Both the position numbers and the translations under genes were made by a program. From positions 248,001 to 312,000 of the forward strand of contig NW_026251717.1 of the NCBI RefSeq assembly GCF_025024155.1: a DNA stretch of 64,000 bases, in the 5' to 3' direction. This DNA comes from Gamsiella multidivaricata (lineage: Eukaryota; Mortierellomycota; Mortierellomycetes; Mortierellales; Mortierellaceae). This document shows positions 1 through 64,000 of the stretch, piece after piece; position 1 is the stretch's first letter; every line of letters starts with the position of its first letter. Under the pieces are notes generated by a model. It saw only the letters and a program-made list of their open reading frames with translations. It was not told the origin of the DNA and ran no database searches.

Positions 1-137
1 TATTCCTCTATTTTTTTTTAATTTTTTTCCTTAATTTTTTTTTTTAATTTTTTTTTTAATTTTTTTTTTTAATTTTTTTTAATTTTTTTTTTTTTTTCGC
101 GCTCATAACAATCGCCTTTTCATTTCTTCCTTTGTAG
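1..137. other. T-rich tract ending in a probable 3' splice site
   Basis: The first ~100 bases are nearly pure T/A (runs of T separated by AA). They are followed by a pyrimidine-rich stretch ending in TTTGTAG at 131-137. The reading frame of the recombinase opens directly after this AG and is closed by the same TAG upstream, so I read this as the 3' end of an intron whose upstream exon lies outside the window or has been lost. Confidence 0.5.
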
Positions 138-1934
138 CATCCAAGAAGCCCTCCGGATTTCAACGAACACTCCTGGAGCGAGATCTTCATCCTATATGCA
201 GGAGGGGATCCGTTGAAGCAGTTGTCACACAGTGCACAGTACAGGCATGCCGCCACAATGTGGAATAAATCGGCCAACCCAACGAACAAGCCCACTCATG
301 CGCATCGAGGTTCTGGAGCGCGCCATGCTCTCGCGGCCGGGGCGGACATCGCCTCAATTGCGCAAGCTGGACACTGGAGCGTTGATCGCGTGGCGACACA
401 TTATCTGGACCGACATTCTGCGCAGGTGGCTCTGAAAATGGCCGGGTGCACATTGCCAGGGGAGCGTCTATGGCTCGCGCGAAATACTCTCATCCCGCCT
501 ATTGACCTTCAGCGACAAGTCTTCCCATTTATCGAACACTACTTCACGGATTCCGAGGATTGGCTCGTATGGACTTCCAATATCATGATGGATCGCGATA
601 TATTCGAGGATCGGCCTTCCAACACCAGGATGAAAATTCTGAGCCAGGACATCCCCAAGCTGCGCATCCTTCTTCTATTGACACATCTGCGCAAAGTCCT
701 TCTTCAAGACGCTGCGGTTCTCATCAATCTTCGAACTTCCGAATTTCGTTACGGCGAGCACCACATCTTCAGAGATCGTTTATTTGGCAGCACTCTATTC
801 TTGAGGTTCCAGGAACGCTTACTTCACAGCATAGAAACTACACGCTCCCCGGTATCGGACAGCCTTGCCGCAAACGCTCCAGCCATCAACCACGAATTCC
901 GCTCGCTGCACATGCGAGATGAGCAGAATAACCGCGTACTCAACGAGCTCCTCAAGACCACATCTGCTGTAAGAAACGAGCAGAGAGAAGACCTCATGGA
1001 GGCTACCTCCACCATTAAGGCTCGAATCGACGATCGATTCAGCGCTCTCGTCAGCTTTGCCTTCGACATATCATCTGGCCTCACTCAAGCGATAACCAAT
1101 TTATCTCAGAGGGAGCAGCAGGGAGCAGATCAAGGGCGTCAACCACAGAGTCAACAGAACTTGAATGGCTTACGACAACTTCAACAGGATCAAATGCAGG
1201 GGTTGCAGCTACTCCGAAATCTGGGACCCAGCCCGCAACTAGCGCAAGCGCAAGAGCTGTACATCCAGCTTATAGAGAAAACGCAACAGCTAATTCAGCC
1301 CCAAGGACATCAGCTATTGCATACGCTCCAGCCGCATGTTCGTGTTCAACGTTCTCAAGTAGAACGACAACTGCCGGGTGAAGAACAAGAAACAGCGGCG
1401 GAGCAGGAGCAAGCGGTGGTGGAACAAGAAGATGAGCAGGAACAGCAATCGGAAATCCATCAGGAAGCCACCTTGCATCTACCGGACCAGGAACAGGCGC
1501 TTCAACCGCCAGAGCATCAACCACAGCCTGAAGAGCATGACATAGAGGACCAAATGGACCAAATGGAAGAAGCGCTGGCGTACCCTAGATATCAACCACC
1601 TTTTATTGCTGACCACATCATGCTTGGACGCGACGATCCTCTTCGAGACCAATGGAAGGAGTGGTTCTTTGGACTGAATGGGCAACCATCACTTTGGCAA
1701 CTCAACAAGCACTACAAGTCCAAGTGGCGGAAGGGGAGCGACCAGAAAGCTAACACGCGGTCAAAGCAATTCTACTACAAGAGGCGTCTGATCCGCTCGG
1801 TGTTGAAAACCTCCTTGCGGATGCCTGGGTCCACATTGGAGTTGAGGGTTGAAGCAGCTCTACAATCAGTAGAAGAGCAGCTCCAAACGATGTCTATGAA
1901 CCGGTACGTGAAAACACTTGACGTAGAGAGATAG
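138..1934 (+). mobile_element. Crypton-type tyrosine recombinase, C-terminal part
   Basis: The frame is open from the splice-like AG at 137 to a TAG at 1932-1934. Counted from the TTG at 213, residues 29-64 carry the second half of a tyrosine-recombinase active site: H-x-x-R at 29-32, a G-H-W at 53-55, and the nucleophile candidate Tyr64 (codon 402-404) in HYLDR. A long Gln/Glu-rich linker follows (about residues 290-460). At about 470-540 there is a basic Trp/Lys-rich segment (QWKEWFFGLNG, then KSKWRKG) resembling the GCR1_C DNA-binding domain. Recombinase plus GCR1_C is the known layout of fungal Cryptons, which excise and integrate DNA through a Tyr-DNA intermediate. The N-terminal catalytic Arg box is missing, so this is a partial copy or the last exon of one that starts outside the window. 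Confidence 0.75.
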
Positions 1935-2106
1935 AAAGTGAATAAAAAAAGCTTGCCATTATGACCATTAAGACGTGCAACATGCGACATGAGAATGGAG
2001 ATGAGATGGTGCAGCCAGCCTTTTTTTTTTTTTTTTTTTTTTTATTCTACAGACCTACAGACAGTAGAAAAAAGTGAGTGCATTGTATTGGGATCCTAAT
2101 ACTACA

Positions 2107-2793
2107 CTAGGAGGAATCCAGAGTAATATCCCCCAAGTATTTCTTTCGAATTTGGGATACTGGCACAGTTCCCCCATCCAAAAAATTTTTAGGACCCCAA
2201 TAGGAAATATACTGTACAGCAAAGTTATCCCACTCCTCCGGGATCAGTTTGTTTTCATCAACGCGGCTCCAGAAACATGGCCCCGTTCCACCATGCCCGC
2301 CTCTATTGTTATTTTTGCACATGCTTCAAGGCTCCAGTCCAGCATATCGTATTTGTTATGCGTATTTGTGCTGACTGAATGCTCTTTAGCGATACTGTCT
2401 GTTGCAGCGCTACAGCTTCTTTTCATTCTATGCTGACCACTGATATTTAGACAACAAAAGGACAGCAAAAATAAAAATATAAACAAAACAACGCACTACT
2501 AATACTAGTTGGCACAAAATACTTACGGAGCAAGACAGCACTGATAAATGCGCGTAGACGAGTAAAGTAATGTTGTCCCTGTCTTTCAACCGGAAGAGAA
2601 TGGTACGAATGGGAATGAGTCTGGGGGAAGGAGCGCCTTGTTCGAAGAACCGCTGCAGACAAATTACGCGCATGAATTCGGAAATCGCTCTTCGCAACAT
2701 ATACTTTAATGGGTACCAAGATTGGTTGTAAAGTAAAACGGCGTTTTCTATTGTTCCACGAACCTGCTCTTGGACACAAACAATCCAACCCAC
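2107..2793 (-). pseudogene. Possible decayed two-exon gene, unknown family
   Basis: On the minus strand, 2793-2527 reads as coding in two overlapping frames and ends at a good donor (GTAAGTATT). An acceptor-like ATATCAG follows near 2450. The downstream part is split between two frames: 2446-2244 in one, then 2322-2107 in another, ending in KKYLGDITLDSS. No domain is recognised. The mix of splice signals and frame changes suggests a broken gene, but chance open frames in AT-rich DNA are equally possible. Confidence 0.2.
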
Positions 2794-3202
2794 GTCTTAA
2801 CCCGCATTAGCCTTGCAGCCCGATGAGTCTGGCCCTCAACCCAGGCATTCATTCGTAATATCAACGTATGCGACGTTCAAATGAATTGTGAACACCATGC
2901 TTTTGACAGTGCTTAGGCAGAGTAGATGAATTACCAACTTGGGCCTCTATATGCATCAACGTATATTTGCATACATAACCGAACGATCACAAGCTGCACT
3001 CTGTTTTTCCAAAATACGAACGAGCTGGCCACAACAAAAGGATGAATCTGAAGCGCAGATGTTGTTGTTTATCGGTGGACAACGGTCCTTCCGGTTTTCA
3101 TTGTATGCACAAACACTCTGTTTGTGCCAACAGAAGCCCTTCCTGTTTGTATATCCAACATTTACGCACCCAGAATATTGCAGGTGAGCACCTCGCCCTC
3201 CT

Positions 3203-3210
3203 TATAAAAA
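3203..3210 (+). promoter_or_regulatory. TATA box of DUF3712-type gene copy 1
   Basis: TATAAAAA lies 226-233 bases upstream of the ATG at 3436 and just outside the duplicated block. It is followed by a CT-rich stretch typical of fungal leaders. The second copy has its own TATA-like site at a similar distance in sequence that no longer aligns well. Confidence 0.4.
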
Positions 3211-3243
3211 GTCATTGTACTTCCCACATATTCATAGCTGCTT

Positions 3244-6200
3244 CGCTCCGTCGACTGAACCTCCTCCTTCGGTGTCCATCTAGCCTAGTCCGCCCCTTCT
3301 CCCATCCTATCCAATCCACGTCCGGCTCCGCCCTCCTTCCAGACGTTCACCTTCCCCTCACACCTCTCTCCACGACTTGACACGTTTCTTCCGCCACCGC
3401 TACCCTTGCACCACTAACGCCTCCCACCATAAGAAATGGCCTTCGACATCCGCGACGAAGACGAGCCTCATGATGAGTTCGACGAGTATGAGGAAGTGAA
3501 GCAGCCGGAACGTCCAAAGTTCTATCGCCGCAAAAGTTCTGGATGTTCTGCATCCCCAACGCGATCATGCGCTCATCATTGCCGTGGTGCTGGCGCTCTA
3601 TGTGATTATGCCCAAGATTGCACAGGGTTCATGAACAAGGCCACCATCAACTTTTCGCAGCTTGTAAGTCCATTGCCTGCTCCTACTGTCTTTCTGTCTG
3701 TTTCTATCCAATTCAATATACTTTTCTGCGCCTCTCGGCACTTTTCTGCGCTTCCCACCATATACCCCCCACATCTCTGCTTCATCTTTCACACCGCGAA
3801 AAAAACACACATGTAGTACATACGCTCCTGTGTGCACTGCTAGGTCGTACGCGGCTGTTGGCTGAAACGTATCTGACGCATCCAACGCATCCAACGCATT
3901 TAACGCATCTAACGCATTTAATACATCTGTGCCTGCATGTACCGTGCATGCCATGAATCTGCTCTGTAACTCTACAGGACATCACCGACCCCTCGCCCAC
4001 ATCCATGAACGTGGTGATGCAGGGCGAGATGCGCAACACCGGACCCTTCCATGCCGACATCAGCTTCCCTGGGACTGTCACTGTCTCCTGGAACGGCATT
4101 GTGCTCGGCACTACCGAGATCCCTGGCACCAGCACTGCTTCGTACGTATCTGTGCAATACCAGCTGTGTATCTGCTGAATGATTTGCGGGCCGATGATGC
4201 TCTCGGTCTGCTCGCTGTATCTCACCCTGTATTCTCTCTATCTCTCTATCCCTCGTTATCTCGCTATCTCGCTACCTTGCTGCTTTGCTATCTCGCTCCC
4301 GGCTTCTCCACTCGTCCCTCCCGACAGTGGCGGTCATGGCGACTTGAACCTGCAGAGCAGTGTCACCATCACTAACTCGAGCGGCTTCGCAGAGTTCTCG
4401 AGCTACATGCTCAATGCCGAGTCCTTTGTCTGGCACCTCGAGGGTAAGCTGAACGTCAAGGCTCTCGGCCACACCGTCAAGGACCTCGACCTGAACAAGG
4501 ACATCACTGTGAAAGGTAAGCACCCGTATGGACATGCATCCGAGCAGCTACTCGAGCATGCACTCAAGCATGCACTCGAGCATGCATCCGAGCTGCTATC
4601 TGTGCACTCTGTTATTGTCTCTTCACGCAGACGTGCATGTTCTTGACATCTGCCACGATGCCTAACCCTCAATTGTCTGCACCTCCTTTTGACCTCCCCA
4701 GCGTTCAACGGTCTGCCCGGTACAACTATCCAAAAGTTCTCCCTCCCCGGCGACGACCCCTCCGGCAACGGCATCATCATCGAGATCGACACCCTCGTCA
4801 CCAACCCCTCCGCCATCCAGATGTACATGGGCAGCTTGACCTTGGCCATCTCGTATAAGAACACGGTCATGGGATATGTCACTGCCAACAACCTGACCAT
4901 GGCCCGCGGCCCGCAGACGCTGAGCATGAAGGGCGTGCTGATCCCCCAGGCCACGGTCGAGGGTCTCGCAGACACCTCGGAGATGATGTCCCGCTACATC
5001 GGCAATGCCGTGACGGACACCATTGCCACTGGCTACGAGGTCAAGCCTGACGGCGTCAACTCGGTCGACTGGCTGTCTGCGGCAATCAAGAACCTGAAGC
5101 TGACGGTCCCGCTCCAGAGCCCGACGCCACTGCAGCTGATCAAAGCCCTGAACCTCGGGGCCCTGGGTCTGACCTTCACTCCTCCGACCGCGTACCAACC
5201 CGTGACGACCTCGACCGGTGTCCTGGCCAACTACACGCTCCCCGACGGCTTTGGGTTCAACATCCAGTTCACTCAGGTCGCCAACGAGCTGGCCCTCAGC
5301 CGCAACAACATCACCATTGCCAACCTCAACTCGTCCTACAACCCCTCGACCTCGAACATGGCTGCGGGCACCCTCAACTTTAACCTGCTGGCCACTCCTC
5401 TGCTCGTCCCCGAGGACGCCCACCAGGCCTTTCAGGAGTTCAACCGCGACCTGACTGTCGGCGCCAATCTGCCGTTCAATGTCGTGGGCAAGGCCTCGGT
5501 CTTTGCCAACACCTCCATCGGTGTCGTCAACCTCGTCAACATCCCGCTCAACGCCACGACCGAGCTTAGCGGTCTGCAGAGCCTTGCCAATCCTGCACCG
5601 ACCATCACGGCCCTCCAGGTGGTGTCCGGCACCGCCACGGACCTGACCATGGCCATCACCGTCGTGATCGTGAACCCGTCGTCGATCTCGCTGAATGCGG
5701 GTGACATTGTGCTTGACCTGATGTACAAGGGTGTCCGTCTCGGAACAGTGACCATGCCAAACCTGGCTATTGTCCCCGGCGCCAACACTGTCGAGGCCTC
5801 GTCCACGATCAATCCCGCAGCCTCACCCGAGGGCATGGAGCTGCTGACCCTGTACACCAGCGGCGCCGGTGCCGAGGTCAGCATTGCAGGCACCCCCACC
5901 AGCACCACTGTCGATTCGCTGACCCTGGCCTTTGGCGCACTCAACATCGGCACACAGATGCCTGGGCTGCAGTCCAAGTTGCTGGCAGGAGCCTCGCTGG
6001 TTGTGCTCGACACCACCCTCGCCAACGGCATCGCCCAGACCGTGGTCACGGTCAACAACCCGTTCGTCCCAGCCATGAGCATCCTGTCCATCGACTCCAA
6101 GATCACCTACAACGGCGCCTCGCTCGGCACCGTGGTGTCAACCTTCAGCTCGCCCCCCGTCATCCCCGGCACTGGTCAGGGCACCATCACTGCCAGCCTC

Positions 6201-8905
6201 GCCATGAACACCGACCCACACGACCTCGTCACCCTGATCCGCGCCCAGGCCGTCAAGAACGGCATCAACACCGACGCCTTTGACGGCCTGCTCTCGCTCC
6301 AGCAGGGCGGCAACCCTCCCGCCAGCCTCTTCGACGGCTTCAACGTCGCCGACTTCACCATCAAGGCCATGGCCGGCCTCAGCGTCGACATCGAGATGAC
6401 CACCACCGTCAAGCTGGGCGACTACCAGGTCACGATCCCCTACACCCAGACAGGCGTCCCCACCGCCACGGACCAGACCATCCTCAAGCTCATCCCCATC
6501 GTCGGCACCCCCATCGCCCAGCTCCTCGTCGAGCGCTCCGTCCTCGGCTTTGACTCTATCAAGATCCTCAACCCCACCGACACCAACTTCCAGACCGACA
6601 TTATCGGTGCCATCACCGACACTGGCCCACTGGATGCCCAGATCCAGTTCCCCAACCCCGTCACCATCTCGTTTGACGGCAAGCCAATTGGAACAATGAT
6701 GATGCCGACGGTGGACGCGGTCGCCAACAAGGGTGCGCCACTGAACCTGGCTGCCGTGCCCTTCATCATCACCGACCTCGCAGCCTTCACAGACTTCAAT
6801 GTCTATGCGCTCAACAACGAGAAGTTCGACTGGACGATCTCGACCGAGGGCCTGGTTGTCAATGCCATGGGCACCTCGCTCCCCGGCGTGACCATGACCA
6901 AGAAGGTGACGCTCGACGGCTTCAACAAGCTGCAGGGCCTGGAGCTGTCGAGCTACATCATCAACACCATCGACGCCGACGGTCTGCACATGGTCATCAG
7001 CGCCTCGCTCGCCAACCCCTCGACCATCGGCCTGACCATCCCGGTCTCGAACTTCGACACTGGCTTCCACGGCAAGGTGCTCGGACCAGCTGTGGCCGAG
7101 GGCCTGACGCTGCTCCCGCACGGCAACTCGAGCTTTGCACTGAAGGCGACCATCTCGTCAGCCAACGGTGACCTGAGGCCATACCTGGCTGCCATCTTCC
7201 AGAACGCGCTCGGCGGTACTGCGACACCGCTCGATGCTACCGGAACGGGCGCACCCGGCCTCTCATGGCTGGATGCGGCAATCAAGTCGCTGGTGCTGCA
7301 TACCAGCCTCCCACCTCTGACGGAGCCGCCAATCGAGTCGGTGGCCATCGACGCCATGTCCATGGACTTTTCCTGCGACTCGTGCGTGTGGTCTCCGACC
7401 GCCATCTCGACCATCACGGCCAAGACGAACCTCCCCTTCGCAAACGGTGCGCCGATTGTCCAGCTCAGCCAGAACGTCGAGATCCTGGACAAGGATGGTC
7501 AAGTGGTCGGAGTCCTCAGCACTCCCTATGCTCCAGCCACCACATCCGGCAACACGGTGACATCCACGGCCCCTTCTGCGCCACTGGTTGTTGCTGATGG
7601 TTCGCACGAGATCTACTCTGCCTTCATCGGAGACCTCAACATGGCCACGACCTATGAGCTTGGGCTTCGCGGAACAGCCGACTCGATCCTGGATCTCGGC
7701 GCACTTGGTCAGGTCGAAGTCAAGGGCATCAAGTTGGACGTCAAGACATCGATGGCTGGCCTCCAAGGACTGCAGAAGATCGAATATGTTACCAATCTGG
7801 GCTACGACTTTATTGGGGGTATCACTCCACGCTCCTGGTTAACATTGTCAATCCCAGCAAGCTGACCCTCAATATTGGAGATTTGACTTTGAAGATGGGC
7901 AAAGACACCACAGATGCAGGCTTTGCTGGCTACTCGCAAATCACCGACTTGATATTGGTCCCTGGAGACAATCTGATCCAGGCTGTGGCCGCTATCGATA
8001 ATACATTACCTGGTGGATCTGAACTGGCGACTGAACTCTTCTACCAAAACACGACGGTCACCATGTACGGCTTCCCTGGGGTCAGCAAGAACCCTGCCCT
8101 GGCTGCTGGATTGCAAAGTCTTGTTACTCAGACTGTCATCCCCGCGGGGTTGGAAACGTTCCAGAACGCTCCTCCCTACAGCGCGACCTGGAAGATCAAA
8201 GTTCCGCCAACTGCAGTAGACGATGGCATGATCGAGATCACGACTACCTTCAGCAACCCTTATTTCTCCTTGCCACTCCACATGCTCCTTCCTGTCTCCG
8301 ATCCAGCTGTGTACACGGGCACGGATCCCAGCCACATTGAGGTTCCCATGGGCAACGGCGGCACCCCAAACCGAATATTCGATTTCCTGAACAACTTCAA
8401 GTTCGATCTGGCTCCCAATTCCTCAACCACCATCACGATGCAGCTGCAGTTATCGACGATCGGTATGAACGGAACACCTAGGAGCTACGTGGAGGGGGTG
8501 GTTGAGCAATCCAAATCCGGAACCGTTCCGATCTACGTGATGCTTTTACCTGAATGTACCCTGGGCAAAGACCCCCGTAAGTTCCAAGGCTACTGGGCTT
8601 CGGACACTATCTACCCTGACCTCACCTTCTTGACGCTTGAGACCGGACCGGACTTTGCGCTGATTCTTGACTGGTTCGATAAGAAGTACCCACCAATGCC
8701 TTTGATCGCAACCAACCCAGTCTCAGGGGTTACTTCGCCAACGGTGTCCCCCAGCGTAGTCTCGCCCACGTCGACCGTTACTGCCCCGACGGACCCCTCC
8801 TCGACGACCCCATCCACGACTGCGTCAGCAGCACCCAATCCCGAGCCAACGCCGACGACGACAACGACAACGACAACGACAGTAACACCGTCTCCAACAC
8901 CAGAA
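3244..8905 (+). repeat. Duplicated block, copy A
   Basis: This 5.66-kb block matches 25412-31079 from the leader (around TTCGCTCCGTCGAC) to the Thr-rich codons near the 3' end. By eye, 3640-7820 is the same in both copies apart from one deleted base in intron 1. The leader and exon 1 of this copy show only one-base deletions and one substitution. The last ~900 bases carry several true substitutions (for example near 8040, 8220, 8733 and 8750). Sequence outside the block does not align, so the unit is one gene with its leader, not a larger segment. Confidence 0.9.
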
Positions 8906-8923
8906 GTGCTGAATCCGGTGTGA
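3436..8923 (+). pseudogene. DUF3712/LEA-like membrane protein, copy 1 (frame-broken)
   Basis: Exons by comparison with copy 2: 3436-3663, 3978-4141, 4328-4515, 4702-8923. Exon 1 lacks three single bases relative to copy 2 (near 3534, 3567 and 3632). The net loss is one codon, so the frame is regained at the exon end, but residues ~34-65 become a hydrophilic, Cys-containing stretch and the membrane helix is gone. A further missing C near 7828 (ATCACTCC here, ATCACCTCC in copy 2) shifts exon 4 into a TGA/TAG-terminated frame ending at 7865. Read as it stands, the product is about 1247 aa, without the last ~365 residues; these remain open in another frame from 7883 to 8923. The sequence is otherwise near-identical to copy 2. 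It is either a dying duplicate or an intact gene damaged by assembly indels, and I cannot decide between these from sequence alone. Confidence 0.85.
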
Positions 8924-9924
8924 GCGCGGTGATGCCATGATAGAAATGCATAACGTTCTCTAAAGATGTGGTTCCTTCCACATAATATAGGCCCGTATTG
9001 CCCGTATTTATTCTTCATCTTCATCTTCATCTCCAATCTCTAATTACGTACAAAGACCTTTCTCCCTTCCGCCTTCCAGAAATCTATATTGAATAATTTA
9101 TTTCAATGGATGTTACGACCTCATTCTTCTGCCTTAGCGCTGTTGTATTGGATGAAATGAGATGTGCTGAAATGCCATTAAAATAAAAGAACAAAAGAAA
9201 GAACAGAAGTACGGCAGAGAGTATCCTAAGTCCTGGCCCTGCATACGACCTACGGTTGGTTTGCGGCCGATCGAGTCGCTCGATCTACGCGGAGAGCTTT
9301 AGCCCTTGGTTCTCTCGTACAAAAAAAAAAAAATGGTCAAGATTAACTTTATAGTTCTGCACGCACTTGCTCATGAATCTCCAATGGATGCTAGACTACG
9401 CCTACGGAACTTAGGCGCTTGCTTCTTAAGCGTTCATGGTCATTTCGTTTGCTCAGGCAATATTTTTTTTTGTAAATGTCTTGCAGTAAAGTAAATTACC
9501 TCGGCTTCAACTCATTCCCTCTGCATTCTATCTGTTCCTTTATCTGCTATATCCGATTGGACTATATCGCATTGAACTGTATCATATTAAGTTGTAATTC
9601 ATTGTACTGTGCTGCATTGTATTGTGTTGCATTGCATTGGTAGCATGTGTCCGGAAAAGATTGTGGAACTAGACTAGCTTTTGTGGAGGAGCCCTTTTTT
9701 TCCTGTTCATTCTTGTGCTGTCGTCCTTCATACGCCTCTCTATTGCCTATTGTAACACCAAGCGTAACAAAAAAAAAAAAAAAAAAAAAAAAAAAAGCAC
9801 TAGCTGTATGTGTTTAGAGTCAAGAAGCAATAGTAAGAATGAATTGTACACTAAACAAAAGAGAATAAGACTCTTTGTATAGTAAGAGTATTGCTGGAAA
9901 ACAGTATCTCGGCTAGCGGCTATC
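8924..9924. other. Intergenic, AT-rich with simple repeats
   Basis: No supported gene. The DUF3712-type gene's own 3' flank runs to about 9200. Around 9540-9650 there is a degenerate run of TTGTATTG/TTGCATTG words. A 28-base A run occupies 9769-9796. It probably includes the unrecognised downstream flank of the Helitron-type remnant. Confidence 0.6.
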
Positions 9925-12235
9925 GCCAAAAAAAATAAAAAAAAAAATATCGGTGTGTGCAACGCGAGAAGCCGACATATAGTTGCCCAGCACCAAAAAC
10001 GTGCTGAGAGAGGTAAACATTAACGTGCTGAAGTTTCTGCCCTTGCGTCTTGTTGATGGTCATGGCAAATGCGGCCTTGACAGGGAATTGTCGCCTAGTG
10101 AACTTGGTTGGCGCACTTCCGTCGTCCATGGTCGTGAGTAGTATACGCCATGAAGGATCTCTGCGCCTAGGTATCTCTGGTGGAGTGCCCGAACGACCAA
10201 TCAAGTGCTATTGCAGAGGTCTGATGTTCCATACATATTTCGAAGGAAAATGATAGGCTGGCCAATCTTCAACAGTAACACATGCGGAGGCATACCTGGA
10301 AAGTTGGGCGGAATTCAGGCACTCTACAGGATAAGCGGCAGTGTACACGCCGTCCGCTATGTCCTGGCTGTTATAAACCTTCCCTTCGCCTTGTCTCCCA
10401 TTAAGAAGCATCTGAGTTACCATAAAATTGATTCTGTCTACATCGACATTGAATGTCGTAAATATTGCCCGGCCTTTTAAAATATCTAGTTGCTGGGGGG
10501 CGATCTCAGTGTCTGAATAAATCTCCCTGATGAACTGCCTTTCAGACGGGTTGTTCTCGGTTACGGGATTGGCTGAGTTGAACACATACTGGTCTGGTAT
10601 CCTGATCAAATCGCCATGCGGACCTGGAGTGAAAGTTGGCTCTGTGCTGTTACCAGTACGGAGAAACCACTCTGTGAAAGACTGGCCTAACGGGTCAGCC
10701 TTTGTTCGTATGTTCTCTCTAAGAGTTAGAGTCTGCACATGCGGTCAGATTTTTCGAGAGTTCTCGAGGCAAGCACCCCCAATCTGGGCAGGTGTTCCTC
10801 GAGGCACAACGGGCAAGACTTGACGGAAGTCTCCCCCAAATACGGCAACCTTGCCGCCAAAAGGCGTGTCCGTCTTTTGCATGGTGTCGCGGAAAGTGGC
10901 ATCCCCTGCTTCGAAGATATGCGGGTGGTGCATCAGTGCCTCATCCCAAAAGACTGCATCTGATTCTCAGATCCTTGTTACCATTCCCTACTGCACAGGA
11001 ATATTGCACGTTGAGTGCTCCATGATTTGGAGGGGAACCTTGAAGGTCGAATGGATTTACGGCCTCCTTCCAGGGTTTGTGCGATGATTCCCGACGAAGC
11101 GACCACGATTACGTCTTTCTCCCCCCTTCCTCGGATGTGGGCAATTAAAGTATTGTACAAAAATGACTTTCCCGTTCCCCCTGGCCCACCAATAAAGAAC
11201 ATATTTGAAACTTCCTCGTCCTATTTATCCAATGCTGCCGCAACCATAGACTACAGTATCTTTTGATCGTCGTTGCAGAGTCCCCAGTTGTAATCCGCCT
11301 TTACCGCGAGTCCCTCGATACTGAGTTCTGCCTGTTGTCCGAAGTCATCGTCATTAGCTTGATGGTGAAGTTGTGAAACTCGCTAGACATCTCCTCATAG
11401 ACCGCAAGACTGGTCCCAGTACCCATCAAAATCTCATTGATGGGGAACAGTACAGTACTCCCGGCGTCTTCTTCAGTGTTCGGGCTAGCTCCAGCATGTT
11501 CCAGGAAATCCTCAGAAAGGTCTTTGGTAAAAGCTTGCCACAGCTCGAGAGGGTTAAACTGGCCGCAAAGATGGAAAATCATGGCAAAAAGATGCCGCAT
11601 TGCCGCCGGACTTTGGTGATCTGCAGCTTCCTCAAGGTATCGACGCCATGCTGAATCTTCCTCCAGCAATCCACGCGCATTGGCGGTCTCCCAGTAAGTG
11701 GCATAAATCTCTCCTCTACGGACTCGTGCGAATATTTTCGAAATTGGTTGCTCCTCTAACGTGTAGGAGCAAAAGGCGCAAGCAATACCGACTACGATCG
11801 ACGTTAATTGCGAAGTTCGGGGTCGCATAGTGCAGTTAGCCGATGGTGTTCGAGACTCCTTTTTGCCTGGCGATCCAAGCATGGGCGTTGTTATCCCATG
11901 CGTAGTGCTTGGAAATTTCGGAGTAGACGTACTCTCTAGCCTCCGGATGGCGCCTGTTCAACTTAAACCATGGCATGAGGTTCGTATCATGATTTCTTTC
12001 CTCCAATATCGTCCCTGGAGACTGTCGAACGCCTATAATAATATGGCGCCTGTCCTCAACGTGAACCTGCCACCGCACAATATTTGGGGTATGACCTTGT
12101 AGTGGGAAGGCAAAAATCCTCCAGAGTGCCCCGCAGGTGGATATATACAGTAGTCGGTCGGCCATCTTACCCTCTTGACTGACCATTAGAGTGTGGATGG
12201 CCGATGATGTTGATGGACTGCATGGGCGCAACCTC
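9925..12235 (-). mobile_element. Helitron helicase (Pif1-like), decayed
   Basis: The minus strand reads as one Helitron-type helicase broken over at least six frames: 12171-11836 (ALWRIFAFPLQ, VHVEDR), 11830-11301, 11202-10978, 10933-10745, 10738-10208 and 10204-9925. Recognisable Pif1/Helitron landmarks in order are the Walker A loop GGPGGTGKS (about 11190-11164), the Walker B-like FGGDFRQVLPVVPRG (about 10850-10800), LTLRENIRT near 10730, and the terminal FPVKAAFAMTINKTQGQ...GQLYVGFSR (about 10100-9960). The Rep nuclease half is absent upstream, and the characteristic TC/CTRR termini were not found. It is a 5'-truncated, inactive copy; the family assignment is solid, the boundaries are not. 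Confidence 0.85.
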
Positions 12236-13128
12236 TCTGCTTGATCTGTTCTGGTCCATGGTCGCTTTTAACGCTGGGCCCTTCTTTATGACATCTTAAA
12301 GTCAGTATCATTCAATCGCAATCTGACATTGGGCTTTTTTCTCCGATATGCCGATGATAACTGGGAAGGGACATTGAAGCATGATTCAGACAACTATTGC
12401 GACAAGTCACTGCCAGCGTACCTTCCTTACTTGTGCTCGATGGGAAATGTAAGCGGAAAAAAGGGGCCAATCAAAACGCGCGCCCGAAAAACCATACCAA
12501 TCCCTCAGGACGTATTTGATTTTGTTCCTTCAATACGAGTACATGGACCATCCTTTGTCAGATAGAAGAAGATATAGAAGTATCTGCAACATGGAGCGAT
12601 CTAGACCACCATATCCATCACGACCCCGATTAGGTCAAACTGCGATCACTAGCACCAATATCCACAAGATTGAAGGTATGGTTGCTTATCGTCATCAGGA
12701 CGACTTATAGAAAAATAAATAGCGCGTGGGTTTCTCAGTTTTCCAATTGCCTCCTTTCAGCCCCCACGCCCCCTTTCAATAACTGAATAAGATCAAGGCC
12801 AATAGCCGTTACAGTATTTTTGGAACATATCCCACGCTCCTCTCAATGCCGATGCCATCTTGCGGTAGCTTCCATTTAAGGCTATGATAAAAGCAAGATT
12901 ACTGTCGATATGGAAATAAGTGAGAAAGAAATATGGGTATTCTAGGGCTCAAAGTACACGTAAAACTAGCTCACTTGTAGATTATAGTGCTGGACTCGGC
13001 TGATATGCAGCAGCTTCCCTCCCCTTGGAGAATGAGGCACAAGTTCTAGGCTGGAAAAAAAGGAGCATGGATTTTTGCTTTTCCAGCACATGCTGGAGGA
13101 GAAACAGGCATGAGCTGCATGCAAAACA
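12236..13128. other. No recognised gene
   Basis: The stretch lies between the Helitron remnant and the inverted-repeat element. Short open frames at 12329-12565 and 12516-12710 (+) have no recognisable motif. A small palindromic word pair (CCAGCA, TGCTGG) sits at 13083-13096. Confidence 0.5.
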
Positions 13129-13650
13129 GGCACAAACCTTATATAGAAGCAGCACGGACCTCTTCCCGAAGGGTGCTAACCGCTTGTAAAAAGCAGCATA
13201 CGCACAGTCAGCGCGTATGCTGGTTCACATAGCAGGGTCTCCTTGTCTCGTCCATTCTCAACAAAACTCTTCGCACCACCTTTTTCACACAACATACGCA
13301 ATTCCCCACTTCAGACGTATTTTGCAATGGGCTGTCAGAACGAATATGACACCGATTTCCCTTTTGACGACGATGTCGACGATGTCGATGATGATTACCA
13401 TAACAAGGACTGCACCAATGAAAGGCCTATGGACAAACACCTAATGGTCAGCGAGGATGAAAACGGGGACGACAGAACTGGTTGCTAAGTTGCACTTCAA
13501 TGGCTGACAGTGGAAAGATGAGAGGAATGGTGAGTCGGTGAAGTGTTAGCAAGCAATGTGGACCAGCATGTGCGCTGATTGTTCCCATGCTGCTTTTTAC
13601 AAGTGCTCTTTGCGAAGAGGTCCGTGCTGCTTCCACAAAAGGTCTGTGCC
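13129..13650. mobile_element. 522-bp inverted-repeat element, MITE-like
   Basis: Left arm 13129-13200 and right arm 13587-13650 are imperfect inverted copies. They share ATGCTGCTTTTTACAAG and GAAGAGGTCCGTGCTGCTTC in the same order, with an 8-base gap in one arm. The 386-base interior contains an 81-codon frame (13243-13488) with a run of Asp residues but no known domain. I could not see a target-site duplication. A non-autonomous DNA transposon is the simplest reading. Confidence 0.55.
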
Positions 13651-15484
13651 GCTTCCCAGCAGTTTGTGCTGAGTCCTACTCAAGCGCGCTTATGATGGTT
13701 GAATCCATTGGATAGAAATATCAGAAAAAGAGCCAAAAGTTGAAAATAGTGCACAGTAAGATTGACCAATAGGTGATAACGCGTGGGAACGACAAATAGT
13801 TCCTGGCTTAGAGTTCAGCGACAGTATGGGGTAATTGACGCACGAACACTGCGCCTGAATTTTTTTAAAGTGTGATCATCTGATCTAACGGGACGAATCA
13901 TCTGATAAAGCACGCCATTTCATCTGGTCACGATGAACCAATGAGGATGAAGGGGGGTCATGAATGGGTTCATTAAGAATGAAGGATGAGAATAAGTGAG
14001 ATTGATTCCTCTTTATTTATTTTTTATTTTTTATTTTTTTCATACACCTGCACTCCTCATACCATCAACCTTCCACACCTTAGTCTCTATATCACTTTAC
14101 TTGTCATCTTGTCTTCTGAACGCCGCTCAGCCACGTCGTATTTTGCGGTCCCTTACTCCTCCAACCAAAGCTGTTCCATTGACACAGGCCATTAAGGAAA
14201 GACTTTCACCAACATTCGGTTTTGCACCATGGACGCGTCGGTCAACTTTAACTCCGAGCATAGTATTTATGTTCCTGGCGATTAAAATGACGTTAGTAAT
14301 GAAAATCGCCCTGACATGTTCGCACAGCCACTGCCAGGCCCAACGTCTCTTCCTGTTGAGTTTAGGAGTCCGGACGCGGGTTCGAAACCATATTTGCGTC
14401 CTTCAACGCATTCCCGTCGACCTACAGTTGGCGTGGCCGTGTCTCGCATGCAATGCAAGCATACACTGGCAGAAATTTGTAACCAGTATGAGAGTGTTTG
14501 CAGGATACAGCGAGGTTGCTTAAGCACGATGACATTTCGCCTGTGAGGCGGCAGATTCTTGTGCAATTGTTCAGTGGGAGATATCTCAGACGGCATCGTT
14601 ACTGAGAAAGTTGGAGCGGCTGTGACATACACAAGAGGTGAGGATATTAGATAAGCTTCATGCGTTGGAGTAACGTGCATTAGAAATGGATTTCCCATGA
14701 CCATGGTGGTTGTGTCGCAAATGTGGCCGGTAGTCAAATGAAGTTGACTCTCAATCGCCCTCAATTTAGTGAAACATACATATCACCTCCCTCATCAACT
14801 GGCTTATTACTTGCCCTTCCATCGCCTCGCTTGCCTTTATCTCTCCACTACCTCACTTACTTTCCTCTCTTCATCACCTCGCTTGTCCACCTCTCCATCA
14901 CCTCTTCACTCGCCTCTTCCTCACTACCTCGCTCCATGGTGGAAGTGCTCAAGGTAAAACGCTTGAGGTCATCACTTCCTTTTAATTCACCTTCCTTCCA
15001 GAGATACCACGCCTGGTCCCCACTTCCCATAGTAACGGACTTGTCAAAACCGATGGAAGGCTGTAGACTGACGGACAATGGGCATTCGGGGTGATCCCGT
15101 GCAAAGCGGTTCGTGGATCCATTGTCCTCCACTCCATAACTGGAAAGCCTTTAGCCCAACATTGATAGTCTGCAGCGCCTTCAGTCTTGTGAAGGGTCTT
15201 TCTCCTTGCGCTTGAATTCGAATCGAGCAAAGCCACTAATCAGCAAGGTTACCATCCAAGGTCTAGCTTTTTCGCCCCTACTTCACAGTGCCTTCAGTTC
15301 TTTGGAGGGTCTGCCTTCTCGCGCACGGCCCGAAATGAGTCTAACTCTTCATTTCCCTTGTTCATGCTCCTTCTGAGAGCGGATTGTCTAGGCCATGTCC
15401 AAGCGACTGTTTGATCACTAAGCCTCTGTAGCCGAGCAGGAACTTGAAAAACGACATCGGTACATCCTTCAAAATACGTCTCTG
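13651..15484. other. Accessory stretch without a firm gene
   Basis: A frame at 14229-14546 starts with a good context (caccATGGA) but meets TAA after 18 codons and then stays open for 87 more; it could be a dead exon. On the minus strand 15236-14857 two overlapping frames look protein-like but match nothing I know. Two related ~38-base words starting GCCTTCAGT lie at about 15178 and 15290 as an imperfect direct repeat. Confidence 0.4.
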
Positions 15485-17518
15485 ATGGACCTCGAGGCTT
15501 TGGCGCAAGGGTTCTTTGCGAGATTCGACTTTACAAATAAAAGTATTGCGCACGATGCGCTGCGCTCCTCGCTCATCGCAACCGGACAGGAGCATCTCGC
15601 CAACGAGACAAAGGTTCGAGCTAATATTTTTTACTTGTTTGTGGATTTCACAGCGGCGATGCTAACCTAAACTAACCGCGCATTTGCACACTGGATAGAC
15701 GGAGGAATTTAAGGAATGGATGACTCGTCACTTCAATGAGAACAAGGTGGCCAAAAGGTTGAGTTTACAGAATGTCCTCAAGCGGCACCGTACCCAGCGC
15801 CAAAAATCTGGAGTTATCAAAAAGTTCTCATATGATACAATCCGGAATGGATCTTCTAGCCCCTGCGGTAAGAACTCGACCATTGTCTTCGTGATGAGAT
15901 CACGCCCTCGTTGTCTCCGCTTTGGCGTTTGTTTTATTCATCTCGACTTTTATCTTCACTAGGAAAGCTCCACAGCCCAAGCAATTGATGAGGCAGGGGA
16001 GTCACCTTATTCGACAGATAACGAGTCGCAAGGGTCGCCGTGTGTGGCTCATCAGAAACGAAGAGAGGCCAGAGTAGGTAAAGCAACCACAATGTGCTTG
16101 CAGAGCGCGCAATTGTGTTCCATGAATAATTGTTGATTAGGCTGACTTATAAATGGATATAATGTGTAGATGGCAGCATTGACAAAGAAGAGCGAGAGAC
16201 GGCACTAGGCGCTACTTCGATCTTGATCCCGAAGTCGATTCCATTGAGAGAGTGCAGAGCGAATTTCCAGGTACGTCGTGGTTGAGGTGTAATGAATGCG
16301 TGAATAACTGTGATCAAGGAAAACATGCATGGTACTCAATGTCTATCTTTTTGAATAGATCTCACGCTTAGCCTGGTACACTTCGCCACCTTGGGTCAGG
16401 CAATAGTTTGGAGCGTTGGAGGCATCGACATGGTCCAGAAGTTCTGTGATTTTTGTCCTGGATATCTGAACCCCTTCTCTCTGGTCCGTGACGGGATTGC
16501 TGACCTGACGCGTGAGTCAACATTTTCCTAGGAGCTGAGTCCGACTTTACTTTCAGGCGCCAGACTTGCGGACCCTGCTCCGGATATTTATGAGCGTTGG
16601 CCCACGCTAGGCTCCATCTGCGAACGTGTCTTCGTGTCGAACAACTATGATGAGGTGGCGCATGTAGTTCGCTCCGAAAGCATGCACGGCCCCATCGCGG
16701 CGTACTTGTTCGTTATTATCATGGGGTAGTACGTGTATTTTGCTATTTGCTGCCTTTGCCTTTTGTCACTATGCTATTTCTTTCTCTCCTGTCACTCTTA
16801 GCACTATCTATCTGTTGTGTTGTAGTTGGCAGCACCTCCAATTTCACGAGGAGATTTCGGAGAATATCAACGAACGAGAAGGATTTTCAGGGTTAACGCG
16901 GTCTTTCATTCAGACACCTTTGACTATGTATGAAAATCCAATCGCGTTATCTGGAAGATCTGGTCACGGCAGTAGAAGGGAGGAAACCCCAGGACTAAGG
17001 TCTCCTGCTGGATGTGAGGGTGATAGGACAGTACACCGACGTCGTTGCCATTCACAACAACCAGCAGTTGCTGTTAGCCAAGACTTCCCTCATTCACTAC
17101 CCCAAGCTCGAGAAGTGCCGACAAGATTAGTTCAAGCTGGCGAGAGCATTGAGAGATTCGTGGATTAGTCATGTTCGATCGATTAGCAGTCTGGTGGCCC
17201 CTCCTCGTGGTCTGACCATGTTCGAATCTTTATCGTTCAAGGAAGACCAAACTACTACGCATGGATTTCCAAGGTGTTTTCCGGCTGCAACAATTCGATT
17301 TGCTCATCATTTCGCTGAGCAAGCACGATTTCGGCAACAAGATGAAGACAGCGGTGGTCGGTTCTCTTGAGTTGGCTGCTCGTCTTCATCAGGAAATTGA
17401 GCGCCGGCGCCAGGCCACTGTTACCCTCGAATATTATGATCGAGTAGTATTGGCCGATGCCTTGCGTCTTATTGAGAAGACGACTTCCACTCCCTCCAAG
17501 ACCACCAAGAGGAAGTAA
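15485..17518 (+). pseudogene. Multi-exon gene of unknown family, broken
   Basis: An ATG at 15485 opens MDLEALAQGFFARFDF, followed by a chain of exons with plausible splice sites: to ~15613; 15699-15867 (donor GTAAGA); 15962-16077; 16171-16271; 16360-16510; 16557-16727; and from 16827 (WQHLQFHEEISENI). Phases fit at most joins, but the exon ending near 16271 enters the next one in the wrong frame. The last exon needs two frame changes and contains an in-frame TAG after KLEKCRQD near 17128. The tail then stays open to TAA at 17518 (MDFQGVFRLQQFDLLI ... SKTTKRK). The protein would be about 450-500 aa, with a charged N-terminus and a helical, basic C-terminus. I do not recognise the family. It converges on the Fanzor-like gene, leaving about 200 bases between them. 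Confidence 0.5.
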
Positions 17519-17633
17519 ATACAGTAAAGCGATCGCCTTCGGATATGTTCATGATAGTTTTTTTATTTCTATTTGTATGGCTTCGTTCTTGTCGTCCTAT
17601 CTTCACTACAGTATCTGTCTACTAGAAATCACC

Positions 17634-17640
<7 letters not shown>

Positions 17641-17675
<35 letters not shown>
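17641..17675. repeat. 35-base A homopolymer
   Basis: An uninterrupted A run separates the two convergent broken genes. It lies just beyond the 3' end of the Fanzor-like frame (T run on that strand). It could be a slipped simple repeat or the scar of a poly(A) insertion; nothing flanking it decides. Confidence 0.9.
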
Positions 17676-17677
<2 letters not shown>

Positions 17678-17734
17678 GGTGTTCATGCACGCTATTTTGC
17701 ATGTTGAATATACAAATTTTGAAAGAGAGTTTGA

Positions 17735-20700
17735 TGATATGGACTTGGTAGATCGGTACTGGTTCTGGATTTGCGACAGAGATACGGTGACAATGAGTCG
17801 ACATCGCGATCAAAGTACATTCGACAGCTTTGACGGCATTTTGACCGCCTCTTGTCGGACCCCAAGAACGCCATACACAGATCACGAGGGCACCGAGCAC
17901 TGGTGTAGTATCCATGCATCCCGATCACAATGTGTTCCATAGCCTTTGTCTATCAGCAGTGTCAAGGAACAAATAGACAGATGAGAAAAAGTTGCATTGC
18001 AAATGAGAGATGGTGTGCCACCCTTTTTTTTCATATCTTGCTGACAAATTTCTTCTCAAGGGCGCAATGCTTGCTTGGCAGGCCAGTTTGCGAATCAAAA
18101 GAGCCCAACCCCATCGCAAACATCACTTTTACACCATCTTGCGAGCTCAGCGGTGACCAACAAAGTCCTTACTGACGGCAAGGTCAAGCAAGGCCGCAAC
18201 TGCGTAGTCATACGTTGCCTGTTGAGCCTTTTGAAGATCCCAGCGCTTCCTTAGCATCCATTGACTGTTGTAAAAGTTAAAAAGGCGGACTCTCATGGTG
18301 GTTGCGGCGGTGCCGTCCGTGCCAGGCGCCTCCAGATACGTCAGATACTCCTCGATCTTCTCCGCGGTAAATGAGGGCAGTATTACCTCAAGGACATCAA
18401 TGCGTGCCGCGGCCTTCTGCTTTTCTAGGAGACACTTGAAGAGCATATAAGGCCTATAGAGAAATGCCCTGTGGATCCGTAAAGACTCTCTTTTCGTGGG
18501 TAAGGCGGCGGGGTCGATTCTTGTCGCTGTCATTGTGTAAACCTCACCCGGGTCAATGCCGATGGCCACAGTATCGCCTGGTGGACAAGCACCAGGTGAG
18601 TTGAAGCACACCTCCACGTTTTCCAGAACCTTTGATCTTCGCCTCTAGTTGGTGGTGTTGCGTATGACATCGATCGTATCTGCGCCTGACGCTGGACCAG
18701 ATGAGGCTTCTGAGCCGGGTAAGGACGAAGTAGTCGCAGTAGGGTCTGCGGGTGACAGTTGATGTATCGGCAGCCTCTGCTGCTTTGAACTTTCTGGCAG
18801 CGAAAACGGGAGCGTGATGCGTTTCTTCTTGACGGATCCTGCCACTACTGCGGCCGGATCTCTGCCAGGGTCGTCCCCTCCACTTTCAAGAAACGCGTCG
18901 TCGAGGTCATAGTCACCGTTAACATCGTAGAACAGGGTCAAATCATCGTCGTCGTCGTCATGTTCTCCTTCATCATCGTCATCACCCTTAATGTTTTGGC
19001 GGGATGCTCGGCGTCGCGCTGTCGTTGTGCCATGCGTAAGAAGATGCAACACTAGTCCGTTCGTGCAGATGATGCCCCGAAACTTGAACCTTGTGTAGTG
19101 CTGTCTGTCACTCTGAAACGAAACCTTCCTGTAATACCGTCAAAGAGCGTTGCCGGGTCCAGTCAGTATAGCAGCTTCTCGATGAGGATCCCTTTCTTGC
19201 CGACGACCTTGGCTTCTGCAGCGCTGGCTGTTGTATCGCTCAGCATTCGGACTATAATCGGCCGCGTCTTATCGCTTGTATAGAATAAATGGACAAGGTT
19301 TGCCTCTGACAGGAACACGAAGCCAGCTGCAAACTTTGCCTTGACAAAGTCTGCAAACATGCGCTTCGCAGTATTCTTTTCGAAGAAGTAGTCGATCGGA
19401 TTGACAGTTCCGGGGCGCTCTTAGTTCTCGGAAAACTATTAAAGAAAGTTGAAGAGCTAATGGTCAACACTAGTGCTCCGAAAAGCAAGGAACATAACGG
19501 CTACATCTTGCACACTCTTTAATATACCTTTGCGCCATATTAATGGACTCGCACTGCATTGTAGACTGCCGCAACAGCAAGCCTCGAGGTCATCGAAGGG
19601 AACATCTCTGGTTCATGTCGGCGAAAGGGGACAAAGCCGGCGAGCGTCGTGTACGCATCAAAGACACGTCGGGCATGGGTGGCTGTTGGTTGTGCTTGTG
19701 CTTGTGCCTGTACTTGTGGTTGCGGGACAGCAGGGACCAATGGCGTATTTCGAGTGCTCATCCTGCGCGCAGGGGCAACCGATACTTGAACAACCTGAGA
19801 ATCTCGTCCTTCTTGACTACTGCAGAAGAGTGTGTTGAGTGCAAAGTAGAAGGCCTTGCTGTCGAGAATGTCTGCAATGTCCTCCTTCCGCTGTGCCACA
19901 TCTGTCGCTGTGTCTTTAGAACGAACAAGCCGCGCGATATCCAGGGCAATGGCCTCGTACATATGCATCTGGATCTTGTTAAGGAATGTAGCCGTTGAAC
20001 GTAGCCTGTCTGAAAGGAGCTTGCTTTCTGCAACCAAGATCGAATCCATTGGCTTTATGTTGGCCTGGATATTCCCTACAGTGAGTGCCTTGGCTATATG
20101 CAGCTTGCGGAGGCGGCGGTCCGCGGCAGTTGCAGAAGCGCGCCTTGGGTTCGATGGGTCGGCGGAGCCCACCCCTTTCCGTTTCCTCGGCAGTGCCCCC
20201 TTCTTCCTCTTTTTCTTGTTCTTTTTCTTCACGACTGCCTTCGGAGTCTTGACACGGGGCTTTGCTTTTGGCTGTGGGCGATCGTGAGGTACGGCAGTCG
20301 AGAAGTCAATCGATTGTCGTGGTAGGATCGATTTCTTGTCTGAAAAGATTGGCCGGAACTGATTACGCTTTGAGTTCCTCGCAACGCCGAAGGGAACCGC
20401 ACTAGTAAGTGCACGCATGCATCGCCATGTAAAAGGTGTTAGAGAACTTGATGTCTGTACAACACGTGCGTGAATGAAGCGGTGTCGCACTTAAATTACC
20501 TTCTACTCGCATGCTGATATGCAGCGACGGCAAATCGCTGCAGCTTGAGGTGCCGGAACTGCGGTGATGCAATGTTGAAATCAAAGCTGAGCATGTCCTC
20601 ATCGGCAGCCTCATCTCCTGGCTGCAGTTGGAGCGCTTTCTCCTCGAGACCCAAAAAGATGAGTTCCGATGGCTTGAATCGGGTCTGGTCGATAGAGTTG

Positions 20701-21885
20701 CGGGTCTTGATGGCTGCCATGAATATGTAAGCACGAGCATCTGGCGGATATCAGGCGACTGGGGAAGAGCGCGGATGATCTCCAGGTTGCAAATTATTCC
20801 AAGGCCGCAAATGTTCTCGGTATAGTCGTTCTTGGACACGATACCCAGCTGCGTCACATAGTCTGTGTTGGGTGAAAGGTATGACTGTGTTCAGAATCAA
20901 TGAGAACAAGAGAGGAATCTTTAATTACAGCGACCAAGCAATTACTTATTGCTTGGTGGCTTAAGTTAATATCTGGACTCAGTCCAGCTATCGCACACAG
21001 AGGCAGTGTGTAAAATAGGCGACATTCCATAATGGGAACCTGGAGTGCATTGGTAACACTCTCTTTGGTGAACGCATAGACCAGGCTGTGGAAGATCGGC
21101 CGCAAAACCTTGGTGATCGACGGATATATCAACTGATCGGAGTCGGCTGATACCATGAAGCGGTCGGTTGCCCGGGCCAGTCTGCGTGCAGACAGAAAAC
21201 CCCTTTTCTCGTAAGGCATCCCGGAGTGTCAGCTTGGCAGCCGTATCAAATCTGTATACATCATGAAGGCCCTTCTTGATCTTCGTCACCATGCTCTTCG
21301 GGGCCCTGTCGCTTACTACGACATGATCGGTCGACACTTGGCAACGCGCGCGAGCGTTACACAGAAACAAATAAGATATCCATAGTTCCGTACCTGTTTG
21401 TCCCCCATCTAGTAACTTGAATACACTCCTGCGCTTCCTCTGACTTTGCTTCCTAGAAACCATATCACCCTCCCTTGATTTGTTCCGCCTTGCTTAGAAA
21501 AGGTCATTCTGACTCTGAATAAGCATAGGTTCATTACAGATCCATTGGCTGTTCGACGACTTCGCGCCCATGACTTTCAAGTTCGCCTTCAACGTCTTGA
21601 GGTCCGCTGTCAGTCTGTTCCTTCGCCTGATATGCTCATTCCGCTCCTGCTGGGATGGGACGCCATCGATGTGAATCGAACATTGCGCAGGGGTAAAGTC
21701 CTCCTCCAAACGCGCTGCCATCGTAAAATCGACAGTTCGGACCTTGCTTGGGTCGTAATCATCCGTTATCTAGCGAGCGAGGGGTCCATAAAACGCATCG
21801 AAGAGATCAACCTCAACAGCTTGGTTCTGATAATCCTGGGGATCCGCGGCAACTAGATCCAAACCGCGCTTCTTCAGAGTATTAT
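17735..21885 (-). pseudogene. Fanzor-like (eukaryotic TnpB-type) RNA-guided nuclease gene, frame-broken
   Basis: The C-terminal half shows the TnpB/Fanzor order on the minus strand. RuvC-I is AIGIDPGEVYTMTAT (Asp codon 18554-18552). Next is a helical region with PSFTAEKIEEYLTYL and FYNSQWMLRKRWDLQKA (to ~18180), then a RuvC-II-like MFAMGLGSF with GLPSKHCALEKKF (~18125-18030). A zinc ribbon follows, GYYTSARCPR then RRSKCRQSC (~17915-17820), leading directly into RuvC-III YFDRDVDS (17817-17794) and SVANPEP. Upstream, 21885-18645 holds a long N-terminal region with several plausible introns. It includes LTLRDALREKGF, SIDQTRFKPSELIFLGL, a Lys-rich basic patch near 20220 and a 316-codon frame ending at 19540. 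At least six frame changes or stops occur, so no complete protein is encoded here. Known Fanzors are RNA-guided DNA nucleases carried by transposons. I recognise the family from motifs only; the long N-terminus could include a separate gene. Confidence 0.65.
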
Positions 21886-22742
21886 TTGAAGCCTCTTATG
21901 CCCATCCTATGATCACTGTGGTGGATTGATAGCTTAGCAGTGTTAGTGAAACCTTCTCGTAAGGACGCTGAAGATATGGAAGAGTAGGCTTAGAGGGTAC
22001 ATTACCTTTTCTACAGGCGTATGGTATCTAGCGTGAAGGTGTATATGGATGGTAAACTATGGGCGAAGAGCGGTGAGGTGAAAGGATGACGAACGAAAGG
22101 TAAAGAAAAAGGTGCTGTTGTGGTGTCGCGAATAGAAAAGTGTGACGAAGAGGGCTGTGAAGTGTGTGACATAATGCTTATAGGCGAGAAGTAATGTCTG
22201 CTTGTCCACAATAAAAAAGGCTTTGATAAGGAGTCGCCACACTGATGGATGCTGGCCTCTTGACACGAAGCGCGATCATTGTTGTACAAGTAGCTTTGCC
22301 ACGGCCTGACACAGATATACACCCACATCGCCACCATCGCTGTTTCCAACGTACGCGAGGCAGGCGCAAATCCAGGTCGCTGGCGATGCAACGCAGGGTA
22401 GGGAAATCAGTCAAGTAACGCGGTCAACCTTCAAAGTTTGAAGGACGAAATCCTATGGGAACTTTTGTTCGACGGTGGTCTGGGATGAGTACCAAGAGTT
22501 CCAAGAAGCCAGAAAGCAGCTAGGACGCGGACTCAAATTGGAGAGGAAAACAAAAGGCCGCACTCGATCATAGCAGGACCTCCTAGTAACACCATCGAGG
22601 AGGCAATACGCAAATTCGAGGGTGAGAAACAAAAAAAACGGCTTTGACGCGATCAACAAGTTGGTGTCACGGATAGCACCAGAGTCCTCGCCAAAAAGTC
22701 GTAACCCCACCCTTTGAGCCCACAAAAAGTCATAACCCTTAT

Positions 22743-22880
22743 ATAATGGCCCGACTCAAATCAAGGAAGATAAAAATTTCCCCTATGCTTTTTGTGTTTG
22801 CATTTGTGGAGGTCGGCATGAATCCCATGCATAAAATTTCTATTTTTTTATCTTCCCTTGATTTTGAGTCGTGCCATTTT
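22743..22880. repeat. Short inverted repeat (hairpin element)
   Basis: Left arm 22743-22780 (ATGGCCCGACTCAAATCAAGG, then AAGATAAAAA) is repeated in inverted orientation at 22834-22880 with one substitution and a few single-base length changes in homopolymers. About 55 bases separate the arms. It looks like a tiny foldback element or remnant of one. Confidence 0.7.
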
Positions 22881-23532
22881 GTCTTCACTTCCGAAACTCT
22901 GCGATCCTATATAATAGTTCCAGGAGCAAGGCCCCAAGCAGCGCCATAAAGACCAGATTGCTAATAGTACTTGATGCATGAGGAATATCAAAGAAATAGT
23001 AACATTGTCTCCGACCAGCACGCAAAACGCGTGGGTTCTTCAATTGAAGCAATGGGATGTAAAATGTTGCGAACGTGCTTGAAGGCTCTTTGGCCCCTAA
23101 GCATTTTTTTTTAATAGCGCCGTTAAAAATTCCTAATTCTCTTTCTCTTTCTCTCTATTTTGGGAACGACGATATCATTGCAAAGGCAAACGCTGGTCCA
23201 AAGGATTATGGGAGTTTGAATATAATTCCTTCAATGATAGGGTTCCCATTTTCCTCTCCTCGTATCATCTTTTGACTCCATTTTCTGCTCTTTGTTTATA
23301 CGCTAGGCTATAAAATCTATTAACAGGAGCTGAAGCGAGCATAGCAGCACGACCAAGAGCAGCTCAATATTCGTATGTAGCGCACCTTCTCTCCCGCTGT
23401 TGTTCACTTTTAAGTTGACAGCAAAGCAGAGGCGTATTCATCAGTGAATAATAGGAAATGGGCACATTTTTCCATTAGAGCCACGAAGTCGTATTCAAGG
23501 TTTGGGTCTTGGCCAATTAAAATTAATATTCC

Positions 23533-23814
23533 CTATCCTTTCTTCTTTTTGGAGGAGAAAGGCTTGACACCCTCTTTCCTCACAAACCACCATTGAAAAC
23601 GTTTATCCAAATTAGGGCTGAAGACATTCTTCAGGTCATTATTCAGTGATGAATACACCTCAGATATACTGCATACCGGGGGCGGAATGAGCACCACAAA
23701 TCGAGACGTCCCATTTGAGGCCTTTTTCGACGCCATCCTAAGGCTCCAACACATTCTTGCAACATTGGTTTTTGACGTCCTCGTGAGCAAGTTGACAGGC
23801 GGTAGCCTCACCAA
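23533..23814 (-). CDS. Possible gene fragment, unknown
   Basis: A 93-codon frame on the minus strand reads with a protein-like composition (SRFVVLIPPPVCSISEVYSS, then a basic end SSKKKKG). A CTTAG|GATGG acceptor-like site lies inside it near 23740, so the true exon may begin there. No family is recognised and no partner exon is seen. It may be a remnant. Confidence 0.2.
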   Translation of the reverse strand: MVRLPPVNLLTRTSKTNVARMCWSLRMASKKASNGTSRFVVLIPPPVCSISEVYSSLNNDLKNVFSPNLDKRFQWWFVRKEGVKPFSSKKKKG

Positions 23815-25372
23815 GTTATTTACGGGTTTTAGTCAGGGGATATAGACAAAATCCTTGTTTTGCGCCCGAATGGATAGAAGAATTGGGGTGCACGACTCAC
23901 ATGTTGGATGCTGCCACGAGAGAGAGATTGCTCGCAGTTCACATGCACACACATAACTGGTGACCATCATCCAACATCCACCTACCTGCAAGCGACGCAA
24001 TACCCCTCGGAACCGTCATAATTGTCTCGTGGACATCTACAGTACGGCTGTATCATTATCAATGGAAATTTCCAAAATTCTTCTTTTTGTACACTCTGTG
24101 CTCACAGAAAACATTCTTCCGTGTTTGGGCAAGAGACCAAAAAAATTAAACTCCGCGAGATACACGACGCATCTCTTTTCACACGCCTTCCTCTCCACAG
24201 CACAAACATGAAATGTAAATTTATGCGCTACATGCCAATCCAGATATGTGAGCCCCCTTCGCCCTCTATCTCTGAGATCGACTTTGCTTAATCGATACAG
24301 CGCCAGAAAAACAAAAAAAAAATGAGGGCAAAGTGGCATGTCTCACAAACAATCGTATTGTTTTCTTCTGTATTTGCACATGCCTGTGGTGCTTGCTTGG
24401 CATATCACTTTATTCGCCCTGACTGAGTGTTCTTTTGCGATGCGTTTGTCGTGTGTAGTGCTGATACCTTCTCTGTCTTTTTTTGGTCAACGAAGAGACA
24501 GTAAAACTTTCCATGGTCGGCTGGTTTTACAAGGCAGCATTGTTTATGTATCGCCATGGGGAACATACTCAGGTGGCAACGTTACGATGGTTAAAAACAA
24601 AACCAATAAGAGAAAAAGAGCGATAGAAAGAGAGAGGGAGGGAGTGATGGAAGAAGAGGGGAAGGGGAGGACGTTGGAGAGAATGGCTGATAGATTCATA
24701 GTATACCAGGCACCAAAAAGTTACCGAAAAGTAGATGGAGATGCGGTGTGGGTGAATAGACTACGCGGAGTCCATCACTTTTCGCCCTCCACAACGTACA
24801 GTACATGTACACTTTAATCGATATATTAAGGTTCGCTGAATAAACGACATCTTTCGGTAGTCTGCTTGCAGTTTAGTATCTTTCTATCCCCCACATACTG
24901 CACGCAGTCCAATCAATGCAATGCGCAGACACTATAGGAAAATACAGAATGACAAACCAAGATTAGCCTCTCAGCAAATTCGATCTTCAGTCTTTTAAGT
25001 TCATTTACAACCCTTTCAACACGGCCCATGCGATACACGTGATGCACTCTACACCTTCCTCCTCCTCGAGCCCCTTCTGGCGTTAGTCTATGGGCGAAAA
25101 TCTGCGTCAACAACATATCAACTGTTTGTGTCCAAAAATGAAAGAGGAGATGTAGGCCAAGTGGCATTTTATTTTTTTTGTGTCCAAAAAGTATAGGCAG
25201 AACGATTTAGAGGACAATTGTACACTGAGATGCACTCCATGATTGGTTTTCTTTTACGCATTACATGCACAGCAAGGCGTTCATGCTGGCGGGCTCCTAG
25301 CCATGTATGCGTGTGTGTATACTTCGGAAGCTATTGGCTTAAAGAAAACTAGGAGAGCAACTTACCTTCACC

Positions 25373-25380
25373 TATATAAG
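25373..25380 (+). promoter_or_regulatory. TATA-like site of DUF3712-type gene copy 2
   Basis: TATATAAG lies 233-240 bases upstream of the ATG at 25613, at nearly the same spacing as the TATA box of copy 1, although the surrounding sequence has diverged. Confidence 0.35.
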
Positions 25381-25411
25381 GCCATAGTATCCGCCCACAC
25401 CTACCTGGTTG

Positions 25412-28400
25412 TTTCGCTCCGTCGACTGAACCTCCTCCTTTGGTGTCCATCTAGCCCTAGTCCGCCCCTTCTCCCATCCTATCCAAATCCACGTCCGGCT
25501 CCGCCCTCCTTCCAGACGTTCACCTTCCCCCTCACACCTCTCCTCCACGACTTGACACGTTTCCTTCCGCCACCGCCTACCCTTGCACCACTAACGCCTC
25601 CCACCATAAGAAATGGCCTTCGACATCCGCGACGAAGACGAGCCTCATGATGAGTTCGACGAGTATGAGGAAGTGAAGCAGCCGGAACGTCCAAAGTTCT
25701 ATCGCCGCAAAAAGTTCTGGATGTTCTGCATCCCCAACGCGATCATTGCGCTCATCATTGCCGTGGTGCTGGCGCTCTATGTGATTATGCCCAAGATTGC
25801 ACAGGGTCTCATGAACAAGGCCACCATCAACTTTTCGCAGCTTGTAAGTCCATTGCCTGCTCCTACTGTCTTTCTGTCTGTTTCTATCCAATTCAATATA
25901 CTTTTCTGCGCCTCTCGGCACTTTTCTGCGCTTCCCACCATATACCCCCACACATCTCTGCTTCATCTTTCACACCGCGAAAAAAACACACATGTAGTAC
26001 ATACGCTCCTGTGTGCACTGCTAGGTCGTACGCGGCTGTTGGCTGAAACGTATCTGACGCATCCAACGCATCCAACGCATTTAACGCATCTAACGCATTT
26101 AATACATCTGTGCCTGCATGTACCGTGCATGCCATGAATCTGCTCTGTAACTCTACAGGACATCACCGACCCCTCGCCCACATCCATGAACGTGGTGATG
26201 CAGGGCGAGATGCGCAACACCGGACCCTTCCATGCCGACATCAGCTTCCCTGGGACTGTCACTGTCTCCTGGAACGGCATTGTGCTCGGCACTACCGAGA
26301 TCCCTGGCACCAGCACTGCTTCGTACGTATCTGTGCAATACCAGCTGTGTATCTGCTGAATGATTTGCGGGCCGATGATGCTCTCGGTCTGCTCGCTGTA
26401 TCTCACCCTGTATTCTCTCTATCTCTCTATCCCTCGTTATCTCGCTATCTCGCTACCTTGCTGCTTTGCTATCTCGCTCCCGGCTTCTCCACTCGTCCCT
26501 CCCGACAGTGGCGGTCATGGCGACTTGAACCTGCAGAGCAGTGTCACCATCACTAACTCGAGCGGCTTCGCAGAGTTCTCGAGCTACATGCTCAATGCCG
26601 AGTCCTTTGTCTGGCACCTCGAGGGTAAGCTGAACGTCAAGGCTCTCGGCCACACCGTCAAGGACCTCGACCTGAACAAGGACATCACTGTGAAAGGTAA
26701 GCACCCGTATGGACATGCATCCGAGCAGCTACTCGAGCATGCACTCAAGCATGCACTCGAGCATGCATCCGAGCTGCTATCTGTGCACTCTGTTATTGTC
26801 TCTTCACGCAGACGTGCATGTTCTTGACATCTGCCACGATGCCTAACCCTCAATTGTCTGCACCTCCTTTTGACCTCCCCAGCGTTCAACGGTCTGCCCG
26901 GTACAACTATCCAAAAGTTCTCCCTCCCCGGCGACGACCCCTCCGGCAACGGCATCATCATCGAGATCGACACCCTCGTCACCAACCCCTCCGCCATCCA
27001 GATGTACATGGGCAGCTTGACCTTGGCCATCTCGTATAAGAACACGGTCATGGGATATGTCACTGCCAACAACCTGACCATGGCCCGCGGCCCGCAGACG
27101 CTGAGCATGAAGGGCGTGCTGATCCCCCAGGCCACGGTCGAGGGTCTCGCAGACACCTCGGAGATGATGTCCCGCTACATCGGCAATGCCGTGACGGACA
27201 CCATTGCCACTGGCTACGAGGTCAAGCCTGACGGCGTCAACTCGGTCGACTGGCTGTCTGCGGCAATCAAGAACCTGAAGCTGACGGTCCCGCTCCAGAG
27301 CCCGACGCCACTGCAGCTGATCAAAGCCCTGAACCTCGGGGCCCTGGGTCTGACCTTCACTCCTCCGACCGCGTACCAACCCGTGACGACCTCGACCGGT
27401 GTCCTGGCCAACTACACGCTCCCCGACGGCTTTGGGTTCAACATCCAGTTCACTCAGGTCGCCAACGAGCTGGCCCTCAGCCGCAACAACATCACCATTG
27501 CCAACCTCAACTCGTCCTACAACCCCTCGACCTCGAACATGGCTGCGGGCACCCTCAACTTTAACCTGCTGGCCACTCCTCTGCTCGTCCCCGAGGACGC
27601 CCACCAGGCCTTTCAGGAGTTCAACCGCGACCTGACTGTCGGCGCCAATCTGCCGTTCAATGTCGTGGGCAAGGCCTCGGTCTTTGCCAACACCTCCATC
27701 GGTGTCGTCAACCTCGTCAACATCCCGCTCAACGCCACGACCGAGCTTAGCGGTCTGCAGAGCCTTGCCAATCCTGCACCGACCATCACGGCCCTCCAGG
27801 TGGTGTCCGGCACCGCCACGGACCTGACCATGGCCATCACCGTCGTGATCGTGAACCCGTCGTCGATCTCGCTGAATGCGGGTGACATTGTGCTTGACCT
27901 GATGTACAAGGGTGTCCGTCTCGGAACAGTGACCATGCCAAACCTGGCTATTGTCCCCGGCGCCAACACTGTCGAGGCCTCGTCCACGATCAATCCCGCA
28001 GCCTCACCCGAGGGCATGGAGCTGCTGACCCTGTACACCAGCGGCGCCGGTGCCGAGGTCAGCATTGCAGGCACCCCCACCAGCACCACTGTCGATTCGC
28101 TGACCCTGGCCTTTGGCGCACTCAACATCGGCACACAGATGCCTGGGCTGCAGTCCAAGTTGCTGGCAGGAGCCTCGCTGGTTGTGCTCGACACCACCCT
28201 CGCCAACGGCATCGCCCAGACCGTGGTCACGGTCAACAACCCGTTCGTCCCAGCCATGAGCATCCTGTCCATCGACTCCAAGATCACCTACAACGGCGCC
28301 TCGCTCGGCACCGTGGTGTCAACCTTCAGCTCGCCCCCCGTCATCCCCGGCACTGGTCAGGGCACCATCACTGCCAGCCTCGCCATGAACACCGACCCAC

Positions 28401-31041
28401 ACGACCTCGTCACCCTGATCCGCGCCCAGGCCGTCAAGAACGGCATCAACACCGACGCCTTTGACGGCCTGCTCTCGCTCCAGCAGGGCGGCAACCCTCC
28501 CGCCAGCCTCTTCGACGGCTTCAACGTCGCCGACTTCACCATCAAGGCCATGGCCGGCCTCAGCGTCGACATCGAGATGACCACCACCGTCAAGCTGGGC
28601 GACTACCAGGTCACGATCCCCTACACCCAGACAGGCGTCCCCACCGCCACGGACCAGACCATCCTCAAGCTCATCCCCATCGTCGGCACCCCCATCGCCC
28701 AGCTCCTCGTCGAGCGCTCCGTCCTCGGCTTTGACTCTATCAAGATCCTCAACCCCACCGACACCAACTTCCAGACCGACATTATCGGTGCCATCACCGA
28801 CACTGGCCCACTGGATGCCCAGATCCAGTTCCCCAACCCCGTCACCATCTCGTTTGACGGCAAGCCAATTGGAACAATGATGATGCCGACGGTGGACGCG
28901 GTCGCCAACAAGGGTGCGCCACTGAACCTGGCTGCCGTGCCCTTCATCATCACCGACCTCGCAGCCTTCACAGACTTCAATGTCTATGCGCTCAACAACG
29001 AGAAGTTCGACTGGACGATCTCGACCGAGGGCCTGGTTGTCAATGCCATGGGCACCTCGCTCCCCGGCGTGACCATGACCAAGAAGGTGACGCTCGACGG
29101 CTTCAACAAGCTGCAGGGCCTGGAGCTGTCGAGCTACATCATCAACACCATCGACGCCGACGGTCTGCACATGGTCATCAGCGCCTCGCTCGCCAACCCC
29201 TCGACCATCGGCCTGACCATCCCGGTCTCGAACTTCGACACTGGCTTCCACGGCAAGGTGCTCGGACCAGCTGTGGCCGAGGGCCTGACGCTGCTCCCGC
29301 ACGGCAACTCGAGCTTTGCACTGAAGGCGACCATCTCGTCAGCCAACGGTGACCTGAGGCCATACCTGGCTGCCATCTTCCAGAACGCGCTCGGCGGTAC
29401 TGCGACACCGCTCGATGCTACCGGAACGGGCGCACCCGGCCTCTCATGGCTGGATGCGGCAATCAAGTCGCTGGTGCTGCATACCAGCCTCCCACCTCTG
29501 ACGGAGCCGCCAATCGAGTCGGTGGCCATCGACGCCATGTCCATGGACTTTTCCTGCGACTCGTGCGTGTGGTCTCCGACCGCCATCTCGACCATCACGG
29601 CCAAGACGAACCTCCCCTTCGCAAACGGTGCGCCGATTGTCCAGCTCAGCCAGAACGTCGAGATCCTGGACAAGGATGGTCAAGTGGTCGGAGTCCTCAG
29701 CACTCCCTATGCTCCAGCCACCACATCCGGCAACACGGTGACATCCACGGCCCCTTCTGCGCCACTGGTTGTTGCTGATGGTTCGCACGAGATCTACTCT
29801 GCCTTCATCGGAGACCTCAACATGGCCACGACCTATGAGCTTGGGCTTCGCGGAACAGCCGACTCGATCCTGGATCTCGGCGCACTTGGTCAGGTCGAAG
29901 TCAAGGGCATCAAGTTGGACGTCAAGACATCGATGGCTGGCCTCCAAGGACTGCAGAAGATCGAATATGTTACCAATCTGGGCTACGACTTTATTGGGGG
30001 TATCACCTCCACGCTCCTGGTTAACATTGTCAATCCCAGCAAGCTGACCCTCAATATTGGAGATTTGACTTTGAAGATGGGCAAAGACACCACAGATGCA
30101 GGCTTTGCTGGCTACTCGCAAATCACCGACTTGATATTGGTCCCTGGAGACAATCTGATCCAGGCTGTGGCCGCTATCGATAATACATTACCTGGTGGAT
30201 CTGAACTGGCGACTGAACTCTCCTACCAAAACACGACGGTCACCATGTACGGCTTCCCTGGGGTCAGCAAGAACCCTGCCCTGGCTGCTGGATTGCAAAG
30301 TCTTGTTACTCAGACTGTCATCCCCGCGGGGTTGGAAACGTTCCAGAACGCTCCTCCCTACAGCGCGACCTGGAAGATCAAAGTTCCGCCAACTGCAGTA
30401 AACGATGGCATGATCGAGATCACGACTACCTTCAGCAACCCTTATTTCTCCTTGCCACTCCACATGCTCCTTCCTGTCTCCGATCCAGCTGTGTACACGG
30501 GCACGGATCCCAGCCACATTGAGGTTCCCATGGGCAACGGCGGCACCCCAAACCGAATATTCGATTTCCTGAACAACTTCAAGTTCGATCTGGCTCCCAA
30601 TTCCTCAACCACCATCACGATGCAGCTGCAGTTATCGACGATCGGTATGAACGGAACACCTAGGAGCTACGTGGAGGGGGTGGTTGAGCAATCCAAATCC
30701 GGAACCGTTCCGATCTACGTGATGCTTTTACCTGAATGTACCCTGGGCAAAGACCCCCGTAAGTTCCAAGGCTACTGGGCTTCGGACACTATCTACCCTG
30801 ACCTCACCTTCTTGACGCTTGAGACCGGACCGGACTTTGCGCTGATTCTTGACTGGTTCGATAAGAAGTACCCACCAATGCCTTTGATCGCAACCAACCC
30901 AGTCTCAGGGGTTATTTCGCCAACGGTGTCCCCCAGCGTAGTCTTGCCCACGTCGACCGTTACTGCCCCGACGGACTCCTCCTCGACGACCCCATCTACG
31001 ACTGCGTCAGCAGCACCCAGTTCCGAGCCAACGCCGACAAT

Positions 31042-31079
<38 letters not shown>
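25412..31079 (+). repeat. Duplicated block, copy B
   Basis: Partner of 3244-8905. This copy has every base that copy A lacks, so its gene is intact. Introns also match, including the minisatellite-like ACGCATCCA/ACGCATTTA words in intron 1 and GAGCATGCA words in intron 3. Confidence 0.9.
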
Positions 31080-31080
<1 letters not shown>

Positions 31081-31123
31081 TGGCACCCCAAGCCCGGTGA
31101 CGAACCCAACACCTGCGCCATGA
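25613..31123 (+). CDS. Large DUF3712/LEA-like single-pass membrane protein, copy 2 (intact)
   Basis: Four exons, all with GT-AG introns and consistent phases: 25613-25843, 26159-26322, 26509-26696, 26883-31123; 1607 aa. The N-terminus is a short acidic tail (residues 1-30, DEDEPHDEFDEYEE), a basic YRRKK stop and one membrane helix at about 36-58 (ALIIAVVLALYVIM). The type II topology puts the remaining ~1550 residues outside or in a lumen. That part is built from repeated beta-rich modules of the DUF3712/LEA-2 type (motifs such as MRNTGPFHADISFPGTV, NPSTIGLTIPVSNFDTGF, NPSSISLNAGDIVLDL), with many N-x-S/T sites. The C-terminus is a Ser/Thr/Pro-rich tail with a poly-Thr run encoded by ACAACG-type repeats. 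Related fungal proteins are of unknown function; a vacuolar or cell-surface role is only inference. The start has a good context (aagaaATGG). Confidence 0.85.
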
Positions 31124-31663
31124 TCTGGAACTAGGACATCTTTTTAATATAACCCCGCAGTTATCATCGCCATCATCAGCTACTCTAATTACGCGCAATG
31201 TTAATCCAGCATTGGATAATTATTTTCAATGCCATAATACCAATATAAAGACTTGATTTTTCCTGCTTGAAGGTAATGTGCTGCTAAGATGCTTGCTGGA
31301 CTGGCGAGAGGACTACTGTGTAACTCGCCCCATGAAGGAAAGGAATGAAGCAAAGTTGGCGCAGTGGGACGGGTCTCCGGAGATTGGTCTGTGCGCAGGG
31401 CTCCCACCTGTCGGTGATCCATGGCCATCAATCCGTCTATCCCCTTCCCCCTCTCTTCACCGCTGTGCTATAAGCATCACTAAGAAGATGGTGTCCATTG
31501 CTTACAAAGCGGCTCAAACGATGCTGTATCATGGCGTGATTCCTAGAAGGAGGAACACGGTGCCCAATGGACTGAGCCGGAAGAGGCCTGGAACTAACCT
31601 GCAGATCATCTTTCATCTTTCATCTCTCATCCCTCATCCCTTTCGTCACTACATGTTGTCACA
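31124..31663. other. Intergenic: 3' end of DUF3712-type gene, promoter of F-box gene
   Basis: The first part is AT-rich 3' flank. The last ~60 bases before 31664 are runs of CATCTTTCATCTCTCATCCC, a pyrimidine-rich leader. No other gene is supported. Confidence 0.6.
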
Positions 31664-33871
31664 ATGAGCACTCGTCCTCCAACAACCCACGCTCTCGAGA
31701 TCAACGAGATCCTCTTCCTGGTCGGTAATTTTATACAACAGGCTGACCTCAAATCCTGCTCGCTCGTTAGCCGGCGATGGCACCTCATCTTTGCCTCGCA
31801 CTACTGGTGGACGATCCTCATGGATTTCTCAGCCCTGCACGAACGCAAGTTTTCCACATACGAGAATATCAAACTCGGACGACTCGAACAGCTGCACTAT
31901 GAGGAGTCAAAGCAGCCGTCCCTGCATATTGACTATGCAAAGGAGGGGAGGCGCATGGACAAGGAGTTCTATCGCGCCCTTTGCGATGCCGCTCTGAGGC
32001 GCGCGCAAAAGGTGGATTGCGTGTTGTCCAAGGAGATCGCGATGGAGTCCTTTTTGGGTCTGATGCTGCTCGCAGGCAGGCGCTACGATCTCAGAAGACT
32101 GATCTTTGTGAAGCATTATGATGTCGCGAATATGGAACAGCACCTGATTCAGGTCCCTTCTTCGGCTCTTCCGGATGGTACCCCTGCGAACGACACCGAA
32201 GAATTCCTGTCACTCGGGCCGACGACCCAGGAAGCGGTGGATCTCGCCGTTAGGATCATTGAGCAGAACCGGGATTTGGAGGTGCTGCGGTTCGGCGAAT
32301 TCTTGCCAGAGTTGGTATGTCGGTGGACCAGGACGGAGTTGCGGATGGATCATCTTATCAACGCAGCATTGGCAGGACGTTCCATTCGCCCGCAGCATCC
32401 CAACATGGACTCGACACTCTCCTCGCTGCATCAGTCCTCGATATATCAACAACGGTGGCCAAAATTGACGAATGTGCACCTGCAGGACTGTACGCTCCAC
32501 GGAGATTTTCTTCGGATCTTGTTACTCAATGCCCCAGTACTCGAACGGCTATGGGTGCAAAACATCGTCTGCGATACGAGACTCGTTACAGTTCTCCCTT
32601 TGTCGCTTGAGTATCATTACGACTCATCATCCGGCTTGTCGATCATTGGAGTGAATGTTGGCCTGAAACTCAAAACACTCGGTATCTGCAGCGTCATCGG
32701 CCTCCCTCTCAGTTATCAACTACAAATCGCAAAGCAGTTCCCGAACCTCGAATCGCTGACCTTGACTCTAGTCCGGACCTGCGATATCACACTGAACCAT
32801 CTGGCATCATCAGCGTCCTCGCCCCCTCCGAGCACTTCCTCATCTTTCGGTGCTACAAATATTAATGGTACTGGCGAGCCTACGATCGCGTTCCAACCTC
32901 TGCATAAACTGAACCTGATCTTCCCTCAAGTGGCATCAAACAACAACGGCGACCCTACGGCTCCATCAACTTACAGGATCGCGCACATCCTTGCCTCGCT
33001 CCCATCAACACAGCTGCATGATCTTTCCATCTATGCCTCAGAGTTTCAACTGGGCGATTTCACAAAGCTGCTACGATTACACGCGCAATGGCTGCAGAAC
33101 ATCGAGATCGAGAACTCTACAGGGGTCTCGGGGATGGAAATCCTCAGTCTGTTACAAGTTTGTCCGTCGCTACGGAAGCTGCACGCGCCCAGTGTTCAGA
33201 TCGAGTACTTTAAAACTCCGTATGATCTGCAACAGGAATGGGTCTGCGGCGCGACGTTACAGAGTCTGACCATATCAGTAGAGTGTTCATCAACGGTAGA
33301 GAAATCCATCGTTGCGGCCATTGACGCCTGGTCATCCGGTGCTTCTTACGCCTGCGTCCATTTCTCCTCTCATGGCGATAATGCTCACAACATCCATTCG
33401 GAGCCGCCATGTCTGATCCGCCAATTCCAGTTCCTAGACAAGCTCGCGACGCTCACGCGCCTGCAGAATTTAAATCTGGTCTGCTCAAAGGAAGGAACTT
33501 GTCTGGAACTTTCGCTAAAGACAGGATTAGGACGTCTAGCACCGTTAAAGCAGCTTCAGGTGCTGGATGTCCGGACAAGGGAAGAACGAGATGCGGTTGC
33601 GGCCGCCGTCGCACAGACAGCTTCGCATGGACAGCGTCAACGGACAGCAGCGTGGCTTTGTCGCGAAGGTATGTTCGAGTCTCGGATCTGTCGTAAGTTG
33701 ACAGACATCGAGGCCATTTGGATGGCGAGGGAGTGGCCAGAGCTGAGAAGGGTTCGCGGGCTCGGAAAAGCTGAGTATGAGCAAGGTCGGCCGCAGGAGG
33801 AACAGATAAACCGACCAAGTGTGTTTGGGCCGACTTTGAGGGCATTGCGACCAGATATTGAGACTCGTTAA
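31664..33871 (+). CDS. F-box protein with LRR-like C-terminal region
   Basis: A single exon encodes 735 aa, starting at caATGAGC and ending with TAA at 33869-33871. Residues ~10-52 form an F-box-like helix bundle (EINEILFLVGNFIQQADLKS, then SLVSRRWHLIFASHYWW). F-boxes bind Skp1 and recruit substrates to SCF ubiquitin ligases. The rest contains irregular leucine-rich segments (for example LTNVHLQDCTLHGDFLRIL, LRKLHAPSVQ, LQNLNLVCSKEG), as in the many F-box/LRR-type proteins of Mortierella-like fungi. Substrate unknown. It points toward the histone deacetylase gene, with 334 bases between them. Confidence 0.75.
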   Translation: MSTRPPTTHALEINEILFLVGNFIQQADLKSCSLVSRRWHLIFASHYWWTILMDFSALHERKFSTYENIKLGRLEQLHYEESKQPSLHIDYAKEGRRMDKEFYRALCDAALRRAQKVDCVLSKEIAMESFLGLMLLAGRRYDLRRLIFVKHYDVANMEQHLIQVPSSALPDGTPANDTEEFLSLGPTTQEAVDLAVRIIEQNRDLEVLRFGEFLPELVCRWTRTELRMDHLINAALAGRSIRPQHPNMDSTLSSLHQSSIYQQRWPKLTNVHLQDCTLHGDFLRILLLNAPVLERLWVQNIVCDTRLVTVLPLSLEYHYDSSSGLSIIGVNVGLKLKTLGICSVIGLPLSYQLQIAKQFPNLESLTLTLVRTCDITLNHLASSASSPPPSTSSSFGATNINGTGEPTIAFQPLHKLNLIFPQVASNNNGDPTAPSTYRIAHILASLPSTQLHDLSIYASEFQLGDFTKLLRLHAQWLQNIEIENSTGVSGMEILSLLQVCPSLRKLHAPSVQIEYFKTPYDLQQEWVCGATLQSLTISVECSSTVEKSIVAAIDAWSSGASYACVHFSSHGDNAHNIHSEPPCLIRQFQFLDKLATLTRLQNLNLVCSKEGTCLELSLKTGLGRLAPLKQLQVLDVRTREERDAVAAAVAQTASHGQRQRTAAWLCREGMFESRICRKLTDIEAIWMAREWPELRRVRGLGKAEYEQGRPQEEQINRPSVFGPTLRALRPDIETR

Positions 33872-34205
33872 AGGATGTGCTCGCCTCAGGCCTCATGTAA
33901 AGCGCCAAGCAGACGCGGCCTTTTTATTTTTGCAGAACATCATCATCGGAAGTATTGTCCTTTATTTATTTATTTGCATTTCACTCTTTCAAAACGTTTT
34001 CTTTTATTAGCAATAAGTAAAGCCGAGAAGAAAAAGATAGGAATGATTACAGCTGACGTACAAGAGAATGACAAATGGATAACTGAATGCTGGAATAAAA
34101 AGAACAGGGAAGAGAAGACATATTATGCAGAGGCATTAATGAACTGGCGCACCGAAAAGAAGCCTCGCGGAGAAAATAGTCCAAGCACAATGTCAATTTA
34201 TATGC
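33872..34205. other. Short convergent intergenic region
   Basis: Lies between the 3' ends of the F-box gene (+) and the histone deacetylase gene (-). AT-rich with TTTATTTATTTATTT near 33961; no gene seen. Confidence 0.7.
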
Positions 34206-38136
<3,931 letters not shown>

Positions 38137-39011
38137 GTTTGAGGAAGGAAAGGCGGCAGACGGATCGGCAGTAATGCTGGTGACCTGTGCTGGTACTAGA
38201 AGTATGTATTATCAAAGTATTGGGCAACAAGATTTCGGAAAGGCATGTCAGTAATAGTAAGCGATGACTGCGGCTATGTAGGACGGAAAGAGGCTCTATT
38301 GTTCGCAAATGCAATCGCCCTAGGACAGGTGCGACGCGTGTCATATGGATGGATATATCCAACTTAGAGAGTGATTCTCAGAAGGGGAGAGTGATGTGCA
38401 GTTGCGGAGAAAAGATCGAAAAGAAAACGAGGCCACCATAGCTTCCTCCAGCGCTTGGCAACCGGGCAGCCATCATCCTTCTTCGGTGCAGAGAATACTA
38501 AATGCATTGGCGAAGGGCGCTGAGTCTGTCTGGGACAGAGTGCCATTCGGTGATGACATGGTTGCTGCTGATGGAGATGAGAACCCGTGTTACCGATATT
38601 ATTTATTCTATCAAATGCCACTCGGATGCGGGGAAGGAGGCCAAGATGAAGGAGACGGGATCTAAGGCGAGAATGACCAAAGATGCTAATGTGATAAGGA
38701 GGGATTGTTATTAGAGAGAGAGGAGGGATCTGGAGTTGGCCTGTTTCCATGTCTTTGTTACCACAGGGAATCAAGCTGGGACCACGCCTTGAGGGGCTTG
38801 GAGGCCATGACCTCAAACGAGGACTGAAACTGCACAGCTGGAAGCAGCTATCATACCAACTCCCCTTCCCTCTCGTTTCCTCACACCACATTTCCTCTAC
38901 CCTTCACACTCTTCGTAGACCAATACCGATTCAGGCACCAGCCTCTACAAACTAGCTCTTATTCAGACCACACTAATAAATACATTTACTACACCGGTTT
39001 CAACATTTGGC
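38137..39011. other. Intergenic: hda1 promoter and 3' flank of the ERMARD-like gene
   Basis: Several open frames overlap here on both strands (for example 38891-38364 minus), but none has a motif or splice support. A CT-rich stretch at about 38860-38930 looks like leader or promoter sequence. No gene called. Confidence 0.5.
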
Positions 39012-41806
39012 TTATTCTATTGTCATCAATTGGGAGAAGCGATCAAGTCTACTGCTCCGTCCTCTCGTCTCCAGCCCTTGAGCATTCTTCTGTAAGTCCT
39101 CCCATGCAGGCTCAATCATACTCAGCTTGACGCGGTCGAAATTTGATACAAACTTGTCCACAAACGTCGTGATCTTCAGGCGTAACTGGATCTCCGCTAC
39201 ACTCGACTTGTCTACTGCAGATCCATTGTTGATGGAGCTGACAGTCGAGGCTGCGGTTGTGCTTGGTATCAATGGCGAGAATTCTCCTTCTGTTGATGCG
39301 GATATGATCTGTGATTTCTGTAGCACACCATAATCGCCAGTAGGACCATCCAAACCGATGGCTGGGCTTGAAGGCGGTGGCTGCGAAGTGGGCGTGAGGA
39401 CAAGGTGTTCAACCAGAGCGAGACATCCAACCAGCATCCCCAAAAACCGAGGTACCATTGGTCTCATGGCCTCAAATTGTTTTCGAGAGCGAGATGAGAG
39501 CTGGCGCTGGGTCAATTGCTCCGACAGTGTCATTATTTTGCCTGTAACCCTCAGGATCGCAGCGTGAATACTTTGAATAATAATGATCCAAGCAGGCAGG
39601 TTATTGGCGAATGTCGCTACGGCTGGGTCATCGGGCTTCTCAGCAGGCCAGGCAGCGAGACTAGTGCGCAACTGGAATTGAAAAGTTTGCTCTGAGGAAA
39701 ACGATGCAGTATTGGAGAATACAGCAGCGTCATCAAACTTGAAAATGACTTCGATGGTTGGCGTGAACTCCGTTGAACTGTCGTGTTCGTTCGTCATGGT
39801 GAATGTCGCAGAACTGTAGGAATCATATTGTACCAGCGTTGCCTGGCAATGAGCAGCTTCCTTCCGCAAGGCCGACCACTCATCGAATCGACATGTTGAG
39901 TACTGATTGATCCAGGAGGTGCATCCTGCTATTTCGTCTGAAAGACTGGCTGAACTGGGTGGTGTATATTTGTTCAAGAGAAAGATGATCAATCCACTGT
40001 AGTAGCTGAACCAGGGCGATTTTGTGATATCCATGTTCAAGTATACGTTGAGTTCGCCGTGGCTAGCCTTATCCCTCAAACGCGGTCCATATCCTAAAAG
40101 AAATAGGTCGTTGAGCAAGTTCTACGGCAATAAACATTTATCAGTATCATCATTTTATGCCACAGTCTACGTTGCTACTAAAGTGCCATGAACTGGACTC
40201 TTACCATGACTTGATCACCGAATTCCAGATAGAGATTGTTAGGTATCCTGGACGCATCGTATTCTTTCAAGACTGGGGACTCGACATCGTAGTATTCCGC
40301 AGGGACGATCCTGTCTAGGACTACATCCAGCGTCAAATAATACTCTCCTGCTATCAACGCGCTCCTGCGATCCTCCTTGCACTGATTCACCGCGACATAG
40401 ACCAAGCGAAGCGCATGCTCAACCAATGGCAGAGTAGACATAACAAACACAAAACTGCTGTTATATACACCCGACTCCAGGTTTCGGCACGCTTCCGCCC
40501 ATTGCGAGATGGTTCCTGAGGTGACAAAGGCACTCTTACCAATGAGGTTGTCCAATATACTAACTAGCTGTGATGGGTCCAAAGAAGGCGGACTTGGCCC
40601 AAACGCCACCTCTTCAAACATAGAATCGAATCCATCAGATGCCGACCGCTGTCGCTGCCCAAAGTAATATGATTTGGGACTCTGATGCCGAATCTGTAGA
40701 GGGACGGCTAGCTTTGCTTTAGCTTCATGCGTGATAGTCATAGTGACAGCAATCAACATCGCGCCGTATGCGTCCAAGGGAATTGGGTCTCCTGGGATGA
40801 TGAACCCATGCCAGAGCAAGTTGCGGATGTTGAGTGTGAGCGGTGATCCAATCATCGTCTTGAGCGTGCGTATCTAGACATTGGACAAAGAGTAGTACGC
40901 GGTTTAGGATGCTATAATTCAATAAGTCGAGGTCAAGAACACGGGAGTCGTCGCAATTACCAATGTTCGATCGATACAATTTGTCAAGCAAGGAACTGTC
41001 AAAAGGTCTCGAACCAGAAACGGAATGAATTTGTCTGGTCCCTGAAGTGTAAATATAATCTATTTTATACATATATAGGGGACCGTCCTTTGAGAACAGC
41101 GATCGAGCAAACATGTTCCTTGGCATGATCCATTTTACACGCTAGAAAAACATACATTGCTGACCAGTTGCTCCAGGACCGTCGACCCAACAAGCCATGC
41201 CTGGTCATACTGTCCATTGGTATACAACTCGAACCAAATCTCTGCCGCCCGTCCGCCAGACACGCCCAGCCATTTCAGCTGCTCTGCATACATAGTTCTG
41301 AAGGATACTGCGGTATCGTGCTTTTGCACTTGCAGCTCTGATAACACGAACATACATGCCCTCTTAAAAAGATCCAGATCGCAAGGGTCAATCGAAGTGG
41401 CGACAGGTCCTTCTATGACCGCCTGCGGCAAGCAGCACTGGATGGATTCGATGGAGAGCAGTCCTTGGTCGCTGAGGAAGCGCGAGGGAGGCTCCTGGGA
41501 GTTGCTGAATGACGAGATATGGATAGCATCGTAGCACACAAGGTCGCTGACCAACTGTGGGAGGAATGCGGCCCCTGGGGACATGCTGCAAAGTGTATGT
41601 GAATGGTGAGTTGAAAAGCAGAGAATGCAACGATTCGATCTCGCTCACCAGGAGAGTGCACAGCCCAGTGGATCCACGGCGAACTTTAATTCTTTGATAG
41701 TCAGGGACGGGCACGACAGACCAACTCCATCTTTGACATCCCTAAGATCTGTCATCTCTTCGTAGAAAAAAACCTCTTCACGGCTGACCTTGCTGGGGGC
41801 TGCCAT
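39012..41806 (-). CDS. ERMARD: ERMARD-like protein (DUF4209-type)
   Basis: Five exons with consistent phases: 41806-41649, 41585-41156, 41041-40961, 40873-40205, 40121-39012; 815 aa. It matches the animal ER membrane-associated RNA degradation protein at two hallmark segments. One is FLVRDLL followed by [17 protein letters not shown] (residues ~231-247). The other is [15 protein letters not shown] (~457-471), in the same order and spacing. R-N-L-x-x-H-G and R-D-x-x-S-H-G-E are the conserved DUF4209-like helices. Hydrophobic stretches near residues 620-700 ([31 protein letters not shown]) agree with the C-terminal membrane anchors of ERMARD. In animals it is linked to ER-associated RNA decay; the fungal role is unknown. 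Confidence 0.8.
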
Positions 41807-42179
41807 GTCTCTTTCAGCTGGCTATTACTGCCGCCGGAAATATCGCCCTTCAAGCAACAATCAAATACCACTAAACCGGCAACTGCATACTTTTGTTGCA
41901 GCCCTCGCTACTTCTCAGCATAACGACAATAATGCTCGGACGACGACTCTAGTGGACTAAATTATCACCATTGAAGTGACGATAAGCGAAGGGCAATAAA
42001 AACATCGAATAGCGCTTCTTTAAGCAAAGAACTGCCTCCTTTACAGATAGAGAGGGCTGAGTCGAGCCTATCCCAGTGATTCGACTAAAAATGGAAGTTG
42101 CATGTTTCCAGCCGATTCATTTAAAGAGGGCTGGGTCCAAGCCTACGCGATGTCGTACTCAGGCTGTAAACGAGCCTAA
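41807..42179. other. Intergenic, upstream of the ERMARD-like gene and the tandem array
   Basis: No gene is seen. GAGGGCTGAGTCGAGCCTA at about 42050 and GAGGGCTGGGTCCAAGCCTA at about 42126 form a loose direct repeat. Confidence 0.5.
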
Positions 42180-42719
42180 CCAACTGCGAGTGTTGCGTGC
42201 ATTCATGTGTCAAGAAACCTAGCCTGTACTCCTCCTTCCGTTCTGTTTACACCAGGGCTGAGGATAACAGACATGAATGTATGTTTTTCCTGGACAGCCC
42301 TCGCTTCTCGCGCATATATGCTTAGAGATAATGTTTATTCCTGTGCCACATTTTGATCCTTCGTGCACTCATCTCTCCAGCTGTGGAAACTGGGGGATAT
42401 GAACGTGTGCGCAACTGCTTGTCTGTACAGTCTCTCGACAGCCCTGAGCTTGCTTCTCAAACACCTTCGTGCGCTCGAAGTTACTATCAGCGGAATCAAT
42501 GCACACAATCGCCTTGTGTAAAAGAATTCTTTCTCAGCATGCTTTACCTCGCTGGACCCTCTCCTCAAACATACTGCTCCACAATGGGTTGTCTCGATGT
42601 CAAGGACACGAGGGGACCCTGTTGACAGTTCACACAGCTACAGATTATCCTGCATCTAAGGCCAACTTGCACCCCAGTTTAGGGTCGACCAAAGCTTTGC
42701 GTCTTGATGACTTGTTGAC

Positions 42720-42772
42720 TTGTTATTGTTGTTGTTGTTGTTGTTGTTGACCTGCTGTTGTTGGTGTTGTTG
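42720..42772. repeat. (TGT)n tract, unit 1
   Basis: A TGT-rich microsatellite about 420-470 bases upstream of the first ML gene. Equivalent tracts lie at about 44794-44830 and 46869-46897 in units 2 and 3 and differ in length. The poly-Cys frames they create are not genes. Confidence 0.85.
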
Positions 42773-43069
42773 TTATCTCGCCTTCTTTCATGCTCAACAT
42801 GCCAGTTACTTTATGCAGTGGATACATGATTTACACATTGCGCCAACCGTTTTCCTTTTGGACACCTGTCAGCGAATATTACACAAGGAGTCGGGGCACT
42901 CAGTAGACCATTTGATACGCGTCGAGCCCTGTGGAGTATGCGCTACACAAAGAAGACCTGTGGGCGTAAAATAAGCACAGCACATACATGGCCAATATTA
43001 TTCTCCAATGCAGATGGCCATGTCGAATGCGTTCTCGGCTCGAAGCTTCCGTGTATCCTTCTTTTTCCT

Positions 43070-43077
43070 TATAAAAA
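43070..43077 (+). promoter_or_regulatory. TATA box, ML gene 1
   Basis: TATAAAAA lies 118-125 bases upstream of the ATG at 43195, followed by a pyrimidine-rich leader (TTCTTTCTTTTC, CCATCCGCCTCCTC). The same layout recurs in the other two units. Confidence 0.6.
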
Positions 43078-43194
43078 GAACAAGGAGCCTTCTTTCTTTT
43101 CTTTTTCTGTTATCCATCCGCCTCCTCTTCACAACCCTGCCCTCCCAAGCTCCTTCCCAAGAAAAATCAAGAAAAATCAACCAAATCTCCGACC

Positions 43195-43746
43195 ATGAGA
43201 TTCACCGCTATCGCTGCCCTTCTCCTTGCCGCCGTCGCAAGCGCCCAGTCTCCTCCCTTCTCGAACTGCGCGCCCGGTGCCACGGATATGACGGTGACCA
43301 GCTTCAGCTTGAGCCCCGATCCTCCATGTGTCGATCAAACTTACTGTAGCAATGTCACCGGAACCCTCAACACCCCTATCATCGACGGTGCCAAGTTGGC
43401 GATCACTGGCAGGTATGGTGGACGCGTCATTTACACCGACAACCATGACCTGTGCACCCTCCTTGCCGCCTCTGGACACCCTTGCCCTGTTTCCGTCACC
43501 ACCACCAGTCTCTCTCTCTGCGTTCTCTTGAAGCCTAATTCCCCCCTTAATGTAAGCCGGAAACACGATACTAAGTGCTTATAGGTGTTTTTCTTTTTTT
43601 TTTTTATTGACGCGCTTCTGACCATCTTTTCTTTTTATCGATGACTTCAATAGTACCCCATGGCGCTGACTATCCAGGCCAACAACGGCAACGGCAATGT
43701 GCTCTTCTGCCAGGTCGCCACGGTCGTTCCCCGGGCGTGCTCTTAA
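43195..43746 (+). CDS. Secreted ML-domain (MD-2/NPC2-like) lipid-binding protein 1
   Basis: Two exons, 43195-43551 and 43654-43746, joined in phase 0; 149 aa. A signal peptide (MRFTAIAALLLAAVASAQ) is followed by a single ML domain. It has the family's lipid-binding beta-sandwich features: FSLSPDPPC, CSNVTGTL, GAKLAITGRYGGRVIYTDNH, GHPCPV, and a final strand LTIQANNGNGNVLFC ending in a Cys. Eight Cys in the mature protein fit four disulphides. The length is typical for the family, which binds sterols or phospholipids; the ligand here is unknown. This is the most diverged of the three in the N-terminal 20 mature residues (PPFSNCAPGATD). Confidence 0.85.
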
Positions 43747-45126
43747 ATCAGTCGAGCAGGCTCACACTCTCCACGGTTCTCCAAAACATCCCCTTCTCTT
43801 CTTATTCCTTCTTTTTAAAAGAAAAGCATTTGGCAGTAGGCGAGGGCGATTTTTGTTTTCTAATATTTACTGCTGATTTATCTGGCAACAACAGAAAATA
43901 AATTATTATTGGAGGTCAAACCATATATCTGTCTCTCGACTCGGGTGATGCCTGGACGCGTATGACACGCGGGGGTTGGAAGAAAAGGAAGAAGTAGGAG
44001 GTGGATCATAAATGGAAGAGAAATGTACAACTTCTTGATTAGCTGCTAATACTAATCCTTGCGAGACAGAAAAAGAAAAGAAAAGATGCGCTGTTGATTT
44101 GTGACGCCATATTCCTGCGCGTCGTGCATTTAACCGCGGTCGGTCGCTGTGTCACACAGCTGCCTGTTCATTCTTCCATCTGTACCGCTTTCATGACCTG
44201 GTTAAAAGGGCTTCGGCGCCATTGACAATGAATTCCTGCTGCTTTCCAAACCAACTGCGAGCACTACGTGCATCCATGTGTCAAGAAACCTAGCCTGTAC
44301 CCCTCCTTCCGTTCTGTTTACACCAGGGCTGAGGATAACAGACATGAATGTATGTTTTTCCTGGACAGCCCTCGCTTCTCGCGCATATATGCTTAGAGAT
44401 AATGTTTATTCCTGTGCCACATTTTGATCCTTCGTGCACTCATCTCTCCAGCTGTGGAAACTGGGGGATATGAACGTGTGCGCAACTGCTTGTCTGTACA
44501 GTCTCTCGACAGCCCTGAGCTTGCTTCTCAAACACCTTCGTGCGCTCGAAGTTACTATCAGCGGAATCAATGCACACAATCGCCTTGTGTAAAAGAATTC
44601 TTTCTCAGCATGCTTTACCTCGCTGGACCCTCTCCTCAAACATACTGCTCCACAATGGGTTGTCTCAATGTCAAGGACACGAAGGGACTCTGTTGACCGT
44701 TCGAATAGCTGCAAATTATCCTGCATCTAAGGCCAACTTGCACCCCAGTTTAGGGTCGACCAAAGCTTTGCGTCTTGTTGACTTGTTGACCTGTTGTTAT
44801 TGTTGTTATTGTTGTTGTTGTTGTTGCTGTTCTCTCGCCTTCTTTCCTGCTCAACATGTCAGTTACTTTATGCAGTGGATACATGATTTACACATTGCGC
44901 CAACCGTTTTCCTTTTGGACACCTGTCAGCGAATATTACACAAGGAGTCGGGGCACTCAGTAGACCATTTGATACGCGTCGAGTCCTGTGGAGTATGCGC
45001 TACACAAAGAAGACCTGTGGGCGTAAAATAAGCACAGCACATACATGGCCAATATTATTCTCCAATGCAGATGGCCATGTCGAATGCGTTCTCGGCTCGA
45101 AGCTTCCGTGTATCCTTCTTTTTCCT

Positions 45127-45134
45127 TATAAAAA
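45127..45134 (+). promoter_or_regulatory. TATA box, ML gene 2
   Basis: TATAAAAA 118-125 bases upstream of the ATG at 45252, in sequence almost identical to unit 1. Confidence 0.6.
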
Positions 45135-45251
45135 GAACAAGGAGCCTTCTTTCTTTTCTTTTTCTGTTATCCATCCGCCTCCTCTTCACAACCCTGCCCT
45201 CCCAAGCTCTTTCCCAAGAAAAATCAAGAAAAATCAACCAAATCTCCGACC

Positions 45252-45824
45252 ATGAGATTCACCGCTATCGCTGCCCTTCTCCTTGCCGCCGTCGCAAGCG
45301 CCCAGTCTTCTTCCTTCTCGAAGTGCGTCATTTACCCGAACAATACGGCCTATCCCACGGAATTGACGGTGACCAGCCTTAGCTTGAACCCCGACCCTCC
45401 GTGTATTGGCCAAAATTACTGTATCAATGTCACCGGAACCCTCAGCACCCCTATCATCAACGGCGCCAAGTTGGCGATCTCTGGCAGATATGGTGGACGC
45501 GTCATTTACACCGATAACCAGGACCTGTGCACCGTCCTCGCCGCCTCTGGACATCCCTGCCCTGTTCCCATCACCACCACCAGTCTCTCTCTCTGCGTTC
45601 TCATGATGACTTATACCCCTCCTGTAAGTCGGAAACATAATACTAAGTGCTTATGGGGGGGGATTATTTTAAACAAAGCTATTGACGCGCTTCTGACCAT
45701 CTTATCTTTTTGTCGACGACTTTAATAGATTCCTCGCAATATGACTATCGAGGTCACCAACGGCAACGGCAATCGGCTCTTCTGCCAGGCCACCATGAAC
45801 CTCGTTCCCAAGAAGTGCACTTAA
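45252..45824 (+). CDS. Secreted ML-domain protein 2
   Basis: Exons 45252-45623 and 45729-45824, phase 0; 155 aa. The signal peptide matches gene 1, with the same eight Cys. It differs by a longer N-terminal segment after the first Cys (SKCVIYPNNTAYPTEL) and a changed last exon (IPRNMTIEVTNGNGNRLFC, ending KKCT). Domain landmarks: LSLNPDPPC, CINVTGTLSTPIINGAKLAI, GGRVIYTDNQDLC. Probably secreted; ligand unknown. Confidence 0.85.
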
Positions 45825-47198
45825 ATCAATTGAGCAGGCTCGCCCTCTCCACGGTTCTCCAAAACATCCCCCTTCTCTTCTTATCACTTCTTTTTAAAAG
45901 AAAAGCCTTTGGCAGTGGGGAGGGCGATTTTTGTTTTCTAGTATTTATTGCAGATTTATCTGGCAACAACAAAAAATAAATTATTATTGGAGGTCAAACC
46001 ATATATCTGTCTCTCGACTCGGGCGATGCCTGGACGCGTATGACATGCGGCGGTTGGAAGAAAAGGAAGAAGTAGGAGGTGGGTCATGAAGGGAAGAGAA
46101 ATGTACAACTTCTTGATCAGCTGCTAATACTAACCCTCGCGAGACAGAAAAGATGCGCTGTTGATTTATGACGCCATATTCCTGCGCGTCGTGTATTTAA
46201 CCGCGGTCGGTCGCTGTGTTACACAGCTGTCTGTTCGTTTTTCCATCTGTACCGCTTTGGTCACATAGCATGACTGGTTAAAAGGGCTTTGGCGCCCTTG
46301 ACAATGAATTCCTTGCTGCTTTCCAAACCAAATACGAGTACTGTATGCACTCCATGTGTCAAGAAACCTAGCCTGTACTCCTCCCTTCGTTTCGTTTACA
46401 CCAGGACTGAGGATAACAGACCTGAATGTATGTTTCTCTTGGACAGCCCTCGCTTCTCGTGTATATATGCTTAGAGATACTGTTTATTCTTGTGCCACAT
46501 TTTGATCCTTTGTGCACTCATCTCTCCAGCTGTGGAAACTGGGGGATATGAACGTGTACGCAACTGCTTGTCTGTACAGTCCCTCAACAGCCCTGAGCTT
46601 GCTTTACAAACAGCTTCGTGCACCCGAAGTTACTATCAGTGGAATCAATGCACACGATCGCCTTGTGTGGACGAACTCTTTCTCAGCATGCTTTACCTCG
46701 CTGCAGCCTCTCCTCAGACATCCTGCTCCACAATGGGTTGTCTCGATACCAAGGGCAAGAGGAGACTCTGTTGACTATTCGCACAGCTACAGAGTATCCT
46801 GCAACTAAGGCCAGCTAGCACCCCAGTTTAGGGTCGACCAAAGCTCTGCGACTTGTTGACTTGTTGACCTGTTGTTGTTGTTGTTGTTGTTGTTATTACC
46901 GTTCTCTCGCCTTCTTTCATGCTCAACATGTCAGTTACTTTATGCGGTGGATACAAGATGTACACATTGCGCCAACCGTTTTTCATTTGGGCACCTGTCA
47001 GCGAATATTACACAAGGAGTCGGGGCACTCAGTGGACCATTCGATACGCGTCGAGTCCTGTGGAGTATGCGCTACACAAAGAAGACCTGTGGGCGTAAAC
47101 TAAGCACAGCAGACACATGGCCAATATTACTCTCCAATGCAGATGACCATGTCCAATGCGTTCTCGGCTCGAAGCTTCCGTGTATCCTTCTTTTTCCT

Positions 47199-47206
47199 TA
47201 TATGAA
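47199..47206 (+). promoter_or_regulatory. TATA-like site, ML gene 3
   Basis: TATATGAA takes the place of the TATAAAAA of units 1 and 2, 107-114 bases upstream of the ATG at 47313. The weaker match may mean different expression of this copy. Confidence 0.45.
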
Positions 47207-47312
47207 GAGCAAGGACCTTTCTTCCTTTTCTTTTTCTGTTATCCATCTTCCTCCTCTTCACCATCCAGCCCTCCCAAGCTCCTTCTCGAAAAAAGCAACC
47301 AAGTCTCCGACC

Positions 47313-47883
47313 ATGAGATTCACCGCCATCGCTGCCCTTCTCCTTGCCGCCGTCGCAAGCGCCCAGTCTTCTTCCTTCTCGAACTGCGTGACCGCTGCCG
47401 CGGACATGACGGTGACCAGCTTCAGCTTGAGCCCTGATCCTGTGTGTGTCGGCCAAAATTACTGTATCAATGTCACCGGAACCCTCAGCGCCCCTGTCGT
47501 CACCGGCGCCAAGTTGGTGGTCACTGGCAGGTGGAGTGGACACATCGTTTACACTGACAACCAGGACTTTTGCACCGTCCTCGCCGCCTCTGGACGTCCC
47601 TGCCCTGTTCCCATCACCACCACCAGTCTCTCTCTCTGCGTTCTCATGAAGCCTACTTATCCCGCTAATGTAAGTCGGAAACATGATACTAAGTGCCTAT
47701 GAGTGTTTATATATCATTGTTTTTTTATTCTAAAGCAATGATATTGACGCGCTTCTGATCATCTTATCTTTTTGTCGACGACTTCAATAGGTCCCCCTGG
47801 CGCTGACTATCCTGGCCACCAACGGCAACGGCAATGTGCTCTTCTGTCAGGCCGCCACGGTCATTCCCCAGAATTGCTCTTAA
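47313..47883 (+). CDS. Secreted ML-domain protein 3
   Basis: Exons 47313-47669 and 47791-47883, phase 0; 149 aa. The signal peptide is the same as in copies 1 and 2. It keeps the eight Cys (FSNCVT, DPVCVG, NYCIN, DFCTV, RPCPV, SLCVL, LFCQ, QNCS). Substitutions cluster in the mature part: ITGRYGGRVIYTDN of gene 1 becomes VTGRWSGHIVYTDN. Likely a functional secreted paralogue. Confidence 0.85.
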
Positions 47884-48110
47884 ATCAATTGAGCAGGCTC
47901 GCACTCTCCACGGTTCTTCAAAACATCCCTCCTTGTTCTCATTCCCTTATTTTTTTTTCTTTTTAAAAGAAAAGCTTTTGGCAATAAGTGAAAGCGATTT
48001 TTGATTTCCAATATTTATTGCAGGTTTATCTGGCAACAGCAAAAAATAAATTATTTTTGGAGATCAAACCATATATCTGTCTCTCGACTCGAACGAATGT
48101 TTGGATGTGT

Positions 48111-48838
48111 GTGAGGCGTGGCAGTCGAAAGTGATGAAGCAGAGAAAGAAGAGAAATGAAGTGAAGTGAAGATAAAGGAAGAAATAAAAGGCGCGTAAAG
48201 GCTTGGCAACGAGGATGCAGCCAACGAATGTCGATCTTGACATTATTACTGTCAAATGCTAGCGCGGATTCGTATTGTAAAGGCTATCAGCATTCATTGC
48301 GCCCTGGAATGACAGCAGGGGGCCTAAGTTGCGCACTGGATGTGAGACGAACAAAGTTGCTGAGACGGGCTCTTTGCGTGTGTCGTTTTGTTATTTTGTG
48401 GGGAAGGGTGGCAGGTCGACAGTGTGAGTGTCGACTTCCTTCTTTTCTGAAGAGTGCCGATGGGAAAGGAAGGTACGCCCCAATTGGCCAACGACTAGAG
48501 CCAGTACAATTGCTGCAGAAAACACTTTTGTTAGGTGGAGGAGAGGAGCCCCGGATGTCGTGGCTGTCCTTTATTCCCCGATATGGTTCCTGGGTTCCCT
48601 TTGCGCCCCAAAGAAGTCGACTTGGAGACTGTTCGTGGCGCGGAATGAAAATTGTTCCAAGGAACAAATCAAAAGGACAGCCCACGTCCCTCCCCAATGG
48701 GACTGTCCCTTGCTGCGAAATAAAGGACTCTCTCCCAAGCTTGCTCTCACCCTCCCTCTCGCACACTCTCTCTTTTGTCCACACCTCCACCTCGTTCCCC
48801 AAGGTCCGCCTACTCTCCATCTATCGCACCGCCGCACA
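48111..48838. other. Intergenic: promoter region of the USP gene
   Basis: Frames on both strands cross this stretch but show no motif. The last ~100 bases are CT-rich (TCTCTCCCAAGC, CTCTCGCACACTCTCTC), a typical leader. Confidence 0.6.
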
Positions 48839-51663
48839 ATGGATCCCGCAGCAGCAACAGCAACTACAGCCGCTGCACCTTCTCTGCCCCAGCGCAGCAG
48901 GACTCCTGTTCTACCTCCACCAATCACACTTACTTCCCATACCGCCACATCAGCAACAGCAACAATATCAATGCCGCACACAGAGAACAGCAACAGTAAT
49001 AGCAGCGGTCTCTTCCGCAGACACCCCTCGATCGTCATCAAAACAGAGAAACGCAAGGGCAAAGGCAAGGATAAAGATAAGGAAAAGGATAGGGACAATG
49101 AAGGGAGCTCAAAACACGATGGTGACCCATACTACACAAAAGTGTCCCTAAAACGGTCTCGGTCACCCATCAAGCTGTTTAAGAACATCAAAACCTACCT
49201 CCACGTCCACAAACACAAGTACTCAGGCAATGGGAGCCATGGTAGCAGTGGCACTAGCAGCTCTTCTCAACAGCTCGGATCGAGCTTTAGCGGAGGTGTG
49301 TACTACTACAACAACAACAACAACAACAGCCTTGCGCCCCCTCGGTCTTCCTTCGATAATGTTAGTCACCAATACCGCTCGGCCTCGCTTCCATCCTCAT
49401 CCATCTTGGCCACCGCCCAACTCGCCCAAGACGACAGCTCAATACCCAAACCGCCAAGAGAGAGACAGTCTCCGGATTCGCTGACCCCCGAGAAGCAAGT
49501 TTTGTTGCTGCAGGTTGTGTCTTATTTCGAGCATGCGGGTCATCGGGCCGATGAGGATACGGCAGAGTACCTGTTGGGTTCATATCAGTGGGACATTGAT
49601 CAGACGATGCAGTACTGCCAGGATCTGGTTCAGGCTGTCCAGGGAACACTTGTGCCCGTCCAGCAGGAGGTGCAGCTGACTGGGGCTGTCAATGACCAAA
49701 TGACCAGCTGCTACATCGGTAAGTGGCAAAAAACGAAAAAAGAAGAACGGGAAGGAGATGGTGGAATGTTTAACCAGAATAGGGTTTGTTACCCTGAATA
49801 TGCAATGCGATCATCGCCGAGATCAGTAAAGGGACTTTCCACTTTCACGAGCTTGATGACGGATGCTGGACTGATCTTTATCTTTATTTCCATGTACCTG
49901 GTCTTTCTTATCGATCGATAGATGCACTACTCTTCGCCATGTTTGCGCGCCTCTCGGTCTTTGAGGGCCTCTTGAACGTCAACCTGGATGCAGAATGCGA
50001 CAGCGATAGCGATGGTAGCAGCGAGACGGGGGGGGATTCCCGCAAGGAAGAAGAAAAACAGGAGGCACTGCTGCATACCCATCTGCTCCAGACCTGGCTC
50101 CGGATGTTTGTGAACCAGCTGCGCTCAGGACGACTGATTCAGGCACATGTGGTCAAGGAGCTACGACAGCACTTGTACAGCTGTGGGTGGAACTGTCCTG
50201 GACCGTATGACCCTCCAGGAAGTAGTCGGCAGGAGGATTCGAGCGAACTGTTCATGTTCTTGACGGAAAAGTTGCATCTGCCGTATTTACCACTGGAACA
50301 GAGGCTGCTGCATGGCGCCAAGTTCTCGGCGGATGACGATAAGGTGATCACGGAACGGATGCTGCAGATTTCGATCCCGATACCAGAGCCGGCGTCTTTA
50401 TCGCCGACCAGCAAACTTGAATCGACCTTTTCGAAGCTCTTGTCGTCAAAATCATCCTCAAGCAGCAGCAATCGAGATGGCAGTGGCAGTCCGGGATCGG
50501 TGTATGAGATTTTGTCATTGGAGAAGCTGCTGGCTCAGCATTTTTATGACAACACGCTCACGGGTATTCGACGACTCGTCTCTTCAGGAACAGGAGTGCC
50601 GCTGTCCCCAGGAGTAGAAGTACCTGTCTCAGCATGGCAAGTCCTGGAGTTGCTTCCGTTTTATTCATCTTCGAATGAGCAAGGAGGAATTATCCATGCC
50701 AGCCAATCCCAGTATCCTGCGGATGTTGTGATCCTGCCCTTGATTTTAAAGAGGTATTCCTTTGGAGCGGACATGCAGGCGCGGAGGATCAACACCCCGA
50801 TTGATATCCCTCGGCGGATCGATTTTTCGAGGTTTGTCAGCCGACAAACATCAGGTTCGTCTAAAGCAGCAGATCCTTCAGCAAACAATGCTACTAGCGA
50901 CAGTATTGCTAATGGCGTCAGCAACGGAAACAACAATGACCTACTGACAGGGCCACAAGAACCGTCTGGTGCGGCTTCCTTGTCATCGTCATCATCATCA
51001 ACATTGTTCACAGCTGAACCGGGAACTCTTTCAGATAACATCTCGACAGTGGGCGCATCTGCTTCCGTAAACAGCCTCTCGACCATGGGCGTCAACACAC
51101 AGGCTCCATCTCGTCGCAAGTACTCGATGTCGTTCCTTCAGGCTATAGATTCTCCATCAACGCCGATCACCCCTCCACCACAGTATTCGCCCACGGTCCA
51201 GAGCAAGACATTTTTGAATCTTGGAGACGACAAACGGGAATGGTCACCGAACCCACCGCCGGATGATATCTTTGAGGGAGATTACATGGACTGCGGACAA
51301 CCGAAAATCAAGTACATGCTGGAGCTCAAGTCGGTGGTCTGCCATCTCGGCTCACGTCTGGATTCGGGACATTATCGAAGTTATGTGGCGGACACGGTCA
51401 GCAACAAGGCTGCTCCAGCTCCAACATCGGTTCCCGCCCCTCCTGTCTCGAGCGGGAGCACCAATACTGCAGCGGCTACGAATGCTGCACCGCATCCATT
51501 ATCGTTTCAGGAGCCGAACTGGCTGAGACATGATGATCTGGACCCTTCGGGACAGCGTGTCCAGTTGATCACCAGGGATTCGACCGAAGAAATGGAGATG
51601 GAGGCTGACTGGGCACGGAATGGATATATTCTGTTCTATGAGCTCCAGACGGTCCCGTCCTGA
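48839..51663 (+). CDS. Ubiquitin-specific protease (C19 family)
   Basis: Two exons, 48839-49718 and 49922-51663; 873 aa. The first ~200 residues are Ser/Lys/Asn-rich and basic, probably disordered. A UBA/CUE-like helical segment follows (ADEDTAEYLLGSYQWDIDQT, ~230-255). The catalytic Cys box is TSCYIDALLFAMFARL with Cys291 as the candidate nucleophile. The intron falls inside it, within the Asp294 codon. The His box is SRLDSGHYRSYV (His777), and WARNGYILFYEL closes the domain. QEDSSELFMFLTEKL is the usual USP segment between the boxes. It would cleave ubiquitin (or a relative) from proteins. SCYIDxLLFAMF rather than GNTCYMNS places it with the CYLD-like, divergent USPs. Start: first ATG after a CT-rich leader. 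Confidence 0.85.
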
Positions 51664-51823
51664 GATCCACAAAATAAAATAAAAAATAAAAAATAAAAAA
51701 AACCCCCACGGCATCCACTCCTCACTCAAAATAAAGAGAACTCTTCAAAGGGACATCTAGTACAATGTGTATAGGATCGATATGCATTTGTGTAATAAGG
51801 AGGGTATTCTTTTTTTTTTCTAT

Positions 51824-53068
51824 CTATCGACCGCCATGCGCAAGATCACCGTCGTCATCCAGGATAAAGGCCTCATGAAGAGATGCATCCTTGCGACTCG
51901 CAGCTACCACTTCATGGTTCCACGGCTGTTCTGCCGCCTCCATCACCGCCACCGCCTCTTCCTTTCCTGCTTCAGGCTTCTGCTGCTCACGCGCCGCCGA
52001 CTTTTTTGCCTTTGCACGTTCCTTCTTTCTCGCAGCCCTCGCAAGCTCCACATCCGCGAGTTCCTTGGTCTCCCGTCTGGTCTTGGCCTGCATCTCCCTC
52101 AGCTTCATGAAATGATAGAAGCCGATTCCTGTGAGCGTGACAAACAATCCTAGGATATTCACGATCGTCAGCTGGTCATGGAAGACCAAGGAGGAAATGA
52201 CGATCGTGACAACTTCCTTGATGATCCCGAGTACCGATAAGGTAACGACGCTCGTACGGGCGATGAGGTTGAACTCGGCGAGGACCATCATAAAGGCAAA
52301 GAGACCGCCGAGGAACAAGAGTCCGAGGGTTGAGAGTGCGCTGGAGAAGGTCGAGAAGAAGACGGACCCAAAGATGGTGGAGTAGCCTTCAAAGATACCG
52401 GCGACGATGGAGAGGCAGATGCCCATGATTGGGGAGAGGAAGAAGATGGTCGAGATCGGGTTGGCGAGGCTTCCAGATTTGGTGTCGGTTTTCTCGAGCA
52501 GGAGTTGGGTCAGGGACCAGCGCAATCCGCCCAAAACGGAGGCCAACATTACTTGGATGAATCTATATATATATATTGAGGGGATGGAAGAGTATAACGA
52601 TCAGAAGTCTTTTTTTTTTCAAGATAAAACTGTAGATGCAAATGAAAAGAGTATGCGCCTTACCCGATGAGCACAAAGTCGACCTCGGACATGACCATCA
52701 TGAACAGGCCCACGCAGATAACAGTGATGACACCTGCCAAGGTCCAGGTTGGCCGCTCCAATTTGAATGCAAACGCGAACAGCAGCACGAACGCCAGCGA
52801 CGAAGACTTGCACATCGCTATTGCATAGCGGGGGGGAAAAAAAGCAATGGACAAAAATCATATTGTTAGCGGGGGCTTCTTTTTTTTTCCTTCCTTATTG
52901 CAACAAGCGTCGGCAATTCCAGCTATTCTCCAGAAAAGCTCGAGCGGGGAACGTACTGTAGAACGCAAGGGTGATGGTCTTTAGACTGCTGTTGCTTAAC
53001 CCGATGTCCAATCCAGAAGCGACAGCGCACGGCATGATCTTTGTCCTACAGAGATTGTCGATGATAAA

Positions 53069-53102
<34 letters not shown>

Positions 53103-54430
53103 TCGAGTGGACAGTGTTAGCAGACAATTTTCGCTAGCTAGCATGGGCAGGCCGGAATATCCAAAAATGTCTGTGGACTTCTTTTACCCAAAATCCTTGG
53201 CTGAAGGTGCAGCCTTTGGTCGTAAAGCAGGCAAGAGCGCGAGAGTGAGGGATGAGAGTCCGAATTGGGCGACCATGTGAAGACTGGTCGTGAAGAGCGG
53301 GTACGTAAAGTTATGGTGGTTTGGCGAAAACAGCCATTTGTTGTAAAAGGACAATGCTGTGGAGCAGGAGTACCTATATTATAGGAATAAGTACCAAACG
53401 TTTGTTAGTCTCAATCCAGCTTCCCCTCAGAAACCCTTGACCAGGCGGAAAAAAAACGGAGGCAATGAGACCCAGTTTGCTTGGCTTACCATGCGAAAAC
53501 ATAAAAAGCGTTCCAAAACATGTTCACTCGGAGCTGCTTCTTTGCCAGCGCTGCGATCTGCTCTGACCGAATCGCGCCAAGTCCCAGCCGACGTTCTCCC
53601 TCCAACTGTCCGCCTCTACGCTTCTTTGTCTTCTTCTTCCTACCGCCCTCTCCTTTGCGTCCTGAGCGCCCAACAATCCCTTCTTTTGATGCCTCGATCG
53701 CATCGTGTGCTCGCCTGGTATTGACTATCGACAACGGCAGGGTATCATAATCGTCATCCTGATCCTGGCTCTGTTGGCGACGATTAAATGATCGGGTTCC
53801 GTGAGGCTCCAGGTCTAACCCGATCATGGTACCGGTTCCAGTCTCGCCCACACGCATGCCCATGCCCATGCCTCCGAGTCTAGTGTTGGTCGAGGTCAAT
53901 AGCAGGCGCTGAGTGTCCTGCTCATCGTCCTCCATTGCGTCGTCTGCGGTCTCATGGTATGCAGTTCTGTGGGCAAGGCCGCCATCGCTGCTGTAGTCGC
54001 TAGCGCTCAATTCGCCATCATCATCGTCGTCGGTTTCGCTTTCGTCGTCGTCAGCGGTATCATCATGAGAGTCAAAAGAGTCGTATCCAGGGTCACGGCG
54101 GCCGTTCTTCTGCAACTGAGTCCTTGTCCTGCCCCCATCTTCTCCGTCGCCAATGTTGTCCGCAAAAGGATTCTTAGGAGCGTGATAGCTGTCGGCGGTG
54201 GCATCAATAAAGGACTCATGCTCGTTCTCGAAGCTGCGAGGACGTAGGAATGGGGCCTGGTCATCCTCGAAGGGGTCACGCTGAGTCATTGGGGCGGATA
54301 TTGGGGCCATTGAGGTCGTTGGAGAGGGCGAATTGATAGCGGTGTTCAGTCGTCTTCCTCCGCCGTCTCTTCCTGGAGCTGATATTAGATCCTGGGATGA
54401 TGGGTCTGTCATATTGGTGCTTGTGTTCAT
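51824..54430 (-). CDS. SLC35C2: SLC35C2-like nucleotide-sugar/triose-phosphate-type transporter
   Basis: Five exons with matching phases: 54430-53490, 53373-53188, 53045-52957, 52817-52664, 52562-51824; 702 aa. The first ~290 residues are an acidic, disordered extension (DDDESETDDDDDGELSASD) ending in KKKTKKRRGG. The transporter follows, with about ten hydrophobic helices: MFWNAFYVFAWYSCSTALSF, YNKWLFSP, ASGLDIGLSNSSLKTITLAF, TMCKSSSLAFVLLFAFAF, IQVMLASVLGGLRWSLTQLL, and a helix ending NILGLFVTLTGIGFYHF. The tail is a charged helix (AARKKERAKAKKSAAREQQ). NKWLF, GLSN.SL and K.S.LAFVLLFAF are the signatures of the SLC35C2/TPT branch, which sits in the Golgi or ER-Golgi membranes. Substrate not inferable. 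Intron 2 contains a 31-base homopolymer (53070-53100). Confidence 0.85.
53070..53100. repeat. 31-base A homopolymer inside an intron
   Basis: Poly-A on the + strand (poly-T on the coding strand) within the second intron of the SLC35C2-like gene, about 25 bases before the acceptor; it may serve as an extended polypyrimidine tract. Confidence 0.9.
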
Positions 54431-54679
54431 AGTAGTGGGGGCGTTGTTCTGAAGGCGAGGGTGGTGGTCGTCGTTGGCGAGAGTCTGTCCTCCGCATCAA
54501 GAAAAAAAAAAGAGGATGTGTTGAGTGTGGATGATGAGTCTGTTGGGTTGAAGGCGAGGAAGTGTGAAGGAAAAGGGGGGAATGAAAGTCTGGAAGGTTT
54601 CCTTGGAACAACCGTCCTTTTTCCCCTGGCTCCGCTCCTATTTTCAACCGTTCAATTTCGAGTGTTTCCACAAATGGCG

Positions 54680-55255
54680 GGATAATGTTGCACCGTCATC
54701 AAACCATTCAAGGGTCTGCAATTGCAATGTAAAGAAATGTGTTGAGAGCACAATCCTTTATTGAAATAAATATGTCCATGCACCCTTGGAACCTGTAGAA
54801 CTTGAAAACCTGTTCGATTGCAAGTCCTACGCATTAGTCTCCCAAGTTGGCGCCATGTTGAGGGGGAAGGGTACACCATTGACAGCGTCAATGCAATCAG
54901 CAAAGCCGTGCTCTCGCTTGAACCAGTCCTTGATTACAGTCTTGCATGCGTGGTCTGACCAAAAAAACATATTGTTGGAACAGCTAGTCCAAAACGTTGA
55001 TGCATCTCCAGGTGTACTTAACAGCCGATCCAATATTGACGTCCAAAATCCATGACACCTTCAAAACGGAGATTCCATTTATACCAAGGCGGAAAAGCGT
55101 AACCTTCAATTGAATGATGATGTCCTCCAGCGGCAGGTGTTCGTCTCCGCGTCTGAAACGCTCGATTCTGCTAAGCAACAATGTGGTCCTCTGGAACTGG
55201 TCTTTGGTGAGATTCATGATGCTCTTGAACCTGTCTTCATCATATGCGTTGAGGA
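54680..55255 (-). mobile_element. Harbinger (HARBI1/DDE_4) transposase remnant
   Basis: The minus strand from about 55255 reads NAYDEDRFKSIMNLTKDQF, then RRGDEHLPLEDIIIQLKVTL and SVKYTWRCINVLD-like helices of a Harbinger transposase. It meets a TAG and resumes in another frame (55033-54827) with WSDHACKTVIKDWFKREHGF and CIDAVNGVPFPLNMAPTWE. The last part is the start of the DDE domain, but the place of the first catalytic Asp (normally G-A-x-D-G) reads A-V-N-G. A stop follows, and only scraps remain to about 54680. It is dead: frameshift, stop and a lost catalytic residue. Confidence 0.65.
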
Positions 55256-55544
55256 CGCGACTCCTTACGTCTGTGGACGATATCTAGGGTATAGGTATCT
55301 TTCATAGCGTAAATTCGCGCGTCATTGTCATGATACGCGCTGCAAAATCTCGACATTTGCCCTCAACAATAGTAACCGAGCAAGCCTTCTTTCCTTTGGA
55401 GTCCTCACGACGGCAAGGGGAGCATCGGCAAGTTCTCCCTCATACTTGCTAACAAAAAAAGGACGCAAAACATGTTACTCTTTCTCCACAGAAGCGGCAC
55501 GAACATGGTCAAATGGGTAATTTTTGCTATTATTATCCTAGCGA

Positions 55545-56330
55545 ATCAGAAAAAGTGCCCGGTAGGAACTTCCCTATCCTCATATTTCGCATAGAGCAGG
55601 TTGATCTTGGTCTCGTCATCCGTGTTCTTGAAAACACCACTGATTAATTGAAGCATGGGGGATGATACCAGCGCTTCTAGCGATCAAGGAGATGGACTTG
55701 TGCTGGTTTAGCTGGAGAGGGTGCTTTGAGATAGGACCTAAAGTCCACAAGACAAGTTAGCGAAAAGATGGCGGGGCAAAAACATGTATGTTGACCTTTG
55801 AGAAGGGCGAAATTACGTCGCAATCTGACAAATCAATCCAACCCACTTATGCTGCTTCATCGTCCCAACGTTCAACAGACTCTCCTCTTGCCCTTGATAG
55901 TGAGTGTATCACCGACTTTCAGGTTGTGGATGTGGACGGACATGACGCCAGCTAACAAGAGAGAGTGCGATTGATTGCAATTAAACAGCATGACTGGTCC
56001 TCATTTTTTGTCTGCAAGTACAATGCCCTGTTTCGCCCGACTTGATTGATGAATGAATGCATATCATCATATCGCTTGGTGAAAAGTCCGAAGGATCCCT
56101 TAAGATCCACATCAGAAGTAGGGGTGTAAGGACGGGCTATGGCCACGCCATTAGCGTTGACGAACTTTGTGACGACGCAGTAAGCAACGGTCAAGCTCAG
56201 GGTCTGGTCATCGGGCAGGGCAAAGACGAACTTTGAGGTATTATGCGCCCGAGTGCGGAAGCTCTTCAGCTTGAAATCCACAAAGGCATCAGGGTTCAGA
56301 GCAGTAGCAGTAGACAGTGTCGACAAAGAA
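55545..56330 (-). pseudogene. NADH-cytochrome b5 reductase-like pseudogene
   Basis: From 56310 the minus strand encodes TALNPDAFVDFKLKSF, HNTSKFVFALPDDQTLSLT and the FAD-binding RPYTPTSDVDLKG segment of a Cbr1/Mcr1-type reductase. It then loses frame at KRYDDMHSFIN (~56050). Later scraps are VHIHNLKVGDTLTIKGK (~55935-55885), GPISKHPLQLNQHKS (~55745-55700) and a broken GVFKNTDDETKINLLYAK (~55640-55585), in the right order but several frames. The NADH-binding C-terminus is absent. No start codon or promoter is recognisable. The family (electron transfer from NADH to cytochrome b5) is clear; the gene is inactive. Directly downstream is the Harbinger remnant. Confidence 0.8.
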
Positions 56331-57705
56331 AAGAAAGGAGACGGGTTTAAGCAGGTGAAGAAAGAACGGCCATTTTTCTCACTGAAATAAAATCGGACGC
56401 GCTGATTGGACAATGATCAGCACGGCTTCTGCAGATCACGTCAACCCTAGGATTCCTATTAGACGCGTCTTTTTTTTTTTTGATGGGTAGCGGGTGGGAG
56501 TGGGGTCGAGGTGCACGGATAACTGTCAATATCGACATCCGCTGCTCGCAACCCTCGATGTTCTTGTTCAGACAATCCTCTCATTACGATGGACACCTCC
56601 TCCTTGCTTGCTCTCCCACCTCTGCACCCCCTTTCCCATCTGTTTCTGCGTCTTTAGCCACATGGATCATTTAATCTAATTTATGTGTCTACGATGGCAT
56701 TGTGGGGGGGAAGGAAGGAGGGGTAGTGGCGACAACAATCCATCTCTCCCATGGGTCTCCGTGTTTGTTGTCGAATGCTCTTTTTGCCCTTTTCCCCTTT
56801 CATTTACTTTGTGTAAGCAACCAAAAAGAATAAACGCAATCGAACCATCGACAATAGACACAAGTGGGGTGGACGTATACAAGAAACACAGCTGACCGTT
56901 ATCGGCTGCTGTCGTGTTGTTGCCCAGCCCACCTTGAAATGGACACTTATGCTCTGCTGCCGCCTAGGAATAAAAGGGGCCCAAACAGAATGGGTTTTAT
57001 TTTCGCGAAAAGGAAGGAGGTGCAGCAAGGGAGGAGGTAGGCCGCGGCCGGTTCACAAGGGGCAGGAAGAGACAGAAAGTACTATCGTATCTGATCCCCC
57101 AGTCAGACATCTGCATCTGCGTCTGCGCCTGTATCTTCATCTTTGAACTGTAGAAAAGCGAAAGTAAAGAAAACCCTAAAGAGAAGAGATGAGTCTAGTG
57201 GCATTAGTGAGCATTAATGGCATGGGATGGTTCGTGTGCTCGATCGTTCAAGTGCAGACACAACAAATACTTCAGACGAAAGTGCTCTCTTCCTCTTCTT
57301 CTTTTCCTTCTCTCGCCCTCTCCACCTCTCATCTCATTCCATCTGTTCATCGTCGTCTTCTCCATCCTCGCCATCTCATCATCCTCATCTCGACTCATCA
57401 AAGAAAACACTCGCCGTGCGGAACAAGCACACCTGCCTCGCACTTTTGACCACTACAAACCACTGCTGAGGAAAAGGTGTGGAGAAATACCAAGAAGTTT
57501 TTTTTATCTGACGATGGTCTTAGGCCAATTGATATTCACCTTGCTCCTTTGACCACTCTTGACTCCGACCTTCTTCTCCCCTCTCGTCCACCCCCATCCT
57601 CACCGCCCTTCCACCCTATTTCTTGCTGCAAACCCGTGCCTTTACCCCTGTTCAATATATTTCACATTCAAATCCATAAGACCCATACAAGTTGCTTTGC
57701 CCACC
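56331..57705. other. Intergenic, upstream of the 1065-aa protein gene
   Basis: About 1.4 kb without a supported gene. Pyrimidine-rich tracts (57284-57400, 57540-57620) precede the start at 57706. A G run followed by AAGGAAGGAGGGG lies near 56704. Confidence 0.6.
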
Positions 57706-60700
57706 ATGGCTGTTGCTATGCTCTCCAAGAAGAAGCTAAAGGTAGCGGCAGAAAAAAAAAAAAAAAAAGCGTTAAAATATTCTTATGCATGTACGATTGA
57801 CCGCTATTTTCCATGCATGTCATTTCTATAACTAACTTCGACTATTGGCTGCACGGTCACACCCCCCTTAGAACCGATCGAAGCAACGCTCGCTATCTTC
57901 AAGAGCGTTCGAGGAGGAAGAGGAGGATATGGGCATCATCAGTCGTCTAGAGAGCGAGCCCTGGCAACCCGATCTCCTGCTGGAGCGCCAATTTGATAAC
58001 AAAACAGCATCATCTCCATCCTTCCTCTCAACATCCTCCACAACAGTTGCAGCAGAAGGCGCATACAACACAATAGCATCGATCGATTATCTCAATAGAA
58101 ATGAAGGACAGAATAGTACAACAACACCGGGTTCTCAGCGGGTGATCCCTGTTATTATCAAGTCCCCATCCTCAGTCATCACCACCGCAGACGACAGCTC
58201 AGACTGCGTGGAGTCCGTCTTTGAGGACCATACGCTCAAAAGACCAGGGATCCAGGAATACCTTCAACAGACACATCAGGAGCAACAGCTTCTGCAGCAG
58301 CAACAACAAGAGATGCAGACACAGATGCAGTCCGAGCTACAGCTGCACTATCAATTGCCGGCTCATCTACAGAGCACCCTTTCTACCCACAACATCACCA
58401 GGAGACAACAGCAACCACCGCAACCACATCTGCAACAATACCGAAACTCGTTTCATGGACACTCAGGGGTATCGTTAGGGTTGGAAGAGGACCCTACTGG
58501 GTTTTTGTCAAAGCCTCTGTTGACTAGCGCGAGGAGTGAGTTTTCTCTGGAGAACACTTGCGTGACCGACAGCGAGGTAGCCAGATCATCCATTTTATTC
58601 GCATTCGCTCTCGATATGTGTACTGGTCTCTTGAGTTTCGACAGCTAAAACAAAGAACATTAACCGATTCGCAACGGCTTCTACTTTTTCGTACATAGAG
58701 TGTCACCCAGTCGCTGCAGTCTCTCAAGAACATTACGATGCTGGCCCTAGACAATCTGCTCCAGCATGTCGTCTCTGATGTCACAGCCAGCGACCCTGTG
58801 CACAACCCTGATGAGACCACTCTTCACGCTCGGGCGTTCATCCGACGGAAGTCCAACCCTTTACTCAATCTTGTCGATCAAGAGCAAGACCCATTCGGAG
58901 ATCAGCAGTATCAGCAGTATCAGCAACAGGACCAAGAGGAGGACCTGCGCCCAACCATTACCAATCATGGCTCACCCGTTCAGAGATCCATTTCAAGCAC
59001 GCCGATCGCTAGCATGGCCGCCTCATCGCGTGAAAGGCTCGATGAGTTGACCCGAAAGGTGGATCAATTGGCAGCCGTCACCCACGCAGAGGACCATCGC
59101 CAGCTGTCTTCTGAAAGAACCTTCGAGGTCCTTCACGAGCCTCTAGAGATACCCACGCGACAGCGTAGCCATCCCACGACCTGCAGCAGCAACAACAACA
59201 AAAACAACAACAACAGCAACAACAACCCGTTCTCAGAACAACCTGTTCAACAGCAACAGAGACAACCTCGATTAGATCCGTCCCACATTTTTGAGAGCCA
59301 AGAATACCAGCTCGCCTGTGCACTCGCGGCCATGTTGGCCTGCATTTACCGGATCCTAGACCACATGCCCGAGCAGTCCGAGCAGCCCCGTCGCAAGAAG
59401 ACGCCTCAGCGGACGGAATCGGTGGATTCGGGGCTGGACCAGGCCTCAAATTTGTGGAAGCGACTTTCGTCCAATTCGTTTATGCCACGCAACACGACTC
59501 GACAGCCGTTGTCGTCCTCTTTGGGACCGAGCAACAAGTGGAATTCACAGGGCTGGAGTTCAGATACGACCAACACTGCCTCGCCTCTGTTCTCATCCGA
59601 CAACAAGGCCCTCGTGATGGGGTCCGAGGACGCCGGAGGGGCCACGGCGACAACGAACTTTATGCAGACGATCAATAAACAGGTCCGGACGCTCAGGAGC
59701 AGGAGGTCACAGTCAACGTCCCAGATCGAGGTAACGGGCAGCAATGGCCACTCTAGCAAGTCGCTACATGACCGATTACTCGGCGGACTTGGATTCGGCT
59801 CAAAGACCAGAAGCGCCCCCTATCTTGAGAATGCGGCCCAGGTAGAGCGTGCAAGGGAGCTGGAGCGGGAATGGTCAGAATTGGATAAACTGATGGAGGA
59901 GATGGGCCACTTGTGGCGACTGGTAGAGACACTCGAGGATGAGTCGAACGAAGAAAAGGAACGACCGAGGGCTGTGGAGACGACCTCAATCTCCGAACGG
60001 GACCCGTTTCATGACAGCAATCAAATCCCAGCGAACGCTTACTCTGTCGCCAGTGCACGGTACTTTGACCAGCAGACTCTGGATATGACGACGGAGGCCG
60101 CCCCAGGCGACGACCTTCCGCGATACGAGGACAGCAACGCGCCAGAGTACGAGCTCTCTGAAAAGGCCGGACATGAGGCGACTCAATTCAAGGATGCTCA
60201 TTCTGTGGAGGATCTGAGACGCAGAAGCAGCCGAAATGGTCTCCATGGGATCCCGGGACTGGAGGACGAGAAGACCCGTTTTGATCTGAACAACGTCATG
60301 TCGGCGATCGAGCGGCTCTCGAAAGTGGCCCCACGGATGGACAATCAACGGGTCCAGCTCTCGCCGAGTCAGAAACGTCAGATGGCCCAGGCGAGTGTTG
60401 CGCACACGATCGATCGTCTGTCCAGGGATCGTTGGGAAGGATCCGGAGCCACGACCTTGTCCTCGTCCTCGTCCTCGCCCTCGACTCAAAAGAAGGATAC
60501 GCAAGGACAGCATCAGCAGCAGCGTCAACTTTCGATGGAACGGAGCAGGGATCTGAACAAGCTGGTGAACCAGATTGTAGAGTCGGCCAACAGGGCTAGT
60601 TTTGTGGCACAGCGCGCAGAGTTTAGTCCGCGTCAGCAATGGAAACTGGAGGGTGCGCGTGTTGGAGATAAGATCGAACGTGGGGAGAGGTTGCGCATGT

Positions 60701-61289
60701 CGGGCCAGGTAGGAGAGTTTGTCTATTTTCCTTGCGAGCGGGAGGGGAGTGATTGATACAGAATAGGGATCATGCGAGCTTACTTTTTTTTTTTTTTCTA
60801 TCTCTTATTTTTATTCTTATTCTTATTATTTCCATCCTGCAGGATTGGCAATCTCCAGAAAAAGTACTGCTGAAGGACATGACCCGGCTCACGAACACGC
60901 TCTACCAACAGTCGGCGTCGTCAAAGTCGTTTGCGACACAGAGGTACACCCTCACGGATGATAAGGCACGGAACATGGCACTACAGGAAATCATCAGCAA
61001 GATCGAGCGTGTCTCTGGAAGGAGGATGGATAACCAGGATGCCCTACCGCCTTCGTCAAAGCCCAGATCCGTATCCTCGTCGTCATCGTCCTCACCTGCC
61101 ATGATCGAGAGCAGAAGTAGCAGTAGCAGCAACAGTTGTAGTAGTGGTAGCGGTAGTGGTAGCAGGAAGAGCAACAATAAGGCCAAGGATCTGCAGGAGA
61201 TGATGAAGCAGGTGGCTGAGAGCGGTGGAGGGCCGACAAGGAAATCGGCCATGGCCTCGCAGCGCGCACAGTTTGGTCCGAAGCATTAG
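57706..61289 (+). CDS. Long Gln/Ser-rich protein of unknown function
   Basis: Four exons, all phase 0: 57706-57741, 57872-58576, 58699-60708, 60843-61289; 1065 aa. The first exon encodes only 12 residues (MAVAMLSKKKLK, context caccATGG); the next opens with NRSKQRSLSSRAFEEEEE in the same frame. An N-terminal Gln-rich coiled-coil-like segment lies near residues 125-160. A poly-Asn/Gln stretch in exon 3 (SSNNNKNNNNSNNN) is followed by a hydrophobic helix (ACALAAMLACIYRIL, ~450). Three related repeats also occur. One type is L-x-x-x-x-ER-x-SKVAPRMDNQ / IERVSGRRMDNQ. Another is NKLVNQIVESA..ASFVAQRAEFSPR, echoed by LQEMMKQVAESG..SAMASQRAQFGP at the C-terminus. I do not recognise the family. The repeats, lack of signal peptide and acidic middle suggest a scaffold-like intracellular protein, but this is inference. 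Confidence 0.75.
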
Positions 61290-61397
61290 ACCACGTTCTT
61301 TTTTTTTTTTATTATTCCTCCAACTGATATTCCATACAAACTAGCTTGCATCATCAATGCTCTGTAAAAAAAATATATATATATAAACATATGCAAC

Positions 61398-61424
<27 letters not shown>
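61398..61424. repeat. 27-base T homopolymer between convergent genes
   Basis: Poly-T, preceded by an (AT)n run at 61371-61384, in the 167-base gap between the unknown-function gene and the aminopeptidase gene. Confidence 0.9.
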
Positions 61425-61428
<4 letters not shown>

Positions 61429-61456
61429 AGAAAACCTGCATCTTTGGTTTATGTGT

Positions 61457-63337
61457 CTATTTGGAAGAGATCCTCTTAGCAAACTCGATCAGAGCCCTGG
61501 CAGGCCGACCAGTCATGCCCTTGGCGTAGTACCCGCTGTTACTCTGCGTGTCCATGACACCCGCAATATCAATATGAGCATATCTTACACTGCCTGCCTT
61601 CAAGTCCTCGCCCGCATCCTCCTCCAGAGGCTTCCCAACCTCAGTTGTGGGCTCGCCCTCTGTCTTTGCAAAGCCATCGTCCCTCTGGATTCCGTGGACA
61701 AATTCTCTCAAGAAGACGGCAGCAGTACAGCTTCCAGCACTGCGTCCGCCCGTGTTGATCAGATCCGCAGTGGTGTTTGCTGTGATCTGTGGCAGGTACA
61801 CGCTATGGAGTGGCATCCTCCAGAAGGCCTCGTGGGCCTCTTCACCGGCCTGATCCAACTCGGACCAGAGAGAGTTGCTGGTGGAAAAGACACCGGCGTA
61901 GGCGCTACCGAGGGCAACGTCCATGGCGCCGGTGAGGGTGGCAAGATCGACAAGAGTGTGGGGCTTGTAGGTCTTGGAGATGTAGGTCAGGGCATCGGCG
62001 AGGATCAGACGACCTTCGGCATCGGTGTTGTCAACCTCGATGGTCTTGCCGGACATGGAGGTGACGACGTCGCCGGGTTTGGAGGCCTTTCCGGAGGGCA
62101 TGTTCTCACAGAGGGGGATGCCGGCGATGACGTTGAGTGGGAGCTGGAGAGCTGCAATACCGTAGAGAGCACCGGCGACGGTGGCAGCACCACCCATATC
62201 GCCCTTCATCATGCCCATGTTTGCGGAGGGCTTGATCGAGATTCCACCGCTGATGGTCAAAGGAATCGGGAGGGAGGCGCATAAAGGGAAAGGGAAAGGG
62301 AGATTTGGGTTAGCTGGTGAGATCAAAACTGATCCATGAGGACATTGAGGGTATGATTCTTGCGTAAAGAGAAGGAATCCTGGACTTACGAATCAAATGT
62401 AACACCCTTTCCGACGAGCGCCAAGGGCTTATCTCCATCCTTACCACCCCGATACTCAATCTCCAGGAACCTGAGCGGCTCATCACTTCCCTTGGCGACG
62501 CTCAAGAACGCGCCCATCTTCAGCTCCTCAGCCCAGGCACGATCCCTGACCGTGATCTTCAATTTCTTCGCGTCCACTCCGAGGCCCTCTAGCTCCTTGC
62601 GAACTCTCTCGACGAACAAGGTCGGCGTCATATGGTTGCTGGGGGTCTCCATCAAGATCCTGGCCAAGTTTTGTGCGCGAGCCTGGATCACTCCGTACTC
62701 AAATGCCTGGACTTCGTTGGGGCTCTCGAGGTCAAGTGCCGAAATCTTGACGTCGTTGGGGGCGCCCTTCTTGCCGGATTTGAACTGGTTGAAGTTGTAG
62801 AGTCCCAGGGATGCTCCTTCGGCCGCTGCTTGGTCGTGACCCATCCCGGCGATCCCGATATCCTTGGCCTCCTGAGCCTTCAATGCCTTCACGCCCGTGG
62901 CCACCTTTTTTTTTCGAGAGATCAAAAAAAAAACGTAGCGTTGGTTATTATGGACAATATCACCCCCCACATTTGCATTAACTATTTGGTCTCTATTATA
63001 AAAATAAAAAAAAAGGGCAACATACCGCCATACGAATACGATCCTTCGCCGCCGCACTAGTGCCCTGCTTTCCGAGTCCCACGACTGCGACCTTCTGGAT
63101 ATCTGAGCCGAGTCCAAAGTTTCCATAGAGAACTCGACTCTCGCCGGCCTTGCCCTTGACGCCCGCAGCCTTGACCAGACTCGTCAGAGACTCCTTTCCG
63201 TCTGCAGCGATCGATCGAGGCATGAGCAACTGTCCATCGACATGAAGTCCGACAATCGCGGCATCGTGCAGCTGTGTTGAACTCGTGTGGAACGTTCGAG
63301 TTCGGACCGCCTTGGTGATAGCTCGAATGCGGAACAT
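61457..63337 (-). CDS. M17 leucyl aminopeptidase (cytosol aminopeptidase family)
   Basis: Three exons: 63337-63026, 62904-62390, 62249-61457; 539 aa. Residues 1-25 (MFRIRAITKAVRTRTFH) are basic, amphipathic and free of acids, which suggests a mitochondrial presequence. The N-terminal M17 domain ends at MTPTLF. The catalytic domain holds VGKGVTFDSGGISIKPS, split by intron 2 and containing the metal-binding Lys and Asp. Next are MKGDMGGAATV, the signature NTDAEGRL, DLATLTGAMDVALG, and the C-terminal MTGRPARALIEFAKR. These are the residues for the two-metal site that removes N-terminal amino acids from peptides. Length and motif order match intact enzymes. A short A-rich tract forms the end of intron 1. 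Confidence 0.92.
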
Positions 63338-63581
63338 GGTTTTTTTTTTTTTTGAAAGAAAGGAAGAGAGGAAGGGGGGGAAAAGTGAAGTAAAAAAGAT
63401 GGTCTCGGAAGAAAGCGCCGTCCTTTCAAATGCATGCGACCAACCAATAGTCGTGGCTTTTTGTAGAGGGAGGGTAAAAACTGAAACTGGGCATTTATTA
63501 TAGGTCGGTCGATCTGCTGCAACTAAAATACAAGGGCCGAGAAGGGAAGGGCATGGTCTCTATCGGTAGTGGCCCATGGTT

Positions 63582-64000
63582 CTAGTCATCTTCATAGCGA
63601 GATCGGATGCGGTTACCACCCACATCGTCGGCCCTGTTGGATGCACGTGTGTGAGCCGTTGCCTCTCCTCCGAACGAGATCTTGGAGTGGTCGCCAATGA
63701 CGCTGTTAAACAAAGACAAGAAAACCCCCCCCCCCCCCGTTGATGCGTTAGAATTAGGATAAAACAACCCAATTGAGAACACTCGAACCGTCCATATGGA
63801 TAACAAGGATCGTTTCTTACCGAGGCCTGATGATGTGGAAGGCTGTAAAGATGACTCCTAAACCGGCGCAGAGGACTGCGAGCACGATGTATCCGATCCC
63901 AAGGAAGTTGTTGCGTCCTCCTGTCGCACCCAGAGTCGTGATCACAATGTACTTCTTGCCTCCATACGTATCGATCGGAAAGTCTACACAAGCATCGATA
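63582..64000 (-). CDS. cdc50: CDC50/LEM3-family protein, 3' end
   Basis: Partial at the window edge. Exon 64000-63821 encodes DFPIDTYGGKKYIVITT, GGRNNFLGIGYIV, a membrane helix ALCAGLGVIFTAFH-like and IRPR. The last exon 63702-63582 encodes VIGDHSKISF and an Arg/Asp-rich tail ending SRYEDD. GG-K-K-Y-I-V-I-T-T, then FLGIxYIV, then (K/I)-x-PR-x-x-GDH is the C-terminal pattern of CDC50 proteins, the beta subunits that carry P4-ATPase lipid flippases from ER to Golgi or plasma membrane. The intron holds a run of 14 C (63726-63739). Start and N-terminal half lie beyond the window. Confidence 0.88.

Follow-up and report, generated by a model that had tools for sequence, protein, structure and literature searches.

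A gene that encodes an XPG/FEN1/EXO1-family nuclease domain followed by a Fanzor-type RuvC/zinc ribbon was identified in a decayed repeat element in the window, the 64,000-nucleotide stretch of Gamsiella multidivaricata DNA that was analysed. The two parts very probably constitute one fused architecture. In the main reading, to which we give a probability of about one half, this is a decayed mobile-element gene whose intact enzyme would be led by RNA, with the RuvC domain cutting the target and the XPG domain trimming flaps or 5' strands of the R-loop or break. The observations behind this reading are the element family, the domain order, a four-exon in-frame gene model, single-chain homologues from Mortierella, the predicted fold and the conservation of both active sites.

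The element family and its gene

The element copy in the window (minus strand, 22637 to 17607) was delimited by blastn against 14 tiled sister copies. Beyond the window copy, a search with a 4.5-kb query of the genome to which the window belongs (37.5 Mb in 180 contigs) had yielded 12 long copies and, at shorter length, C25 and C50, all at 85-90% identity. The 3' terminus, ...GGTAGACAGATACTGTA, was common to most of the tiled copies, in which it was conserved to the last bases, and the flanks diverged beyond it. The window copy ends in ...GACAGATACTGTA at 17607, and is truncated on its 5' side and internally deleted. The 5' boundary, ATTTGCACC..., was readable in three copies (C171, C166 and C25), and the reading of a target motif was limited to these three junctions; the full element measures approximately 6.26 kb in C171. 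In a gene-less derivative at C99:392661, roughly 1 kb of 5' leader and the final 75 bp are still present. As a separate observation, C171 and C139 are an exception to the divergence of the flanks, since their flank is also held in common.

For terminal inverted repeats, as in a Tc1/mariner element, the 3'-terminal 19 bp were searched for in inverted form: no such copy was detected in the 14 tiles and the window when up to 4 mismatches were allowed, the 5' end being reached only by the C25 tile, and none at the 5' end of C171 or C166 in a genome scan that allowed up to 3. Inspection of the 3' flanks by eye did not reveal a motif common to them. A single 5' ORF of the element (272 aa) was analysed; neither a transposase nor a recombinase, such as the TnpA type of IS607/IS200 elements, was recognised in it, and all of its Pfam matches were below the cut-off.

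The gene model was derived from an alignment of 13 sister copies and the window, from which the fragment C50 was left out. In C166, the least broken copy (1174 codons, one internal stop), its four exons measure 1040, 886, 1365 and 234 nt, and the three introns between them (98, 92 and 106 nt) have GT-AG borders in most of the 14 aligned copies. For intron 1, both the GT and the AG were retained in 12 of the 14. The positions of these features in the window are given in Table 1.

Table 1. Features of the element copy in the window (positions are those of the window).
Feature	Position	Strand	Basis
Element copy, as far as recognised	17607..22637	minus	blastn against sister copies; conserved 3' end
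Exon 1, XPG/FEN1-family nuclease domain (about residues 1-300), decayed in window	20500..21905	minus	alignment to C166 gene model; predicted fold of exon 1 of sister copy C139
237-bp insert within exon 1; parts recur elsewhere in genome	21304..21540	minus	genome search, alignment
164-bp insert within exon 1, MITE-like, recurs elsewhere in genome	20873..21036	minus	genome search, alignment
Predicted intron 1, 98 nt, GT..AG	20402..20499	minus	C166 model; relatives align continuously over the junction
Exon 2, basic linker (Lys/Arg patch 20247-20169) and region after it	19528..20401	minus	alignment to C166 model
Predicted intron 2, 92 nt, GT..AG	19436..19527	minus	alignment to C166 model
Exon 3, up to and including RuvC-I (Asp codon 18554), acidic loop, WDLQKA helix	18037..19435	minus	alignment to C166 model
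Predicted intron 3, donor not GT in window copy	17950..18036	minus	alignment to C166 model
Exon 4, HE(G)YYTS segment, zinc ribbon (TNB), RuvC-III Asp (17805)	17732..17949	minus	Pfam PF07282: below cut-off here, above in C139
3' untranslated end to element terminus, expected place of a Fanzor omegaRNA; long T run in window copy	17607..17731	minus	alignment of copies

The initial annotation, made from the window alone, had placed a broken Fanzor-like gene at 17735..21885. The place was correct, but the gene starts at 21905 and element sequence continues to 22637. Relative to C166, the window copy carries 5 in-frame stops and 7 frame-shifting indels, one of which is the 164-bp insert, together with the in-frame 237-bp insert. 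The gene is broken as described, although part of the apparent breakage is due to the three introns, and the candidate explanation that every frame break is decay was rejected on that ground. The expectation of an intact paralogue in the same genome was not borne out among the 14 aligned family copies, all of which, the window copy among them, are disrupted; uninterrupted relatives were found in Mortierella. Pooled dN/dS among the sister copies, with pseudogene branches included, was 0.45 in exon 1 and 0.41 in RuvC.

The two nuclease domains and their predicted fusion

On the minus strand of the window the RuvC-I motif AIGIDPG (Asp codon 18554), WDLQKA, the zinc-ribbon segments YYTSARCP and CRQSC (17913-17826) and the RuvC-III motif FDRD (Asp codon 17805) were all located where, and in the order in which, the initial annotation had named them. 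Its description of a full RuvC/zinc-ribbon order holds for the order itself but not for every residue: the Glu of HEYYTS, which we take to be the catalytic Glu of Fanzors, is lost from the window copy and the third zinc Cys is shifted by one residue. Among the 13 sister copies, the RuvC-I Asp, the four Cys and the RuvC-III Asp were retained in 12, C25 lacking most of the region, and the HEYYTS Glu in 11.

Profile searches supported the assignment of the C-terminal half. The zinc-ribbon frame of the window alone scored below the Pfam PF07282 cut-off of 26.3 (17.8 bits, E 0.0037), and family members exceeded it (C139, 35.9 bits; P0001, 29.2; P0005, 31.2; P0009, 30.4; P0011, 29.5). The published Fanzor motif, given in the available part of PMC3627910 as D-X(125-275)-[TS][TS]-X-X-C4 zinc finger-X(5-50)-RD, is present in C166 (Asp 929, TS 1113-1114, C1117/C1122/C1136/C1139 and RD 1145-1146), in support of a Fanzor-type gene. 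A pattern search found it in full in 8 of the 12 relatives described below, the long homologues having kept their RuvC aspartates and zinc ribbon; in P0003 a Glu replaces the RuvC-I Asp, and P0004, P0007 and P0008 each lack a segment. The model of P0001 matched the solved SpuFz structure 9cey_P (E 2.0e-4, TM 0.23 by target length), a match that is supportive only, since model confidence was low in the RuvC half. A chance motif match was rejected on the grounds of copy number, profiles and structure.

The unusually long N-terminus noted in the initial annotation is real, and its identity goes beyond what was proposed there. In the predicted fold of exon 1 of C139, the N-terminal ~300 residues form an XPG/FEN1/EXO1-family nuclease domain, which aligned structurally to EXO1 and FEN1 at approximately 16% identity. 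A minimal TnpB was rejected. For the P0001 model, FEN1 and EXO1 were far better matches than Rat1 (E 1.8e-3) or Xrn1 (E 3.0e-3). When P0001 alone was searched by sequence, four PDB matches were obtained at E<=1, of which none was an XPG-family protein or a Fanzor, and Pfam listed no XPG family for it. Pfam XPG_N and XPG_I were below the cut-off in C139, P0002 and P0005 and absent from the lists for P0009-P0012. A nine-sequence profile recovered nine XPG-family sequences, and also SpuFz at E 0.65, which is too weak to count alone.

Ten active-site positions (acidic residues, the N-terminal Gly and the arch Lys/Arg), assigned by FEN1 numbering, were invariant (10/10) in all six complete domains, which are those of P0001, P0005, P0009, P0002, P0011 and copy C175 and share 28-76% identity (P 1.9e-10). 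The remaining four of the 10 aligned rows were outside this count: C139 and C126 have one deviation each, P0003 is without two positions and P0010 without the N-terminal part. Deviations at one or more positions occurred in five of the 13 sister copies (C171, C139, C126, C25 and C135), and a sixth, C93, is missing the first seven of the ten. Part of the domain is missing from P0003. P0001, P0002, P0003, P0005, P0009 and P0011 contain the Lys/Arg pair of FEN1 type, with its spacing to the Asp of HxDG unchanged; the other six relatives gave no HxDG..K..R match, and judging by their starts or lengths the region is absent from them. Conservation is lower in the XPG domain than in the RuvC-zinc ribbon part.

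When the whole spliced protein was searched against 5.8 billion proteins, four matches were obtained, the best being the 1186-aa protein P0001 from Mortierella alpina, at 40% identity and 100% coverage. With profile and region searches the relatives numbered at least 12 proteins, which apart from P0009 all come from M. alpina or M. antarctica; this count is a lower bound, as the protein searches scored the ~8000 candidates with most words in common. Among viral contigs, 209 pattern matches included no relatives. P0001, P0005, P0009, P0011 and P0002 each combine an XPG active site with the RuvC-zinc ribbon set on a single chain. In the gene model the four exons link the XPG domain in frame to the RuvC and zinc ribbon, and the alignment of P0001 with C166 is unbroken over the predicted intron 1 junction, from which the segment VPxYVAxxSKRNQFRPIF, common to both, continues directly. 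With the single-chain relatives and the unbroken alignment, the fusion is based on more than splice prediction.

The pairing also extends across the genome. PF07282 gave 109 matches and the XPG part of C166 gave 92. After all of these rows had been taken together and the 25 rows of the window's own family set aside, 38 of the 67 remaining XPG matches had a zinc ribbon within 5.5 kb downstream on the same strand (0.54 expected), with a spacing of 2.7-3.4 kb in 31 of the 38; in the control, a zinc ribbon lay upstream or on the opposite strand for 4 of the 67. Chance adjacency was rejected on this excess and on the mirror and opposite-strand controls. A wider count, which added 11 rows, 71 of 160 matches and 1 match, with repeats of places from the earlier PF07282 search mostly left out, paired 45 of 68 XPG loci, and 45 of the 115 Fanzor loci that do not belong to the family, against 0.52 expected, 1 in the mirror control and 4 on the opposite strand. 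Furthermore, Pfam XPG_I exceeded its cut-off at 9 genomic places, and 5 of these had a Fanzor zinc ribbon about 3 kb downstream on the same strand. The pairs include copies of the same families and are not independent events. The other XPG matches were 23-44% identical to the XPG part of C166, which suggests that the association is old or has arisen more than once. With the window's family included, an XPG match lay upstream of 51 of the 109 zinc-ribbon matches and of none of the other 58; the XPG module is therefore not claimed to be universal.

Proposed activity of the enzyme

By analogy with the Fanzor family, the intact protein would be guided by RNA and its RuvC domain would make double-strand cuts; by analogy with FEN1 and EXO1, its N-terminal domain would act as a 5'-flap endonuclease or 5' exonuclease. 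An RNA made at the 3' end of the element would lead the predicted enzyme to a matching site, which the RuvC domain would cut; R-loop junctions, flaps or fresh 5' ends would be the substrates of the XPG part. Once the element had been lost, the empty site would be cut again by RuvC and its ends resected by the XPG module to leave 3' overhangs, from which homologous copying could restore the element. That role is favoured because re-cutting an empty site benefits the element only if repair uses a copy. A repair-steering purpose of the XPG module is inferred with less support. As a tentative extension, the Mortierella-type Fanzor lineage may represent a natural two-nuclease machine, in which a guided RuvC break is resected or trimmed in place, so that the element would set the repair route as well as the cut.

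A 3' non-coding RNA, anticipated in the initial annotation, was sought and is so far unsupported. The 3' end of C166, the one copy that was folded, was no more stable than shuffled sequences (z -0.21), and Rfam gave no match within the window; neither analysis yielded an omegaRNA signal at the 3' end of the element.

Other functions of the N-terminal domain were considered. It may belong to the transposition machinery and process flaps or ends at excision or insertion, the RuvC part being an ordinary Fanzor. XPG-type nucleases occur in some eukaryotic DNA transposons (Academ), a subject on which the titles of the literature matches listed revealed nothing. Since no transposase was recognised in the tested 272-aa 5' ORF, the single large gene may have to supply the end processing that the element needs. 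This explanation is unlikely, however, given that the scans at the 5' side did not recover the terminal 19 bp in inverted form, that a target-site duplication was not clear and that FEN1/EXO1-type enzymes are not known to insert DNA by themselves. A slighter chance is given to an action on RNA, in which the domain, as a distant relative of the 5'-3' exoribonucleases, would have the guide RNA or the Fanzor mRNA as its substrate for trimming or binding. TnpB-type systems do depend on processing of their guide RNAs, and the P0001 model has a weaker resemblance to Rat1 and Xrn1, but the far better matches to FEN1 and EXO1 and the retention of the FEN1-type Lys/Arg pair at its HxDG spacing argue against it.

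That the domain is an inactive scaffold, which would leave the protein functionally an ordinary Fanzor, is improbable. Some XPG-family proteins, those of the Mkt1 type, are held to be non-catalytic, and the lower conservation of the domain relative to the RuvC-zinc ribbon part would be compatible with such a role; an inert domain is nevertheless disfavoured by the invariance of its active site in the six complete domains. Finally, the XPG and Fanzor parts could be two adjacent genes of the element, given that the exon 1 frame runs into a stop codon as intron 1 begins, where an unspliced RNA would end. We regard this as very improbable: P0001, P0005, P0002 and P0011 stand in public records as single Mortierella proteins with both parts, and the segment that continues over the junction and the intron 1 borders in most copies agree with splicing into one product.

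Comparison with known systems

Fanzors are known as single RuvC nucleases. If the proposed reading of a fused, guided enzyme is correct, a large group of Fanzors whose protein also contains an apparently intact repair-type nuclease would constitute a new effector architecture. As the XPG module could be inactivated separately, how elements exploit DNA repair to persist would become directly testable, and the natural uninterrupted relatives would provide material for the study of RNA-guided nucleases with predicted built-in end processing.

The XPG/FEN1/EXO1/Rad2 nucleases resemble the N-terminal domain in predicted fold, in an NDYxxNIxGLG-type segment, in the metal-binding acidic residues and in the Lys/Arg pair; they differ in that the domain here lies upstream of a Fanzor in a fusion and belongs to a multicopy mobile-element gene, not to a single cellular repair gene. 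Academ DNA transposons likewise carry an XPG-type nuclease inside a mobile element, but are equipped with a transposase and a helicase of their own and are not known to contain a Fanzor.

Fanzor1 proteins (SpuFz1, GtFz1 and PpFz1) and the eukaryotic TnpB homologues, as described in the available parts of PMC3627910, PMC10432273 and PMC11423790, share with the present family the RuvC-I Asp, HEYxTS, the C4 zinc ribbon, the RuvC-III RD and a dispersed element; an XPG/FEN1-type domain of ~300 N-terminal residues distinguishes the latter from Fanzor1. The same parts of these papers report variable or extended N-termini, and an insertion in the RuvC of PpFz1 that binds cyclophilin (PMC3627910, PMC10432273, PMC11423790). 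The word XPG did not occur in the main text of the Fanzor papers compared, these three among them. Neither Fanzor with XPG nor Fanzor with Mortierella was found together in the literature searched, and the two papers there that mention both TnpB and flap endonuclease are, judging by titles and the starts of abstracts, on other subjects.

The nearest functional parallel is an engineered Cas9-EXO1 'exonuclease editor', for which higher homology-directed repair is reported in the available part of PMC11107001. Both systems join an RNA-guided nuclease to an EXO1-type nuclease; the editor is man-made and uses Cas9, whereas the fusion described here is natural and uses Fanzor, and its effect is predicted only. 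If the proposed activity is correct, the Mortierella-type fusion would be the natural counterpart of these engineered editors.

Zinc-ribbon loci and element copies

Matches to PF07282, the TnpB/Fanzor zinc-ribbon profile, numbered 109 in the genome to which the window belongs, which is many Fanzor-type matches for 37.5 Mb; 58 of them had no upstream match to the XPG part of the C166 copy, and these loci may represent a separate group or be decayed. When copies C171 and C139 were compared, the similarity (97.6% across nearly 7 kb in total) ran past the 3' side of the element. Because the match extended beyond the element on that side, these copies look like a single insertion that was duplicated afterwards together with its flank.

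Derivative, leader and inserts

In L068, a non-autonomous derivative of the XPG-Fanzor element, the entire Fanzor gene was absent; what remained was approximately 1 kb from the 5' leader together with the final 75 bp. In the C166 element (locus L076), the 5' leader contained an open frame of 272 aa that included an acidic stretch and for which there were no family matches above the cut-off. Two inserts in the XPG-coding exon 1 of the window copy were MITE-like repeats that recurred at other sites in the genome.

Other repeated sequences in the window

For one GC-rich segment, the 300-nt blocks from its two ends were found again, 100% identical, 22.18 kb further along the window, which suggests that a gene of approximately 4.4 kb is present twice; the first copy contained a 1072-aa open frame. 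Elsewhere, units of approximately 2.07 kb were arranged in tandem, with most blocks present three times (68-100% identity to the reference block), and three units each encoded a short secreted-looking protein starting MRFTAIAALLLAAVASAQ.

Coordinates of the features described (window positions unless a locus or contig is named)
Feature	Position
GC-rich segment, first copy	3765-8124
GC-rich segment, second copy	25946-30306
Exon 1 inserts	20873-21036, 21304-21540
Tandem units	42175-47953
Leader open frame	L076:5386-6201
L068	G000:C99:392661
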